From positions 62,001 through 126,000 of the forward strand of contig NZ_JAEKFT010000004.1 of assembly GCF_018524365.1 (NCBI RefSeq): a stretch of DNA of 64,000 nucleotides, given 5' to 3'. This document shows positions 1-64,000 of the stretch, one piece after another (position 1 is the stretch's first letter; each line of letters begins with the position of its first letter). The translations under genes and the position numbers were made by a program. Source of the stretch: Denitromonas iodatirespirans. Lineage in GTDB: Bacteria; Pseudomonadota; Gammaproteobacteria; Burkholderiales; Rhodocyclaceae. Below the pieces are notes generated by a model, which saw only the letters and a program-made list of their open reading frames with translations, was not told the origin of the DNA and did not search any database.

Positions 1-360
1 CTGCACCGCCTCGCCCGCCGAATCGGAAAAGCCCAGCGCCAGGCGCGGGGCGCCCTGCGAAAAATCGAGCGGATTGGTGGCATCGATGACCAGCGTACCC
101 ACCGGTACCACCGGCGCGATCTCGGCCAGCACCGCCTCCAGCGCGCTGCCAGGCACCGCCAGGCAGACGATGTCGGCCGCGGTCAGCGTCTCGGCCAGCG
201 TGCCCGCTGCGCTGCCGGGCACGGCGTCCAGCGCCTGGCGTGCCGCCTCGCCCTGCGGAGCGCGGGAGGCGAACACCACCCGGTCGCCGCGCGCCGAAAA
301 CCCCCGGGCCAGTGCCGTGCCGACATTGCCCGTACCGATGATGACCACATGCTTGTTCAT
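1..360 (-). CDS. NADP-binding F420-reductase-like oxidoreductase (3' end cut off)
   Basis: Only the first 120 codons are inside the window; the frame is open to base 1. The protein begins MNKHVVIIGTGNVGTALARG, a Rossmann fold with a GxGxxG nucleotide-binding loop at residues 9-14. It continues through a second strand ending in FASR (residues 29-32) and the segment CLAVPGSAL, as in the NADPH-dependent F420 reductase / NADP oxidoreductase family (NpdG-like). Betaproteobacterial members are usually reductases of unknown substrate rather than true F420 enzymes. It is transcribed away from the LysR gene at 475, the usual geometry of a LysR regulator and its target, so it may be regulated by that protein. 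The substrate cannot be inferred. Confidence 0.8.
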   Translation of the reverse strand, partial: MNKHVVIIGTGNVGTALARGFSARGDRVVFASRAPQGEAARQALDAVPGSAAGTLAETLTAADIVCLAVPGSALEAVLAEIAPVVPVGTLVIDATNPLDFSQGAPRLALGFSDSAGEAVQ

Positions 361-474
361 GTTGGGTGCTCCTGTTGTGAAAAGGTGCGCCCAGTGTGCC
401 GCGGTCGATTACCATCGATAAGCCATAAACTCATCGAATCGCTATCAACCAAAAGTTATCAATCAAGGCCTGCC

Positions 475-1434
475 ATGACCATCACCCCGCACCTGAGCGG
501 CATCCAGTCCTTCGTCCGCGCGGCCGAACTCGGCAGCTTCTCGGCCGCCGCCCGCCATCTGGGCATTTCCGCCGCCGCCGTCAGCAAGAACATCGCCCGG
601 CTCGAAGCGAAGCTCGGCATCCGTCTGATGAACCGCAGCACCCGTTCGCTGAACCTGACGGCCGAGGGCGCCGCCTTTTTCGACCAGGTGCGCGGCGCGC
701 TGCAGGCGCTCGACGGCGCGGTGGACGATCTGGCCACCCGGCGCACCGGGCCGAGCGGCCGGGTGCGGATGTCCGCCGGCGGCAGCATGGTGCGTCACTT
801 CCTGGTGCCGCTGCTGCCGGCCTTTCGCCGCCTCTACCCGGGCATCGCGCTGGAGATCGATTCGGACGACCGCTTCGTCGACATCGTCAGCGGCGGCTAC
901 GACTGCGTCCTGCGCGGCGGCGTGATCAAGGACAACAACCTTGCCGCGCGGCAGGTCTGCCGTTTCTTCTCGGTGCTGGTCGCCTCGCCCGACTATCTCG
1001 CCCGCAAGGGCGTGCCGACGGTGCCGCGCGAGCTGGTGGCGCACGACCTGCTGGCCGCCCGCTTCCTGTCGAGCGGCGAATGGATCTGGCTGTTCGATAC
1101 CGACGGCGATGCGCAGCCCCATGCCTACCCGGCCGCCTTCACCTTCTCGGACCCGGACGCCCTGCTCGCCGGCGCCCTGGCCGGCCTGGGCATCGCCCAG
1201 CTGGGCACCCAGCATGTGTGGCCGCACCTGCAGGCCGGCGGGCTCAAGATCGTGCTGTTCGACGCACTGCGCAGTCCGGACATGAGCCTCAGCCTGCAAT
1301 ACCCGCACCGCGCGCTGATCGCGCCGCGGGTGCGCCACACCATCGATTTCTTCGTCGACCAACTGCGCGCCGATGCCCGCCTGACCGTCAGTCGCGCCGA
1401 CCTGGCGCCCTTCGTGGCCAGCGCTGGCGACTGA
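475..1434 (+). CDS. LysR-family transcriptional regulator
   Basis: The product is 319 residues, normal for the family. Residues 1-60 hold the winged helix-turn-helix (FVRAAELGSFSAAARHLGIS, then AVSKNIARLEAKLGIRLMNR), and residues from about 90 form the LysR substrate-binding domain. The ATG at 475 is chosen because the family's N-terminal helix starts there. An ATG at 349 in the same frame would add 42 residues that do not resemble LysR and would run into the divergent gene. The 115-base gap to the divergent reductase gene should hold the shared operator. A subfamily resembling regulators of quinone or aldehyde reductases is likely, but the inducer is unknown. Confidence 0.9.
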   Translation: MTITPHLSGIQSFVRAAELGSFSAAARHLGISAAAVSKNIARLEAKLGIRLMNRSTRSLNLTAEGAAFFDQVRGALQALDGAVDDLATRRTGPSGRVRMSAGGSMVRHFLVPLLPAFRRLYPGIALEIDSDDRFVDIVSGGYDCVLRGGVIKDNNLAARQVCRFFSVLVASPDYLARKGVPTVPRELVAHDLLAARFLSSGEWIWLFDTDGDAQPHAYPAAFTFSDPDALLAGALAGLGIAQLGTQHVWPHLQAGGLKIVLFDALRSPDMSLSLQYPHRALIAPRVRHTIDFFVDQLRADARLTVSRADLAPFVASAGD

Positions 1435-1610
1435 GGCCGGGGGCGGCGTCGGCCGGATCAAGTGCGCGGGATCGCGTGGCGCGGGCATGTCTGACGTAAG
1501 AACTTTTTCTGCGCGGCGGCGGTCATCGGAACAAGTCGCACGCGCCTGCTCGCCCCTGCCCCGGAATGCAACACGCCCCTTTGAACTCCGCGCTTTGCCT
1601 TGAGGTGCCC

Positions 1611-2168
1611 ATGAAAATCCTCCGCCCCGTACTCGTCTCGCTGGCCATCTCCACCACCTCTGGCCTTGCCGTTGCCCAGCCCCCTTCAGGGCACGGCACG
1701 CATGAAGCATCCCGGCATCCCGGCACCACAACCGCGCCCTATGCCGGCATGCAGCAACGTGAAATCAAGGCGTTGTCCGAGCAGCAGATGGCCGATCTGA
1801 GAGCGGGCAAGGGGCTGGCGATGGCCTTGCCTGCCGAGCTGAACGGCTACCCGGGCCCGGCCCATGTGCTCGATCTCGCCGCCGAGCTGAAGCTCAGTGC
1901 GGATCAGCACCACAAGACACAAATGCTATTTACCCGCATGCAGGAGGAGGCCCGGACCCTGGGCGAGCAGCTCATTGCCGCCGAGCGCCAGCTCGACACC
2001 CTGTTCCGATCGCGGCAGGCCGGGCCGGATACCGTCGCGGCGAGCACGGCCGCTGCCGCCCAGCTCCAGGGCCGGCTACGCGCCACCCACCTGCGCTATC
2101 ACCTCGCCATGATGGACATTCTCACAGCCGAGCAGGTCGCGATGTATCAACACATCCGCGGCTACTGA
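1611..2168 (+). CDS. Spy/CpxP-like periplasmic protein
   Basis: The product is 185 residues with a signal peptide (MKILRPVLVSLAISTTSGLA, predicted cut near VAQ). The mature part is helical and rich in charged residues and Gln. It carries two LTxxQ-like turns (LSADQHHKTQ, LTAEQVAMYQ), as in the Spy/CpxP/heavy-metal resistance family of periplasmic chaperones and stress sensors. The ATG at 1611 is preceded by GAGG and begins the signal peptide; an upstream in-frame ATG at 1566 adds a non-signal stretch. The gene stands alone, with 176 bases on its 5' side and 168 on its 3' side. Its role, protein protection or metal response, is inferred from the family only. Confidence 0.7.
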   Translation: MKILRPVLVSLAISTTSGLAVAQPPSGHGTHEASRHPGTTTAPYAGMQQREIKALSEQQMADLRAGKGLAMALPAELNGYPGPAHVLDLAAELKLSADQHHKTQMLFTRMQEEARTLGEQLIAAERQLDTLFRSRQAGPDTVAASTAAAAQLQGRLRATHLRYHLAMMDILTAEQVAMYQHIRGY

Positions 2169-2336
2169 CACACCGCGGACGGCCTCATCCCCGATCGGCC
2201 GCAATCACCCGCGACAGGCCAGGCGCAAGGCGCCGAATGACGCCCAAGCCCTACTGCGACCTTGCTCGAACGTGCGCTTCGCGTGAGTGAGCGGCCCGAG
2301 GTCGGATGAATCCAGCCCGGCAACGATGATCGATAC

Positions 2337-3243
2337 TTACTCCGCCGAGCCGACACACAGCCGGTTGCGGCCGCCGCGCTTGGCGTCGTAGAGCCGGCGG
2401 TCGGCCTGGATGATCAATTCGGTGGGGCTTTGCGCGCTGTTGGGCACCAGCACCGCCAGGCCCATGCTGATGCTGACCGTCCCCTGCACCGCCGGGTGCT
2501 GGTGCGGCAGCGCCAGCTCGGTGACGGCGCCGCACATGCGCTTGGCGACCGTCTCGGCGCCATGGAGATCGACGTCCGTCATCAGGCAGGCGAACTCCTC
2601 GCCGCCGAAACGCGCGAGCAGATCGCCGGCGCGTTTGACCTCCTGGCGCAAGGCCTGGGCCACGCGCCGCAGGCAGTCGTCGCCGGCGGCATGGCCGTGG
2701 TGGTCGTTGTAGGCCTTGAAGTGATCGACATCGGCCATGATCAGGGCCAGCGGTTGATTCTGTCGCATGGCGCTGCGCCAGGCGGTGTCGAGCGCCTCGT
2801 CGAAGCAGCGGCGGTTGGCGATCTGGGTGAGCGCGTCGACCGTCGACAGGCGCTGCCAGTGGTCGCGCAGGCGCTTGAGCTCGACATGGGTGCGGATGCG
2901 CATCTTGAGGATGGCCGGCGAGAACGGCTTGGTGACGTAATCCACGGCGCCGATGCGCAGCCCCAGCGCCTCGTCGTCCTCCTCGCCCATGGCGGTGATG
3001 AAGATCACCGGAATGTCGCGGGTGGCGTCGCTGTCCTTGAGCTGCTTGCACACCTGATAGCCGTCCATGCCGGGCATCATGACGTCGAGCAGGATGAGGT
3101 CGGGTCGGGCCGCGGCGGCGGCGCGGCGCAGGGCCGATTCGCCGTCGGTGGCGACCACCACCTCGCAGTCCGGCTGCAACAGGTTGCCCAGCAGGCTGAT
3201 GTTGGAGCGTTCGTCGTCGACGATGAGGACTCGGGGCTTGTCG

Positions 3244-3251
<8 letters not shown>
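2337..3251 (-). CDS. Response regulator with GGDEF diguanylate cyclase output
   Basis: The protein has 304 residues. Residues 6-122 form a CheY-like receiver with acidic pocket D12/D13, phospho-acceptor D56 (LLDVMMPGMDG) and K108 in VTKPF. A GGDEF domain follows from about residue 135, with active-site GGEEF at 216-220 and an inhibitory RxxD site (R207-D210) exactly five residues before it. It should make cyclic di-GMP when phosphorylated and be product-inhibited. The start overlaps the 3' end of the hybrid kinase gene by 8 bases, so the two are translationally coupled and the kinase is the likely phosphodonor. Confidence 0.93.
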
Positions 3252-6001
<2,750 letters not shown>

Positions 6002-6015
<14 letters not shown>

Positions 6016-6586
6016 AACGCTCCGCGATTTTCAGGAAGAAGGGCTTGATGCGGACACCGGCCGCATCGACCGCGCCGGTATTGACGTAAGGCAGCACCCG
6101 GTCGCTGACCACCAGACCGGCGGCCACGCCGCGCTCGACATCGCCGGCAAACGGGGAAAAGCTCAGCAGTTTCTGACGGCGGCTGAAATCGAGAACGGCG
6201 CCGAGGTCATCGCCCATGCGCTGGGCGACGAAGACGCCGGCAACTTTCGCCTTGGCGTAGTCCGGCAGCTGCGACACCGCCACCGACTTGACCTTGAACG
6301 GGATGCCGCGCACCGCACCCTTGTCGCGCAGCACGGCGGCCAGCTGCTCGACCAGCACCGCCTCGTCGCGGTGAACCAGTAGCAACAGCAGGGGCTCGTT
6401 GCCGTTGCGCTTGTCGCCGATGTCCTGGTCGGCGGCCAGCACGGCGGGAAACAGGTTGATGCCGACCATCACGCGGCGAGCATCCTGCTCGTCGGCGGCA
6501 ATCGCCCCCAGCCAGGGCGAGCCGGCGATCAGCAGCGTCGCCAGCAGCATGCACATCAGGCGACGCGCGCTCATCGCGCGGCTCAT
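6002..6586 (-). CDS. YfiR-like (DUF4154) periplasmic protein
   Basis: The product is 194 residues with a signal peptide (RRLMCMLLATLLIAGSPWLG) and a mature part resembling YfiR/DUF4154 periplasmic proteins (FPAVLAADQDIG, LLLLLVHRDE, GVFVAQRMGDDLG). In Pseudomonas YfiR is a periplasmic repressor of a membrane diguanylate cyclase. Here the neighbour is a hybrid kinase with a periplasmic domain, feeding a soluble diguanylate cyclase. An analogous input role is therefore plausible but inferred. The ATG at 6586 is preferred; a GTG at 6595 would add three residues, and no strong ribosome site separates them. The family assignment is by eye and less certain than the signal peptide. Confidence 0.65.
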
Positions 6587-6737
6587 GGCCGCCACCGCGA
6601 CACCGACAAGACACGGCAGTGCGACACACCGGGGCTCGGCGGCGGTAGCGACCGTGTCAATCGTGCGTCCCGCCCATGCGCTGCAGCCTGTTCATGCTTC
6701 CCGTCTCACTTCGCCCCGGCCCGCGCGGCCGGGGGCC

Positions 6738-8681
6738 CTAAAACGCCAGTGTGCCTTCGACGCCGCGGCAGAATCCGTTGAGCTCGACATAGGCCTTGCC
6801 CGGGCTGGCACCGCCGACCGAGGCGGCCCCCTCCCAATATTCCGGACCCGGCCAAAAACCGTGTTTGGCGCGCAGTTCCTGGTCGCGCACCATCGGCTGG
6901 ACCTCGAAGGTTTCGCCCTCGACGATAACACGCCAGCCCGACGGATAGATGCACCCGGTATGCGGGCTCTTCCACTTTCCGAGCACCTCGACCTGGAACT
7001 GATGCCCGGCCAGCGCGCGGGTGTTGCCGTCGGCATCGGTGATCGACCCGGCGCGCTCGACCTGGTTGGATTTGCCGAGGATGTCGTAGAGCATGATCTG
7101 GCGGTTGTCCGCCAGCTCGATGGCGAACCACTGCCAGCCCTTGACGATGGCCTGGTAGAGCTCGCCGTATTGGCGGTCGTACCAGCTGGTGCCCTTGACG
7201 TGATAGGTCTTGCCATCGACGGTGATGGTGCCGCGGGTCTTCATCTGCACCCGCGAGTAGTAGTAGGTGTAGCCGCCGAAGCGATAGGGGTGGGCATCGC
7301 CGCCGTAGTGCAGCACCGGCGCCTTGCTGGCTTCGAGCTCCAGATCGAGCACATAGCCGCCGACCTCGCTGTGCAGCCGATCGAACTGGCTGTCGCCCAC
7401 CGCCCGGATGATGTCGCCCGGCCCGGCTTTCAGGTCGAAGCGCTTGCTCGTGCGTTGCGGCAGGTGAAAGGCCAGGTGTTCGTCGAACTTGAAGGTGTCG
7501 GCCTCCACATCGGTGATCGCCACCTGGGTGAGCTGGTCGCGCATCACCAGGAAGCTGTCGAAGCTGAAGAACACCACTTCGAAGCCGAACTTGCGCCCCT
7601 CCTCCGTTTCCAGATGGCCGGTCCAGTACCACCACTGCACATCCTGGCTGGGCAGGAAGGCATCGTCGCCGGGCAGATTCACCGGCCCGATCAGCCCCTT
7701 GTCGGGCGTGGCCGCGGTGAGGCCGACACCGGCCACCGCACCGACGAACAGCATCGCCAGCATGCGCTTGCGCGACACCGACGAGGCCACCGGATGCGCC
7801 GCCGCCCGCGATGCCATGCCCAAGGCGGAACGATACGGCCACAGGAAACCGGCCATGCCAAGCAGCGTGAAGGCCGGCAGCACCAGCACCAGTTCAGGCG
7901 CATGCCGATGCAGGGGCGTGCCGAAGAGGATCGCCAGCGAGGCACAGAACAGGAACAGCGGCGCCGCCAGCGTCCACCCGCTGAGCGTGTTGTCGCCGCG
8001 CAGACGGGCCAGCTGCGACAGGACGATGAGCAGCCACAGGCCGAAGAACATCGCCACCAGCGTCTCCGGATCGACGATGGCACGACTTTCCAGCCACAGG
8101 TAACCGAGCATCGTGCCGACGAAGATACCGAAGGCCGGCGCGATCGCCAGCCACGGCGCAAGCGCCGGGAACACGCCGCGCTTCGGGCCGAAACGCGTCA
8201 CCAGCTCGAAGCACGCCGTGTAGGACGCCACGATGACGAACCAGCCCACATAGTTGGTCCACGGAATGCCGAACCATGCGCCGGGCTCGGCCCACACCCA
8301 GAAGCCCAACGAAACGAAGGCCGGGTCCGAGACGAAATCGATCGACGTGGCCAGCAAGCCCGCCACCACCGGCGCCCAGCGCGCCGGCACGGCCAGCGAG
8401 CGGACCGTGGCCAGCACCGCGTAGATGATCGTCCCCCAGCTGAGCACCACCCCCAGCGGCACCGGCCCGGGCAGGGCGAGCAACGCTTCGGTGTAGTAAT
8501 ACGGTGGCACCGCTTTCGAGACCTGCGAATACTCGATCACGAAACCGAACACGATGGCCGCAGGGATGACCCAGAACAACGCACGCTGCTTGCGCCAGGC
8601 ATGGACCAACAAGGCCGCGGTGAGCAGATAGTTGAGGGTTTGCAGCAGGACGAAGCCGGCCGATGGATTCAAAGAGTGCAT
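6738..8681 (-). CDS. Fusion of CruF-like membrane domain with CrtC/AttH-like domain
   Basis: A single open frame of 647 residues. Residues 1-325 are a polytopic membrane region resembling the CruF/DUF422 carotenoid biosynthesis family (DFVSDP at about 115-120, GIPWTNYVGWF at 138-148), with about eight to nine hydrophobic segments. Residues 345-647 match the lipocalin-like CrtC/AttH family of carotenoid 1,2-hydratases and relatives (QWWYWTGHLETEEGRKFGFE, KGTSWYDRQYGEL, GWQWFAIEL). Both families act on double bonds of lipidic substrates in carotenoid pathways. No carotenoid backbone gene is visible here, so the substrate is unknown. The ATG at 8681 follows a GGAAG ribosome site. The gene lies 50 bases downstream of the TonB receptor and probably shares its transcript. 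Confidence 0.75.
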   Translation of the reverse strand: MHSLNPSAGFVLLQTLNYLLTAALLVHAWRKQRALFWVIPAAIVFGFVIEYSQVSKAVPPYYYTEALLALPGPVPLGVVLSWGTIIYAVLATVRSLAVPARWAPVVAGLLATSIDFVSDPAFVSLGFWVWAEPGAWFGIPWTNYVGWFVIVASYTACFELVTRFGPKRGVFPALAPWLAIAPAFGIFVGTMLGYLWLESRAIVDPETLVAMFFGLWLLIVLSQLARLRGDNTLSGWTLAAPLFLFCASLAILFGTPLHRHAPELVLVLPAFTLLGMAGFLWPYRSALGMASRAAAHPVASSVSRKRMLAMLFVGAVAGVGLTAATPDKGLIGPVNLPGDDAFLPSQDVQWWYWTGHLETEEGRKFGFEVVFFSFDSFLVMRDQLTQVAITDVEADTFKFDEHLAFHLPQRTSKRFDLKAGPGDIIRAVGDSQFDRLHSEVGGYVLDLELEASKAPVLHYGGDAHPYRFGGYTYYYSRVQMKTRGTITVDGKTYHVKGTSWYDRQYGELYQAIVKGWQWFAIELADNRQIMLYDILGKSNQVERAGSITDADGNTRALAGHQFQVEVLGKWKSPHTGCIYPSGWRVIVEGETFEVQPMVRDQELRAKHGFWPGPEYWEGAASVGGASPGKAYVELNGFCRGVEGTLAF

Positions 8682-8731
8682 GTCGGACTTCCGGTGATCG
8701 GCTGACGCCGGGAGTGGAAAGGAACGCCGGC

Positions 8732-10822
8732 TTACATGGCGTAGGACACTTGCAGCCAGCCGGCACGGCCGGGCTGCGGATAGTCGTTGGCATAGGAGCG
8801 GATCGTCTGTCCCGCCAGATCGAGCGTGTTGAAGGCCGGGTAGCGCACTTCGCGATCGAACACGTTGCTCACGCCGATGCGCAACGTCAGCCCCTTGACA
8901 CCCAGGTTGCCGAAGCTGGCGGCCAGATCGACGGTCTCGTAGCCCGACAGTTTCTCGCGCGGGTCGCTCGCTTCCCGGCCCCGCTCGCCCACATGGCGCA
9001 GCCACATCGCGTAGGTCTGCGTGGAGCGCGGCTCGTAGCGCAGCACCAGGTTGGCCAGCCGGTTGGCCGCCCCGGCCACCGTGCCGCCGCCGGCCTGTTC
9101 GGTATCCGTGACCGTCAGGTTGGCCTCGATCCGGAAGTGCGGCCCGAAGCGCTGCTGGATCTCGCCCTCGGCGCCTTTGACCCGCACCGTGTCGGCATTG
9201 CCGTAGCCAAGAATGCCGTTGTTCACGATGAGGTTGCTCAGGCGCGAGCGGAAGGCGGTGAGATGCACCTCGGTCTCGGCCGACTTGAACACATAGCCCA
9301 GCTCCGCGGTGCGGATCGTCTCGGGCTTCAGATCCGGGGCGAAGCCGGTCTCGTAGAAGGTGGGCGGGCGGAAGGCTTCGGCGTACTGTGCCTTGAGGAT
9401 GTGACTGCGGTCGAGGCGCCACACCGCGGCCAGGCGGGGCGAGGTGTTACTGCCGAAATCGTCGTAGTCGTCGTAGCGTGCGCCGGCGGTCAGGGTCACA
9501 TCCTCGGAGAGGCGGTATTCGTCCTGCAGCGTGAAACTGGCAATGCGCCGCGAGCGATGCTCCGACGGCCAGGGGATGCCGTCTTCCTTGAAAAAGCGCT
9601 GCGTCGGGGTCGGATTGTTGGTCGCCGGATCGACGTTGTTCTCCTGCCACGAATCGCCCACCGAAATGCGCGCCAGCCCCAGGCTCGCCAGCCAGCGATG
9701 CCCTTCCCAGCCGTCCCAATGCACGTCCAGGTCGGCCGACAGGCGCTGCTCTTCGTAGTAGCCCTTGGAGAGGTAGCCGCCGGGCAACTGCGTCAGCGCC
9801 GGCGTCTTGTTGAACCAGAAGAATCCGTCCGGCAGCAGGCGCGTGTTGTAGCGGTTCTCGTAGTACTGCCAACCGAGTGCCAGCTCGGTCCTCAGGTGCT
9901 CGGTCAACGCCCAGCTCCCCTTGCCGCTGGCCATCAGGTAGCGGTTGCGGTAGTCGATGCCCTGATCATTGTCGAGCACGTTGATGGTGCCGAAATGGTC
10001 GCCATGACCATCTTCCACATACACCAGCGACAGGGACAGCGCGTCGCGGTACAGATCCAACAGCACCGAGCGCTGCTCGACCTCGTCATCGATCCGGCCC
10101 GGCGCGTTCGACAGGGCCGACTGGGAGGCGTTGAACCCGTTGTAGAGCGCGTCCTGGCCGGCATTCGTACCGGCCGCGCCATGCCAGCCGCCCACGTTGA
10201 TACTGCCGCCGCCGCGCCCGTCCTCGCTGCGCCAGTGGGCGAAGCCGCCGGCCGCATACACCTCGGACTCACCGGCATGCAAGAACACTTCGCGGCCCTG
10301 CTTGCGGGTGATCACGTTCAGCACGCCGGCATAGGCGAACTCGCCATGCACCGCCGAGCCCGGCCCGCGCACCACCTCGATATGGTCGACCTGCGCGATC
10401 GACAGGTTCAGCACCGGGTTGGCCGAGGCCGACAGGGCCGAGTTCATCGCCCGGCCATTGAGCAAAATCTTCATGTTGCCCGAGGCGAAACTGCCGCCGA
10501 TGCCGCGCACCAGGATCTGGCGTGCGCCGATGGCGTCGGCCGACGGTTCGATGCCGGGCACCAGGCGCAGGGCGTCCCACACCGTGCGCGCCCCCAGGGC
10601 CTCCATCTCCTCGCCATGCAGCACCGTCACCAGGCCCGGCACATAATCCGCGTTGAGCTTGGTCTTGGTGGCGATCTCGGTCTGCTGCTCGAGCACCTCG
10701 AGCAAGCCCTGCAGTTCGGCCGCATCCTCGCCGTCCGATGCCGCCCAAGCCAACGCAGACATCCCGGCGACCCCGATCAACATCAACCCCGTCGCCCAGC
10801 GGCGGCGTCCCGTTTTCGTCAT
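8732..10822 (-). CDS. TonB-dependent outer membrane receptor
   Basis: The protein is 696 residues: signal peptide (WATGLMLIGVAGMSALAWA), plug domain from about residue 50 (VPGIEPSADAIG, ILVRGIGGSF, VVRGPGSAVHGEFAYAGVLN) and a long barrel. Local sequence is typical of TonB receptors for siderophores, cobalamin or other large ligands. It lacks the N-terminal STN domain seen in the FecA-like receptor at 18828, so it is not expected to signal to a sigma regulator. The start at 10822 directly follows GGGAG plus a run of nine A. The predicted partner is the CruF/CrtC-like fusion immediately downstream, which might process the imported ligand; this is inference. Confidence 0.88.
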   Translation of the reverse strand: MTKTGRRRWATGLMLIGVAGMSALAWAASDGEDAAELQGLLEVLEQQTEIATKTKLNADYVPGLVTVLHGEEMEALGARTVWDALRLVPGIEPSADAIGARQILVRGIGGSFASGNMKILLNGRAMNSALSASANPVLNLSIAQVDHIEVVRGPGSAVHGEFAYAGVLNVITRKQGREVFLHAGESEVYAAGGFAHWRSEDGRGGGSINVGGWHGAAGTNAGQDALYNGFNASQSALSNAPGRIDDEVEQRSVLLDLYRDALSLSLVYVEDGHGDHFGTINVLDNDQGIDYRNRYLMASGKGSWALTEHLRTELALGWQYYENRYNTRLLPDGFFWFNKTPALTQLPGGYLSKGYYEEQRLSADLDVHWDGWEGHRWLASLGLARISVGDSWQENNVDPATNNPTPTQRFFKEDGIPWPSEHRSRRIASFTLQDEYRLSEDVTLTAGARYDDYDDFGSNTSPRLAAVWRLDRSHILKAQYAEAFRPPTFYETGFAPDLKPETIRTAELGYVFKSAETEVHLTAFRSRLSNLIVNNGILGYGNADTVRVKGAEGEIQQRFGPHFRIEANLTVTDTEQAGGGTVAGAANRLANLVLRYEPRSTQTYAMWLRHVGERGREASDPREKLSGYETVDLAASFGNLGVKGLTLRIGVSNVFDREVRYPAFNTLDLAGQTIRSYANDYPQPGRAGWLQVSYAM

Positions 10823-10835
10823 TTTTTTTTCTCCC
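10822..10835 (-). promoter_or_regulatory. Ribosome site separated from start codon by an A9 run
   Basis: Read on the minus strand, GGGAG is followed by nine A, the last being the A of the receptor's ATG. The ribosome-site spacing is therefore set by a homopolymer, which could vary by slippage. Confidence 0.6.
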
Positions 10836-10873
10836 TGGCGCGGCGAGGGTACCGTGCGTAGTGCGCTTCGCCA

Positions 10874-10905
10874 ACGAAATTTCATATCGACGAAAATTCC
10901 TACAT
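10874..10905. repeat. Two 16-bp direct repeats in an AT-rich divergent promoter region
   Basis: ACGAAATTTCATATCG is immediately followed by ACGAAAATTCCTACAT, identical at 11 of 16 positions. They lie in the only AT-rich stretch of the 200-base gap between the divergent TonB receptor and SDR genes, next to a TATATATA run at about 10908-10916. This could be a regulator-binding site; the regulator is unknown. Confidence 0.35.
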
Positions 10906-11022
10906 CTTTATATATATCGGCTGCTGGCGGCGGCGCCCGCCCCCGCGGCCACATGCCGTGCTCGACGCCGACGCCCTGCCTTCGCTACGCTGGTGTCTGC
11001 GAGTCACCCGAAAGGAGTCCTC

Positions 11023-11751
11023 ATGAAAGCCCTCCTCACCGGCACCAGCCGCGGCCTGGGCGCCGCGATTGCCGCCAATCTGCTCGACCGGGGCGCCAGC
11101 GTGCTCGGTCTGGCGCGGCATGAGAATGCCGCGCTGGGCGAGCGTTTCGGCAAGCATTTCAGTCAGGTGGCGATCGACCTGTCCGACACCGACGCCCTGG
11201 CGCGCTGGCTGGCGGGCGACGCCCTGAGCCGCTTCATCGGCGATGCGGACGACGTGCTGCTGATCAACAACGCCGGCACCGTCGCCCCGGTCGGCCCGCC
11301 CGGCCACCAGGGCGCCAGGGCGGTGGCGCAGGCGGTCGCCCTCAATGTCGCCGCACCGCTGATGCTGGCCGACGCCTTCATCACCGCCACCGCGCGTGCC
11401 CGCGACCGGCGCATCCTGCACATCTCCAGCGGCGCGGCCCGTTCGGCCTACGCCGGCTGGAGCGTGTATTGCGCCACCAAGGCGGCGCTCGACCACCATG
11501 CCCGCGCGGTGGCCGAAGACGCCCTGCCGCGCCTGCGCATCTGCAGCTTGGCGCCTGGCGTGATCGACACCGACATGCAGCAGCAGGTGCGCATCAGCGA
11601 CAAAGCGCTCTTTCCGGCGCGGCCGCGCTTCGAAGCGCTCAAGCGCGAGGGCGCACTGGTGGCGCCGGCGGATTGTGCGGCGCGACTGGTCGATTTTCTC
11701 TTGTCGAGCGGCTTCGGCGCACAGCCGACGGCCGATCTGCGGGCCGCATGA
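11023..11751 (+). CDS. Short-chain dehydrogenase/reductase
   Basis: The product is 242 residues, a classical SDR length. TGTSRGLG (residues 6-13) is the TGxxxGxG cofactor loop, NNAGT follows the fourth strand, and the catalytic set is Ser in ISSGAA plus Tyr/Lys in YCATK. The overall look resembles benzil or sepiapterin-type reductases (YueD-like), but the substrate cannot be fixed from sequence. The ATG at 11023 follows AAAGGAG. It is divergent from the TonB receptor and separated from macA by 133 bases holding a Fur-like box, so it is probably its own transcription unit. Confidence 0.87.
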   Translation: MKALLTGTSRGLGAAIAANLLDRGASVLGLARHENAALGERFGKHFSQVAIDLSDTDALARWLAGDALSRFIGDADDVLLINNAGTVAPVGPPGHQGARAVAQAVALNVAAPLMLADAFITATARARDRRILHISSGAARSAYAGWSVYCATKAALDHHARAVAEDALPRLRICSLAPGVIDTDMQQQVRISDKALFPARPRFEALKREGALVAPADCAARLVDFLLSSGFGAQPTADLRAA

Positions 11752-11788
11752 CGCCGGTCGCTTGACCGCGGCGGACGGCCTCTGATCA

Positions 11789-11807
11789 AATGCGAACCGT
11801 TTTCGTT
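11789..11807 (+). promoter_or_regulatory. Candidate Fur box before macA
   Basis: AATGCGAACCGTTTTCGTT resembles the betaproteobacterial Fur pattern AATGCGAAnnATTCTCATT as I remember it. It lies about 77 bases before the macA start. A related sequence precedes the fecI-like gene at 23214. Confidence 0.45.
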
Positions 11808-11884
11808 TACTCCCTCCGCCCCGGCCGACACGCCCTGCCTCACCGACCGGCCGCCGCCTGCGCCCCCCTCCCATACCCCGCGCC

Positions 11885-13072
11885 ATGACGCCAGACGCAC
11901 CTCGCCCGTTTCGCCGCCGCCTGCTGGCCGCCGCCCTGCTGCTCGCCCTCGTGGCCGCCGGCCTCGCCGCCTGGGTGCACTTCTCCGCCGCACCGCCGGC
12001 CGCCGAGCGCTACCTGCTCGCCACCGTGCAGCGCGGTGAGCTGGAGGATGTGGTCACCGCCACCGGCACGCTGCAGCCGCGCGACCATGTGGATGTCGGC
12101 GCCCAGGTCTCCGGCCAGCTGCGCAAGATTCATGTCGAGGTCGGCGAACAGGTCGAGGCCGGTGCGCTGCTGGCCGAGATCGACCCCACCGTGTATCGCG
12201 CCCGTGTCGACGAGCGCCGCGCCCAGCTGCGCAGCCTGCGCGCCCAGCTCGACGACCGTGGCGCCCAGCTCGAACTGGCGCAGCTGCAGGCGCGCCGCCA
12301 GAAGAACCTGATCGCCGCCGACGCCACCACCACCGAGGCGGTGCAGGCGGCCGAGGCCACGCTGCGCTCGGCGCGCGCGCAGATCGAGGCGCTGCGTGCG
12401 CAGATCGCGCAGAGCGAATCGAGCCTGCGCGCCGACGAGGCCAACCTCGACTACGCGCGCATCTACGCACCGATGGCCGGCACGGTGGTATCGATCACCG
12501 CGCGCCAGGGCCAGACGCTCAACACCAACCAGTCGGCGCCGGTGATTCTGCGCATCGCCGACCTGTCGACGATGACCGTGCAGACCCAGGTCTCCGAGGC
12601 CGACATCGGCCGCCTGCGGCCGGGCATGGCCACTTACTTCACCACCCTGGGCGATGCGCGCCGGCGCTGGCCGGGCACGCTCGAAAAGATCGAGCCGACG
12701 CCCACGGTGACCAACAACGTGGTGCTCTACAACGCGCTGTTCGACGTGCCCAACCCCGAGCACGCGCTGATGACGCAGATGACCGCGCAGGTGTTCTTCA
12801 TCACCGCGCAGGCGCGCGATGCGCTGCTGGTGCCGATGGGCGCGGTGCGCTTCGCCGGCCGGCGCGGCACCGCCACCGGCGAAGGGCGGCGCGCCATGGT
12901 GCAGGTGGTGGCGGCGGACGGCAGCCTGGTCGAGCGCGAAGTGACCATCGGCACCACCAATCGCATCCAGGCGCAGGTGCTGTCCGGCCTCGAAGCCGGC
13001 GAGCAGGTGGTCGCCGGGCTGCGCGACGGCACGGCAGACGACACGCGCCGCCGCCCGCTGCGCGGCCTGTGA
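11885..13072 (+). CDS. macA: MacA-like periplasmic adaptor of a tripartite efflux pump
   Basis: The 395-residue protein has one N-terminal membrane anchor ([21 protein letters not shown]). A split biotinyl-lipoyl domain follows ([30 protein letters not shown]), then an alpha-helical hairpin at about 100-185 and a beta-barrel region, matching MacA. It joins the MacB ABC transporter to the outer membrane factor encoded next. Its stop overlaps the macB start by 4 bases. The Fur-like box upstream suggests an iron-linked role such as siderophore export, by analogy with Pseudomonas PvdRT-OpmQ; this is inference. Confidence 0.88.
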
Positions 13073-15054
13073 CGACGATGAAGCGCGACGCGGCGCCCTC
13101 CCTCGCGGCCACGCCGACGCCGCCCGCCGTGCCGCTGATCGCGCTGGCCGGCGTCACCAAGACCTACCGCAACGGCGAGCTGGCGGTCGAGGTGCTGCAC
13201 GGCATCGACCTGACCATCCACGCCGGCGAGTTCGTCGCCATCATGGGCGCCTCGGGCTCGGGCAAGTCCACCCTGATGCACCTGCTCGGCTGCCTGGACC
13301 GCCCCAGCAGCGGGCGCTACCGCTTCCTCGGCCATGACGTCGCCACGCTCGACGCCGACCAGCTGGCCGCGCTGCGCCGCGAGGCCTTCGGCTTCGTGTT
13401 TCAGGGCTACCACCTGATCGCCGGCGCCAGCGCACGCGAGAATGTCGAGGTGCCGGCGGTCTATGCCGGCATGCCGACCGCCGAACGCCACCGCCGCGCC
13501 GGTGAGCTGCTCGACGCGCTCGGCCTGGGCGACCGCCTCGACCATCGCCCCAACCAGCTCTCCGGCGGCCAGCAGCAGCGCGTGTCGATCGCCCGCGCGC
13601 TGATGAACGGCGGGCGCGTGATCCTCGCCGACGAGCCCACCGGCGCGCTCGACACCGCCAGCGGCGCCGCGGTGATGCGCCAGCTCGCCGAGCTGTCCGC
13701 CGCCGGCCACACGGTGATCCTCATCACCCACGCGCCCGAGGTGGCCGCGGTGGCCGAGCGCTGCATCGAGATCCGCGACGGGCGCATCGTCGCCGACCCC
13801 GGCCCGCAGCCGCCCGCCGCGCCGCCGCCGGCCTTCGTGCTGCGCCCCGACCATGTCTCGCATGTCGCCGACCTGATCGAGGCCACCCGCACCGCGCTGC
13901 GCTCGCTGCGCGCCAACGTGTTCCGCGCCGTCCTCACCCTGCTGGGCATCGTCATCGGCGTCGCCTCGGTGATCGCCATGCTGGCGATCGGCGACGGCGC
14001 GCGCCAGGAGGTCATCGACCGCATCTCCGCGATGGGCAGCGACCTGCTCTCGGTGCGCCCCGGCGCGCCCAACCAGCGCGGCCGCGCGGGCATCACCACC
14101 CTGGTGCCAGCCGACGCCGAGGCCATCGCCGAGCTGCCCAACGTGCGCGCCGCGGTGCCCGAGCAGAACGCGGCGATCACGCTGCGCTTCGGCGCCAACG
14201 ACCACCGCACCGACGCCAACGCCACCAGCGCCGACTACATCGTCGCCCGCCACTGGCCGCTGGCCAGCGGCACCTTCTTCTCCGCCGAGGACGAGCAGCG
14301 CTACGCCAGCGTGGCGGTGCTCGGGCGCACCGTCGCGCGCGCGCTGTTCCCCGACGGGCGCGACCCGGTCGGCCAATACGTGCTGGCCGACAACATCCTC
14401 TTCCAGGTGATCGGCGTGATGGCCCCGAAGGGCGCCACCAGCTGGGGGCGCGACCAGGACGACGTGATCTTCGTGCCCTATTCCACCGGCAGCATGCGCC
14501 TGTTCGGCCAGCGCCACCTGCGCAACATCACCGTAGCGGTCGAGGATGTGGCGCACATCGACGACACCCAGGCCGCGGTCGAGGCGCTGCTGCTCGAACG
14601 CCACGGGGTGGTCGATTTCCAGATCCGCAACATGGCCTCGATCATCGAGACCGCCGCCGAGACCCAGAACACGCTCACCGTGCTGCTCGGCTCCATCGCC
14701 GCCATCTCGCTGCTGGTCGGCGGCATCGGGGTGATGAACATCATGCTAGTGTCGGTCACCGAGCGCACCCGCGAGATCGGCATCCGCATGGCCACCGGCG
14801 CGCGTATGCGCAACATCCTGCAGCAGTTCCTCATCGAGGCGGTGGTGATCTCCGCACTCGGCGGCGCGCTGGGCGTGGCGATCGGCCTCGGCGTGGCGGC
14901 GATCATCGGTGCGCTGGGCACCCCGGTGGCCTACTCGCCGGCCCCGGTGCTGCTCGCCTTCGGTTGCGCCTTCGCCACCGGCCTGGTCTTCGGCTACCTG
15001 CCGGCACGCAAGGCCGCGCGCCTCGACCCTGTCGTGGCGCTGGCCTCGGAATGA
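13069..15054 (+). CDS. macB: MacB-like ABC exporter (fused ATPase and permease)
   Basis: The product is 661 residues. The N-terminal ATPase has Walker [10 protein letters not shown] (60-68), signature LSGGQQQR and Walker [11 protein letters not shown] first membrane helix follows near residue 285 ([21 protein letters not shown]), then the MacB periplasmic core domain and three C-terminal FtsX-type helices. This is the standard MacB architecture: ATP use in the cytoplasm drives export through MacA and an outer membrane channel. The GTG at 13069 overlaps the macA stop; an ATG at 13078 is the alternative. It overlaps the next gene by 4 bases. Confidence 0.92.
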
Positions 15055-16436
15055 TCATGCGACCGCTGTCCGCCCTCCTCCTGCCCCTGAGCCTCGCCGC
15101 CTGTGCGCTCACGCCACCGCCGGCGCCGCCGTCGATCGACATGCCCGCCGCGTGGTCGGCACCGACACCCGCCGGCGCACCGGTCGCCGACCCCTGGCCG
15201 GCCTTCGGCTCGCCGCATCTGGCGCAACTCATCGACGAAGCCCTCGCCGCCAGCCCGGATGTCGGCATCGGCGCGGCGCGCGTGCGCCAGGCCGAGGCCG
15301 CGCTGCGCAGCGCCGGCGCTTCGCGCTACCCCACCGTGGACCTCGACGCCGGCACCGACGCGCGGCGCAGCGACGGCGTCGAGCGCCGCAGCACCCGCGC
15401 CTCGCTGGGCATGGGCGTCGAGCTCGACCTGTGGGGCCGCATCGCCGCCGGGGTCAGCGGCGCCGAGGCCGGCCTCGCGGCCAGCCGCCACGACCTGGTC
15501 GCCCTGCGCCTGAGCCTCGCCGCCGGCGTCGCCGGCAGCTATGTCGACGCGCTGGCGCTGCGCGCGCGCCTGGCCATCGCGCGCGACAACCTGGCCATCG
15601 CCGAGCGCCTGCTGGCCATCGTCGAGGCGCGCTACCGCAACGGCGCCGCCTCGGCGCTCGACCTCGCCCGCCAGCGCGCCACCGTGCTGGCGCGGCGGGC
15701 GGCGATCCTGCCGCTCGAAGAGCAGCTGGTGCAGACCCGCTCGGCGCTCGCCCTGCTGCTCGGCCGACCACCGCAGGGCTTCGCCCTCGGCGACGAGGCG
15801 CTGGACACACTGACGGTGCCCGAGGTCGCCCCCGGCCTGCCAGCCGAGCTGCTGCTGCGCCGCCCCGACCTGGCCGCCGCCGAGGCACGCCTCGCCGCCG
15901 CCTCGGCCGACGTCACCGCCGCGCGCGCCGCGCTGCTGCCCGCCTTGCGCCTGACCGCCGCCGGCGGGCTGGCCAGCGAGGCCCTGCTCGCCTTCACCAA
16001 CCCGAGCCGCAGCGCCAGCCTGGGCGCCGCGCTGGCCCAGCGCCTGTTCGACGGCGGCGCGCGCGCGGCCGCCATCGACAGCGCCGAGGCGCGGCGCGAA
16101 GAGCAGATCGCACGCTACCGCCAGACGGTGCTCGCCGCGCTCAAGGAAGTCGAAGACGCGCTCGGCAACGTCGCGCTCGGCGCCCGCCAGCAAACGGCCG
16201 CGCAGGCCATCGTCGCCGAGTCGCGCCGCGCCCTGGCGCTTGCCGAGCTGCGCTACCGCGAGGGCGCCGACCCCCTGAGCGAGGTGCTCGACGCCCAGCG
16301 CACCCTGTTCGACGCCAAAGACCAGCTCGCCGGTTTCCGCCGCGACCGCCTCACCGCCGCCATCGCGCTGAGCCTCGCGCTGGGCGGCGGCTGGCAGTCA
16401 CCCACCGATCCGATCGCCCACGAGCCCGCCCGATGA
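15051..16436 (+). CDS. NodT-family outer membrane efflux lipoprotein
   Basis: A 461-residue TolC-like outer membrane factor with a lipoprotein signal ([10 protein letters not shown], Cys near residue 18). The two repeated halves of the OEP fold are visible as long Ala/Arg/Leu helices, and the motif [18 protein letters not shown] is typical of NodT-family proteins. The ATG at 15051 overlaps the macB stop; an ATG at 15057 is also possible. As the third gene of the macAB operon it supplies the outer membrane channel. It overlaps the oxidase gene downstream by 4 bases. Confidence 0.9.
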
Positions 16437-17533
16437 CCCACCGCCCGCCGCCCCTCGAGCGCATCCCACGCGAGATCGCCGCCGTCACCGACTACGAAGC
16501 CTTCGCCCGCGAGCGCCTCGACGACAACGCCTGGGCCTACCTCAACGGCGCCGCCGCCGACGAGTTGAGCGCGCGCTGGAACCGCGAGGCCTTCGAGCGC
16601 CTGCGCCTGGAATCGCGCGTGCTCGCCGAGGTGGCCGGCGGTCACACCCGGCTGGAACTCTTCGGCCAGCCCTTCGCCCACCCGGTGATGCTCGCCCCGC
16701 TCGCCTACCAGCGCCTCGCTCACCCGCACGGCGAGCTGGCCAGCGCGATGGCCGCCAGCGCCATGGCCGCCGGCATGGTGGTGAGCACGCTGGCCAGCGC
16801 GAGCCTGGAAGAGATCGCCGCCGCCAGCGAGGCGCCGCTGTGGTTTCAGCTCTATGTGCAGCCCGACCCCGGCGCCAACCGCGCGCTGATCGAACGCGCC
16901 GAGGCGGCCGGCTACCGCGCGCTGGTGATCACCGTGGACGCGCCGATCAACGGCGTGCGCAACCGCGAGCAACGCGCCGGCTTTCATCTGCCGGCCGGTG
17001 TCGAGGCGGTCAACCTGCACGGCCTGCCCACCCCCGCGCCGCGCGAACTGGCGCCCGACGCCAGCATCGTGTTCGATGGCCTGATGGCACGCGCCCCCAC
17101 CTGGCGCGACATCGCCCGGCTGCGCGAGCACACCCGCCTGCCGGTGCTGCTCAAGGGCGTGATGAGCGTCGCCGACGCGCGCCAGGCGCAGGCGATCGGC
17201 ATCGACGGGCTGATCGTCTCCAACCACGGCGGGCGCGTGCTCGACACCCTACCGGCCAGCCTCGACGCCCTGCCGCCGATCGCCGAGGCGGTCGGCAACG
17301 CCATGCCCCTGCTGCTCGACGGCGGCATCCGCCGCGGCACCGACGTGTTCAAGGCGCTCGCCCTGGGCGCCCGCGCCGTGCTGATCGGCCGCCCCTACGC
17401 CTACGCCCTGGCCGCCGCCGGCGCGCTGGGCGTGGCCCACGTGCTCAAGCTGCTGCGCGAGGAGCTGGAAGTGGCGATGGCACTGACCGGCTGCGCCACC
17501 CTGGCCGACATCGACCGCTCGCGGCTGGCCTGA
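16433..17533 (+). CDS. FMN-dependent alpha-hydroxy acid oxidase/dehydrogenase
   Basis: The 366-residue protein belongs to the lactate dehydrogenase / glycolate oxidase / lactate oxidase family. It shows APLAYQRLAHPHGE, the FMN and substrate segment WFQLYVQPD, K241 (LLKGVMS), catalytic H265 in SNHGGRVLD, and phosphate-loop DGGIRRGTDVFKALALGARAV (split here only for description). It converts a 2-hydroxy acid to a 2-oxo acid; the true substrate is unknown. Its location as last gene of the macAB operon, with a 4-base overlap, is unusual. Its last 42 codons are present again, diverged, at 23466-23592. Confidence 0.88.
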   Translation: MTHRPPPLERIPREIAAVTDYEAFARERLDDNAWAYLNGAAADELSARWNREAFERLRLESRVLAEVAGGHTRLELFGQPFAHPVMLAPLAYQRLAHPHGELASAMAASAMAAGMVVSTLASASLEEIAAASEAPLWFQLYVQPDPGANRALIERAEAAGYRALVITVDAPINGVRNREQRAGFHLPAGVEAVNLHGLPTPAPRELAPDASIVFDGLMARAPTWRDIARLREHTRLPVLLKGVMSVADARQAQAIGIDGLIVSNHGGRVLDTLPASLDALPPIAEAVGNAMPLLLDGGIRRGTDVFKALALGARAVLIGRPYAYALAAAGALGVAHVLKLLREELEVAMALTGCATLADIDRSRLA

Positions 17534-17575
17534 GCCACCCAGCGCAGCGTCCGTTTGGAAAACCGGGCGATCGCC

Positions 17576-18826
17576 TCAATTCGCCGGTGTATCGGTGACG
17601 GGCCGGAGGGTCTTCCGGCTTGCCGACAGCAAACGCCCGTTCCGCTTCTTCCACCACACATACACACCGGTCAGCGACAGCATGGCGACGACGAGTCCGA
17701 GCGCAGTGACGAAGAGCCGGTAAGGCAAGCCCCAGATCTGCGCCCGGTGCAGCGACGTGAGCCAAGTCGTGATCGTATCGCCGGCCGCTTTGCCGGTCGG
17801 CAGATAGGAGAGCAAGCGGTCGCCGCTTTCGGCGTCGAACAGCACTTGGGTGCTGCCTTCCGCACGGATGTCGAGGCTGCTGGTGACCCGGTAGCGGTAG
17901 CTGGCAGAGGCCGGCTGATACTGCAGGCTCTCGGCACGAATCACCTCGAACCCCTCCCGGACGGCCATCGCCGCCATGTGTCGCTCGCCGATCGCCAGGG
18001 CCGCCGTCCAGTCGAGGCGGGGCGTCGTCGATTCGGAACGACGCGGCGCAAGCGCTTCAGGGAGCGGCTGAAAGACAAAGGCTTGCTGCATGGCAGGCAG
18101 ATAGACCTCGCGCCCGAGATTGAAGGCGACCCCACTCCAGGCGAAGACCAACAGCATCGCCCATGTCCAGAGGCCGCCGGCCCGGTGCAAGTCGTAGTTG
18201 AGTTTGTAGACGCCGCCTCGCAAGCGCAGCTGCCAGGCCCGCCACCAACGCGCCGGCCACGCACGATCAGGCCGGCGCCCTCCACGCGGCCGGGCGGGAA
18301 AGGTCAAGTAAGCGCCGTTGAAACAATCGATGGTCCACAACAAGGCCACGACACCCATCAGCCACACCCCCAGCCGGTCGAGGGCCAGGGCGTAATGCAG
18401 CCGATCGATGAACGGAATGAGATTGTGCCAGCCCTCTTGGATCGCCCCGCGACGGCGGGCGCCGAGAATGTTGCCGGTGTAGGGGTCGACGAAGACCTCG
18501 TCGACGGTGAGGGGGAGCGATGCTCCGTCTGCCGCCGTCGCACGGGCTTCGAGACCGAAGACAATTGAAGCCTGTGGTCGAATATGCAGATTCACGTCAT
18601 TGACCGCAGCCTGGGGATAGGCCGCAGCGACCCGCTCTCGCAGCGCGAGCGGGTCGAGCGGGCGTGCCTCCGGACTCGGCGGATGGACCTTGAACCACCG
18701 CGGATTCAAGGTCGCATCGAGCTCGTGTTGCCACACCAGCAGCGCACCGCTCAGGCCCGCGACGGCGAGGAAGATCGCCAGCGCAAGACCGACATAGCGA
18801 TGCAGCACGACGAGTCCGGCACGCAT
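17576..18826 (-). CDS. PepSY-associated membrane protein, likely siderophore-iron reductase
   Basis: The product is 416 residues: an N-terminal helix (VVLHRYVGLALAIFLAVAGLSGALLVW), a PepSY-type periplasmic domain with DEVFVDPYTGNILG, internal membrane helices, and a C-terminal helix ending before WWKKRNGRL. His residues in or near the helices (LHRYVG, DRLHYAL, LHRAGG, LHRAQIWG) fit the PepSY_TM pattern of putative haem-binding inner membrane reductases found with TonB receptors. It starts one base after the stop of the FecA-like receptor, so translation is coupled and a role in iron release from the imported ligand is likely but inferred. Confidence 0.87.
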   Translation of the reverse strand: MRAGLVVLHRYVGLALAIFLAVAGLSGALLVWQHELDATLNPRWFKVHPPSPEARPLDPLALRERVAAAYPQAAVNDVNLHIRPQASIVFGLEARATAADGASLPLTVDEVFVDPYTGNILGARRRGAIQEGWHNLIPFIDRLHYALALDRLGVWLMGVVALLWTIDCFNGAYLTFPARPRGGRRPDRAWPARWWRAWQLRLRGGVYKLNYDLHRAGGLWTWAMLLVFAWSGVAFNLGREVYLPAMQQAFVFQPLPEALAPRRSESTTPRLDWTAALAIGERHMAAMAVREGFEVIRAESLQYQPASASYRYRVTSSLDIRAEGSTQVLFDAESGDRLLSYLPTGKAAGDTITTWLTSLHRAQIWGLPYRLFVTALGLVVAMLSLTGVYVWWKKRNGRLLSASRKTLRPVTDTPAN

Positions 18827-18827
18827 C

Positions 18828-21185
18828 TCAGAACGTGTACCTGAGCGCCAGCATCGCGCTGCGCGGCGCCCCCGGGTAGAGATAGTTGCCCTGGGTATCG
18901 TAGTAGGTCTTGTCGGTCACGTTCTTGATATGCAGCGCGAGATCGGTCTGGCGATCGATCTTCCAGTAGGCGGAGGCATCGATGCGCGTGTAGGCAGGGA
19001 TCTGCCATGTGTTGGGCAGTTCCGCCTCGCGCTTGCCGACATAGAACGCGCCCACCCCGATACCCACGCCGGGCAAGCCCCGGAAATCGTGGCGAACCCA
19101 CAGGCTGGCCTGGTTGCGCGGCGTGTTCAGCAGACGGTCACCGACCGGCAACGTCGTGTCCTGGGTCAGTTCGGCCTGCAGATGGGCATAGCTGCCGATC
19201 AGGCTCCAGCCGTCGCCGAGCTTGGCATTGAGATCGAACTCGATGCCACGCACGCGCTGCTCGCCGCTGAGGATCAACTGGTTGCTGTCGCTGGGATCGG
19301 TGGTTGCCACGTTTTCTTTGACGATCTGGAACAGCGTCACGCCTGCAATCACCGACTCGTCCAGCGAAGTGTATTTGTAGCCGGCTTCATATTGTTCGCC
19401 CCGTTCCGGTGTTGGGCTGGTGCCCGGTGCCAGCTGCGCATAGTTGGCAAATTGCGGAGTGAAACTACGGCCGTAGCTGGCAAAGATGCTGTGTTCGGGA
19501 TTGAATTTGTAGAGCACGCCAAGACGCGGTGTCGTCTCCGACTTGTCCAGCGAGGTGTCGCTGTTCTGGTCGCGGGCGCGGTTGCGCTGCTCGTACCAGG
19601 TGTAGCGCAGGCCCGCGAGAATGCGCCAATGCTCGCCGAGCTCGATCAGGTCCTGCACGTACAGCGAACGGCTTTGCGTATCGATGTCGTAGCGGTCCTG
19701 CGGACCGCGCTCGCGCGGATACTGGCCGTAGACCGGATTGAAAATGTCGATCGGGTAGAACGGCGTGCCGCTCGCATTGAAGTTGCGCCGGAAATCGTAC
19801 GATTGCGCCTTGTCGACCTGCTCGATGCCGGCCACCAGCGTATGGATGGTGCCGGCCAGGTGCAGGTCCCCGCGCAGCTCGGCAAAGACCGTCGTGTTCT
19901 CGTCGGTCTGCGGCATATAGACATACTGGCGGAACATGGTCTGGCCGGACAGTTGCCCGTTCTCGATGGAGTCCCGCACGCTGTCGGCGCGATACCAATT
20001 CACGCCGCCGCGAACCGACCATGCCGCGTCGAGACGATGGTTGAGCACGGCCGAGAGGTCGGTCTGTTCGAAATCGTAGCGGTTCTTCGGCTCGTCGAGG
20101 AAGCGGCTGCGCGGCAGCTTCAGCACGATCGGTCCGGCATCGTTGGTGAAGCCACGGTCGGCTGTATTCGTACTGTCGAGCCAGTAGCCGGACAACGCCA
20201 GGCGGGTATCCGGCTGGATGTCCCAGTCCAGCGTGGCGCCCAACGTGGCATGGCGGTTGTCGACATGATCGCGGAAACTGTCGGCCTGCTCGAAAGCACC
20301 GGTGAAGCGCATACGCACCGAGCGATCCTCCCCGGCCGTCGCCCCCACGTCAAATTCCGGACGCAGCAGATTGTCGCTGCCGACCGTCAGTTGCACGCTA
20401 TTGACCGGGTTTCGCGACGGTCGCTTTGTCACGTAGTTGATGATGCCGCCCGGCTCCAGGTCACCGTAGGTCACCGACGCCGGCCCTTTGATGACTTCGA
20501 CACGCTCCAGGTGCGCCGTGTCGGTAAAGGTGAAGTAGAAGTCGCGGCGAAAACCGTTCCACAGGCCGGTATCAGACAGGAAGCCGCGTACGCGATAGCT
20601 GTCGGTGAAACCGACATAGGCCGGATTGCGGGTAACGCCGCTGACGTTGCGCACGGCTTCGGCCGCACGGATCACGCCCTGATCCTCGATCACGGCCCGC
20701 GGAATGCTGACACCGGCCACCGGCAAATCCATCGGGTCGGCCGGCAGACGGGCGGCGGCATTGCTCGACGCGCCGGAGTAGCGGCTGATCGGCTCGCTGC
20801 CCGCCCGCACGATGACTTCGGCCAGCTGCACGTCCCGGTTCAGCCCGGCTGCGCCGGGCCGAGGCAGGATCACCACGCTGCTGCCGTCGATCCTGGCCGC
20901 CAGGCCGCTCCCCGCAAGCACTTGATCGAGCGCCTGGCGCACCGTCAGATCACCGGTGACGGCCGGGGCCTGTTTGCCCGTGAGCAAGTCGGGATTGACC
21001 AGAAGCTGAAGCCCCGCCTGCTTGGCCAGTTCGTTCAAGGCGGCGCCGAGCGGCTGGGCTTTCAAGGAAATGTCGACCGCCGCCGTACCTTGCTGTGCAT
21101 GGAGCGGCGCGACGACGCCGATGGAAAACAACGCAAACGCCGTAGCCACCGCGAGCGGCTTCAGGCAAAGAGACGGTTGGCGCAT
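18828..21185 (-). CDS. FecA-like TonB-dependent siderophore receptor with STN signalling domain
   Basis: The product is 785 residues: signal peptide (PLAVATAFALFSIGVVAPLHAQ), an N-terminal STN domain (about 40-90: AALNELAKQAGLQLLVNP, then VRQALDQVLAGSGL), a plug (YRVRGFLSDTG, VEVIKGPASVTYGDLEPGGIINYVTK) and a barrel ending ALRYTF with the terminal Phe needed for assembly. The STN domain contacts the FecR-like regulator encoded upstream, so ligand binding should switch on the FecI-type sigma factor. The ATG at 21185 follows AAGGG and starts the signal peptide; an upstream in-frame ATG at 21299 gives no signal peptide. The ligand is unknown. Confidence 0.93.
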   Translation of the reverse strand: MRQPSLCLKPLAVATAFALFSIGVVAPLHAQQGTAAVDISLKAQPLGAALNELAKQAGLQLLVNPDLLTGKQAPAVTGDLTVRQALDQVLAGSGLAARIDGSSVVILPRPGAAGLNRDVQLAEVIVRAGSEPISRYSGASSNAAARLPADPMDLPVAGVSIPRAVIEDQGVIRAAEAVRNVSGVTRNPAYVGFTDSYRVRGFLSDTGLWNGFRRDFYFTFTDTAHLERVEVIKGPASVTYGDLEPGGIINYVTKRPSRNPVNSVQLTVGSDNLLRPEFDVGATAGEDRSVRMRFTGAFEQADSFRDHVDNRHATLGATLDWDIQPDTRLALSGYWLDSTNTADRGFTNDAGPIVLKLPRSRFLDEPKNRYDFEQTDLSAVLNHRLDAAWSVRGGVNWYRADSVRDSIENGQLSGQTMFRQYVYMPQTDENTTVFAELRGDLHLAGTIHTLVAGIEQVDKAQSYDFRRNFNASGTPFYPIDIFNPVYGQYPRERGPQDRYDIDTQSRSLYVQDLIELGEHWRILAGLRYTWYEQRNRARDQNSDTSLDKSETTPRLGVLYKFNPEHSIFASYGRSFTPQFANYAQLAPGTSPTPERGEQYEAGYKYTSLDESVIAGVTLFQIVKENVATTDPSDSNQLILSGEQRVRGIEFDLNAKLGDGWSLIGSYAHLQAELTQDTTLPVGDRLLNTPRNQASLWVRHDFRGLPGVGIGVGAFYVGKREAELPNTWQIPAYTRIDASAYWKIDRQTDLALHIKNVTDKTYYDTQGNYLYPGAPRSAMLALRYTF

Positions 21186-21197
21186 CAACGAACCCTT

Positions 21198-21216
21198 AAT
21201 GAGATTGATAAGTATT
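21198..21216 (-). promoter_or_regulatory. Candidate Fur box just before the fecA-like start
   Basis: On the minus strand AATACTTATCAATCTCATT fits the betaproteobacterial Fur pattern at about 14 of 18 informative positions. It ends 12 bases before the receptor start, a place where bound repressor would block transcription. Confidence 0.4.
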
Positions 21217-21422
21217 TCCAACCGTGAAGACGGATGACGCAACAGAGTGTTGAGGTGGGCGGTGCAAGAAGTGTTTGCCGGCCAAGCCGGCCGGCGCATG
21301 CGGGCACCGCTGCCGTCAGGCGAACTTGGCGCACCGGCGCTCGCGATGGAGCCGGCGCGGTCGTCCGAGCACCGGCCGGCACGGGCAATCGCCCCGGGGA
21401 ACTGGAAGCCGCCCGCGAGCGG

Positions 21423-22553
21423 CTAACCTGCGCGGATGATCTCGACTTTGCCGCCGCTCCGGCGCAACCGCACGGGCAGTACCTCGGGCAAAGCCTTCAG
21501 GAAAGCGTCCAGCCGGCGCAGCTCAAAACTCCCGTGAACCCGCAGTCTGGCCACGACCGGATCGTCGATGACCACCCGCGTGTCGCCGTAGCGCTCGAAC
21601 TCCGCCACGGCCTGAGCGAGCGTGGCTCCCGCGAAGCTGACGCGACCGAGCCGCCACGCCTCCGTCATGTCGACGGAACGATCCGCCAAGGCCACACGGC
21701 CGGCCGCATCGACGGTGGCCGACTCGCCCGCGCCGAGCACCAACACGTCGCCCTCCTCGCCGCGCACCGCCGCGTGTGCTTGGGCAACCCGGACCCGCCC
21801 TTCTTCGACGGCAACGCCGACACCGTGGTCGAGCACGCCGGAGGGCGTTCGCCGGACGGTAAAGCGGGTGCCCACCACGGTGACCTCCGTCGTCCCCGCA
21901 TGAACATGGAAGGGGCGCCGGCTATCGGGGCTCACGCTGAAATGCGCCTGCCCTTCGTCCAGGCGAACCGTTCGACGATTGCGGTAGAGCACGACATCGG
22001 CCCGTGTGGCAGTGTCCAGCAAGATGGTGCTGCCGTCCGGCAGGGTAAATTGCTGCTGCATGCCGCGGTTCGTGGCCAGATGTTGCTGATATACCGGCTG
22101 CGCTTGCCACTCCTGCCACCCCATCCAGCCGCCGCCCAGGACGGCTAAAACCAGCGCCGCAGTCGCCAGTTGCGGCACGAACCGACCGATACCGAGAAAA
22201 CCCGTGGGCTTGTTGGCGTGGCAGACAGCCGACGTCCGCGGGGAAACCGATGGCCGCGCCAATGCAGCCTTCAGGCTGTCGACCCTGTCCGGCGGGATCT
22301 CGTCCATCCGGCCCCAAGTCCCTTCGAGGTCCTGCAGCGCCTCGCCATGGACCGGGTCCGCCGCCAGCCAGGCGTCGAGTTCGGCCTGTTCTTCCGGACC
22401 GAGCCCGTCCTGTCGTCGCACCAGCCAACGGGCGGCGACCACCGTGGCGGCGTCTTGAGCGGCCAGGAACGCCGCCAGATCCCGCCCCTCATCTAACGCC
22501 TGCGAACTGGCAGCGACGCTCAAGGGGTTGTCGGTCGGGCGATGTGCGTTCAT
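21423..22553 (-). CDS. FecR-like anti-sigma regulator
   Basis: The protein has 376 residues. An N-terminal cytoplasmic part carries the FecR N-terminal motif (AARWLVRRQDG, LDAWLAADPVHGEAL), followed by one membrane helix at about 135-155 (LATAALVLAVLGGGWMGW). A periplasmic FecR domain follows (QQFTLPDGSTILLDT, TVVGTRFTVRR, GEGRVRVAQ-like) and an STN-like C-terminus. It transmits the signal from the receptor to the sigma factor. The ATG at 22553 lacks a clear ribosome site; ATG codons at 22601 and 22616, close to the sigma gene stop, are alternatives. It is encoded between the sigma gene and the receptor, the usual order. Confidence 0.9.
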   Translation of the reverse strand: MNAHRPTDNPLSVAASSQALDEGRDLAAFLAAQDAATVVAARWLVRRQDGLGPEEQAELDAWLAADPVHGEALQDLEGTWGRMDEIPPDRVDSLKAALARPSVSPRTSAVCHANKPTGFLGIGRFVPQLATAALVLAVLGGGWMGWQEWQAQPVYQQHLATNRGMQQQFTLPDGSTILLDTATRADVVLYRNRRTVRLDEGQAHFSVSPDSRRPFHVHAGTTEVTVVGTRFTVRRTPSGVLDHGVGVAVEEGRVRVAQAHAAVRGEEGDVLVLGAGESATVDAAGRVALADRSVDMTEAWRLGRVSFAGATLAQAVAEFERYGDTRVVIDDPVVARLRVHGSFELRRLDAFLKALPEVLPVRLRRSGGKVEIIRAG

Positions 22554-22625
22554 GGGCGGGTACGGGCGTGATGTCTTTGTAGACGAGCGAGACCATGGCA
22601 TGTTGAGGTCACACACATGTAGGTG

Positions 22626-23144
22626 TCATTCGCCAGCCTGACCGACACCGCCCCGGTCGCGATGGCGATCGTCACAGGCCTTGCAGACCAGGACACCGCG
22701 CATGATGTGCTGCGCCACCATGTTGCGGGAAATCCCCATGCGATCGGCAATCTCCTGGTGCGATAGCCCATCGAAGCGATTGAGGATGAACGCCTCCCGG
22801 CACCGGGGCGGCAGGCTCTCGATGGCCTGAACCATCGCCCGGACATACTGAAGCGCCGCGTACTGCGCTTCGGGCTGCAAGTGGGTCGGCGCGTGCGGAC
22901 CCTGGTCATCCCCGAGCGCATCGAGCGAGGCGAGGCCGCGGACGGCATCGTGGCGTGCCCGGTCGACGAGCAGATTCCGGGCCACCCGATAGAGCAGCGC
23001 TCTGGGATCGCCGATTACCGCCCCCGACTGCTGTAGCGCCAGGACCCGGATGTAGCTTTCCTGCGCCAAGTCCGATGCGGTATCGCTGTCATTGACCTTG
23101 CGGGTGAGGAAGTTTTTCAGCTCGCGGTAGTAGCGCTCGAACAT
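22626..23144 (-). CDS. FecI-type ECF sigma factor
   Basis: The product is 172 residues. Region 2 (FERYYRELKNFLTRKVNDSDTA, ASDLAQESYIRVL) and region 4 (LPPRCREAFILNRFDGLSHQEIA, MGISRNMVAQHI) are plain. It should direct transcription of the downstream fecA-like receptor when released by the FecR-like protein. The ATG at 23144 is preferred because the family starts with this helix; a TTG at 23231 is in frame but lies inside a Fur-like box. Expression is probably iron-controlled through that box. Confidence 0.93.
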   Translation of the reverse strand: MFERYYRELKNFLTRKVNDSDTASDLAQESYIRVLALQQSGAVIGDPRALLYRVARNLLVDRARHDAVRGLASLDALGDDQGPHAPTHLQPEAQYAALQYVRAMVQAIESLPPRCREAFILNRFDGLSHQEIADRMGISRNMVAQHIMRGVLVCKACDDRHRDRGGVGQAGE

Positions 23145-23213
23145 GGGCCAGGGAGGAAGGCTGAAGAGATCACCGATGTGCCTCCTGGCGGCGGCTTGGC
23201 TACACGACCGGTA

Positions 23214-23232
23214 AATGCGATTGCTTCTCAAT
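23214..23232 (-). promoter_or_regulatory. Candidate Fur box before the fecI-like gene
   Basis: AATGCGATTGCTTCTCAAT (plus-strand reading) shares AATGCGA-n4-TT-TC with the site before macA. It ends about 70 bases before the sigma factor start. Confidence 0.45.
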
Positions 23233-23316
23233 GCGCAGCATTCTAGCGCAGTTCCCCGCGGTTGAATCCACCGGACCGATCATGGCATGCGCCCCTGCGC
23301 ACTCCCGATGCACCGG

Positions 23317-23462
23317 CGCCACGGGCATCACGGCAGCCTCCGCCGCAATGCCCGCGTCTGACACCGATTCACATCAGCGGGCGACCACCCGCTGACCGAT
23401 GTGGACCAGCGCCGCGTCCACCTGATCGATGAGGATCAGGCACAGGTCGCCCTCGTCCAGGC
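23317..23462 (-). pseudogene. Second copy of the cphA 3' end (scar, left half)
   Basis: This stretch aligns without gaps to 25353-25498 (offset 2036) with about 8 mismatches in 146 bases. It contains the last 28 codons of the cyanophycin synthetase, its stop (23374-23376), and the downstream hairpin in weakened form (two stem mismatches). Only one codon differs (Ala to Val), while the non-coding part holds most other changes. It has no start and cannot make a protein. It stops at about 23462, where the oxidase fragment begins. Confidence 0.88.
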
Positions 23463-23597
23463 AATCCTGGCTACCGTCGGCGCGCTGGGTGTCGCCCACG
23501 TGCTCAAGCTGCTGCGCGAGGAACTGGAAGTGACGATGGCGCTGACCGGTTGCGCCACCCTGGCCGACATCGACCGCTCGCGGCTGGCCTGAGCCAC
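23463..23597 (+). pseudogene. Second copy of the hydroxy acid oxidase 3' end (scar, right half)
   Basis: From about 23466 the sequence aligns to 17407-17538 (offset 6059) and carries the last 42 or so codons of the oxidase, including its stop at 23590. Over the closest 38 codons there are six base changes, five of them synonymous. It lacks the FMN and catalytic regions. A 63-codon open frame that runs through the join (23401-23592) reads antisense cphA before oxidase sequence and is an artefact. The following 230 bases up to the CdiI-like gene hold nothing I recognise. Confidence 0.88.
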
Positions 23598-23827
23598 GGG
23601 GGCACAAAGCTCACCCTCGCTCGAATGCAGCGCAGGGAAATCCGGGAAATCGGAGGACCCCCGGATTCCTACCAGCGGCCTGCATCGGGTCGCACCAGCC
23701 ACGGTGTCGCCCGCACCAGCGGGCAGCTCGCGCCCATGTCGACGGTGCGCACCGTGCTGCAGAAGAAGGCGATTGCCGGCAAGCTTTACTACATACTGAC
23801 GGCGTTCCCGATCCCTTGAGTTTCCCG

Positions 23828-24157
23828 ATGAGCGACACCTCATATCCCGCACTCGAACAGCTCTTGAGTGCGTACTTTCATCAGGACTGGTGCGATGACC
23901 ACAACACCGAAGCCGACGTGCTTGCCGATTACCTGAAATCCACGTGGCGGGATGAAGTGATATGGACAATTGAGCAGATCGATCGGTATCTGCGCGACCA
24001 TCCGACAAACCTTCTGGAGGCCTTTGAACGCGAGTTCACGCCGATGATTGCAACCGGCACGAACGACGATGAAGCGCAAGCGTGGCTGAGGCGCGCGCGG
24101 GATCAGCTCCAGTCCGACAAAGAGAGCGCACCGGTTCGTCCGGCGTCGCCCAGTTGA
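23828..24157 (+). CDS. CdiI-like contact-dependent inhibition immunity protein (orphan)
   Basis: A 109-residue acidic, helical, cytoplasmic protein. The pattern YPALEQLLSAYFHQDW, then DEVIWTIEQIDRYLRDHP and a C-terminal AWLRRARDQL helix resembles the CdiI_2 family of immunity proteins. Those proteins neutralise nuclease-type toxins of contact-dependent inhibition systems. No CdiA/CdiB or toxin gene is in the window, so this would be an orphan immunity gene giving protection against neighbours. The ATG at 23828 is used; a TTG at 23816 would add four residues. Lower GC than its surroundings fits acquisition. The family call is by eye. Confidence 0.6.
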   Translation: MSDTSYPALEQLLSAYFHQDWCDDHNTEADVLADYLKSTWRDEVIWTIEQIDRYLRDHPTNLLEAFEREFTPMIATGTNDDEAQAWLRRARDQLQSDKESAPVRPASPS

Positions 24158-24202
24158 GATTGATGGGGCTACTGATCAATGACACCGGCCCCAATGATCC
24201 TC

Positions 24203-24595
24203 TCAACGCGGCCCGGCGCACATCAAACGCAAGGTTCTGGCATCACCATCGGCCCCCACGGCACCCAAATCAAACGCCTTCAATCCACCGGATTTCAGAT
24301 TCACTTCGCCGCGATGGAGCAGGATCTGCCTGCCTCCCTGCAGAACCAGGCTGTGATACCCCGCCATGGCGGACACACAGCCGCAGGCCCCGATCGGTTG
24401 AATCACGGTGGCATCCGCATCAAGCCAGAGCGAACCGTGCTCGACACGCAAGCTCCTAGGGACGAGATCCACGCAGTCGGCCAAGCGATTATCCATGGCA
24501 GGCAACGGCATCACCGGGCCGTCAACAGCCGCGCATGCCGTTGAAAGAAAAACAGCACCGAGCAAACAGAAGGGCCTAAACACGCGTGCCCCCAT
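24203..24595 (-). CDS. DUF2195-like lipoprotein, candidate immunity protein
   Basis: The 130-residue product has a lipoprotein signal with lipobox LSTAC (Cys near residue 21). The mature part contains CGCVSAMAGYHSLVLQ and ends LMCAGPR, resembling the small DUF2195 family. It overlaps the 3' end of the transpeptidase-like gene by 20 bases and would sit in the periplasm, where that enzyme would act. Effector then exported partner, with overlapping reading frames, is the usual layout of an effector-immunity pair, so immunity is the favoured but unproven role. Confidence 0.6.
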   Translation of the reverse strand: MGARVFRPFCLLGAVFLSTACAAVDGPVMPLPAMDNRLADCVDLVPRSLRVEHGSLWLDADATVIQPIGACGCVSAMAGYHSLVLQGGRQILLHRGEVNLKSGGLKAFDLGAVGADGDARTLRLMCAGPR

Positions 24596-25094
24596 TGGTC
24601 CGCCTACCTTCCGCGTACTTCACCCGCAGCAGGAAATAGCCTTTCGTCGCCCCCACGGAGCGCGCACGCAAGACAGGGAAAAACCCGGGCTCCACCTCGA
24701 TGCAACCGTGGCTGTAGCCTTTGGTCGAGTCATGCAGATAAAAGCCCCCGCGGCGCGGTGAGCAGGCGTTTCGCGTCTCGGCATCGGCCGGCTCCAGTCG
24801 AACCCGGTTGCGCCCCCAGTTGGCCCAGTAGGGCTCGCAGTCGCCCGCATCGACACCGCGCGGAATCGACTGAACCCCCCAGGCCGGCGACAGGTTGCAG
24901 GTGCCGCTGCCGTCATCCTTGGCCACGCCCCGATCCGCCACATAGACCTTGTACAATCCCTGCGGCGTCGGCCCCGCATCCGGCACACAATCGTTCGTCG
25001 GCATCTGAAAACCCACCATGCCCGATGTCGCCTTGAACACCCCGGAGCCGGACCAGGTCAGACGTTGTCCGTCGAAACTCATGTCTGCGTGCAT
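24576..25094 (-). CDS. Tlde1-like (DUF2778-type) L,D-transpeptidase-fold effector candidate
   Basis: The product is 172 residues without a signal peptide. GPTPQGLYKVYVADRG and GRNRVRLEPAD match the start of the DUF2778/Tlde1 fold. The catalytic segment GGFYLHDSTKGYSHGCI (residues 116-132) supplies H121, the SHGC motif and nucleophile C131, followed by an Arg-rich end. Tlde1 proteins are type VI-delivered enzymes that attack peptidoglycan stems in the target periplasm. Lack of a signal peptide and a size close to Tlde1 (about 170) fit this. The ATG at 25094 follows GAGGAGAG. No type VI secretion gene is in the window, so delivery would rely on a locus elsewhere. Confidence 0.7.
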   Translation of the reverse strand: MHADMSFDGQRLTWSGSGVFKATSGMVGFQMPTNDCVPDAGPTPQGLYKVYVADRGVAKDDGSGTCNLSPAWGVQSIPRGVDAGDCEPYWANWGRNRVRLEPADAETRNACSPRRGGFYLHDSTKGYSHGCIEVEPGFFPVLRARSVGATKGYFLLRVKYAEGRRTNGGTRV

Positions 25095-25199
25095 GCTTCT
25101 CTCCTCTTTGCCGCTTGTGCGTTGACCATCAGCGCGCAAAATAGCACATCAGCATAGTCGCAAGACAGCAAACATCGCAGATCCCATGGCGCGGAACGC

Positions 25200-25331
25200 A
25201 TGATCCGCCTGATCGTCGTCTTTCTGATGCGGACGGTCGTCGTCCCGTTGGCCTTGCTGTGGGGGCTGTATCGAGTGACGATGGGCCTGCCGACGGTGGG
25301 CGCTGCGAGTTCGGGCCGGGTCGATCGATGA
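25200..25331 (+). CDS. Possible 43-residue single-pass membrane protein
   Basis: A short open frame MIRLIVVFLMRTVVVPLALL with continuing hydrophobic residues to about position 30, then a polar tail ending RVDR. It would be one membrane helix. The ribosome site is weak (GGAA). It lies in the 315-base stretch between the effector candidate and cphA, which otherwise holds only the hairpin at 25358. It may not be expressed. Confidence 0.25.
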   Translation: MIRLIVVFLMRTVVVPLALLWGLYRVTMGLPTVGAASSGRVDR

Positions 25332-25357
25332 CCTAAACCCCGGGGGGCATGCCGCCA

Positions 25358-25390
25358 CGGGCATTGCGGCAGTCTTCGCCGCAATGCCCG
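25358..25390. terminator. 13-bp perfect hairpin downstream of cphA
   Basis: CGGGCATTGCGGC, a 7-base loop and GCCGCAATGCCCG form a perfect stem, 20 bases beyond the cphA stop. There is no long T run, so it may act as a weak or Rho-assisted terminator or mRNA 3' stabiliser. A copy with two stem mismatches is in the scar at 23322-23354. Confidence 0.6.
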
Positions 25391-25409
25391 CGTTTGATAC
25401 CGATTCACA

Positions 25410-27980
25410 TCAGCGGGCGACCACCCGCTGACCGATGTGAGCCAGCGCCGCGTCCACCTGATCGATGAGGATCAGGCACAGGTCGCCCTCGTCCAGGCGG
25501 TCGAGGGCGGTGTCGATGGCCAGGAACTCGCCGTAGATCTCGTCCACCCGGGCGGTGCGGCGCGCGTCGGCCAGCCCTTCGCGCAGCAGGCGCAGCACTT
25601 CGCCGTCGGCACGGCCGCGCTGGCAGGCGTCCTCGTAGAGGATCACGTCGTCGAAGGCGTCGCCGAGCTGGCGCGTCTGGGCGGTGATGTCTTCGTCGCG
25701 CCGGTCGCCGGCGCCGCTGATCACCACGCTGCGCCGCTTGCCGGGCATGGCTTCGACGGCCCGCACCAGCGCCGAGATGGCATCCGGGTTGTGGCCGTAG
25801 TCGGCGATCACGGTGGCACCGCGGTGGCGGAACAGGTTGAAACGCCCCGGCGCGGAGGCCGTGGTGCTCTCGAAGGTTTCCAGCGCACGGTCGATCACCG
25901 CCCAGTCGATGTCCAGCGACCACGCCGCTGCCATGACGGCCATGACGTTTTCGACCTGGAAGGCGATCGCGCCGCCCAGCGTCAGCGGCACCCGCGCCAG
26001 GGGGATGCGATGAATCACCTCGCCTTCGACCGCGCACAGATCGTCGCCCTCGCGCACCACCACCCGGCGCCCCAGCGCCCGGTGCAGGGCGGCGGCCGGC
26101 GCATCGGCCTGGCTGGCGAAGAACACCACTTTGCCGGGGCAGTGCACAGCCATCGCCACGGTGTGCGGATCGCAGGCATTGAGCACGGCGGTGCCGGTGG
26201 GCGCTACGTTCTGCACGACCACGCGCTTGAGCACCGACAGATCTTCGACCGAATTGATGTAGTTGAGCCCGAGGTGGTCGCCCACGCCGATGTTGGTGAC
26301 GATGGCCACATCGCACATGTCGAAGCCCAGGCCCTCGCGCAGCATGCCGCCGCGCGCGCATTCGAGCACCGCGGCATCGACCTCGGGATGGCTGAGCACG
26401 TTGCGCGCGCTCTTCGGTCCGCTGCAGTCGCCGGTGTCGGTGCAGCGGCCGTTCACATGCACGCCCTCGGTGCCGGTGAAGCCGGTGCGGTAGCCGGCCT
26501 GCGTGAGCAGGTGGGCCATCAGGCGCACCGTGGTGGTCTTGCCGTTGGTGCCGGTGACGGCCACCACCGGAATGCGGCCGTTGTCGCCGTTGGTGTAGAG
26601 CATGTCGACCACCGCCTGACCCACGTCGCGCCCCTTGCCGTAACTGGGCGACAGGTGCATGCGCAGACCGGGCGCGGCATTGACTTCGACGATGCTGCCG
26701 CCCTGCGCTTCGAGCGGCTGGCCGACCGTCTCGCACACCACGTCGACACCGCAGATGTCGAGGCCGATCATCTGCGCGGCCTCGATGGCACGCGCCGCCA
26801 CCTCGGGGTGGACATCGTCGGTCACGTCGGTGGCGGTGCCGCCGGTCGACAGGTTGGCATTGTTGCGCAACACCACGCGCGCCCCCTTGGGCGGCACGTC
26901 TTCCGGGGTGAAGCCCTGCAGCTTGAGACGGGCCACGGCGATCTCGTCGAAGCGGATCTTGGTCAGCGAGGTGGCATGGCCTTCGCCGCGGCGCGGATCG
27001 GCATTGACGATGTCGACCAGCTGGCGCACGGTGTGCTCGCCGTCGCCGATCACGTGCGGCGGCTCGCGCCGCGCAGCGGCAACCAGCGTGTTGCCCACCA
27101 CCAGCAGGCGGAAGTCATGGCCCGGGCTGAAGCGCTCGACCATCACCTCGTCGCTGTAGTCGTGCGCGGCGTGATAGGCCACTTCGAGGTGGTCGCGGGT
27201 GAGGATGTTCACCGTCACGCCCTTGCCCTGGTTGCCGTCCTGCGGCTTGACCACCACCGCGTCGCCGATCTCGCACATCGCCGCCCAGGCGTCTTCGGCG
27301 TCCGTCACCGGCCGACCGTCGGGCGTGGGCACGCCGGCGGCGCGCAGCAGCTGCTTGGTCAGGTCCTTGTCCTGGGCGATCGACTCGGCGATGGCCGAGG
27401 TGGAATCGATCTCGGCCGCCTGGATGCGCCGCTGCTTGCTGCCCCAGCCGAACTGCACCAGCGAACCGTCGGTCAGCCGGCGGTAGGGGATGCCGCGCGC
27501 CACGGCGGCATGGACGATCGATGCGGTGCTCGGTCCGAGGCGGATGTCGGCATCGAGTTCATGCAGCTGCTGGACGATCGCGGCCAGATCGAAGGGCGCA
27601 TCGGCCAGCGCCGCGGCGATCAGCTGCTCGGCGAAATCGACCGCCATGCGCCCCACGGCCTCTTCGGTGTATTCCACCACCACCTGGAACACCCCGCGAT
27701 CCACGGTGGCGTTGCAGCGCACGAAGCTGACCGGGCAACCGGCCTCGGCCTGCAGGCCGAGGGTGGCGAAGCCCAGCACATGGGCCAGTGTGATGTCGCC
27801 TTGATGGCCGACCGGCCGCATCGCGCCGATGGTCGGGAAGCGTTCGCGCAGGCGCGCTTCGAAGCCGGGCAGATCGGCCAGTGCCAGCTCGGTGTCGGTG
27901 CAATGCACCAGGGCTTCGAAGCTGGTCAGCCGGCTCCACAGGTTGGGGCCGCGCAGGGCACGCAGACGGGTGATTTCCAT
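25410..27980 (-). CDS. cphA: Cyanophycin synthetase
   Basis: The 856-residue enzyme has the three parts of CphA1: N-terminal domain (1-160), an ATP-grasp domain (about 200-450; VVVKPQDGNQGKGV, VEVNAAPGLRMHL) that adds Asp, and a Mur-ligase-like domain with P-loop GTNGKTTT (477-484) that adds Arg to the Asp side chain. It polymerises Asp and Arg into cyanophycin granules, a nitrogen store. It follows the second synthetase gene by 13 bases on the same strand. Its 3' end, with the downstream hairpin, is repeated at 23317-23462. Confidence 0.95.
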   Translation of the reverse strand: MEITRLRALRGPNLWSRLTSFEALVHCTDTELALADLPGFEARLRERFPTIGAMRPVGHQGDITLAHVLGFATLGLQAEAGCPVSFVRCNATVDRGVFQVVVEYTEEAVGRMAVDFAEQLIAAALADAPFDLAAIVQQLHELDADIRLGPSTASIVHAAVARGIPYRRLTDGSLVQFGWGSKQRRIQAAEIDSTSAIAESIAQDKDLTKQLLRAAGVPTPDGRPVTDAEDAWAAMCEIGDAVVVKPQDGNQGKGVTVNILTRDHLEVAYHAAHDYSDEVMVERFSPGHDFRLLVVGNTLVAAARREPPHVIGDGEHTVRQLVDIVNADPRRGEGHATSLTKIRFDEIAVARLKLQGFTPEDVPPKGARVVLRNNANLSTGGTATDVTDDVHPEVAARAIEAAQMIGLDICGVDVVCETVGQPLEAQGGSIVEVNAAPGLRMHLSPSYGKGRDVGQAVVDMLYTNGDNGRIPVVAVTGTNGKTTTVRLMAHLLTQAGYRTGFTGTEGVHVNGRCTDTGDCSGPKSARNVLSHPEVDAAVLECARGGMLREGLGFDMCDVAIVTNIGVGDHLGLNYINSVEDLSVLKRVVVQNVAPTGTAVLNACDPHTVAMAVHCPGKVVFFASQADAPAAALHRALGRRVVVREGDDLCAVEGEVIHRIPLARVPLTLGGAIAFQVENVMAVMAAAWSLDIDWAVIDRALETFESTTASAPGRFNLFRHRGATVIADYGHNPDAISALVRAVEAMPGKRRSVVISGAGDRRDEDITAQTRQLGDAFDDVILYEDACQRGRADGEVLRLLREGLADARRTARVDEIYGEFLAIDTALDRLDEGDLCLILIDQVDAALAHIGQRVVAR

Positions 27981-27993
27981 GATTCACGAATCC

Positions 27994-30153
27994 TTAAAGG
28001 GCGCTGACGGGGGCGCGATAGGTATCGAGCGCGGCCTGGACGAGGTTGCCGGCCAAGCCGGCAGCCAGGGCTGCGGCGATGGCGGCGACGGCCCAGCGCG
28101 GATCGAGCCCGGCAATGCCCTGGGCCGTCCGGCGAGCGACGCTGGTCGACTCGCCGCCGCGCCCGAGCATGATCTCGTCGCCGTCGAGCCACACGGCGGC
28201 GCCGCCACCGGCCAGATGCTCGGCAATCAGCGGCGAATCGGGCCGCGCGCTGTAGAACCACACCGCGCCGTCGCTCAGCTCGGCCAGATCGGCCACCTGC
28301 GCGTCGTCGGCGTTGAGCACCGCGGCACCAGCAGCGAGCACCACGTCCACCTGGGTGCGCCAGACGTTGCGCAGATGCGTCTCGTCGGCGATGTGCCAGG
28401 CGGCCAGATCGGCCGGCGCCCCGGCGGTGGTCACCACCCCGACGGCGCAGCGATCATAGGCCAGGCCTTGGTCGAGGATCACCTCGGGGCCGTTTTCGAT
28501 CACCGCGGTTTGCACGCAGCGGTTCATCAGCACCCGCCGGCCCGAATCCCAGCTGGCGCCCTTGCGTGTGGTGATCAGCCGCCCGCCCATCCACAGGCCG
28601 TCTTCGCAGGCCAGACCGACATAGCGGTGCTCGCTCTGCATCAGCCATGCCACCAGATGCGCGATTGCCGAGCGCCCCTCGGCGCCGCTGACGCCGATGA
28701 CCGGCACACGGCCCGAATCGCCCTCGGGGAACAGATGCGCCACGATCGCCTCACCCACCGGCTGGGCCTCGCCCTCGGTGGGTTTCAGATGCATCAGCAA
28801 ACCGGGGCCGGCATTGACCTCGACCACCGCACCGCCCTGCTCGCGCAGCGGCCGGTCGATGGCCGTGCACACCAGGTCGACCCCGGCGATGTCCAGCCCC
28901 ACCACCTTGACCGCCAGCACCGCATCGGCCGCCACCTCGGGATGCACCCGCGCCGTCACGTCGGCCGCGTAGTTGGCATTGCGCTGGATCAGCACGCGAC
29001 GACCGGCGGCGGGCACCGACTCGCCGCTCAAGCCCTGGCGTTCGAGTTCCAGCACCACGGTCGGGCAGTCCTTGAGCACGATGACGTCGAGCGGAAACAT
29101 CTCTTCGCTGCCGCGCCGCGGATCGACGTTGATCTGCGCGTCGATCAGCGCTTCGACCGTGCTGACCCCATCGCCGACCACGCACACCGTCTCGCCGCGG
29201 CAGGCGGCGACCACGCGCCCGCCCACCACCAGCAGGCGGTATTCGTCACCGGGGATGTATTGCTCGACGATCACCTCGCTGCCCTCGCGGTCCGCCACGG
29301 CCCAGGCCGCCGCGACCGCCTCGCGCGAGTCGAGCGCCATCGACACGCCGCGCCCGTGGTTGGCATCGGTGGGCTTGACCACCACCGGCAGGCCGAGGTC
29401 CTCGGCGACCGACCACGCGGCCTCGGGCGAGGCGGCGATCTCGCCGGCCGGCACGGGCACGCCGCAGGCGGCGATCAGCTGTTTGGTGAGCACCTTGTCG
29501 CTGGCCACGCCTTCGGCGATGGCGCTGGTGCGGTCGGTCTCGGCCGTCCAGATGCGCCGCTGGCACACCCCGTAACCCATCTGGATCAGGTTGCCGCCGG
29601 TCAGGCGAACGGTCGGGATACGCCGCGCATAGGCGGCCTCGACGATGCAGCCGGTGCTCGGTCCGAGCGCGTGGCGGTCGACCACCGCGCGCAGTCCGGC
29701 CAGCGCGCCATCCAGATCGAAGGCCGTGTCGTCGATGGCCGCCTGCAGCAGCTCGACGCCGAGCGCCAGGCAGATGCGGCCGATAGCCTCGTTGCGGGAG
29801 CGGAAAGCCACTTTGTAGACGCCGCGCACGGGGGTCATGCGCGCCTTGCCGAAGCCTTCCGGCACGCCGACCATGCCGTGCAGTTCGATCACCACATGCT
29901 CGAGGATGTGCGCCGCCCAGGTGCCCTCGCGCAGGCGCTCGAGAAAGCCGCCGCGTTCGCCCACCCCGCATCGATGCTCGACCAGCCCGGGCAGCCGGGC
30001 GGTGAGGCGTTCGTAGAGACCGGGGATCAGGTTCGACGGCGCGTCTTCCAGATCATGGATGTCCACCCAGGCTTCGATCACCGGACGGTAGGTCCAGATG
30101 TTCGGGCCATCGAGGTAGCGCACGCGCAGCACTTGCAGGGTTCGTTGGGTCAT
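27994..30153 (-). CDS. Second cyanophycin synthetase-like protein with degenerate Mur-ligase P-loop
   Basis: The 719-residue protein is paralogous to CphA over its N-terminal and ATP-grasp domains (VVVKPTDANHGRGV, VEVNAGPGLLMHL). At the position of the P-loop it reads GVSGAEGRS (about 487-495) in place of GTNGKTT, losing the Lys-Thr pair needed to bind ATP, and it is about 137 residues shorter at the C-terminus. It should keep at most one ligase activity. Such CphA'/CphA2-type partners sit next to cphA in other heterotrophs; in Ralstonia the partner is not active alone, as I recall. A modulatory, or primer- or dipeptide-using, role is possible. Confidence 0.88.
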   Translation of the reverse strand: MTQRTLQVLRVRYLDGPNIWTYRPVIEAWVDIHDLEDAPSNLIPGLYERLTARLPGLVEHRCGVGERGGFLERLREGTWAAHILEHVVIELHGMVGVPEGFGKARMTPVRGVYKVAFRSRNEAIGRICLALGVELLQAAIDDTAFDLDGALAGLRAVVDRHALGPSTGCIVEAAYARRIPTVRLTGGNLIQMGYGVCQRRIWTAETDRTSAIAEGVASDKVLTKQLIAACGVPVPAGEIAASPEAAWSVAEDLGLPVVVKPTDANHGRGVSMALDSREAVAAAWAVADREGSEVIVEQYIPGDEYRLLVVGGRVVAACRGETVCVVGDGVSTVEALIDAQINVDPRRGSEEMFPLDVIVLKDCPTVVLELERQGLSGESVPAAGRRVLIQRNANYAADVTARVHPEVAADAVLAVKVVGLDIAGVDLVCTAIDRPLREQGGAVVEVNAGPGLLMHLKPTEGEAQPVGEAIVAHLFPEGDSGRVPVIGVSGAEGRSAIAHLVAWLMQSEHRYVGLACEDGLWMGGRLITTRKGASWDSGRRVLMNRCVQTAVIENGPEVILDQGLAYDRCAVGVVTTAGAPADLAAWHIADETHLRNVWRTQVDVVLAAGAAVLNADDAQVADLAELSDGAVWFYSARPDSPLIAEHLAGGGAAVWLDGDEIMLGRGGESTSVARRTAQGIAGLDPRWAVAAIAAALAAGLAGNLVQAALDTYRAPVSAL

Positions 30154-30347
30154 CGCGAAAAAGGACCACCAAAGCGGAAATCGGACCCGTGCCCCCCGAG
30201 GGCAGCACGGTACAACCGGCGCGTATCATAGCGACCATGGCGGCCGATTCTACGGCAGCACCCCCCCTATCTTTTGTGAGGAATTGAAAGGAACGCGTCA
30301 GCCCGGCGCGGGCGGCGTATAGTTCGCAGCCTTGCAGGATTGCGCCC

Positions 30348-32705
30348 ATGCCGGGCGCCGCCAAAACCGATTCTCCGACCGACGCCATGTCCATCGCCGA
30401 CACCGCATCCCAGGCCGCTCCGCTCCTGCCCGCACCGTGGCAATCCCGCCTGCACGACACGCTCGCTGCCGATGAGTCCGTCGAGGCCGTTCTACCGCTC
30501 GATCTGGACGACACCCTGCGTTTTTCCGAGGCGCTGCTGGTCCTCACCGACCGCCGCCTGATCAGCTGCCCGGCCGAGGGCGACCTCCGCATCTGGCCGC
30601 TGGATACCTGTTTCGAGCTGCATCTGGGCGACCATGCCGGCGTCGCCAGTCTGGCCCTGCAGGACGACACCGCCCGCCTGGCGCTGTGGCGCTTCACGCT
30701 CACCCACAACCCGGCCGCGCTGCGCTTCACCCGCCGCTTCGAGCAGCTGCGCGACGCCCTGCGCGAAGGCCGCCCGGCCGGCCCGATTCCGGCCGTGCTG
30801 TGCGCCCAGTGCCACGCCCCCCTGCCGCCGGACGAGGACGACTGCCCGGCCTGCTCGGGCACCATCGACCGGCCGCCATCCACCTGGACGCTGTTCCGCC
30901 TGTGGCGCTTCGCCAAACCCTACAAGGGCCAGTTGCTGCTCGGCTTCCTGCTCACGCTGGCCGCCACCGGCGCCACCCTGGTGCCGCCCTACCTGACCAT
31001 GCCGTTGATGGACAACGTGCTGATCCCCTACCAGAACGGCCAGCAGATCGACACCTCGCTGGTGACGCTCTACCTGGGCGGCCTGTTCGCCTCCGCGCTG
31101 GTGGCCTGGTTGCTCGGCTGGGCGCGCACCTACATCCTGGCGCTGTTCTCCGAGCGCATCGGCGCCGACCTGCGCACCACCACCTACGATCACCTGCTGC
31201 GCCAGTCGCTCGAATACTTCGGCAACAAGCGCACCGGCGACCTGATGGCGCGCATCAGCTCCGAGACCGACCGCATCTGCGTGTTCCTCTCGCTGCATGC
31301 GCTCGACTTCGCCACCGACGTGCTGATGATCATCATGACCGCGATCATCCTCGCCTCGATCAACCCGTGGCTGGCGCTGGTCACGCTGGTGCCGCTGCCC
31401 TTCATCGCCTGGTTGATCCACCTGGTGCGCGACCGCCTGCGCACCGGTTTCGACAAGACCGGCCGGGTCTGGGGCGAGATCACCAGCGTGCTGGCCGACA
31501 CCATCCCCGGCATCCGCGTGGTCAAGGCCTTTGCCCAGGAGAAGCGCGAATCCGAGCGCTTCCACGAAGCCAACCGCATCAACCTGCAGGCCAACGACAA
31601 GCTCAACCGCGTGTGGTCGCTGTTCTCGCCCACCGTCGCCCTGCTGACTGAAATCGGCCTGCTGGTGGTGTGGGCCTTCGGCATCTGGCAGGTGGCCAAC
31701 AACGACATCACCGTCGGCGTACTGACCGCCTTCCTGGCCTACATCGGGCGCTTCTACGGCCGGCTCGACTCGATGAGCCGCATCGTCTCGGTCACACAGA
31801 AAGCCGCCGCCGGCGCCAAGCGGGTGTTCGACATCCTCGACCATGCCTCCAGCGTGCCGGAGCCGACCAACCCGGTGCACCTGGGCCCGGTGCGCGGCGA
31901 GATCACCGTCGCCGGTGTCGGTTTCCGCTATGGCAACCGCTCGGTGCTGCGCGATGTGGACATGGTCATCCAGCCCGGCGAGATGGTCGGCCTGGTCGGC
32001 CACAGCGGCTCGGGCAAGAGCACGCTGGTGAACCTCATGTGCCGCTTCTACGACGTGAGCGAAGGCGCCATCCGCATCGACGGCATCGACGTGCGCTCGG
32101 TGCCGGTGACCGAATACCGCAAGCACATCGGCCTGGTGCTGCAGGAGCCCTTCCTGTTCTTCGGCACCATCGCCGAGAACATCGCCTACGGCAAACCCGA
32201 CGCCACCCGCGACGAAGTGGTTGCCGCCGCCCGTGCCGCCCATGCTCACGAGTTCATCCTGCGCCTGCCGCAGGGCTACGACTCGCTGGTCGGCGAGCGC
32301 GGCCAGGGCCTGTCGGGCGGCGAGCGTCAGCGCATCTCGATCGCCCGCGCGCTGCTCATCGACCCGAAGATCCTGATCCTCGACGAAGCCACCAGCTCGG
32401 TCGATACCGAGACCGAAAAGGAAATCCAGAAAGCGCTCGACAACCTGGTGCGCGGGCGCACCACCATCGCCATCGCCCACCGCCTGTCTACGCTGCGCAA
32501 GGCCAACCGCTTGGTGGTGATGGATCGCGGCCGTGTCGTCGAAGAAGGCGATCACGACACCCTGATCGACCACCGCGGCTTCTACTGGCGCCTGTACGAA
32601 GCCCAGCAGCGCCAGGTCGAGGGCGAAGCCATCAGCCCCGCCACGGCGCCGGCCATGCCCAGCGCCCACACCGCCGGCATTGCCGCCGAGCCCGCGCTCA
32701 AGTGA
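30348..32705 (+). CDS. Cyanophycin locus-associated ABC transporter with N-terminal Zn-ribbon region
   Basis: A 785-residue half-transporter. Residues 1-180 are a soluble extension resembling a sensor or PH-like region (LVLTDRRLISCP) with a four-Cys zinc ribbon (CAQCHAPLPPDEDDCPAC). A six-helix ABC membrane domain follows, then an ATPase with Walker A GHSGSGKST, signature LSGGERQ and Walker B ILILDEATS. It is divergent from the two synthetase genes and is followed by DUF1854, an arrangement I recognise from betaproteobacterial cyanophycin loci. The substrate is unknown. The ATG at 30348 has an AGGA site; an ATG at 30387 is the alternative. Nothing clear is seen in the 194-base divergent gap. 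Confidence 0.88.
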   Translation: MPGAAKTDSPTDAMSIADTASQAAPLLPAPWQSRLHDTLAADESVEAVLPLDLDDTLRFSEALLVLTDRRLISCPAEGDLRIWPLDTCFELHLGDHAGVASLALQDDTARLALWRFTLTHNPAALRFTRRFEQLRDALREGRPAGPIPAVLCAQCHAPLPPDEDDCPACSGTIDRPPSTWTLFRLWRFAKPYKGQLLLGFLLTLAATGATLVPPYLTMPLMDNVLIPYQNGQQIDTSLVTLYLGGLFASALVAWLLGWARTYILALFSERIGADLRTTTYDHLLRQSLEYFGNKRTGDLMARISSETDRICVFLSLHALDFATDVLMIIMTAIILASINPWLALVTLVPLPFIAWLIHLVRDRLRTGFDKTGRVWGEITSVLADTIPGIRVVKAFAQEKRESERFHEANRINLQANDKLNRVWSLFSPTVALLTEIGLLVVWAFGIWQVANNDITVGVLTAFLAYIGRFYGRLDSMSRIVSVTQKAAAGAKRVFDILDHASSVPEPTNPVHLGPVRGEITVAGVGFRYGNRSVLRDVDMVIQPGEMVGLVGHSGSGKSTLVNLMCRFYDVSEGAIRIDGIDVRSVPVTEYRKHIGLVLQEPFLFFGTIAENIAYGKPDATRDEVVAAARAAHAHEFILRLPQGYDSLVGERGQGLSGGERQRISIARALLIDPKILILDEATSSVDTETEKEIQKALDNLVRGRTTIAIAHRLSTLRKANRLVVMDRGRVVEEGDHDTLIDHRGFYWRLYEAQQRQVEGEAISPATAPAMPSAHTAGIAAEPALK

Positions 32706-32712
32706 GCCCCGC

Positions 32713-33189
32713 ATGACGACGCCCGCCATGGACTTCACCCTCACCCGCAGCCCCTTCGGCCACCTCTGCCTGACCGACGCCGAGGGCGTCCGTCACGAAC
32801 AGGTTCAGGTGGTACGCGCCTTCCCCATCGCCGCGCCCGACGAAGGCATCTCGCTGCTCAGCGCCGACGGCCACGAGCTGGCCTGGATCGCCCATCTCGA
32901 CCAGCTCGATGCCAACACCCGCCGGCTGATCGAAGACACCCTCGCGGCACGCGACTTCATGCCCGTGCTGCTGCGCCTCAAATCGGTCTCCAGCTTCGCC
33001 ACGCCCAGCACCTGGGAGGTCGACACCGACCGCGGCCCCACCCGCCTGGTGCTGCGCGGCGAAGAGAACATCCGCCGCCTGCCCGGCGGCATGCTGATGA
33101 TCGCCGACGAACACGGCATCCAGTACCTGATCCGCAAACTGCGGGGCCTCGACGCGCACTCGCGCAAGCTGCTCGACCGCTTTCTCTGA
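32713..33189 (+). CDS. DUF1854 protein of the cyanophycin locus
   Basis: The product is 158 residues, soluble, with no signal peptide. The pattern VQVVRAFPIAAPDEGISLLS, then LIEDTLAARDFMPVLLRLKSVS (split across residues), WEVDTDRGPTRLVLRGEENIRRL and a C-terminal GIQYLIRKLRGLDAHSRKLL belongs to DUF1854. It begins 7 bases after the ABC transporter gene and is probably co-translated with it. The function is unknown; co-occurrence with ABC transporter and cphA genes suggests an accessory role in cyanophycin turnover or transport. Confidence 0.88.
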   Translation: MTTPAMDFTLTRSPFGHLCLTDAEGVRHEQVQVVRAFPIAAPDEGISLLSADGHELAWIAHLDQLDANTRRLIEDTLAARDFMPVLLRLKSVSSFATPSTWEVDTDRGPTRLVLRGEENIRRLPGGMLMIADEHGIQYLIRKLRGLDAHSRKLLDRFL

Positions 33190-33232
33190 ACGAACGACAC
33201 GGTCGGGCGCCACGGGGTATCCGCACGCGTCC

Positions 33233-33252
33233 GGATGACAGATTCGTCAGCA
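33233..33252 (+). promoter_or_regulatory. CusR-type copper operator, copy 1
   Basis: GGATGACAGATTCGTCAGCA has the GATGACA-n6-GTCA layout shared with three more sites in the copper island. It is 210 bases before the copper ATPase start. The 273-base gap holding it shows nothing else recognisable. Confidence 0.5.
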
Positions 33253-33462
33253 TCCGGTCATGTGCGCGTTCACCGGCCGGCGCGAGAATGGTTCCGGCAC
33301 ACCAGCGCCCGACCCGTTGCGCCCACGACCGCCGGCACCTTTGGCCGGGCATCGAGTCACAGTCAGGACAACGACGCGGTGACGAAGGCTTCGGCGAATC
33401 CACCGCTCGGCGCCTGCCGACGGGCGGCACAACTCGCGTCACCGCACCGATGGAGCCACCCC

Positions 33463-35832
33463 ATGGAACATCGCGACGCCAAAGCGGCATCCGCCCCCGC
33501 TCCAGACGATGACCGACCCGCGCAGGAAACGGCCAAGGCATCGACCACCGATCCGGTCTGCGGCATGACGGTGGTGCCCGACGCCGACACGCCGACGGCA
33601 GATGTCGGGGGCCACCGCTACCACTTCTGTTCCGATCGCTGCCACGACAGATTCGTCGCGGCGCCCGAACGCTTCCTGAGCGACTCGCCGCGCGCGAAGG
33701 CGGCCGAGGGCACGCGCTACACCTGCCCGATGCATCCGGAAATCATCCGCGACGCGCCGGGCGAATGCCCCAAATGCGGCATGGCACTCGAACCGGCGGA
33801 CGCACCCTCGCCAGACGACGGCCCCAACCCCGAGTTGGTGGATTTCAAGCGCCGGCTGGCGATTGGCGCCTGCCTGACCGTTCCCCTGATGATGCTCACC
33901 ATGGGCCCCCTGGTCGGTCTCGGTTTTCTACGCAGCGCGCTCGGTGAAGCTCGCGCCCAGTGGGTCGAACTGGCCCTGTCCTCCCCGGTCGTGCTGTGGG
34001 CCGGCTGGCCGTTTCTGGTGCGGGCCGTCAAGTCGGTCGTCAGCCGGCATCTGAACATGTTCACCCTGATCGGTCTGGGCGTCAGCTCGGCCTACCTGTT
34101 CAGCGTGGTCGCCGTGCTGTGGCCCGGCGCCTTCCCCGAAGGCTTCCGCGACGCCGACGGCCATGTCGGCGTGTACTTCGAAGCCGCCGCGGTGATCGTC
34201 GTCCTCGTGCTGCTGGGTCAGGTGCTGGAGCTGGGCGCCCGCGCGCGCACCGGCTCGGCGATCCGGGCCCTGCTCGATCTGGCTGCCAAGACCGCGCGCA
34301 TCGTCCGCGACGACGGGCAGGAAGAAGAGATTCCGCTCGAAGACGTCGCGGTCGGCGACCGGCTGCGGGTGCGCCCCGGCGACAAGGTGCCGGTCGATGG
34401 CGTCGTGCGCGAAGGCCGCTCGTCGGTCGACGAATCGATGATCTCGGGCGAGCCGGTGCCGGTCGAGAAGACCGAGGGCGACCCGGTCACCGGCGCCACC
34501 CTCAACGGCACCGGTTCGCTCGTCATCGAAGCGAAGCGGGTCGGCGCCGACACGCTGTTGTCGCAGATCGTCGATATGGTGTCGCACGCCCAGCGCTCGC
34601 GCGCCCCCATCCAGAAGCTCGCCGACTCGGTGGCGGGCGTCTTCGTTCCGGCCGTGGTCGGCATCGCCATGCTGGCCTTTGCCGCCTGGGCGCAGTGGGG
34701 CCCCGCGCCGGCACTGGCCTATGCGCTGGTCTCGGCCGTGTCGGTGCTGATCATCGCCTGCCCCTGCGCCCTCGGGCTGGCCACGCCGGTATCGATCATG
34801 ACCGCCACCGGCCGGGGCGCCCAAGCCGGCGTGCTGATCAAGAATGCCGAGGCGCTCGAGCGCTTCGCCCGGGTCGATACGCTGATCGTCGACAAGACCG
34901 GCACGCTCACCGTCGGCAAGCCGAAGCTGGTCGCGGTCGTGCCGTCCGACGACCGTGACGAGGACGAGGTGCTGCGCCTGGCCGCCAGCCTGGAGCGCGG
35001 CTCCGAGCACCCCTTGGCCGAGGCCATCGTCGCGGGGGCCGGGGCGCGCGACATCTCGCTCGCCAAGGCGGACGATTTCGAGGCCATCACCGGCAAAGGC
35101 GTGACCGGCACGGTGGATGGCAAGGCCGTGGCGCTGGGCAACGCCAAGCTGCTGGAGGACATGGGCGTCAGCCCAGACGCTGGCGTGAGCGACGACGCCG
35201 ACACCCGGCGCGACGCGGGCGAAACCGTGATGTACCTGCTCGTGGATGAAAGGATCGCCGGCCTGATCAGCGTCGCCGATCCGATCAAGGACAGCACGCC
35301 GGCCGCGCTCGAGGCCTTGCACGGGCTGGGGCTGCGCATCGTCATGGCCACCGGCGACAACGCGCGCACCGCACGGTCGGTGGCCAGCACGCTCGGCATC
35401 GACGACCTCCACGCCGAGGTATTGCCGGCCGACAAGGCAGACGTCATCAAGGCGCTACAGGCCGAGGGGCACCGCGTCGCGATGGCCGGCGACGGGGTCA
35501 ACGATGCGCCAGCGCTGGCGCAGGCCGACGTGGGCATCGCCATGGGCACCGGCGCCGACGTGGCCATCGAAAGCGCGGGCTTCACCCTGGTCAAGGGCGA
35601 CCTGACGGGCATCGTCCGCGCCCGGCGCCTGTCAGTGGCCACCATGCGCAACATTCGCCAGAACCTGTTTTTCGCCCTGGTGTACAACGCCGCCGGCGTA
35701 CCCGTGGCCGCCGGGGTGCTCTACCCCTTCCTCGGAATGCTGATTTCGCCCATGTTCGCCGCCGCGGCGATGAGCCTGTCCTCGGTGTCGGTCATCGCCA
35801 ACGCCCTGCGGCTGCGACGGATCGATATCTGA
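33463..35832 (+). CDS. P1B-type copper-transporting ATPase with YHS and HMBD domains
   Basis: The product is 789 residues. In place of HMA domains the N-terminus has a YHS domain (about 28-72; [13 protein letters not shown]) and a heavy-metal-binding domain (86-108; [14 protein letters not shown]). The ATPase core has the CPC motif (433-435), phosphorylation D477 in DKTGT, a TGDNART segment and [10 protein letters not shown]. This layout is that of CopA/CopB-like copper(I) exporters. The ATG at 33463 follows GGAG; the frame is open upstream to 33235 but that stretch is not protein-like and contains the operator. It probably belongs to the CusR-like regulon. Confidence 0.92.
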
Positions 35833-35886
35833 TGCCGGTCCAACGAACACCGAAAGACACGTCCGCCATCCCGTCCAACACCTCGC

Positions 35887-36270
35887 TCAGCGGATGCCGG
35901 CGCGGCGCTGGTGCATGCGCACATAGGCAGTGATGTGAGCCACGTCGTCAGCGCTCACGCCGGGCACCGGCGGCATGTCGCCGAATTGCCAGTGATGGGC
36001 GCGGGTGCCGTTCCTGGCCGCGAGTTGGAAAGCAACGTCTCCGTGGTGCGCGGGTTCATAGATCTTGTGAATCAGCGGCGGCCCTTTGTCGCTGCCTTTC
36101 AGATCGGTGCCGTGGCAGCTGGCGCAATGCGTTTCGAACAGGGGCTTGCCCGCGGTCGGATTCGGCATCAAACCCGGTGACGGTTTGGGTATCTGCATCC
36201 CCTGGGCCCAGGCGCCGCCCGCCAGCACGGCAACTGCGAGCAGCATGACGGATGCGCGTGACGTCCTCAT
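35887..36270 (-). CDS. Small periplasmic cytochrome c
   Basis: The 127-residue product has a signal peptide (VMLLAVAVLAGGAWAQ), a single haem site CASCH (49-53) and a likely distal Met in GDMPPVPGVS (residue 99). It is a class I monohaem cytochrome of the type found in copper resistance islands with oxidases or copper efflux systems. It is convergent with the ATPase gene, with 54 bases between the stops. A role as electron carrier in periplasmic copper(I) oxidation is conceivable but unsupported by more than position. Confidence 0.87.
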   Translation of the reverse strand: MRTSRASVMLLAVAVLAGGAWAQGMQIPKPSPGLMPNPTAGKPLFETHCASCHGTDLKGSDKGPPLIHKIYEPAHHGDVAFQLAARNGTRAHHWQFGDMPPVPGVSADDVAHITAYVRMHQRRAGIR

Positions 36271-36427
36271 GGTGTCGCCCTTCCGGAATCAGACGGCTGC
36301 CGACCTGCGCCAGGCGGCGGGGCCGAGCAGCACGGACGCGGGCGGGCGTTGGCGTGAGCTGCCGCGTTCTGACGCATCCCGCTGCGCAGCGCGCCGTAGA
36401 GTCGCCAGAACAGACGCTGCAGCATCG

Positions 36428-36892
36428 TTACTTCGCGGGTGGCAACGGCTGGCCACCCATCATGTGTTGCATCATCATCTGCATCATCCCCATGCGGGCC
36501 TCGATCGCCTGCAGGCGCGCCGCCTCATCCGCACCGCCGCCCCCGCAGCCCATCATGCCCGGTCCCATCATGCCGTAGCCCATCATGCCCATGCCGCCCC
36601 ACCCCATCGGGCAGTTCACACCGTGCGGATCCAATGCGCGGGCCAGCATCATGCCCTCGCCCAGACTCTGCATGTACTCGGCAACGGCCTTGCCACGCGC
36701 CTCGTCGTTCCCCGCCTCGGCAATACGCGCCACCTGGGCCTGCAGCCGGGTGGCGTTTTCCTTGAGTTTCTCGACAGCCTGTGCCGGCTCGATGGCCGAT
36801 GACGCCCCGCCCATGTAGGGGCCACCATGGGCCAGCGCCGGCACGGACACCATCAGCCCCAGGCACAGAGCGATCGCTTGAACGGATTTCAT
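36428..36892 (-). CDS. Met-rich periplasmic protein of the copper island
   Basis: The 154-residue product has a signal peptide (MKSVQAIALCLGLMVSVPALA). The C-terminal half is exceptionally rich in Met and Gly: GWGGMGMMGYGMMGPGMMGC, then MGMMQMMMQHMMGG. Such Met clusters bind copper(I) in CusF, CopC or CueO-like proteins, so copper sequestration in the periplasm is likely. The family itself I do not recognise; the helical middle (KLKENATRLQAQVARI) resembles Spy-like proteins. The ATG at 36892 follows GGGAG. A copper operator sits 70 bases upstream, suggesting its own promoter behind cusA. Confidence 0.75.
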   Translation of the reverse strand: MKSVQAIALCLGLMVSVPALAHGGPYMGGASSAIEPAQAVEKLKENATRLQAQVARIAEAGNDEARGKAVAEYMQSLGEGMMLARALDPHGVNCPMGWGGMGMMGYGMMGPGMMGCGGGGADEAARLQAIEARMGMMQMMMQHMMGGQPLPPAK

Positions 36893-36961
36893 GATGTGTC
36901 TCCCTCGAAGGATCATCGGTGTTCAGCTTGCGCCCGGATCACCGACACTCGCCTGACGACA

Positions 36962-36981
36962 AGATGACATTTCCGTCAGCT
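36962..36981 (-). promoter_or_regulatory. CusR-type copper operator, copy 2 (overlaps cusA stop)
   Basis: AGATGACATTTCCGTCAGCT overlaps the cusA stop codon (36976-36978) and lies 70 bases before the Met-rich protein start, which it should control. Confidence 0.55.
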
Positions 36982-39900
36982 TGACGGCTCCAGCACCGGG
37001 CGCACCGTCACCCACTCCTCCATCCCCCGCTTGAGCCGCCACTGCTTGACCAGCGCGTACAAGGCCGGGATCACGCCGAGGGTGAGCACCGTCGAGGAGA
37101 TCATGCCGCCCACCATCGGCGCGGCGATGCGGCTCATCACCTCGGAGCCGGTGCCGGTGCTCCACATGATCGGCAGCAGGCCGGCCATGATAGCCACCAC
37201 TGTCATCATCTTCGGGCGCACGCGCTCGACCGCGCCTTCCATGATCGCGTGATAAAGATCGGCCACCGTCGGCTCGCGCCCCTCGGCCGCCCGCTCGGCA
37301 CGGATCGCCTGCCAGGCCTGATCGAGATAGATCAGCATCACCACCCCGGTCTCCGCCGCCACGCCGGCCAGGGCGATGAAGCCGACTGCTACGGCCACGC
37401 TCATGTTGTAGCCCAGCCACCACATCAGCCAGATACCGCCGACCAGCGCGAAAGGCACCGACAGCATGACGATGAGCGTCTCGGTGAGCCGCCGGAAGTT
37501 GAGGTACAGCAGTACGAAGATGATCGCCAGCGTCAGCGGCACCACCACCGCCAGCTTGGCCTTGGCGCGCTCCATGTACTCGAACTGGCCGGACCAGGTG
37601 GCGTAGTAGCCGGGCGGGAAGCTGACCTTGTCGGACACCGCCTGCTGCGCCTCTTTCACATACGATCCGACGTCGCGATCGCGGATGTCGACGAACACGT
37701 AGGCAGCCAGCAGCGCGTTCTCGGTCTTGATGCCCGGCGGACCGTTGCGTAGCTGCACCTCGGCCAGCTGCCCCAGCGGGATCATGCCGCCGCTGCTGGG
37801 CACGAAGACTTCATTGGCGATGCGCTGCGGATCGTCGCGCAGCGCACGCGGGTAGCGCACCGACACTGTGTACCGCTCCAGCCCTTCGACGGCGGTGGTT
37901 ACCGGCGCGCCGCCGAGGGCAGTGGCCACCACCTGCTGGAAGTCGCCCACCGTGATGCCGTAACGCGCGAGCTGGTCGCGACGCGGCTCGATGTCGAGGT
38001 AATAGCCGCCGGTGACCCGCTCGGCGTAGGCGCTGGAGGTGCCCGGCACGGTCTTCACCGCCTGCTCGATCTGGCGGGCCAGCTTCTCGATCTCGCCCAG
38101 ATCATTGCCGAACACCTTGACCCCCACCGGGGTACGGATACCGGTCGACAGCATGTCGATGCGCGCCTTGATCGGCATGGTCCAGGAATTGGCCACGCCG
38201 GGGAATTTGAGCGCCGCATCCATCTCGGCGATGAGCTTGTCGACGGTCATGCCCGGCCGCCAATCGGCCTCGGGCTTGAGGTTGATGACGGTCTCGAACA
38301 TCTCCATCGGCGCCGGGTCGGTGGCGCTCGCGGCGCGGCCGGCCTTGCCATACACCGATTCGACCTCGGGGAAGGTTTTGATGACGCGGTTGGTGGTCTG
38401 CAGCAGCCGCGCGGCCTCGGTCACCGACATGCCCGGCAGCGAGGCCGGCATGTAGAAGATGGCGCCTTCGTTGAGCGTGGGCATGAACTCGGAGCCGATC
38501 TGGCGCGCCGGGTAGATGGTCGCGCCCATGGCCACCGCCGCCAGCACCAGGGTGGTCCACTTGCGGCGCATCACCCACTGGATGATCGGGCGGTAGGCCC
38601 AGATCAGGAAGCGATTCACCGGGTTCTTCTGCTCGGGCATGATGCGCCCGCGGATGAAGAACAGCATCAGCACCGGCACCAATGTGACCGACAGCAGCGC
38701 GGCGCCGGCCATGGCAAAGGTTTTGGTGAAGGCCAGCGGGCTGAACAGGCGGCCCTCCTGCCCCTCCAGCGTGAACACCGGCAGGAAGGAGACGGTGATG
38801 ATCAGGAGCGAGAAGAACAGCGCCGGGCCGACCTCCTTGCAGGCGCGGATCATCGCCTCGCCGCGCGCGCGCTGGGTAGCATCGTCGGGCAAGCGCTCCA
38901 GGTGCTTGTGGGCGTTCTCGATCATCACGATGGCCGCATCGACCATGGCACCGATGGCGATGGCGATGCCGCCCAGGCTCATGATATTGCTGCCCATGTC
39001 CATGGAGCGCATGGCGATGAAGGCGATCAGGATGCCGATCGGCAGCGTGAGGATGGCGACCAGCGCGCTCCTCACATGCATGAGGAAGATCACGCACACC
39101 GCGGCGACGATCAGGCTCTCTTCGAACAGCGTCCATTTCAGGTTGGCGATGGCGCGCTCGATCAGCGGCGCGCGGTCGTACACCGGCACGATCTCGGTGC
39201 CTTCGGGCAGGCCGGGTTTGAGTTCCTCGATCTTGGCCTTGACGTTGGCGATCACATCCAACGCGTTCTGGCCGAAGCGCGCCATGACGATGCCCGACGC
39301 CACCTCGCCCTCGCCGTTCAGTTCGGTGATGCCGCGCCGCCCGGCCGGCACCAGCTCCACCCGCGCCACGTCGCGCACCAGCACCGGCGTGCCGCCGTCG
39401 GCCTTGAGCACCAGGGTTTCGATGTCCTCGACACCCCTCAGATAGCCGAGGCCGCGCACCATGAATTCCTTCTCGGCCAGCTCGACCACCCGGCCGCCGA
39501 CATCGCGGTTCGATTCGCGGATCACCTGCGAGACGCGCGCCAGCGCAATGCCGTAGCTCGCCAACCGGTGCGGATCGACGATGACCTGGTATTCCTTGAC
39601 GAAGCCGCCCACGCTCGCCACCTCGGCCACGCCGCCGGCCTTGGTGAGCTGGTAGCGCACATACCAGTCCTGCACGCTGCGCAGATCGGCCAGCGACTGA
39701 TCCTTGCCGGTGAGCGCGTACTGGAACACCCAACCCACGCCGGTGGCGTCCGGCCCGAGTTGCGGCGAGACGCCCTCGGGCAGGCTGCCCTGCACCGAGC
39801 TGAGGTATTCGAGCACCCGCGAGCGCGCCCAGTAGATGTCGGTGCCGTCGGCGAAGATCACATACACGTAGGACGCGCCGAACATCGAAAAACCGCGCAC

Positions 39901-40143
39901 GACCTTGGCCTTGGGCACCGCCAGCATGGCCGTGGTGAGCGGATAGGTGACCTGATCCTCCACCACCTTGGGCGCCTGGCCGGCATACGGCGTGTAGATG
40001 ATGACCTGCACGTCCGACAGATCGGGCAGCGCGTCTAGCGGCGTCTGCTTGACCGCATACACGCCGCCAGCCACCACGGCCAACGTCGCCAGCAGCACGA
40101 TGAAGACGTTGCGCGCCGACCATTCGATGAGCCGATCGAGCAT
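36976..40143 (-). CDS. cusA: CusA-like heavy-metal RND efflux pump
   Basis: The 1055-residue pump shows the heavy-metal RND signature GAMVDAAIVMIENAHKHLE, an N-terminal helix, the first periplasmic loop (DALPDLSDVQVIIYTPYAG), Met pairs in the porter domain, and the second half beginning near residue 540. It exports copper(I)/silver(I), or possibly other cations, to the outside with CusB and CusC using the proton gradient. It starts one base after the cusB stop. Copper rather than zinc or cobalt is favoured by the CusF-like genes and Met-rich neighbours. Confidence 0.92.
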   Translation of the reverse strand: MLDRLIEWSARNVFIVLLATLAVVAGGVYAVKQTPLDALPDLSDVQVIIYTPYAGQAPKVVEDQVTYPLTTAMLAVPKAKVVRGFSMFGASYVYVIFADGTDIYWARSRVLEYLSSVQGSLPEGVSPQLGPDATGVGWVFQYALTGKDQSLADLRSVQDWYVRYQLTKAGGVAEVASVGGFVKEYQVIVDPHRLASYGIALARVSQVIRESNRDVGGRVVELAEKEFMVRGLGYLRGVEDIETLVLKADGGTPVLVRDVARVELVPAGRRGITELNGEGEVASGIVMARFGQNALDVIANVKAKIEELKPGLPEGTEIVPVYDRAPLIERAIANLKWTLFEESLIVAAVCVIFLMHVRSALVAILTLPIGILIAFIAMRSMDMGSNIMSLGGIAIAIGAMVDAAIVMIENAHKHLERLPDDATQRARGEAMIRACKEVGPALFFSLLIITVSFLPVFTLEGQEGRLFSPLAFTKTFAMAGAALLSVTLVPVLMLFFIRGRIMPEQKNPVNRFLIWAYRPIIQWVMRRKWTTLVLAAVAMGATIYPARQIGSEFMPTLNEGAIFYMPASLPGMSVTEAARLLQTTNRVIKTFPEVESVYGKAGRAASATDPAPMEMFETVINLKPEADWRPGMTVDKLIAEMDAALKFPGVANSWTMPIKARIDMLSTGIRTPVGVKVFGNDLGEIEKLARQIEQAVKTVPGTSSAYAERVTGGYYLDIEPRRDQLARYGITVGDFQQVVATALGGAPVTTAVEGLERYTVSVRYPRALRDDPQRIANEVFVPSSGGMIPLGQLAEVQLRNGPPGIKTENALLAAYVFVDIRDRDVGSYVKEAQQAVSDKVSFPPGYYATWSGQFEYMERAKAKLAVVVPLTLAIIFVLLYLNFRRLTETLIVMLSVPFALVGGIWLMWWLGYNMSVAVAVGFIALAGVAAETGVVMLIYLDQAWQAIRAERAAEGREPTVADLYHAIMEGAVERVRPKMMTVVAIMAGLLPIMWSTGTGSEVMSRIAAPMVGGMISSTVLTLGVIPALYALVKQWRLKRGMEEWVTVRPVLEPSS

Positions 40144-40144
40144 C

Positions 40145-41671
40145 TCAGTGCCCCTTGTCCGCGGCGGCGGCCGGATCGGCCTTTTCCATCTTGAGGATCA
40201 CGAATTCGCCATCGCCGCGATCCTCGAAGGTAAAGCGCAGCGGCTCGCCGGGCAGCAGGCCCTTGGCCACCTCGGCCGAGTCGAGCCCGAAATCCATGGT
40301 CATTGCCGGCCACTTCAACGCAGGAATCGCCTCGTGGTTCATCGACACGCTGTTCGACGCCGCGTCGAGCGCATCGATGCTGCCCACCGCCTCGTAGGTC
40401 TTGGCTGCCGCCTTGGCCGTCTCCGGCGCGGAGAAGGTCGCCAGCGCCGCCTTCAGGTTGCTCTCGGCATCGATCAGGAAGTTCGCCGCCACCACCACGT
40501 CGTCACCCTCGGCGAGCCCGTCGACAATCTCGACATGCTCGCGCCCGCGCTGCCCGACCGTCACCGGCTGGGGCTTGAAGCGTCCCTCGCCGGCCACCCG
40601 CAGCACCACCTGGCGCTCGCCGGTATCGATCAGCGCCGAGCGGGGCACCGTCAGGCGCGGCGCAGCACCACCGTCGGCCAGCTCGACATGAACGAACATG
40701 CCCGGGCGCAACAGGCCATCCCGGTTGTCCAGTTCCAGGCGCACCGGCGTCGTGCGCGTCGCCGCGTTGAGTGTCGGATAAAGATAGGTCACCTTCGCCG
40801 CGAAGCGCTGGGCCGGAAAGGCCTCGACCTGCACCTGTGCCACCTGGCCGACTTTGACCCGGGCCAGATCCTGCTCATACACATCGGCGATCACCCATAC
40901 GGTGCTCAGGTCGGCAATGCGATAGATCGCCATGCCGGGCGAAAAGCGCATGCCCTCCACCGCCTTCTTGTCGAGCACCACCCCGTTCGCCGGCGAGGTG
41001 AAGGTGATGTTGGCCGCGTCGGCTCCGCCGCCACTCACCTGCCAGTGGCGCAAGCGTTCGCGCGCTGCCGCGAGCAGGCGGCGGGCACTCTCGCGCGCCA
41101 CCGGATCGGCCTGCCCGGCCTCGACCAGGCGTTCGGCAATCTCCATCTCCTTGCGCGCCGACACCAGCTCCGGGCTGTAGACCGTGAACAAGGCCTGGCC
41201 ACGCTTGACCGGATCGCCGCTGGCATTCACGTGCAGCCGTTCGATCCAGCCTTCGAAGCGCGGTGACACGTCGTGGATGGCACGCTCGTTGATCTCGACC
41301 CGACCGACCGCGCGCAAGGCGGCGTCGAGTGGCTGGACCTGCGCCTTTGCCGTCTTGACACCGAGCGTCTGCAGCCGCGCCGGGCTGACCGCGACTGCCC
41401 CGCTGTCGTCGGGCGCCTCGTCGGCATAGACCGGGATGTAGTCCATGCCCATCGAGTCCTTCTTGGGCGTGGGCGAGGTGTCCGGCAGCCCCATCGGGTT
41501 GCGGTAATAGAGGATCTTGCGTTCGCCAGCAGACGTGTCGGCCGCTGCCGGCGCGGCAGCCTGAGCGTGGACATCGCCCACAGCCGGCAAAAGGCCGGAC
41601 TGGGCAAGGTAATAACCACCGGCTGCGGCAGCGGCAGCGACGACGAGGGCGAAGAATGAGGCGCGTTTCAC
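40145..41671 (-). CDS. cusB: CusB-like adaptor with C-terminal CusF-like domain
   Basis: The product is 508 residues. An N-terminal anchor or signal (FFALVVAAAAAAGGYYLA) precedes a heavy-metal-binding motif (YYRNPMGLPDTSPTPKKDSM), then the split lipoyl and beta-barrel adaptor domains (FEGWIERLHVNASGDPVKRG). From about residue 420 it carries a CusF-like copper-binding domain (VSMNHEAIPALKWPAMTMDF). The fused CusF domain can hand copper(I) straight to the pump. It overlaps cusC by 4 bases. Confidence 0.9.
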   Translation of the reverse strand: MKRASFFALVVAAAAAAGGYYLAQSGLLPAVGDVHAQAAAPAAADTSAGERKILYYRNPMGLPDTSPTPKKDSMGMDYIPVYADEAPDDSGAVAVSPARLQTLGVKTAKAQVQPLDAALRAVGRVEINERAIHDVSPRFEGWIERLHVNASGDPVKRGQALFTVYSPELVSARKEMEIAERLVEAGQADPVARESARRLLAAARERLRHWQVSGGGADAANITFTSPANGVVLDKKAVEGMRFSPGMAIYRIADLSTVWVIADVYEQDLARVKVGQVAQVQVEAFPAQRFAAKVTYLYPTLNAATRTTPVRLELDNRDGLLRPGMFVHVELADGGAAPRLTVPRSALIDTGERQVVLRVAGEGRFKPQPVTVGQRGREHVEIVDGLAEGDDVVVAANFLIDAESNLKAALATFSAPETAKAAAKTYEAVGSIDALDAASNSVSMNHEAIPALKWPAMTMDFGLDSAEVAKGLLPGEPLRFTFEDRGDGEFVILKMEKADPAAAADKGH

Positions 41672-42954
41672 AGGGGCGCTCCGGTCAGTTGTTCCAATTC
41701 AGTCGCCCGCACGAAGCGGTCGACCTCGGCATCGAGCAGGGCCAATCGGGTCCGCAGGATCTGGCGCTCGGCCTCGATCACGGTATTGAAGTTCACCCGG
41801 CCGGTCTCGTAACCGGCCTCGGCCGCGGCATAGGCCGCTTCGGCCTGCGGCAGCAGTGTGTCGCGCAGCAGGCGGGCCTTGTCGCGGCTGGCTTCGAAAC
41901 CGGCCCACGATGCGCCGATACGCCCTTCCAGCGCCAGCCGGCCGGCCTCGATCCGCTCCTCGGCGGCATCGCGCATGCGCTCGGCCTCGCGTTCGCGGGC
42001 TCGGCGGGCCGATTGCTGAAGCGGAATGGCGACTTCGAACATCACGTCCCAGCTGTCGGTGCCGCTGCGCGGCCGGTTGTTGGTGAGCGCGAACGCCATG
42101 TCCGGATAGCGATCCCGGTAGGTCAGGTCGCGGGTATGTTCCGTCGCCTGCCGGTCGGCGCGAAGCCGGGCCAGCTCGGGCGAATGCGCATCCATGCGGG
42201 CGCGCAGGTCGGCCAAATTCAACCGCTCGGGCATGGCAGGCAGCGCCTCGGGGACGGCGAGCGGCGCATCGGCCGACCGCGCCAGCGCGGCATTGAGGCT
42301 GGCGGCGGCATCGCGTTCGCGTCGGGTGACATCCAGCAAGTCGACACGCAGCGCCGAGATCTCACTCTGAACGCGGATCGCGTCCTGCTGGGGGACCAGC
42401 CCGACGCCATAGCGGGTCAACACGATCGGTTCGAGCGCGCCGAGCAGGCTCAACGTCCCTTCCAGGATCCGGCGCTGGCCGGCCGCCTGGTAGTACCGCG
42501 CGAAGGCGGTCTTGACCTGAGCTTCGATCCCGACGCGCGCGCCGACCACATCCGCTTCCGCCAGGCCGGCCCGCGCCTCGGCGACCGCCGCACGCAGGTC
42601 GCGTTTGCCAGGAAACGGTACGGCCTGAATGACGCGGTACCGGGTCTGGCCGACCTCGCCGGGAATCAACGATGCACCGCGCCTGGACATGGTGTTGGTG
42701 GCATCCATGAGTTCGAGCTGGAAGCGCGGATCAGGCAAGGCGCCGGCGGGCTCGATCCGCGCCTGCGCGGCCTGAGCCTCATGGCCACGAGCGGCCAGCG
42801 ACGGGTTTTGCGCAACGGCATGGTCGATGAGTGCCTGCAGGTCGCTGCCGAGCGGGGCGTCGCCGGCCAGCGCCGGCCCGGCCAGCAAGGGGACGAGCGC
42901 GAGCGCAAGCATGCGCAGGCCGCGCCGGCCGCGCACCGGATGAAGAGGAGGCAT
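41668..42954 (-). CDS. cusC: CusC/CzcC-like outer membrane efflux channel
   Basis: The 428-residue TolC-like protein has a signal peptide (MLALALVPLLAGPALAG) and two OEP repeats rich in Ala, Arg and Glu helices; GYETGRVNFNTVIEAERQIL is characteristic of CzcC/CusC channels. It has no lipobox, so it is not a lipoprotein. The ATG at 42954 follows GGAG; an upstream in-frame ATG at 42996 adds 14 residues. It is the second gene of the cusFCBA operon. Confidence 0.88.
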   Translation of the reverse strand: MPPLHPVRGRRGLRMLALALVPLLAGPALAGDAPLGSDLQALIDHAVAQNPSLAARGHEAQAAQARIEPAGALPDPRFQLELMDATNTMSRRGASLIPGEVGQTRYRVIQAVPFPGKRDLRAAVAEARAGLAEADVVGARVGIEAQVKTAFARYYQAAGQRRILEGTLSLLGALEPIVLTRYGVGLVPQQDAIRVQSEISALRVDLLDVTRRERDAAASLNAALARSADAPLAVPEALPAMPERLNLADLRARMDAHSPELARLRADRQATEHTRDLTYRDRYPDMAFALTNNRPRSGTDSWDVMFEVAIPLQQSARRAREREAERMRDAAEERIEAGRLALEGRIGASWAGFEASRDKARLLRDTLLPQAEAAYAAAEAGYETGRVNFNTVIEAERQILRTRLALLDAEVDRFVRATELEQLTGAPL

Positions 42955-43016
42955 GGAAGGCTCCGGGTTCGGGGAGTCGATCCGGGCGAGCTGCAAGGCC
43001 CACCCGAAGACGGAAG

Positions 43017-43349
43017 TTACTGGGCCGCTTCCATGCTGGTGACCGTCAGCTTGCCGTCGCGATCCTCGGCGAGGAAGCGCACTTTGTCGCCCGGCTTGTG
43101 GTTCTTGAGCATCGCGCCATCGGCCCGGAAGGTCATGGTCATGGCGCCCATGCCAAGGTTGTGCAGCGGCCCGTGCTTGATGGTCACCTGCCCCTTGCCC
43201 GCATCGAGCTTCTTGATCTCGCCATCGGACATCTGGGCATGCTGCTCAGCCATGGGCATGGCACCATGGCCATGCCCCGAGCCAGCCATGGCCGGAACTG
43301 AGGCCCCGAGGGCAAGGAAAGAGGCAGCGACGGCAAAAAGGCGTTTCAT
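43017..43349 (-). CDS. cusF: CusF-like periplasmic copper chaperone
   Basis: A 110-residue protein with a signal peptide (LFAVAASFLALGASVPAMA) and the CusF OB-fold: VTIKHGPLHNLGMGAMTMTF holds the His and Met copper ligands, and GDKVRFLAEDRDGKLTVTSM the last strands. A short His/Met stretch (GSGHGHGAMPMAEQHAQM) follows the signal. It delivers copper(I) to the efflux pump. It is the first gene of the operon and lies 82 bases after a perfect operator. Confidence 0.92.
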   Translation of the reverse strand: MKRLFAVAASFLALGASVPAMAGSGHGHGAMPMAEQHAQMSDGEIKKLDAGKGQVTIKHGPLHNLGMGAMTMTFRADGAMLKNHKPGDKVRFLAEDRDGKLTVTSMEAAQ

Positions 43350-43430
43350 GTTCAGGACTCCAAGATGAGTTAAGCAACAACCGAATGACATGGAGTATGT
43401 CGGGCACTGGCCGTCACCCGGCTGACGCGA

Positions 43431-43450
43431 AGATGACATTCCTGTCATCT
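43431..43450 (-). promoter_or_regulatory. CusR-type copper operator, copy 3 (perfect palindrome)
   Basis: AGATGACATTCCTGTCATCT is a perfect 8-4-8 inverted repeat, close to the E. coli CusR box as I remember it (AATGACA-n-TGTCATT). It lies 82 bases before cusF. A second, weaker dyad CGTCA-n6-TGACG is at 43412-43427. Confidence 0.7.
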
Positions 43451-43467
43451 TTCTCCGCATTCGCGGA

Positions 43468-44193
43468 TCAATGAACGTGCGATTTGCCGTCGGCATGGAC
43501 ATGCGTCTTTCCGCCTGGCTTGGGAGCGGCGCTGACCGGCTCAACCGGCGCCGGAACCTCGGGTGCCGCCGGTTGAGCGTGGTGGTCCCCCACGGGATGG
43601 TGATCGTCGTCCGCCGTCGGATGCTTGTGCCCCCCCTCCGCCGAATCGTGATGCTCGTCCATCATGTGCTCGTCACCACCGTGCGAATGCCCGTCGCTGG
43701 CTGCAACCACGGCCGCATACTGCTCGCCCCCCATGGACGGCATGCGCTGCAAAAAGGCCACCATGTCCCAGATGTGCTCATCGGCCATGCTCTTGCCCCA
43801 GGCCGGCATGCCGGACCCCTTGATGCCGTGTTTGATCGTCCAGAAGGCGACGGCCGGGTCGGGCGCAGCGGCGGTCAGGTCCGGCGGCACCGGGTACAGC
43901 CCTTCACTCAGTTCGGTCGGACCGCTACCCGGTCTCAGGTGACAGCTGACACACATCGCGGCATAGTTGCCCGCGCCACGCCGCACTCGTTCATCGTCGT
44001 CCAGCGCAGGCACGTCGATGCCCGCCGCGCTGGCGGCGACCGCGCGCGAACGGGCCAGTTCGAAGAAACCGAACACCGCCTCGCTGTGCGGCTCGTCGGC
44101 CGCCACGCTGACCGCCCCCGTCATCACCACACCGGCACCGGCGACGCCCAGACCTGCAAGCGCCGTCAGCGCACCCAGCACGAATCGATTCAT
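43468..44193 (-). CDS. Cytochrome c with long His-rich tail
   Basis: The 241-residue product has a signal anchor (FVLGALTALAGLGVAGAGVVM), one haem site CVSCH (about 82-86) and a candidate distal Met in GSGMPAWG. From about residue 165 it has a tail with many His in short groups (GHSHGGDEHMMDEHHD, DDDHHPVGDHHAQP, THVHADGKSHVH). Such tails bind metals, so a copper-sensing or copper-buffering cytochrome is plausible. It is divergent from the cusRS-like genes, with an operator copy in the 146-base gap. Confidence 0.85.
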   Translation of the reverse strand: MNRFVLGALTALAGLGVAGAGVVMTGAVSVAADEPHSEAVFGFFELARSRAVAASAAGIDVPALDDDERVRRGAGNYAAMCVSCHLRPGSGPTELSEGLYPVPPDLTAAAPDPAVAFWTIKHGIKGSGMPAWGKSMADEHIWDMVAFLQRMPSMGGEQYAAVVAASDGHSHGGDEHMMDEHHDSAEGGHKHPTADDDHHPVGDHHAQPAAPEVPAPVEPVSAAPKPGGKTHVHADGKSHVH

Positions 44194-44261
44194 TAGACTT
44201 TCCCCATTTGACACTAAGCGACTGAGCATGCAGACACGTGGTCGACTTCAAACTGACCGTC

Positions 44262-44281
44262 AGATTACATCTTCGTTATCT
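44262..44281. promoter_or_regulatory. CusR-type copper operator, copy 4 (divergent promoter)
   Basis: AGATTACATCTTCGTTATCT matches the other three copies in layout, and its half-sites are near inverted repeats. It sits in the gap between the His-tailed cytochrome and cusR and could serve both. Confidence 0.5.
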
Positions 44282-44339
44282 TTCCTCGGCGAAGAAACCC
44301 ATGGGGCACAATGAAACCTTCTGATTCGGGAGGCGAACC

Positions 44340-45023
44340 ATGCGCATCCTCATCGTCGAAGACGAGGCCAAGACCGGTGATTACCTCAAACAGGGGCTCA
44401 CCGAGTCCGGCTATGTCGTCGACCTGGCCCGCGACGGCATGGACGGCCTGCATCTGGCACTGACCGGCGACTACGACCTGGTGATTCTCGACGTCATGCT
44501 GCCCAAGCTCGACGGCTGGCAGGTGTTGGAGACCGTTCGCCGCAGCGGACGGGACTTGCCAGTGCTATTCCTGACCGCCCGTGACCAGGTCGAGGATCGG
44601 GTCAAGGGCCTGGAACTCGGCGCCGACGACTACCTGGTCAAGCCCTTTGCCTTCGCCGAGCTGCTCGCGCGGGTGCGCACGCTCTTCCGCCGCGGACGCA
44701 ATGGCACCGAACCGACCACGCTGGGCGCCGCCGATCTGGAACTGGATCTGCTGCGCCGGCGGGTAACCCGCGGCGGCCGGCGGATCGACCTCACCGCCAA
44801 GGAATTCAGCCTGCTCGAACTGCTCCTGCGCCGCCAGGGCGAGGTGCTGCCACGCTCGCTGATCGCCTCGCAGGTGTGGGACATGAATTTCGATTCGGAC
44901 ACCAACGTGATCGAGGTGGCGGTGCGCCGCCTACGTGCCAAGGTGGACGACCCCTTCGAACCCAAGCTGATCCATACCGTGCGCGGCATGGGCTACGTCC
45001 TGGAGGCGCCCGACGCCGCATGA
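44340..45023 (+). CDS. cusR: CusR/CopR-like response regulator
   Basis: An OmpR-type regulator of 227 residues: receiver with acceptor D51 ([13 protein letters not shown]) and K102-region VKPF, and a C-terminal winged helix ([20 protein letters not shown], then [17 protein letters not shown]). Motif [15 protein letters not shown] is typical of the CusR/CopR group. It should bind the GATGACA-type inverted repeats found four times here. Its stop overlaps the kinase start. Confidence 0.92.
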
Positions 45024-46408
45024 GCCGCCACGCCTCGCTCACCGCGCGCCTCACCCTGCTCTTTGCCGCCGCCTCGAGCGCGGTGCTGCTCGCCCTCGGT
45101 CTGGTCATCGGCTCGGCCATGGAACGCCATTTCGAGGAGCAGGATGTCGACATCCTGTCGGCCAAGCTGGGGCTGATCGCCCATACCCTCCAGCAGCACC
45201 TGGGGGCCAAGCTACCCGAGCCGCTGCCGCCGATGCTCTCACATACCTTCATCGGCCACGAGGCCATGTCGGTGCGGGTGCTCGACGCCGACCAGGCACC
45301 GGTATTCGAGGCGGGTGACGCCCACTTCCCTGCCATGGCGCCCTTCCCCACGTCTGATGGCGGAGACGCGCGTCCCTTCGTCTGGACGCAGCAGGACACG
45401 GTGTACCGGGGGCTGGCCACACGCATCACCTTGCCCACGCAACCCGCCCGAGCGCTGACGGTGGCCGTGGCGATCGACATCGCCCACCACATCCAGTTCA
45501 TGAACGCGTTCTCCTATACCTTGTGGGCTTTCGTGCTGGGCGCGGCTGCGCTGAGCGGGCTGCTCGGCTGGGTGGCCGCCCGGCGCGGACTCGCCCCACT
45601 GGCCGCGGTGGCGGCGCGCACCGCCTCGATCACCGCGCAACGGCTCGACGAGCGCCTGCCCGACGTCCAGCTGCCCGAAGAGTTGCGAACGCTGGTGGCC
45701 AGCCTCAACGCCATGCTGGCCCGGCTGCAGGAGGCATTCGCCCGCTTGTCGGACTTTTCCTCCGACCTCGCCCATGAGCTTCGCACCCCGATCAGCAACC
45801 TGATGACGCAGACCCAGGTGGCGCTGTCCCGGGAGCGCCCGGCCGAGGACTACCGGGAGATCCTCGCCTCGAATGCCGAGGAATTCGAGCGCCTCTCGAA
45901 GATGATCGCGGACATGCTCTTTCTGGCCAAATCGGAACACGGTCTGGTCATTCCCAACCGGGAGGCGGTCGACCTGCGCGCCGAGATGGCGGCGCTGTTC
46001 GATTTCTATGATGCGCTGGCCGAGGAAAAGGCGATCCGCCTAGTCATGAGCGGACAGGCCTCGGTGACCGGAGACCGCCTGATGCTGCGCCGCGCCTTGT
46101 CGAACCTGCTGTCCAACGCCGTGCGCCACGCATCGCCGGGCAGCACGGTCGACGTGGCGATTGAAACGGGTCACGACGGCGCCAGGGTACGCGTGCGCAA
46201 TGCGGGCGACACCGTGCCGGCAGAGGCCCTGACACGCGTGTTCGAACGCTTCTACCGTGCCGACCCGGCCCGCCGCCACACCAGCGAGGGCGCCGGGTTG
46301 GGTCTGGCGATCACCCGCTCGATCGTCCTCGCCCATGGCGGGCGGATCGACGCCGACTCCGCCGACGGGGCAACCACCTTCACCATCCGCCTGCCAGCTT
46401 CCCCGTGA
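45020..46408 (+). CDS. cusS: CusS-like sensor histidine kinase
   Basis: A 462-residue kinase with membrane helices at about 10-32 and 163-185, a periplasmic sensor between them, HAMP, HisKA with H252 ([13 protein letters not shown]) and a HATPase with [12 protein letters not shown]. This is the CusS/CopS layout for periplasmic copper sensing. The periplasmic loop has several His and Met ([19 protein letters not shown]) that could be ligands. Its stop abuts the convergent pepN stop in a TGATCA at 46406-46411. Confidence 0.92.
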
Positions 46409-49072
46409 TCAGGTGGCGTCGCCGAGCGCCTTCTCCAGCACCTCGCGCACATCTGCCGACAGCGCCTTGTCCGCCAACAGCGCCTTGATCTGCGCCTGCG
46501 CCGCGCTTTGCAGGGCCGGGGTGAGACGTCGCCAGTTCTCCAGCACCCGTGCCATGCGCGAGGCCACCTGCGGGTTGCGGCCGTTGAGGTCGCGGATGCG
46601 ATCGGCCCAGAAGCGGTAGCCGGCGCCGTCGGCGCGGTGGAATTCGGCCGGGTTGGCGCGGAAGTAGGCACCGAACAGCGCATAGATCTTGTTCGGATTG
46701 CTCAGGCTGAAGGCGGGGTGGCCCATCAGCGCTTCGATGCGTGCCAGCGCCGGTTGGGCCGAGTCGATCCAGCGCCAGGCACCGGCCTGGATGGCGAACC
46801 ACTTGTCCATCACCAGGGCGTCCTTGGCAAAGCGGCGCTCGAAGTCGGCCAGTGCGATCGCGGCCTCGGCGCTGGCCGGACTGTTGACCAGCGCGGCCAG
46901 GGCACCGAAACGGTCGGTCATGTGGCTCTCGCCGGTGGCGCGGGCCAGCGCCCGCTCGACGCCCTGGCTCACCCCGGCCGCACACAGGTAACGCAGCCCC
47001 AGGCTGCGCAGCGCGCGGCGGCCGGCGTCGGCCGGGTGGTAGCGGTAGTCGCCGGCGACTGCCAGGCGCGTGTCGAGCCCCAGCCAGCTGTCGGCCAGGC
47101 GCTCGCCGAGATGGCGCATCAGCACGATCAGCGCCCGGCGCAGGGCGACCGGATCGGCCGGGCTCATTTGCTCGAGCAGATAGGCTTCGGCCGGCAGCGT
47201 GAGCGCCACGGCACGGTAGGCCGGGTCGAGTTTTTCGTTGTGCAGCAAGGCGCCGAAGGCCGACATGAAGGGCTCGGGCACCTGCGGCAGCTCGCCCTTG
47301 GCGGCGTCGGCACTCATTGCCAGGATCACCCGCAGCATGTAGCGCTGGGCGGCATCCCAGCGGTTGAAGGGGTCCGAATCGTGGGCCATGCGGAAGGCCA
47401 GGCGGCGGTCGTCTTCCTCCAGTTCGAGGATCACCGGGGCGGAGAAACCGCGCAGCAGCGAGGGCACGGGTTCGGCGTCGATGCCTTCGAACACCAGCGT
47501 GGTCGTGGTGTCCTTGAGCTCGACCAGGCGGGTGGTGACGGTGCCGACGGCCTCGCCGGCCAGGGTCAGCGGCAGGTCGGCGCCCTTCGGGCCGATCAGG
47601 CCGAGCGCAACCGGAATGTGCAGTGGCGCGTCACCGTCCGGGCGCACTTGGGTGAGCGTGAGCGTGTATTGGCGCGCAGCGGCATCGAAGCGCCCCTCGG
47701 CACGCAGGCGCGGCGTGCCGCGCTGGCTGTACCAGCGCATGAACTGGTCGAGGTCCACGCCGTTGGCCTCGGACATGGCTTCGACGAAATCGTCGCAGGT
47801 CACCGCCTGGCCGTCGTGGTAGCTGAAGTACAGGTCCATGCCGTTGCGGAAGCCCTCGGCGCCGAGCAGGGTGTGCAGCATGCGGATCACCTCCGCGCCC
47901 TTCTCGTACACCGTGGCGGTGTAGAAGTTGTCGATGGCCTGGTATTCGTCCGGGCGGATCGGGTGGGCCATGGGGCCGGCGTCTTCGGGGAACTGGGCGG
48001 TACGCAGCACGCGCACGTCCTCGATGCGCTTGACCGCGCGGGCCGACTCGCCGCCGGCAGCAGCCAGCATGTCGGCCGAGAACTGCTGGTCGCGGAAGAC
48101 GGTGAGCCCTTCCTTGAGGGTGAGTTGGAACCAGTCGCGGCAGGTGACACGGTTGCCGGTCCAGTTGTGGAAGTACTCATGCGCCACCACGCTTTCGATG
48201 TGCTCGTAGTCGACATCGGTGGCGGTCTCGGGCTTGGCCAGCACGAACTTGGCGTTGAAGAGGTTGAGCCCCTTGTTCTCCATGGCGCCCATGTTGAAGT
48301 CGCTGACGGCGACGATCATGTAACGGTCGAGATCGAGCTCCAGGCCGAAGGTGGCTTCGTCCCAGCGCATCGAGTGCACCAGCGAGTCCATGGCATGGCC
48401 GGCGCGGTCGAGGTTGCCGTCTTCGACCCACACCTGCAGCAGCACCTCGCGGCCCGAGCGGGTGGTCTCGCGGCGTTCGAGCACCACCAGGTCGGCCGCC
48501 ACCAGGGCGAACAGGTAGCTGGGCTTGAGGAAGGGATCGTCCCACTTGGCGAAATGCCGACCATCGGCCAGATCGCCCGAATCGACGAGATTGCCGTTGG
48601 ACAGCAGGACCGGGAAGGCGGCCTTGTCGGCCTCCAGCGTGACGGTGAAACGCGCCATCACGTCCGGCCGGTCGGGGTAGGCGGTGATGCGGCGGAAGCC
48701 CTCGGCCTCGCACTGGGTGTAGAGCCCGCCCCCGGAATGGTAGAGGCCGGACAGCTCGGTGTTGGCCGACGGATCGCAGCGGGTGACGACCTCGACCACC
48801 GCTTCGTCGGCGTCGTCGGGCAGATCGATCTCGAGGCCGGTATCGGTCTCGCGCACCGTCTCGGCCGGCGCGCCGTCGATCGTCAGCGACAGGCGCTCCA
48901 GCCCTTCGGCCATCAGCACCAGCGGCCCCGTACCCTGACGGCGGCAGCGCATGCGGTTGCGCACCACGGTGGCCGTCGCATCGAGCGTGAAATACAGATC
49001 CACGGCCTCCACGGTCCACGCCAGGGGCTGGTAGTCGGTACGGCGGATGGTCGGGGCGTGTTCGGTTTTCAT
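46409..49072 (-). CDS. pepN: Aminopeptidase N
   Basis: An 887-residue M1 family metallopeptidase close in size to E. coli PepN. It has the exopeptidase motif GAMEN (262-266) and the zinc site HEYFH (298-302) with the following NWTGNR and downstream Glu. The long C-terminal helical region ends near GKALGD-like sequence. It removes N-terminal residues from peptides in the cytoplasm. The ATG at 49072 is preferred to one at 49180 since the family starts with the RTDYQPL strand. Confidence 0.95.
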   Translation of the reverse strand: MKTEHAPTIRRTDYQPLAWTVEAVDLYFTLDATATVVRNRMRCRRQGTGPLVLMAEGLERLSLTIDGAPAETVRETDTGLEIDLPDDADEAVVEVVTRCDPSANTELSGLYHSGGGLYTQCEAEGFRRITAYPDRPDVMARFTVTLEADKAAFPVLLSNGNLVDSGDLADGRHFAKWDDPFLKPSYLFALVAADLVVLERRETTRSGREVLLQVWVEDGNLDRAGHAMDSLVHSMRWDEATFGLELDLDRYMIVAVSDFNMGAMENKGLNLFNAKFVLAKPETATDVDYEHIESVVAHEYFHNWTGNRVTCRDWFQLTLKEGLTVFRDQQFSADMLAAAGGESARAVKRIEDVRVLRTAQFPEDAGPMAHPIRPDEYQAIDNFYTATVYEKGAEVIRMLHTLLGAEGFRNGMDLYFSYHDGQAVTCDDFVEAMSEANGVDLDQFMRWYSQRGTPRLRAEGRFDAAARQYTLTLTQVRPDGDAPLHIPVALGLIGPKGADLPLTLAGEAVGTVTTRLVELKDTTTTLVFEGIDAEPVPSLLRGFSAPVILELEEDDRRLAFRMAHDSDPFNRWDAAQRYMLRVILAMSADAAKGELPQVPEPFMSAFGALLHNEKLDPAYRAVALTLPAEAYLLEQMSPADPVALRRALIVLMRHLGERLADSWLGLDTRLAVAGDYRYHPADAGRRALRSLGLRYLCAAGVSQGVERALARATGESHMTDRFGALAALVNSPASAEAAIALADFERRFAKDALVMDKWFAIQAGAWRWIDSAQPALARIEALMGHPAFSLSNPNKIYALFGAYFRANPAEFHRADGAGYRFWADRIRDLNGRNPQVASRMARVLENWRRLTPALQSAAQAQIKALLADKALSADVREVLEKALGDAT

Positions 49073-49284
49073 GGGAGTCGCCTTGGCTGCGGCCGGAGGA
49101 ATCGGAAGACCTGCAGTGTACCGGCGCAGCCTTGCAAATGCAGCCGGCCGCTGACGATAGCAGCTGCCTATGCCGACCATTGGTCATTCCAATTTCATCC
49201 AGCCCGGTGGCACACCTATGTTGAGACTACCTTCCGGCAGTGTTTGGCCGGTTTGGCGCCATCCGATCAACAGGGAGAACGACC

Positions 49285-49710
49285 ATGCAACTCAAGGGAA
49301 GCAAGACCGAGGGCAATCTGAAAGCCGCGTTCGCCGGCGAATCGCAGGCCAACCGTCGCTATCTTTACTTTGCGAGCAAGGCCGACGTGGAGGGCTACAA
49401 CGATGTGGCCGCCGTGTTCCGTTCCACCGCCGAAGGCGAAACCGGCCATGCCCATGGCCACCTGGAATATCTGGAGGCCTGTGGCGACCCGGCCACCGGC
49501 CTGCCCTTCGGCAGCACATCCGACAACCTGGCCACCGCCATTGCCGGCGAAACCCACGAGTACACCGACATGTACCCCGGCATGGCCAAGGAAGCCCGCG
49601 ACGAAGGCTTCGACGAAATCGCCGACTGGTTCGAAACCCTGGCCAAGGCCGAGCGCAGCCACGCCAACAAGTTCCAGCGCACGCTCGACGAGGTCAAGGC
49701 CAACGCCTGA
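49285..49710 (+). CDS. Rubrerythrin-like diiron protein lacking rubredoxin domain
   Basis: The product is 141 residues. A four-helix ferritin-like bundle with the diiron ligands in [35 protein letters not shown] and [11 protein letters not shown] is complete, but the C-terminal CxxC rubredoxin domain is absent. It likely reduces hydrogen peroxide or protects against oxygen, with an outside electron donor. The ATG at 49285 follows GGGAG. The two genes downstream on the same strand are a common companion set. Confidence 0.9.
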
Positions 49711-49783
49711 ACCTGCCCCGCCGGTCCGCCCATGCGCGGCGGCCGGCCCATTTTCTCCGCTCCCACTCACCACGAGGTGCCCC

Positions 49784-51133
49784 ATGGCGTCCAAGGGAAC
49801 CGTGCGCGAAGGCAGTCTGGAAGCACCCACCCGCCACCCGCTCGACTGGAAGAACCCCGACTTCTGGGATGCCGCATCGCTCGACGCGGAACTGGAGCGC
49901 GTGTTCAACATCTGCCACGGCTGCCGGCGTTGCGTGAGCCTGTGCGGCGCGTTCCCGACACTGTTCGACCTGGTCGACGAGGGGCCGACCGGCGAGGTCG
50001 ACGGCGTGCCCAAGGCGCGCTACGGCGAGGTGGTGGACCAGTGCTACCTGTGCGACATGTGCTACATGTCCAAATGCCCCTATGTGCCGCCGCACGAGTG
50101 GAATGTGGACTTCCCGCACCTGATGCTGCGCGCCAAGGCGGTCGAGCGGAAGACGAACGGTCCGCGCCTGCGCGACACGGTGCTCTCCTCCACCGACAAG
50201 ACCGGTCTGTTCGCCGGCATCCCGGTCGTGACCCAGACCATCAACGCGGTCAATCGCAGCAAACCGATGCGCGCGCTGATGGAAAAGACGCTGGGCGTCG
50301 ATGCCAAGGCCTGGCTGCCGAGCTTTGCCACGCGCAAGTTCCGCAGCGCAGCCGGCGAGGCCGCCTCCAGCGTGGTGAAGGTGGGCGAGCGCACGCCCGG
50401 CAAGGTGGTGCTGTTTTCGACCTGTTTCATCAACTACAACGAACCGGGCATCGGCCTCGACCTGGTGGCCATCCTCGACCACAACGAGATTCCCTGGCGG
50501 CTGGCGAAGAAAGAGGCCTGCTGCGGCATGCCCAAGCTCGAACAGGGCGACCTGGACGGCGTCGAGGCACTCAAGGCCATCAACATCCCGCAACTGGTGG
50601 CGCTGGCGCGCGAAGGCTACGCGATTCTCACCGGCGTGCCCTCCTGTACGCTGATGTTCAAGCAGGAGTTGCCGCTCATGTTCCCCGACGACGCGGACGT
50701 GCTGGCGGTGCGCGACGCCATGTGGGAGCCCTTCGAATACCTGGTGGCACGCCACCGCGACGGTCTGCTGAAGACCGATTTCAAGGACACCCTGGGCAAG
50801 ATCGCCTACCACGTACCCTGCCACGGCCGGGTGCAGGCCATCGGCCGCAAGACCGAGGAGTTCCTCAAGAAGATCGCCGGCCTGGACGTCGACACCACCG
50901 AACGCTGCTCCGGCCACGCCGGCACCTTCGGCGTGAAGAAGGAGTTCCACGCCATGGCGATGAAAATCGGCCGGCCGGTGTTTCGCAAGATGGCCGAGTC
51001 CGAGCCCGACTTCATCAGCTCGGACTGTCCGCTGGGCGGCCATCATCTGGCCCAGGGCATCGCACAGAACCACCAGAAAACGCCGGAACTCGCCCACCCG
51101 ATCAGCCTGGTGCGGCGCGCCTACGGCATCTGA
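49784..51133 (+). CDS. HdrB/GlpC-like Fe-S oxidoreductase
   Basis: The 449-residue protein has two [4Fe-4S] motifs near the N-terminus (CHGCRRCVSLC and CYLCDMCYMSKCP) and two cysteine-rich domains of the heterodisulfide reductase/GlpC type (EACCGMPKLEQGD, CSGHAGTFG). It is probably a soluble electron-transfer protein. Placed between rubrerythrin and DUF3501, it is the obvious candidate donor for the rubrerythrin. It starts 73 bases after that gene, behind GAGG. Confidence 0.88.
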   Translation: MASKGTVREGSLEAPTRHPLDWKNPDFWDAASLDAELERVFNICHGCRRCVSLCGAFPTLFDLVDEGPTGEVDGVPKARYGEVVDQCYLCDMCYMSKCPYVPPHEWNVDFPHLMLRAKAVERKTNGPRLRDTVLSSTDKTGLFAGIPVVTQTINAVNRSKPMRALMEKTLGVDAKAWLPSFATRKFRSAAGEAASSVVKVGERTPGKVVLFSTCFINYNEPGIGLDLVAILDHNEIPWRLAKKEACCGMPKLEQGDLDGVEALKAINIPQLVALAREGYAILTGVPSCTLMFKQELPLMFPDDADVLAVRDAMWEPFEYLVARHRDGLLKTDFKDTLGKIAYHVPCHGRVQAIGRKTEEFLKKIAGLDVDTTERCSGHAGTFGVKKEFHAMAMKIGRPVFRKMAESEPDFISSDCPLGGHHLAQGIAQNHQKTPELAHPISLVRRAYGI

Positions 51134-51146
51134 AGGAGACCGACTC

Positions 51147-51731
51147 ATGCCCCGACTGACCCGTGACGCGCTGTGGTCCCTCGAAACCTACGCCGAGCGC
51201 CGCCCCGCTTTCCGCCAGGAAGTGATGGCCCACAAGCGACGCCGGACCGTGCATCTGGGGCCGAACGTGACCTTGCTGTTCGAGGACGAGACCACCATCC
51301 GCTACCAGATCCAGGAGATGCTGCGCATCGAGCGCACCTTCGAGGCCGCCGGCATCCAGGACGAACTGGATGTCTACAACCCGTTGATTCCGGACGGCAG
51401 CAATCTCAAGGCGACGATGTTGATCAAGTACCCCGACCCGGCCGAGCGCGCCGCCCGCCTGCAAGCGCTGAAAGACATCGAGCGACAGGTATGGCTGCGC
51501 GTCGACGGCCACCCCAAGGTACTGGCCATCGCCGACGAAGACCTGGTGCGCGAGAATGAGATCAAAACCTCCTCGGTGCATTTCCTGCGCTTCGAACTGA
51601 GCGCACCGATGATCGCCACGCTGAAGGATGGCGCCGCGCTCGGCATGGGCATCGACCACCCAGCCTACACCGTGGCCGTCGGTGAAATCGCGCCGGAAAC
51701 CCAGGTGTCGCTGGTGGCCGATCTGCGCTGA
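51147..51731 (+). CDS. DUF3501 protein
   Basis: A 194-residue soluble protein with the DUF3501 pattern (RRTVHLGPNVTLLFEDETTIRYQ split in two halves, then EMLRIERTFE, LIPDGSNLKATMLIKYPD). No catalytic motif is evident and there are no cysteines for clusters. It starts 13 bases after the Fe-S gene behind GGAG and ends before a strong terminator, so the three genes form one operon. The function is unknown; it may be an assembly or structural partner. Confidence 0.88.
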   Translation: MPRLTRDALWSLETYAERRPAFRQEVMAHKRRRTVHLGPNVTLLFEDETTIRYQIQEMLRIERTFEAAGIQDELDVYNPLIPDGSNLKATMLIKYPDPAERAARLQALKDIERQVWLRVDGHPKVLAIADEDLVRENEIKTSSVHFLRFELSAPMIATLKDGAALGMGIDHPAYTVAVGEIAPETQVSLVADLR

Positions 51732-51752
51732 CGGCGAAGCTATCCATCAATG

Positions 51753-51780
51753 AACAAGGGGCCTATCACGGCCCCTTGTT
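51753..51780. terminator. Bidirectional terminator after DUF3501
   Basis: AACAAGGGGCC, a 6-base loop TATCAC and GGCCCCTTGTT form a perfect 11-bp stem with A- and T-rich ends on both sides. It serves the DUF3501 operon and the convergent TRAP genes. Confidence 0.85.
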
Positions 51781-51798
51781 CGTTCTGCATGCTTGCGC

Positions 51799-53358
51799 CT
51801 ACTTCTTCTCTTGCTCGCTGCCTTCGCGCAGCGCATCCATCAGCGCCGCGTTCGGATCCGGCTCGGCCGCCGGCGCGGCATCACTGTCCTGAAGGCTCGG
51901 GAAGGACGGCGTGTCGTAGGCGCCCGACCCCCCGTAGCTGTCCTGCTGGATGTTGATCTCGACGGCATCGAGGTCCACCTTTTCATGCTCTTCGAGGCCA
52001 CCGGTCACCAGCTGCGGGAACACCAGGATCATGATCAGGGCGAAGACCTGGATGGCGATGAACGAGATCACGCCACGATAGATCTGCATCGTCTTGATGC
52101 CGGCAATGGTCTTGCCCGTCTGGGTGTCCTCATAGGCGGCCGCTGGCGCCACGCTGCGTAAGTAGAACAACGCGAAGCCGAACGGTGGCGTGAGGAAGGA
52201 GGTCTGCATGTTCATGCCGACCAGCACCAGGAACCACACCATGTCGATGCCCAGCTTCTCGGCCACCGGTGCGAACAAGGGCAGCAGGATGAAGGCGATC
52301 TCGAAGAAGTCGATGAAGAACCCGAGGATGAACACCAGCAGGCTGACCACCACCAGGAAGCCCCACTGGCCGCCCGGCACCAGGCTGAACAGGTGCTCCA
52401 CCCACAGGTCGCCATTCACCGCCCGGAAGGTCAGGGCGAAGATGGTCGAACCAATGAGGATGAACATCACGAAGGTGGCCAGGTTGGCCGTGGTGTCCAG
52501 CGCGCTGCGCACCATTTCGTAGTTCAGCCGCTTGCGGATGCCGGCCAGCGCCAGCGCGCCGACGGCACCCATCGCACCGCCTTCAGTCGGCGTGGCCAGA
52601 CCGATGAAGATCGTACCCAACACCAGGAAGATCAGCACCACCGGCGGCACCATGGCCACCAGCACGCGCGCAAGCAGCGCCTTCCCTTGCAGGGTACGGG
52701 CCTCCTTGGGCAGCGCCGGCACCGCATCGGGCTTGATGATCGTCAGCACGAAGATGTAGAGCACCAGCAGCCCGACCAGCATCAGTGACGGGATGATCGC
52801 GCCGGCGTAGGCATCGCCCACCGACACGCCCAGCACGTCGGCCAGCACGATCAGCACCAGCGACGGCGGGATGATCTGCGCCAGCGTGCCCGAGGCGCAG
52901 ATGACGCCGGCAGACACTTCACGCGAGTAGCCGTAGCGCAACATGACGGGCAGCGAGATCAGGCCCATCGAGATCACCGAGGCCGCCACCACGCCGGTGG
53001 TCGCCGCCAGCAGCGCGCCGACGAAGATCACCGCATAGGCGATGCCGCCGCGGATCGGACCGAACAGCTGGCCGGCCGATTCGAGCAGATCCTCGGCCAT
53101 GCCGCTGCGCTCGAGGATGATGCCCATGAAGGTGAAGAACGGAATGGCCAGCAGCGTGTCGTTGGACATGATGCCCAGCACCCGTTCGGGCAGCGCCTGC
53201 AGCAGCGCCGGCGTCAGCAGGCCCAGCTCGATGCCGACGAAACCGAAGAACAGACCGTTGGCGGCGAGCGCAAAGGCCACCGGGAACCCGCTGAGCAGGA
53301 AGATGACCAGCGAGCCGAACATGATCGGAGCCATGTTTGCAATCAGGAACTCCGTCAT
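51799..53358 (-). CDS. dctM: TRAP transporter large permease (DctM) with extended tail
   Basis: The 519-residue protein has the DctM array of about 12 helices (GFPVAFALAANGLFFGF, IPFFTFMGIILERSGMAEDL, GLATPTEGGAMGAVGALAL). Known DctM proteins are near 430 residues. Here an acidic hydrophilic tail of about 65 residues (from EEHEKVDLDAVEINIQQD) follows the last helix. It imports an organic acid, driven by a sodium gradient, with the small subunit. It overlaps the dctQ stop by 4 bases. Confidence 0.92.
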   Translation of the reverse strand: MTEFLIANMAPIMFGSLVIFLLSGFPVAFALAANGLFFGFVGIELGLLTPALLQALPERVLGIMSNDTLLAIPFFTFMGIILERSGMAEDLLESAGQLFGPIRGGIAYAVIFVGALLAATTGVVAASVISMGLISLPVMLRYGYSREVSAGVICASGTLAQIIPPSLVLIVLADVLGVSVGDAYAGAIIPSLMLVGLLVLYIFVLTIIKPDAVPALPKEARTLQGKALLARVLVAMVPPVVLIFLVLGTIFIGLATPTEGGAMGAVGALALAGIRKRLNYEMVRSALDTTANLATFVMFILIGSTIFALTFRAVNGDLWVEHLFSLVPGGQWGFLVVVSLLVFILGFFIDFFEIAFILLPLFAPVAEKLGIDMVWFLVLVGMNMQTSFLTPPFGFALFYLRSVAPAAAYEDTQTGKTIAGIKTMQIYRGVISFIAIQVFALIMILVFPQLVTGGLEEHEKVDLDAVEINIQQDSYGGSGAYDTPSFPSLQDSDAAPAAEPDPNAALMDALREGSEQEKK

Positions 53359-53930
53359 TTCGTGCCCTCCTGAGCATCACCACTTGCCGCCACACCATGT
53401 TCGACCGGCTTCTCGAGCGGATCGGGGCCCGCACCTACCAGGAAGGCCACCCGCTTGATCAATTCGGACAGGGCCTGCAAGGCCAGCAGGGCGAAGCCCA
53501 CCGGGATCAGCAAGCGCACCGGCCAGCGGATCAGGCCGCCGGCGTTGGAGGACTCCTCCATGTTCACGTAGGAATCGACGAAACCGGGCCACGACATCCA
53601 CATGATCATCACGGCGACCGGAATCAGGAAGACGACGATGCCGATCACGTCCACCCAGTTGCGGCCCTTGGCCGACATCCGGTTGGAGATCAGGTCGATG
53701 CGCACATGCTGGTTGCGCAGCAGCGTATAACCCGCACACAACATGAACACCGCGGCATACAGATACCACTGCACTTCGAGCATGGCATTCGAACTGAGGC
53801 TGAAGCCGTAACGACTGAACGCATTTCCGGCACTGATCACCGACGCGGCCAGCACCAGCCAGATCGAGAATCGACCAACGCGCGTGTTGATCCAATCGAT
53901 CAGCGCGGCAAGTTTTAGTAATAAGGACAC
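53355..53930 (-). CDS. dctQ: TRAP transporter small permease (DctQ)
   Basis: A 191-residue four-helix membrane protein with the DctQ look (WLVLAASVISAGNAFSRYGF, EVQWYLYAAVFMLCAGYTLL, HVRIDLI). The start is GTG at 53930 with a strong GGGAGGGGG site. No periplasmic binding protein (DctP) is encoded nearby, so it must be supplied from elsewhere or lie outside the window. The 140-base divergent gap should contain the promoter. Confidence 0.9.
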   Translation of the reverse strand: MSLLLKLAALIDWINTRVGRFSIWLVLAASVISAGNAFSRYGFSLSSNAMLEVQWYLYAAVFMLCAGYTLLRNQHVRIDLISNRMSAKGRNWVDVIGIVVFLIPVAVMIMWMSWPGFVDSYVNMEESSNAGGLIRWPVRLLIPVGFALLALQALSELIKRVAFLVGAGPDPLEKPVEHGVAASGDAQEGTK

Positions 53931-54070
53931 GAACAGCCCCCTCCCGACTCGTTTTAGAATGGCCGAACTCCAACCTTCGAAATCCGGCTTTCGACGGGCC
54001 GCATTATCCGGGCTCAGCCCGAAAAGGCATATCAGGGGAAACGCCTAAGCAGCGCACCCCGACCGACCCC

Positions 54071-54718
54071 ATGACACTCAGCCTGCGCATCTGCCTCGTC
54101 CGCCATGGCGAAACCGACTGGAACGCCCAACGTCGCCTGCAAGGCCATACGGACATTCCCTTGAACCACACCGGGCGGGCCCAGGCCGAAGCCACCGCGG
54201 CCCTGCTCGCCCCGCTGCACTTCGACGCCGCCTACACCAGCGACCTGTCCCGCGCCGCCGACACCGCACTAGCCATCGGCCGGCGCCGCGGCCTGGATGC
54301 CACACCGCTGGCCGCCCTGCGCGAGCGCCACTATGGCGCCTTCCAGGGGCTGACCTACGACGAGGCACGCGCCCGCCACCCGGCCGCCTACGCCCATTTC
54401 GAAGCGCGCACCCCCGATGTCGCCCTTCCTGACGGAGGCGAAAGCCTGCGCGCCTTCGCCGCGCGCATCACCGGCGCGCTTGACACCCTCGTCTGCCGCC
54501 ATGCCGGCCAGCAGATTCTGGTGGTCGCCCACGGCGGCGTGCTCGACATCGTCCATCGCATCGCCAGCGGGCGAGCGCTGCATCTACCACGCGACTTCAA
54601 GATCCCGAACGCTGCACTCAACTGGATCCGCCACGACGCGCCGGACACATGGGTCATCGAGCGATGGGCCGAACAGGCCCACCTGGATCGTGCCCGCGAC
54701 GAATTGCCCAACAGCTGA
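54071..54718 (+). CDS. Histidine phosphatase family protein (GpmB/CobC-like)
   Basis: The 215-residue protein has the phosphohistidine motif LVRHGETDWN (near residues 9-18), the second catalytic His in VVAHGGVLD, and R/E residues in LRERHYG. This fits cofactor-independent-looking phosphatases such as alpha-ribazole phosphatase or GpmB, which act on small phosphate esters. The substrate cannot be fixed. It is upstream of glyA in the same direction, 77 bases apart. Confidence 0.88.
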   Translation: MTLSLRICLVRHGETDWNAQRRLQGHTDIPLNHTGRAQAEATAALLAPLHFDAAYTSDLSRAADTALAIGRRRGLDATPLAALRERHYGAFQGLTYDEARARHPAAYAHFEARTPDVALPDGGESLRAFAARITGALDTLVCRHAGQQILVVAHGGVLDIVHRIASGRALHLPRDFKIPNAALNWIRHDAPDTWVIERWAEQAHLDRARDELPNS

Positions 54719-54753
54719 TCCCCGCTGGCACTGGGAATTTCACCCAGGCTGCG

Positions 54754-54762
54754 TGATAGAAT
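54754..54762 (+). promoter_or_regulatory. Possible extended -10 element before glyA
   Basis: TGATAGAAT (extended TGn plus TAGAAT) lies 34 bases before the glyA start. There is no good -35 match, so this is tentative. Confidence 0.3.
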
Positions 54763-54795
54763 CCGCTTTTGACCCAGCCATGTAGACCCAAGACC

Positions 54796-56046
<1,251 letters not shown>

Positions 56047-56051
56047 TCCTT

Positions 56052-56083
56052 GCCGCAACGGGTGCCCCGGCGCCCGTTGCGGC
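56052..56083. terminator. Strong hairpin between glyA and nrdR
   Basis: GCCGCAACGGG and CCCGTTGCGGC form a perfect 11-bp stem that can zip up to 14-15 pairs through the loop. No T run follows. It starts 5 bases after the glyA stop and ends 15 bases before nrdR, so it may attenuate nrdR-ribD or protect the glyA message. Confidence 0.55.
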
Positions 56084-56098
56084 GGATGAGCATCACTC

Positions 56099-56572
56099 AT
56101 GAAGTGCCCCTTCTGCGGCGACCCCTCGACCCAGGTCACCGATACCCGTGAGAACGAGGACGGCGACATCGTTCGCCGTCGCCGGCGCTGCGTGAAGTGC
56201 GACAAGCGCTTCACCACCTATGAGCGCATCGACCTCAAGATGCCGCTCATCGTCAAGCGCAACGGGCACCGGGCCGAATTCGACCGCAGCAAGGTACTCG
56301 CCAGCATGACGCTGGCGCTGCGCAAACGCCCCGTACCGGTCGAGGACATCGAGGCCGCCGCGGGCCGAATCGAAGGCCGCCTGCTGGCCATGGGCGAGCG
56401 GGAGCTGCCCTCGGTCAAGGTCGGTGAACTGGTCATGCGCGAGCTCAAGAAGCTCGACAAGGTGGCCTATGTGCGCTTCGCCTCGGTGTATCGCAATTTC
56501 GAGGATGTGGACGCCTTCTCCGAAGCCGTCCGCGAGGTGACACGCCGCTCACGCGGCACCAAGACCGACTGA
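56099..56572 (+). CDS. nrdR: NrdR transcriptional repressor of ribonucleotide reductase
   Basis: The 157-residue product has the zinc ribbon [20 protein letters not shown] with [12 protein letters not shown], then an ATP-cone ([13 protein letters not shown]). It senses ATP/dATP and represses ribonucleotide reductase operons. It is 8 bases from ribD. Confidence 0.96.
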
Positions 56573-56580
56573 CCTTTCCC

Positions 56581-57678
56581 ATGGCATTTTCCGCGCTCGA
56601 CCATCAGCACATGGCCCGTGCGCTGCAACTGGCCGAACGGGGGCTGACCACCACCTCGCCCAATCCGCGCGTCGGCTGCGTCATCGCCCGCGACGATCAG
56701 AGACTCGGCGAAGGCTGGCACCAGCGCGCCGGCCAAGCGCATGCCGAGGTGTATGCCCTGCGCGCCGCCGGTGATCGCGCGCGCGGCGCAACCGCCTACG
56801 TCACGCTGGAACCCTGCGCCCACCATGGCCGCACCCCGCCCTGCGCCGACGCGCTGATCGCCGCCGGCGTGGCACGAGTCGTCGTCGCCATGACCGACCC
56901 CAACCCGCTGGTCGCCGGCCAGGGGCTGGACCGCATCGTCCATGCCGGCATCGTCGCCGAGGTCGGCCTGCTGGGCGACGAAGCGCACGAGCTCAACATC
57001 GGCTTCGTCTCGCGCATGACTCGCGCCCGGCCGTGGGTACGCCTCAAGGCGGCCAGCACGCTGGATGGCAAGACGGCACTGGCCAACGGCATCAGCCAGT
57101 GGATCACGGGCCCTGCCGCACGCACCGACGGCCATCGCTGGCGCGCGCGAGCCTGCGCCATCCTGACCGGCTTCGGCACCGTCCGCGCCGACGACCCCCA
57201 ACTCACCGTACGCGACGTGCCCTGCGACCGGCAGCCCTTGCGGGTGCTGGTGGACGCCCGCTTCGAGGTCAGCCCGACGGCACGCTTGTTCAACGGCGAT
57301 CCGGTGCTGGTGGTCATCGCCGAACCGAATCCGGAAAAAGCCGCCGCACTCGCCGGGCGCAATGTCGACACCTTGTTGCTGCCCAATGCGCACGGCAAGG
57401 TCGATCTGCCGCTGCTACTGACCGCATTGGCCAGTCGGGGCATCAACGAACTGCATGTGGAGGCAGGCTTCAAGCTCAACGGCTCGCTGCTGCGCGAAGG
57501 GTGTGTGGACGAACTGCTGCTATACACCGCGCCGATGCTGGTCGGCGATGCGGCCCAGGGGCTGTTCAACCTGCCCGAACTGAGCACCCTGACGCAAGCG
57601 CATCGCCTGACATGGCGCGACATCCGCCAGGTCGGCAACGACACCCGCTGGATCGGCCGCTTTCAGCGCGGCGGCTGA
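56581..57678 (+). CDS. ribD: Riboflavin biosynthesis deaminase/reductase
   Basis: A 365-residue bifunctional enzyme. The N-terminal deaminase domain has HAE (54-56), C79 and C88 in EPCAHHGRTPPC, and the C-terminal reductase begins near residue 150 (ASTLDGKTAL). It carries out two early steps of riboflavin synthesis. Its 3' end overlaps the convergent hesA-like gene by 16 bases. Confidence 0.96.
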   Translation: MAFSALDHQHMARALQLAERGLTTTSPNPRVGCVIARDDQRLGEGWHQRAGQAHAEVYALRAAGDRARGATAYVTLEPCAHHGRTPPCADALIAAGVARVVVAMTDPNPLVAGQGLDRIVHAGIVAEVGLLGDEAHELNIGFVSRMTRARPWVRLKAASTLDGKTALANGISQWITGPAARTDGHRWRARACAILTGFGTVRADDPQLTVRDVPCDRQPLRVLVDARFEVSPTARLFNGDPVLVVIAEPNPEKAAALAGRNVDTLLLPNAHGKVDLPLLLTALASRGINELHVEAGFKLNGSLLREGCVDELLLYTAPMLVGDAAQGLFNLPELSTLTQAHRLTWRDIRQVGNDTRWIGRFQRGG

Positions 57679-58418
57679 GCACACACGGCGCAGGCCGGGT
57701 CCTTGGTCAGGCCGATGCTGCGCCATTCCATGTTCAAGCCGTCGAGCAACAGCACCCGCCCGGCGAGCGACGTGCCGACACCGGCCAGCAGCTTGAGTGC
57801 CTCGGCCGCCTGCGCGGCGCCAATGATGCCGGTGGTCGGCGCGAAGACCCCCATCACCGCGCAGCGCACCTGCTCGACATCTTCCCCTTCCGGAAACAGG
57901 CAGTGGTAACAGGGGCTGTCGTCGGTGCGCAGATCGAACACCGACAACTGGCCGTCGAAACGGATCGCAGCCCCCGACACCAAGGGTGTGCGATGGGCAT
58001 GACAGGCCCGGTTGATGGCATGGCGCGTCTCGAAGTTGTCAGAGCAATCGAGCACCACGTCGGCCAGCGCCACTTCCCGCATGAGCGCCTCTCCAGCCAG
58101 TCGCAGCGCGAACGGCACCACCTCGACCTCGGGATTGAGGCGGCCCAGCGTGGCGCGACCGGACTCGACCTTGGGCCGGCCGACCGCCTCGGCGGTATGC
58201 AGGATCTGGCGCTGGAGATTGGTCAGGTCAACATCATCGTCGTCAACCAGCACCAGGGTTCCCACCCCCGCCGCCGCCAGATACATGGCGGCCGGCGAAC
58301 CGAGTCCGCCGGCGCCGACCACCAGCACCCGGGCATCGACAAAGGCCTGCTGGCCCTCTACGCCGATTTCGGGCAGCAGGATATGGCGGCTGTAGCGCAG
58401 CAGTTGGTCGTCGTTCAT
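57663..58418 (-). CDS. HesA/MoeB/ThiF-family adenylyltransferase
   Basis: The 251-residue E1-like protein has the nucleotide loop GAGGLGSP (35-42), the Arg finger region LQRQI, and zinc cysteines in CYHCLFPEG and CAVCAQ. It adenylates the C-terminal Gly of a small sulfur-carrier protein (MoaD or ThiS). The region around residue 170-190 contains Cys in RCAVMGVFAP, typical of MoeB/ThiF. The partner protein is not nearby, so MoeB versus ThiF is open. Confidence 0.9.
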   Translation of the reverse strand: MNDDQLLRYSRHILLPEIGVEGQQAFVDARVLVVGAGGLGSPAAMYLAAAGVGTLVLVDDDDVDLTNLQRQILHTAEAVGRPKVESGRATLGRLNPEVEVVPFALRLAGEALMREVALADVVLDCSDNFETRHAINRACHAHRTPLVSGAAIRFDGQLSVFDLRTDDSPCYHCLFPEGEDVEQVRCAVMGVFAPTTGIIGAAQAAEALKLLAGVGTSLAGRVLLLDGLNMEWRSIGLTKDPACAVCAQPPR

Positions 58419-58435
58419 GGCGTGGGACGCAGAGG

Positions 58436-58891
58436 CTATTTGTAGTCGCGCAACTCGACCGGCGTTTCGTCGTGATCGCCGTGCGGATGGTGATCGTAGA
58501 CGTTGATATAGACCTCGTTGGACTGCTTGATCAGTCGCTCGGGCGAGGCGATGTTGTGCCGTTGCGTTTCTTCGCTGAAATACACCAGGGCGCGCACCAG
58601 CTTCACATACAAGGAGTTGTCCAGATGGAAGCCGGCGTCACGTAGCGCGTTTTCGAGCAGTTCGAGCGAATAATCGATGACCGAATATTCCACCTCGAGA
58701 TGCAGGGGCCGCGCACCAGGCGTGACCTTGAGGTCGCGCAACCGGCGCAGGGCAGCCAGCGCGCGGTCGACCTGCCCGGGGGGCAGCGGACGGAAACGGA
58801 TCTCACGCGTCTTGATCAGCCCGCTGGCCCCGGCGCCCACATGGGACTCATGCCGCCTGCCTGCCAGCTTGTAGGCCGTTTCCCGGCGCAT
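58436..58891 (-). CDS. Conserved hypothetical protein
   Basis: The 151-residue soluble protein starts MRRETAYKLAGRRHESHVGA and ends with an acidic, His-rich C-terminus (VYDHHPHGDHDETPVE). I do not recognise the family. The middle part (YSLELLENALRDAGFHLDNS) looks helical and well conserved in style. It sits between ctpA and the hesA-like gene, 17 bases from the latter and 30 from ctpA, so it is probably in their operon. The ATG at 58891 follows a G-rich site; a GTG at 58897 is an alternative. The His-rich end could bind a metal. Confidence 0.7.
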   Translation of the reverse strand: MRRETAYKLAGRRHESHVGAGASGLIKTREIRFRPLPPGQVDRALAALRRLRDLKVTPGARPLHLEVEYSVIDYSLELLENALRDAGFHLDNSLYVKLVRALVYFSEETQRHNIASPERLIKQSNEVYINVYDHHPHGDHDETPVELRDYK

Positions 58892-58921
58892 GATCACCCC
58901 CGCTGCGTCATGGTTATTCGA

Positions 58922-60313
58922 TTACTTCGCATTCTGGACGATCTCGCGCCCCTTGAGAAGATTCAATGCCTGCTGGAACTGGAAATCCTCCTCGCTGGCC
59001 GGCTCGATCCGCTTGGGCAAGGCCTCGTCGCCCGACGCCTCTTCCGAGGCCGCGCGCGCCGCCTCACGGGCCGCCGCGGCCTTGCGTTCGGCTTCCGGAT
59101 CCTTGTCGTTCTCAAGGTGGCCGCGCAGGTCCGCTTCGCGAACGCGCAGCTGGGCCGACTTGTCCTGCGGATCCTCGACGGTGTAGTCCGGCTCAATCCC
59201 CTTGGCCTGGATGGAGCGGCCACCTGGCGTGTAGTAGCGCGCGGTGGTCAGCTTGATCGCCGTGTTGTTGGTCAGCGGCAGAATGGTCTGTACCGAGCCC
59301 TTGCCGAAGGTCTGGGTTCCCAGCACCTTGGCCCGCTGGTGATCCTGCAGCGCGCCCGCCACGATCTCCGAGGCCGAGGCCGAACCGCCATTGACCAGTA
59401 CGACCATCGGCACATTCTTGACCGCCGCCGGCAGGTCTTTCAGGAAATCGGTCCGGGTGCCGCGCAGATAGTCATCCGGCGTGGCCAGATACTTACGTTT
59501 GGCGTCCGGCGTGCGGCCATCCGTCGACACCACCAGCGCCTCCGGCGGCAGGAAGGCCGCTGCCACACCGACCGCGCCATGCAGCAAACCACCCGGGTCA
59601 TTGCGCAGATCGAGCACCAGCCCCTTGAGCGGCTCCTTGGCATACAGCTTGGTCAGATGCTCGGCCAGCGACGCCGCGGTCGCCTCCTGGAATTGAACCA
59701 CCCGCAGGTAACCATAGCCCGGCTCGACCAGCTTCGACTTGACGCTGCGCACCTTGATGATCTCGCGCACGATGGTCACCACCAGCGGCTTCTCATCGCC
59801 TTTGCGCACGATGGTCAGGACGATCTTGGTGTTCGGCTTGCCGCGCATCTGCTTGACGGCATCGCCCAGGGTCATGCCCTTGACCGGCGTGTCATCCAGC
59901 TTGACGATCAGGTCGCCGGCCTTGATGCCGGCGCGGAACGCGGGCGTGTCCTCGATCGGCGAGATGACCTTGACGAAGCCATCCTCCATGCCCACCTCGA
60001 TGCCGAGGCCGCCGAATTCGCCTTGCGTGCCGACCTGCAGATCCTTGAACGCATCGGCATCGAGATAGGCCGAATGCGGATCGAGCCCGCTGAGCATGCC
60101 GCTGATGGCATCGGTGAGCAGAGCCTTGTCCTCGACCGGCTCGACATAGCCCTGCTTGATGGCGTTGAACACATCGGCCAGCGCGCGCAACTCCTGCATC
60201 GGCAAGGGCGCCAGCGCGGCCTTGTCGGCATTGGCCGGGAAATTCAGACTGATCAGGACGCCCGCACACATACCGGTGAAGATCAGTCCAAACTGCTGCA
60301 GTTTGCTACGCAT
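58922..60313 (-). CDS. ctpA: C-terminal processing peptidase (S41 family)
   Basis: The 463-residue product has a signal anchor (FGLIFTGMCAGVLISLNF), a PDZ domain (EFGGLGIEVGMEDGFVKVIS) and the S41 catalytic region with Ser in NGGSASASEIVAGAL and Lys in TFGKGSVQ. It cleaves periplasmic proteins at their C-termini, as do Prc/CtpA enzymes. A low-complexity Ala/Glu-rich segment near the C-terminus is typical. It follows envC by 47 bases. Confidence 0.95.
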   Translation of the reverse strand: MRSKLQQFGLIFTGMCAGVLISLNFPANADKAALAPLPMQELRALADVFNAIKQGYVEPVEDKALLTDAISGMLSGLDPHSAYLDADAFKDLQVGTQGEFGGLGIEVGMEDGFVKVISPIEDTPAFRAGIKAGDLIVKLDDTPVKGMTLGDAVKQMRGKPNTKIVLTIVRKGDEKPLVVTIVREIIKVRSVKSKLVEPGYGYLRVVQFQEATAASLAEHLTKLYAKEPLKGLVLDLRNDPGGLLHGAVGVAAAFLPPEALVVSTDGRTPDAKRKYLATPDDYLRGTRTDFLKDLPAAVKNVPMVVLVNGGSASASEIVAGALQDHQRAKVLGTQTFGKGSVQTILPLTNNTAIKLTTARYYTPGGRSIQAKGIEPDYTVEDPQDKSAQLRVREADLRGHLENDKDPEAERKAAAAREAARAASEEASGDEALPKRIEPASEEDFQFQQALNLLKGREIVQNAK

Positions 60314-60360
60314 GACTACTCCAAACGAAGGGACGCCGCCTCCTGGCGCGCCCCGGGAAT

Positions 60361-61611
60361 TCAGTTCAGGCGGATCCAGTCCATCGGATCCACGGCACGC
60401 CCCTGATGGCGGATCTCGAAGTATAGCCCCGGCTCCGGATTTCCTCCGCTGTCACCGGCCGCGGCCAGCACATCGCCGGCCGACACACGCTCGCCGTTGG
60501 ACTTGAACAGCGCCTCATTGTTTCCGTACACCGTCAAATATCCCTGGCCATGATCGATGATGATGAGATTTCCGAAGCCGCGCAACCAATCGGAGAAAAC
60601 CACCTCGCCATCGGCCACCGCGTGCACCTCGTCGCCATTGTCGGCGCGGATGAAGATGCCTTTCCAGGTCGTCCCGCCCGCAGCGCGGTCGGCGCCGAAG
60701 CGACCCACCACCTGACCTTTGAGCGGCGCCTTGAGCTGACCGCGCAGGGCGGCGAACGCCTTGCCGCGTGCGCTCTGATCGGCGCTTTGCCTGGACGACG
60801 CCACCACTGGCTCGCTCGGCGCCTCCGTCGTCCTCGGCGGGGTCGGTCGAGGGCGGGCCCGGGCCTTGGCCAACTCGATCATCAAGGCCCGCAGCCGCGC
60901 TTCGTCGCGCTGCAGGCTGACAACCTCGTCCTTCTGGGTTTTCAATTCCTTCGCCAGCTCGGCCAGGATCTGTCCGCGCCGATCCCGTTCCTTCTTGAGT
61001 TCGGCCAGCTCGCGCCGTTGTTCGGCCTCGAGTCGGGCAACCTCGGCGCGGTGCGCCTCGGCCGTTTCCTGCTGGCGGGCCTGGAGCGCCATGGCCTCGC
61101 GCAAACGGCTCACGATGGCCTGCTTTTCGCGCCCGATCTGCTCCAGGTAGTAGGCATCGCGCGCCAGTTGATTGGGCTCGCGCGCACTGAGCAGATAGCC
61201 GACCCCCGGTTCGCCGCCATGCTGGTAGTAGCTGCGCAGCCAGTCGGCCAGCGCTGCACGCCCGGCCTCGATCCGGGACTGCGTCTGACGCAGGGCGGCT
61301 TCGATCTGCGCCACGGCCTCGTCCGCCGCCTTGCGCTCGCGCACCCGTTCGCGCACGCGCCGCAGGATTTTCGACACCGCGACATCGGCCTGCTTGAGCG
61401 CTTTGGCGGCATCCGAATGGGTTGACTCGGTGTCCGCCACCTCGGCTTCGGCCGCGCGCAGTTTCGCCTTGACCGCGTCCAGCTCGCTACGCGAAGCGGC
61501 GATACGCGCCGTGGCCTCGTCGGCACCGGCAAGACCCGGCATGACGACGAGCGCCAGCGTCAGCGCGATCGCCGTCATGGGCCGCCAGCGCTTGGCGGCA
61601 GAGGGGCTCAC
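60361..61611 (-). CDS. envC: EnvC-like murein hydrolase activator
   Basis: A 416-residue protein with a signal peptide, two long coiled-coil stretches (about 35-230) and a C-terminal LytM domain (about 310-416). In that domain the usual metal ligands are replaced (GGTTWKGIFI; YFEIRHQG in place of HxH with an upstream HxxxD), so it is probably a non-catalytic activator of amidases, as EnvC is. The start is GTG at 61611, giving a basic n-region KRWRP; an ATG at 61578 would leave no basic residues. It lies 4 bases from gpmA. Confidence 0.88.
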   Translation of the reverse strand: MSPSAAKRWRPMTAIALTLALVVMPGLAGADEATARIAASRSELDAVKAKLRAAEAEVADTESTHSDAAKALKQADVAVSKILRRVRERVRERKAADEAVAQIEAALRQTQSRIEAGRAALADWLRSYYQHGGEPGVGYLLSAREPNQLARDAYYLEQIGREKQAIVSRLREAMALQARQQETAEAHRAEVARLEAEQRRELAELKKERDRRGQILAELAKELKTQKDEVVSLQRDEARLRALMIELAKARARPRPTPPRTTEAPSEPVVASSRQSADQSARGKAFAALRGQLKAPLKGQVVGRFGADRAAGGTTWKGIFIRADNGDEVHAVADGEVVFSDWLRGFGNLIIIDHGQGYLTVYGNNEALFKSNGERVSAGDVLAAAGDSGGNPEPGLYFEIRHQGRAVDPMDWIRLN

Positions 61612-61615
61612 TGTG

Positions 61616-62365
61616 TCAGACCTTGGCTTTGCCCTGCCCCGCCACCGCAGCAGCGGCGGCCTTGATGGTGTCGGCATCGGCCAGGTAGTCGCTGCGGATC
61701 GGGCGCAGATTGGCGTCGAGTTCATACACCAGCGGCTGGGCCGTGGGAATGTTGAGGCCGACGATGTCGGCATCGCTCACGCCGTCGAGATACTTGATCA
61801 GGGCGCGCAGGCTGTTGCCGTGCGCCGCGATCAGGATCCGGTCGCCGGCCAGCACGCGCGGCACGATCACCGTTTCCCAGTAAGGCACCACCCGCGCCAC
61901 GGTGTCTTTCAGGCACTCGGTGCGAGGGAAGCGATCGGCAGGCAGACTAGCGTAGCGCGGATCGTCCGGCGTCAGACGGGCGTCGCCGGCCTCCAGCGCG
62001 GGCGGCGGCACGTCGTAGGAGCGGCGCCACTGCAGCACCTGGTCGTCGCCATATTTGGCGGCGGTCTCGGCCTTGTTCAGCCCTTGCAGCGCGCCATAGT
62101 GACGCTCGTTGAGCCGCCACGAATGCTCGACCGGCAACCACAGCGCATCCATGCGCTCGAGCACCAGATTCAGCGTCTTGTTCGCCCGCTTGAGCACCGA
62201 GGTAAAAGCCACGTCGAAGGCAAAGCCCTTCTCGCGCAACAGGTCGCCGGCGACGCGCGCCTCCTCCACGCCTTTTTCGGTCAGATCAACGTCGGTCCAG
62301 CCGGTAAACCGGTTTTCCTTGTTCCAGGTGGACTCTCCGTGGCGAAGCAATACGATCTTGTACAT
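61616..62365 (-). CDS. gpmA: 2,3-bisphosphoglycerate-dependent phosphoglycerate mutase
   Basis: The 249-residue enzyme has [18 protein letters not shown] with the phospho-His, and the second catalytic His in IAAHGNSLR. It interconverts 3- and 2-phosphoglycerate in glycolysis. First gene of the gpmA-envC-ctpA-hesA cluster, divergent from arsR. Confidence 0.96.
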
Positions 62366-62452
62366 GAGGGGCTATCAACTCGCTAGGGTGGTTAAGACGG
62401 GTTCTTGCGTCGCGCCAAGTCGCCGCTACGGCAAAAAATGGTATTTTATTAC

Positions 62453-62469
62453 ATTCATCTTTGTCGAAT
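62453..62469. promoter_or_regulatory. Imperfect dyad before the ArsR gene
   Basis: ATTCATC-TTT-GTCGAAT is an imperfect inverted repeat 12 bases before the GTG start. It reads ATTC-n9-GAAT, one base off the ATTC-n8-GAAT form I recall for SqrR/BigR operators. The surrounding 60 bases are AT-rich. Confidence 0.35.
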
Positions 62470-62481
62470 CGATCGCCGATC

Positions 62482-62811
62482 GTGAATAGTCATCCCATTG
62501 TTGATCTGATCGGCAAGACCGAGCAGATCGAAACCGCCGCACGGGCCCTCAAGGCCATCTCCCACCCGCTCAGGCTCAAGATCCTGTGCGTGATCGGTGA
62601 AGGAGAGGTCTGCGTCCAGGACATCGTCGAGGCCGTCGGCACCTCCCAGAGCAACATTTCCCAGCACCTGGCCATTTTGCGTGACAAGGGTGTCTTGCTC
62701 ACGCGCAAGGACGCCAACCGTGTTTACTACCGGGTCGGCGATCAGCGCACCTTGCAGCTGATCGTCCTGATGCGCGAAGTCTTCTGCGGCGAAGCGCCGG
62801 CCCAATCCTGA
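62482..62811 (+). CDS. ArsR/SmtB-family regulator, possibly persulfide-sensing
   Basis: The 109-residue winged helix protein has AISHPLRLKIL and the HTH segment VGTSQSNISQHLAILRDKGV. It has three Cys: C36 (ILCVIG), C44 (EVCVQD) and C102 (VFCGE). A Cys in helix 2 and one in helix 5 are the sensor pair in SqrR/BigR-type persulfide regulators. The next genes are a rhodanese and a glutaredoxin, so sulfide or persulfide response is a fair guess. A GTG start at 62482 is preferred over a TTG at 62461. Confidence 0.85.
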   Translation: MNSHPIVDLIGKTEQIETAARALKAISHPLRLKILCVIGEGEVCVQDIVEAVGTSQSNISQHLAILRDKGVLLTRKDANRVYYRVGDQRTLQLIVLMREVFCGEAPAQS

Positions 62812-62832
62812 CATTTCGAGAAGGAAATTTCC

Positions 62833-63249
62833 GTGGAGTTTTTGCAGCAAAATTGGTACTGGGCAGCCCTCGCGGTCGCCAGCGGCGCCTTCCTGGTGAT
62901 CGAGACCCTGCGCCAGCGCGGCGACAGCAGCAGCCTGTCACCGGTGCAGGCTACCCTGATGATCAACCGCGAAGACGCCACCGTGATCGACGTGCGCGAG
63001 CAGAACGAGTTCATCCAGGGCCACATCCCGAACGCCCGCCACATCCCTCTCTCCGCCCTGGACAAGCGGACGGCCGAACTGGAAAAACTGAAACAACAAC
63101 CGATCATCGTATGCTGCGCGTCCGGCGCACGCTCGAGTGCGGCCATGGCCACACTGCGCAAGCTCGGCTGCGAAAAAGTGTTCAACCTCCGCGGTGGCAT
63201 TGCCGGCTGGCAGCAAGCGGGCCAACCCGTCTCGCGCAAGAGGAAATAA
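62833..63249 (+). CDS. Membrane-anchored rhodanese
   Basis: The 138-residue product has an N-terminal membrane helix (WYWAALAVASGAFLVIETL) and a single rhodanese domain with VIDVREQNEFIQGHIPNA and active-site CCASGARS (catalytic Cys 95). It carries sulfane sulfur or transfers it. It starts with GTG 21 bases after the ArsR gene and ends one base before grxC, so the three form an operon. Confidence 0.92.
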   Translation: MEFLQQNWYWAALAVASGAFLVIETLRQRGDSSSLSPVQATLMINREDATVIDVREQNEFIQGHIPNARHIPLSALDKRTAELEKLKQQPIIVCCASGARSSAAMATLRKLGCEKVFNLRGGIAGWQQAGQPVSRKRK

Positions 63250-63250
63250 C

Positions 63251-63520
63251 ATGGTCGCTCGCATCCGCATGTACGCCACGCTCGGCTGCCCCTACTGCGT
63301 GCGTGCCGAAGCCCTGCTCAACCGCAAGGGCGTCACCGACATCGAAAAGATCCGTGTCGATCTCGATCCGGCTCGTCGGCAGGAAATGATGATGATCACC
63401 GGCCGGCGCACCGTGCCGCAGATCTTCATCGACGACATGCACGTGGGCGGCTGCGACGAGCTCCATGCGCTCGACCAGGCAGGCAAGCTCGATCCGCTTC
63501 TGAATGCCGAAGCGGCCTGA
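63251..63520 (+). CDS. grxC: Glutaredoxin 3
   Basis: An 89-residue glutaredoxin with the active site CPYC, the GSH-binding motif TVPQIFI and GGCDEL. It reduces disulfides with glutathione. It starts immediately after the rhodanese gene and is followed by secB at 33 bases; grxC-secB is a common pair. Confidence 0.95.
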   Translation: MVARIRMYATLGCPYCVRAEALLNRKGVTDIEKIRVDLDPARRQEMMMITGRRTVPQIFIDDMHVGGCDELHALDQAGKLDPLLNAEAA

Positions 63521-63553
63521 ACGATTCATTCCAATCTGACACAAGGCAGAACC

Positions 63554-64000
63554 ATGACCGAAAACACCCAACCCGTCTTCACCATCGAAAAGCTCTACAT
63601 CCGCGACCTGTCGGTCGAAGTGCCCAACGCACCGACGATCTTCCTGGATCGCGAAACACCGCAGATCAATGTGCAGCTGCGCACCGACAGCAAGGGCATC
63701 GACGAAGGCGTGTACGAAGTGGTCCTGACCGTCACGGTGACCGCCAAGATCGGTGAAGAGAAAACCGTGTTCCTGGTCGAAGCCGCCCAGGCCGGTATTT
63801 TCCAGATCCGCAACGTGCCCGAGTCCGATGTCGAACCGATCATGATGATCGGCTGCGCCAACATCCTGTTCCCCTACGCCCGCGAAGCGATCTCCGACGC
63901 CGTCACCCGCGCCGGCTTCCAGCCGGTGCTGCTGGCTCCGGTCAACTTCGAGGCAATCTACCAGGCCCGTCAGCAGGAACAGCAGAACGCCGGCCAGGAC
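63554..64000 (+). CDS. secB: SecB export chaperone (3' end cut off)
   Basis: The first 149 codons are visible and the frame runs off the window end. MTENTQPVFTIEKLYIRDLS, VYEVVLTVTVTAKIGEEK and FPYAREAISDAVTRAGFQPV are typical SecB strands and helices. Known SecB is about 155 residues, so only a few codons are missing. It holds preproteins unfolded for the Sec translocon. Confidence 0.96.
   Translation, partial: MTENTQPVFTIEKLYIRDLSVEVPNAPTIFLDRETPQINVQLRTDSKGIDEGVYEVVLTVTVTAKIGEEKTVFLVEAAQAGIFQIRNVPESDVEPIMMIGCANILFPYAREAISDAVTRAGFQPVLLAPVNFEAIYQARQQEQQNAGQD

Follow-up and report, generated by a model that had tools for sequence, protein, structure and literature searches.

Fused copies of two gene ends between unrelated gene islands in Denitromonas iodatirespirans, a possible trace of additive recombination

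The window, by which we mean the whole 64,000-nucleotide stretch of DNA analyzed here, corresponds to C137:62001-126000 in the draft genome of Denitromonas iodatirespirans, which consists of 5,176,345 bases in 201 contigs. From left to right, the locus carries genes for HlyD, MacB, an outer-membrane efflux protein, and an FMN oxidase (plus strand, ending at 17533), followed by a siderophore cluster on the minus strand, a short stretch that we call the scar, a 1.75-kb patchwork, and the cphA gene on the minus strand. The oxidase gene is taken as 16253-17533, with a provisional start codon, and encodes an FMN_dh domain. The cphA gene (25410-27980) encodes cyanophycin synthetase, and a second cphA-like gene is located behind it. 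The row of genes that ends with the oxidase (11885-17533) has a GC content of 74%, compared to 67% for the contig. Relatives of HlyD and MacB also precede the oxidase in Azoarcus indigens, Thauera sp. Sel9, and T. butanivorans (L092, L093, and L108), and the nearest oxidase comes after a TonB receptor in seven of the eight stretches that were read from the genus.

The first of the two gene islands, cargo 1, is a siderophore-uptake cluster (17576-23231) assigned with Pfam and NCBIfam models. All of its genes are on the minus strand, and they encode an ECF sigma factor (22626-23231), FecR (21423-22616), a TonB-dependent siderophore receptor (18828-21299), and a PepSY membrane protein (17576-18826). 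The second island, cargo 2, includes on its left a repeat-like piece (23619-23689), which has matches of 70 to 93% in its own genome and in several others (contig C119 of the own genome at 82%, G004, G006 [two], G020 [two], G213 [two], and G223) and is possibly a REP-like element. Next to it, on the plus strand, lie the truncated end of a gene with an RNase A-type CdiA-CT domain (23685-23819; the last 42 of the 113 positions of PF18431) and a CdiI_2 immunity protein gene (23816-24157; PF18593). Two other genomes (L229 and L230) have intact relatives of the CdiA-CT piece next to a member of the same immunity family. The minus strand carries a DUF2195 gene (24203-24595; PF09961), which overlaps the end of an L,D-transpeptidase-like gene (24576-25139; YkuD score of 24.1 bits at a cut-off of 23.4, and a Tlde1_dom score of 23 bits, below the Pfam cut-off of 30.1). 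These two genes form a putative effector-immunity pair; the word DUF2195 was absent from the papers found, among the matches listed. At the right edge of the island, a plus-strand remnant (25191-25331) resembles the end of a 315-amino-acid protein from another member of the genus (85% over 34 aligned amino acids) and represents the C-terminus of a membrane protein. Overall, 23685-25331 is pieced together from antibacterial toxin and immunity fragments, and four displaced gene ends, including the two of the scar, are found within about 2 kb. Matches to cargo 1 are present in 81 of the 297 genomes of the family, with those outside its own genome being weak (at best 67% over 0.9 kb), and matches to cargo 2 are present in 27 of the 297.

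In the 281 bases between the two islands, the ends of both flanking genes recur as worn copies, fused back to back. The first half (23317-23462, minus strand) is a copy of the cphA 3′ end. It comprises coding sequence at 23374-23462, with the stop codon at 23374-23376, and 57 nucleotides of the cphA downstream flank with a hairpin, and it matches the intact cphA end and hairpin flank (25353-25498, minus strand) at 94.5% identity over 146 nucleotides (self-BLAST of the window, E = 6.7e−60). The second half (23466-23597, plus strand) is a copy of the oxidase 3′ end and matches the intact end (17407-17538, plus strand) at 93.2% identity over 132 nucleotides (self-BLAST of the window, E = 1.1e−50). 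Like the first half, it consists of the last codons, the stop codon (which ends at 23592), and flank, here of 5 nucleotides. Between the halves lies AAT (23463-23465), which can be read from the alignment either as filler or as two changed cphA bases followed by an overlap of 1 to 2 bases. The scar has CCAGGC-AAT-CCTGGC across the join, while the intact cphA runs on with GGTCG and the matching oxidase piece is preceded by CGC; 0 to 3 bases are therefore outside both halves, with either 0 to 2 shared bases or a 3-nucleotide filler.

These alignments bear out the preliminary description of the locus, in which two gene ends that are intact elsewhere in the window were said to be repeated and fused, with the order and strand that a tandem-type join of two "oxidase end - cargo - cphA end" intervals would give. 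The oxidase half had been placed at 23463-23597; its end stands, and its start moves to 23466, with AAT before it. For each half of the scar, the nearest DNA found is the intact gene of the same genome. A search of that genome matched three places, namely the scar itself and both intact ends, and there was no further copy of the scar among the 40 of 172 first-look candidates that were scored. An all-versus-all repeat comparison of 263,928 of the 265,928 contig bases, together with stretches of 13,309 and 19,001 bases from two other contigs, returned three pairs of at least 60 nucleotides above 80% identity: the two scar pairs and one 61-nucleotide match of 85% inside the MacB gene. The fusion is real, and the stretch looks like an old recombination scar of an ordinary kind, probably without function.

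At all four flanks, homology ends on GCCAC. With a slash marking the edge, the sequences behind the two oxidase ends are TGAGCCAC/CC and TGAGCCACGGG/GGC, and both cphA flanks read C/GCCACGGGCAT. Among 400,000 random position pairs on the contig, a 5-mer edge match arose by chance in 0.64%, and the share for the 8-mer GCCACGGG was 0.02% per copy; with the left position fixed ten bases behind a TGA the chance was 0.54% for the 5-mer and 0.016% for the 8-mer, in a test that was devised after the match had been noticed. Because every homology edge is on GCCAC, we infer that the oxidase and cphA genes were probably contiguous before any cargo, meeting at a single shared hairpin (TGAGCCACGGGCATTGCGGC...), and that each copy may later have been opened there. 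The former junction may have been CTGAGCCACGGGCATTGCGGC-loop-GCCGCAATGCCCG, that is, a convergent gene pair with a single shared hairpin located four bases behind the oxidase stop codon. The predicted empty junction had no match in viral contigs. A short join pattern (17 letters, two of them open) that was also searched in viral contigs was set aside due to chance hits.

On folding, the hairpin beside the intact cphA has 13 unbroken pairs on the plus strand, and its copy in the scar has two unpaired places on the plus strand and G-U pairs on the minus strand. The two stem changes were considered as proof of decay and dropped, because the G-U pairs remain when the minus strand is folded. In the scar hairpin (23314-23376), pairing is kept via G-U only on the minus strand, which is the direction from the L,D-transpeptidase and DUF2195 genes toward cargo 1. 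The hairpin might still act between that unit and cargo 1, and two changes prove nothing in this respect. With up to three mismatches allowed, the hairpin together with its edge occurs in just these two places in 10 genomes of the genus, and the contig has three occurrences of one 12-base hairpin arm.

The coding part of the cphA half has one changed codon, as had been described (GCT in the intact gene and GTC in the scar, alanine to valine, two bases differing). For the oxidase half, five of six changes had been counted as synonymous; across the whole piece the count is six of nine, with three non-synonymous, and the earlier figure is what remains once the first codons next to the join, with their three changes, are omitted. 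Under four neutral models with an expected synonymous share of 0.30 to 0.42, six or more synonymous changes out of nine have a P of 0.035 to 0.125, and six or more out of 10 changed codons, cphA included, have a P of 0.056 to 0.20. The subset of five out of six gives a stronger result than the full set (P = 0.015 to 0.052). The argument that the copies diverged under selection, and that import is favored on that account, is at best weakly supported, since the synonymous excess is weak and the polarized changes fit an unconstrained scar.

To polarize the changes, the majority state (two to one or more) among 108 distinct oxidase and 31 distinct cphA relatives was taken as ancestral. Three non-synonymous and three synonymous changes fell on the scar side, none and two, respectively, on the intact side, and three sites (two synonymous, one non-synonymous) were undecided, in a comparison limited by few sites, distant relatives, and saturated third positions, in which a GC-rich majority can look ancestral. 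At the changed cphA codon, the 31 relatives have alanine in 26 cases, glutamate in five, and valine in none; its third base is the T of the intact gene in 0 of the 31 and the C of the scar in 10. Measured against the 40 nearest oxidases, the scar has 0.251 mismatches per base and the intact copy 0.225. Given the 3:3 ratio on the scar side versus 0:2 on the intact side, the scar appears to have drifted after it was formed. The polarized changes tend, short of proof, to fit a decaying remnant free of constraint, and they lean toward a local origin or merely age.

In none of the relatives examined are the oxidase and cphA genes neighbors, and their adjacency therefore looks special to the lineage of D. 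iodatirespirans. The search covered 199 genomes per gene, with two candidates scored per genome, among the matches listed. At least 18 genomes had both genes above 250 bits, five on the same contig at a distance of at least 0.36 Mb and 13 on separate contigs. The two genes were together in 0 of 14 further stretches and in 0 of 80 named oxidase loci (flanks of up to 10 kb, many of them shorter). The scar, used as a query, matched eight of the nine other genomes of the genus that were compared, every match falling within one of the two gene ends at no more than 84% identity; two of these eight have both gene ends, at separate places. A search of plasmid records at the "near" setting found no match. 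In the four genomes of the genus whose cphA surroundings were read (L074-L077), the sequence behind cphA is collinear, and the gene after cphA, scanned in one of them, carries PAS, GGDEF, and EAL domains. The best match of that gene in the D. iodatirespirans genome is on another contig (G000:C91:87649-91254, 71%) and is a candidate for a displaced neighbor. Identity along cphA to three relatives is 0.79 to 0.82 in the first 250 bases and 0.81 to 0.94 in the next seven windows, and it is lowest (0.75 to 0.79) at 2.5 to 3 kb, around the cphA start and the end of the second gene; there is no clear mosaic breakpoint in these identity windows.

We consider the best reading to be a scar of additive, partly illegitimate recombination at a cargo hotspot, at a probability just short of one half. 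As order, strand, and join show, a second "oxidase end - (cargo) - cphA end" was joined in tandem to the resident one, almost without shared bases, with one side of the join within cphA and the other within the oxidase gene. Most likely, the donor of the second copy would have been a close relative that carried another cargo at this position, and the copy would have arrived as a DNA fragment. One end would have entered by homologous recombination in the oxidase or cphA gene and the other by illegitimate joining; alternatively, the fragment would have been ligated into a circle that then integrated by a single crossover. A single event of this kind would produce two different cargos, duplicates of both gene ends, and one chimeric blunt join. 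Such an event is in line with halves of 93 to 95% identity in the right order and strand, with a join of 0 to 3 extra bases, with the shared GCCAC at all four edges, and with the unequal changes on the scar and intact sides. The left and right intervals also have no cargo in common, which would be expected had one of them come from a strain carrying another cargo. Since duplication alone should give two units with identical cargo, this keeps import in play and leans toward an incoming fragment.

Both routes resemble processes in the available part of PMC3240628, where one-sided homologous integration with an illegitimate other end, usually at 3 to 10 bp of microhomology and with a deletion, is described alongside ligation of linear DNA with single-crossover integration. 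The first would leave a homologous end and an illegitimate one, and the second a ligated join and a duplicate of each flank. Compared with the usual picture, the scar has two shared bases at most and no visible deletion, and the event is deduced from one genome rather than observed. Additive integration is also weakened by the fact that neither a donor nor a single-cargo relative was found among the genomes searched, and by the faster scar side, which would equally fit a purely local origin and was polarized on few sites and distant relatives. A ComEC gene is present, but it says little, as the same search was positive in 10 of 14 control genomes, including Escherichia coli.

Such a local origin, in which the oxidase-cphA interval, empty or with an early cargo, was duplicated in tandem by illegitimate joining and each unit then underwent cargo insertion, loss, or replacement, is a serious contender on the unlikely side. 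The novel end-to-start, same-strand join expected of a tandem duplication is present, with the cphA end joined bluntly to the oxidase end in the order of the units. According to the available part of PMC11111574, illegitimate tandem duplications in bacteria have head-to-tail joins of unrelated sequences with little or no microhomology, and microhomology is not necessary for them. Local duplication would also agree with the unconstrained look of the scar side, and two copies of an empty junction would set all edges on the same bases. However, unlike the tandem duplications of that source, the two units here differ in their interiors. Where the same interior would be expected twice, the cargos share nothing beyond a 13-nucleotide word (E = 0.12), and with just the ends in common, further events would be needed, both of them ending at the same bases. 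In a more specific version that we view as highly improbable, the hairpin foot between the two convergent genes would be a site-specific landing place for recombinase-less cassettes, with a target repeat of GCCAC or GCCACGGG, and both copies of a duplicated junction would have been opened there independently, by the siderophore-uptake cassette and by the toxin-immunity patchwork.

Very unlikely, too, is an integrase- or transposon-type element that duplicated its target or regenerated gene 3′ ends on insertion. It would be in keeping with edges that lie immediately after the oxidase stop codon and at the base of the hairpin, and with a possible target repeat of 5 to 8 bp, GCCAC(GGG), but the cargo open reading frames scanned against Pfam contain neither an integrase nor a transposase domain, and by eye the two cargos have no matching ends. 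Moreover, elements of this type replace one gene end, whereas here two different ends are fused. Finally, the join might be an assembly artifact, made end to end from the contigs of two strains that differ in their cargo or from chimeric DNA. The genome is a draft in 201 contigs, the repeats of 132 and 146 nucleotides are near a read length, and a divergence of 5 to 7% resembles strain variation. Nevertheless, we judge an artifact to be improbable: the window and the stretches of the same genome that were read contain no N, the estimated contamination is 0.45%, no second pair of this kind occurs in the 263,928 contig bases compared, and assemblers normally make no joins without overlap.

Like the hotspots of horizontal transfer covered in the available part of PMC5635113, the locus has unrelated cargo of different make-up at one place; where a hotspot would lie between conserved neighbors, the oxidase and cphA genes were adjacent in no relative examined. 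From this one genome the join, both old edges, and the probable empty site can all be read, and the scar thereby records how two unrelated islands became neighbors. Known mechanisms are unchanged by it, and it bears on the question of whether cargo sites grow by addition rather than by replacement.
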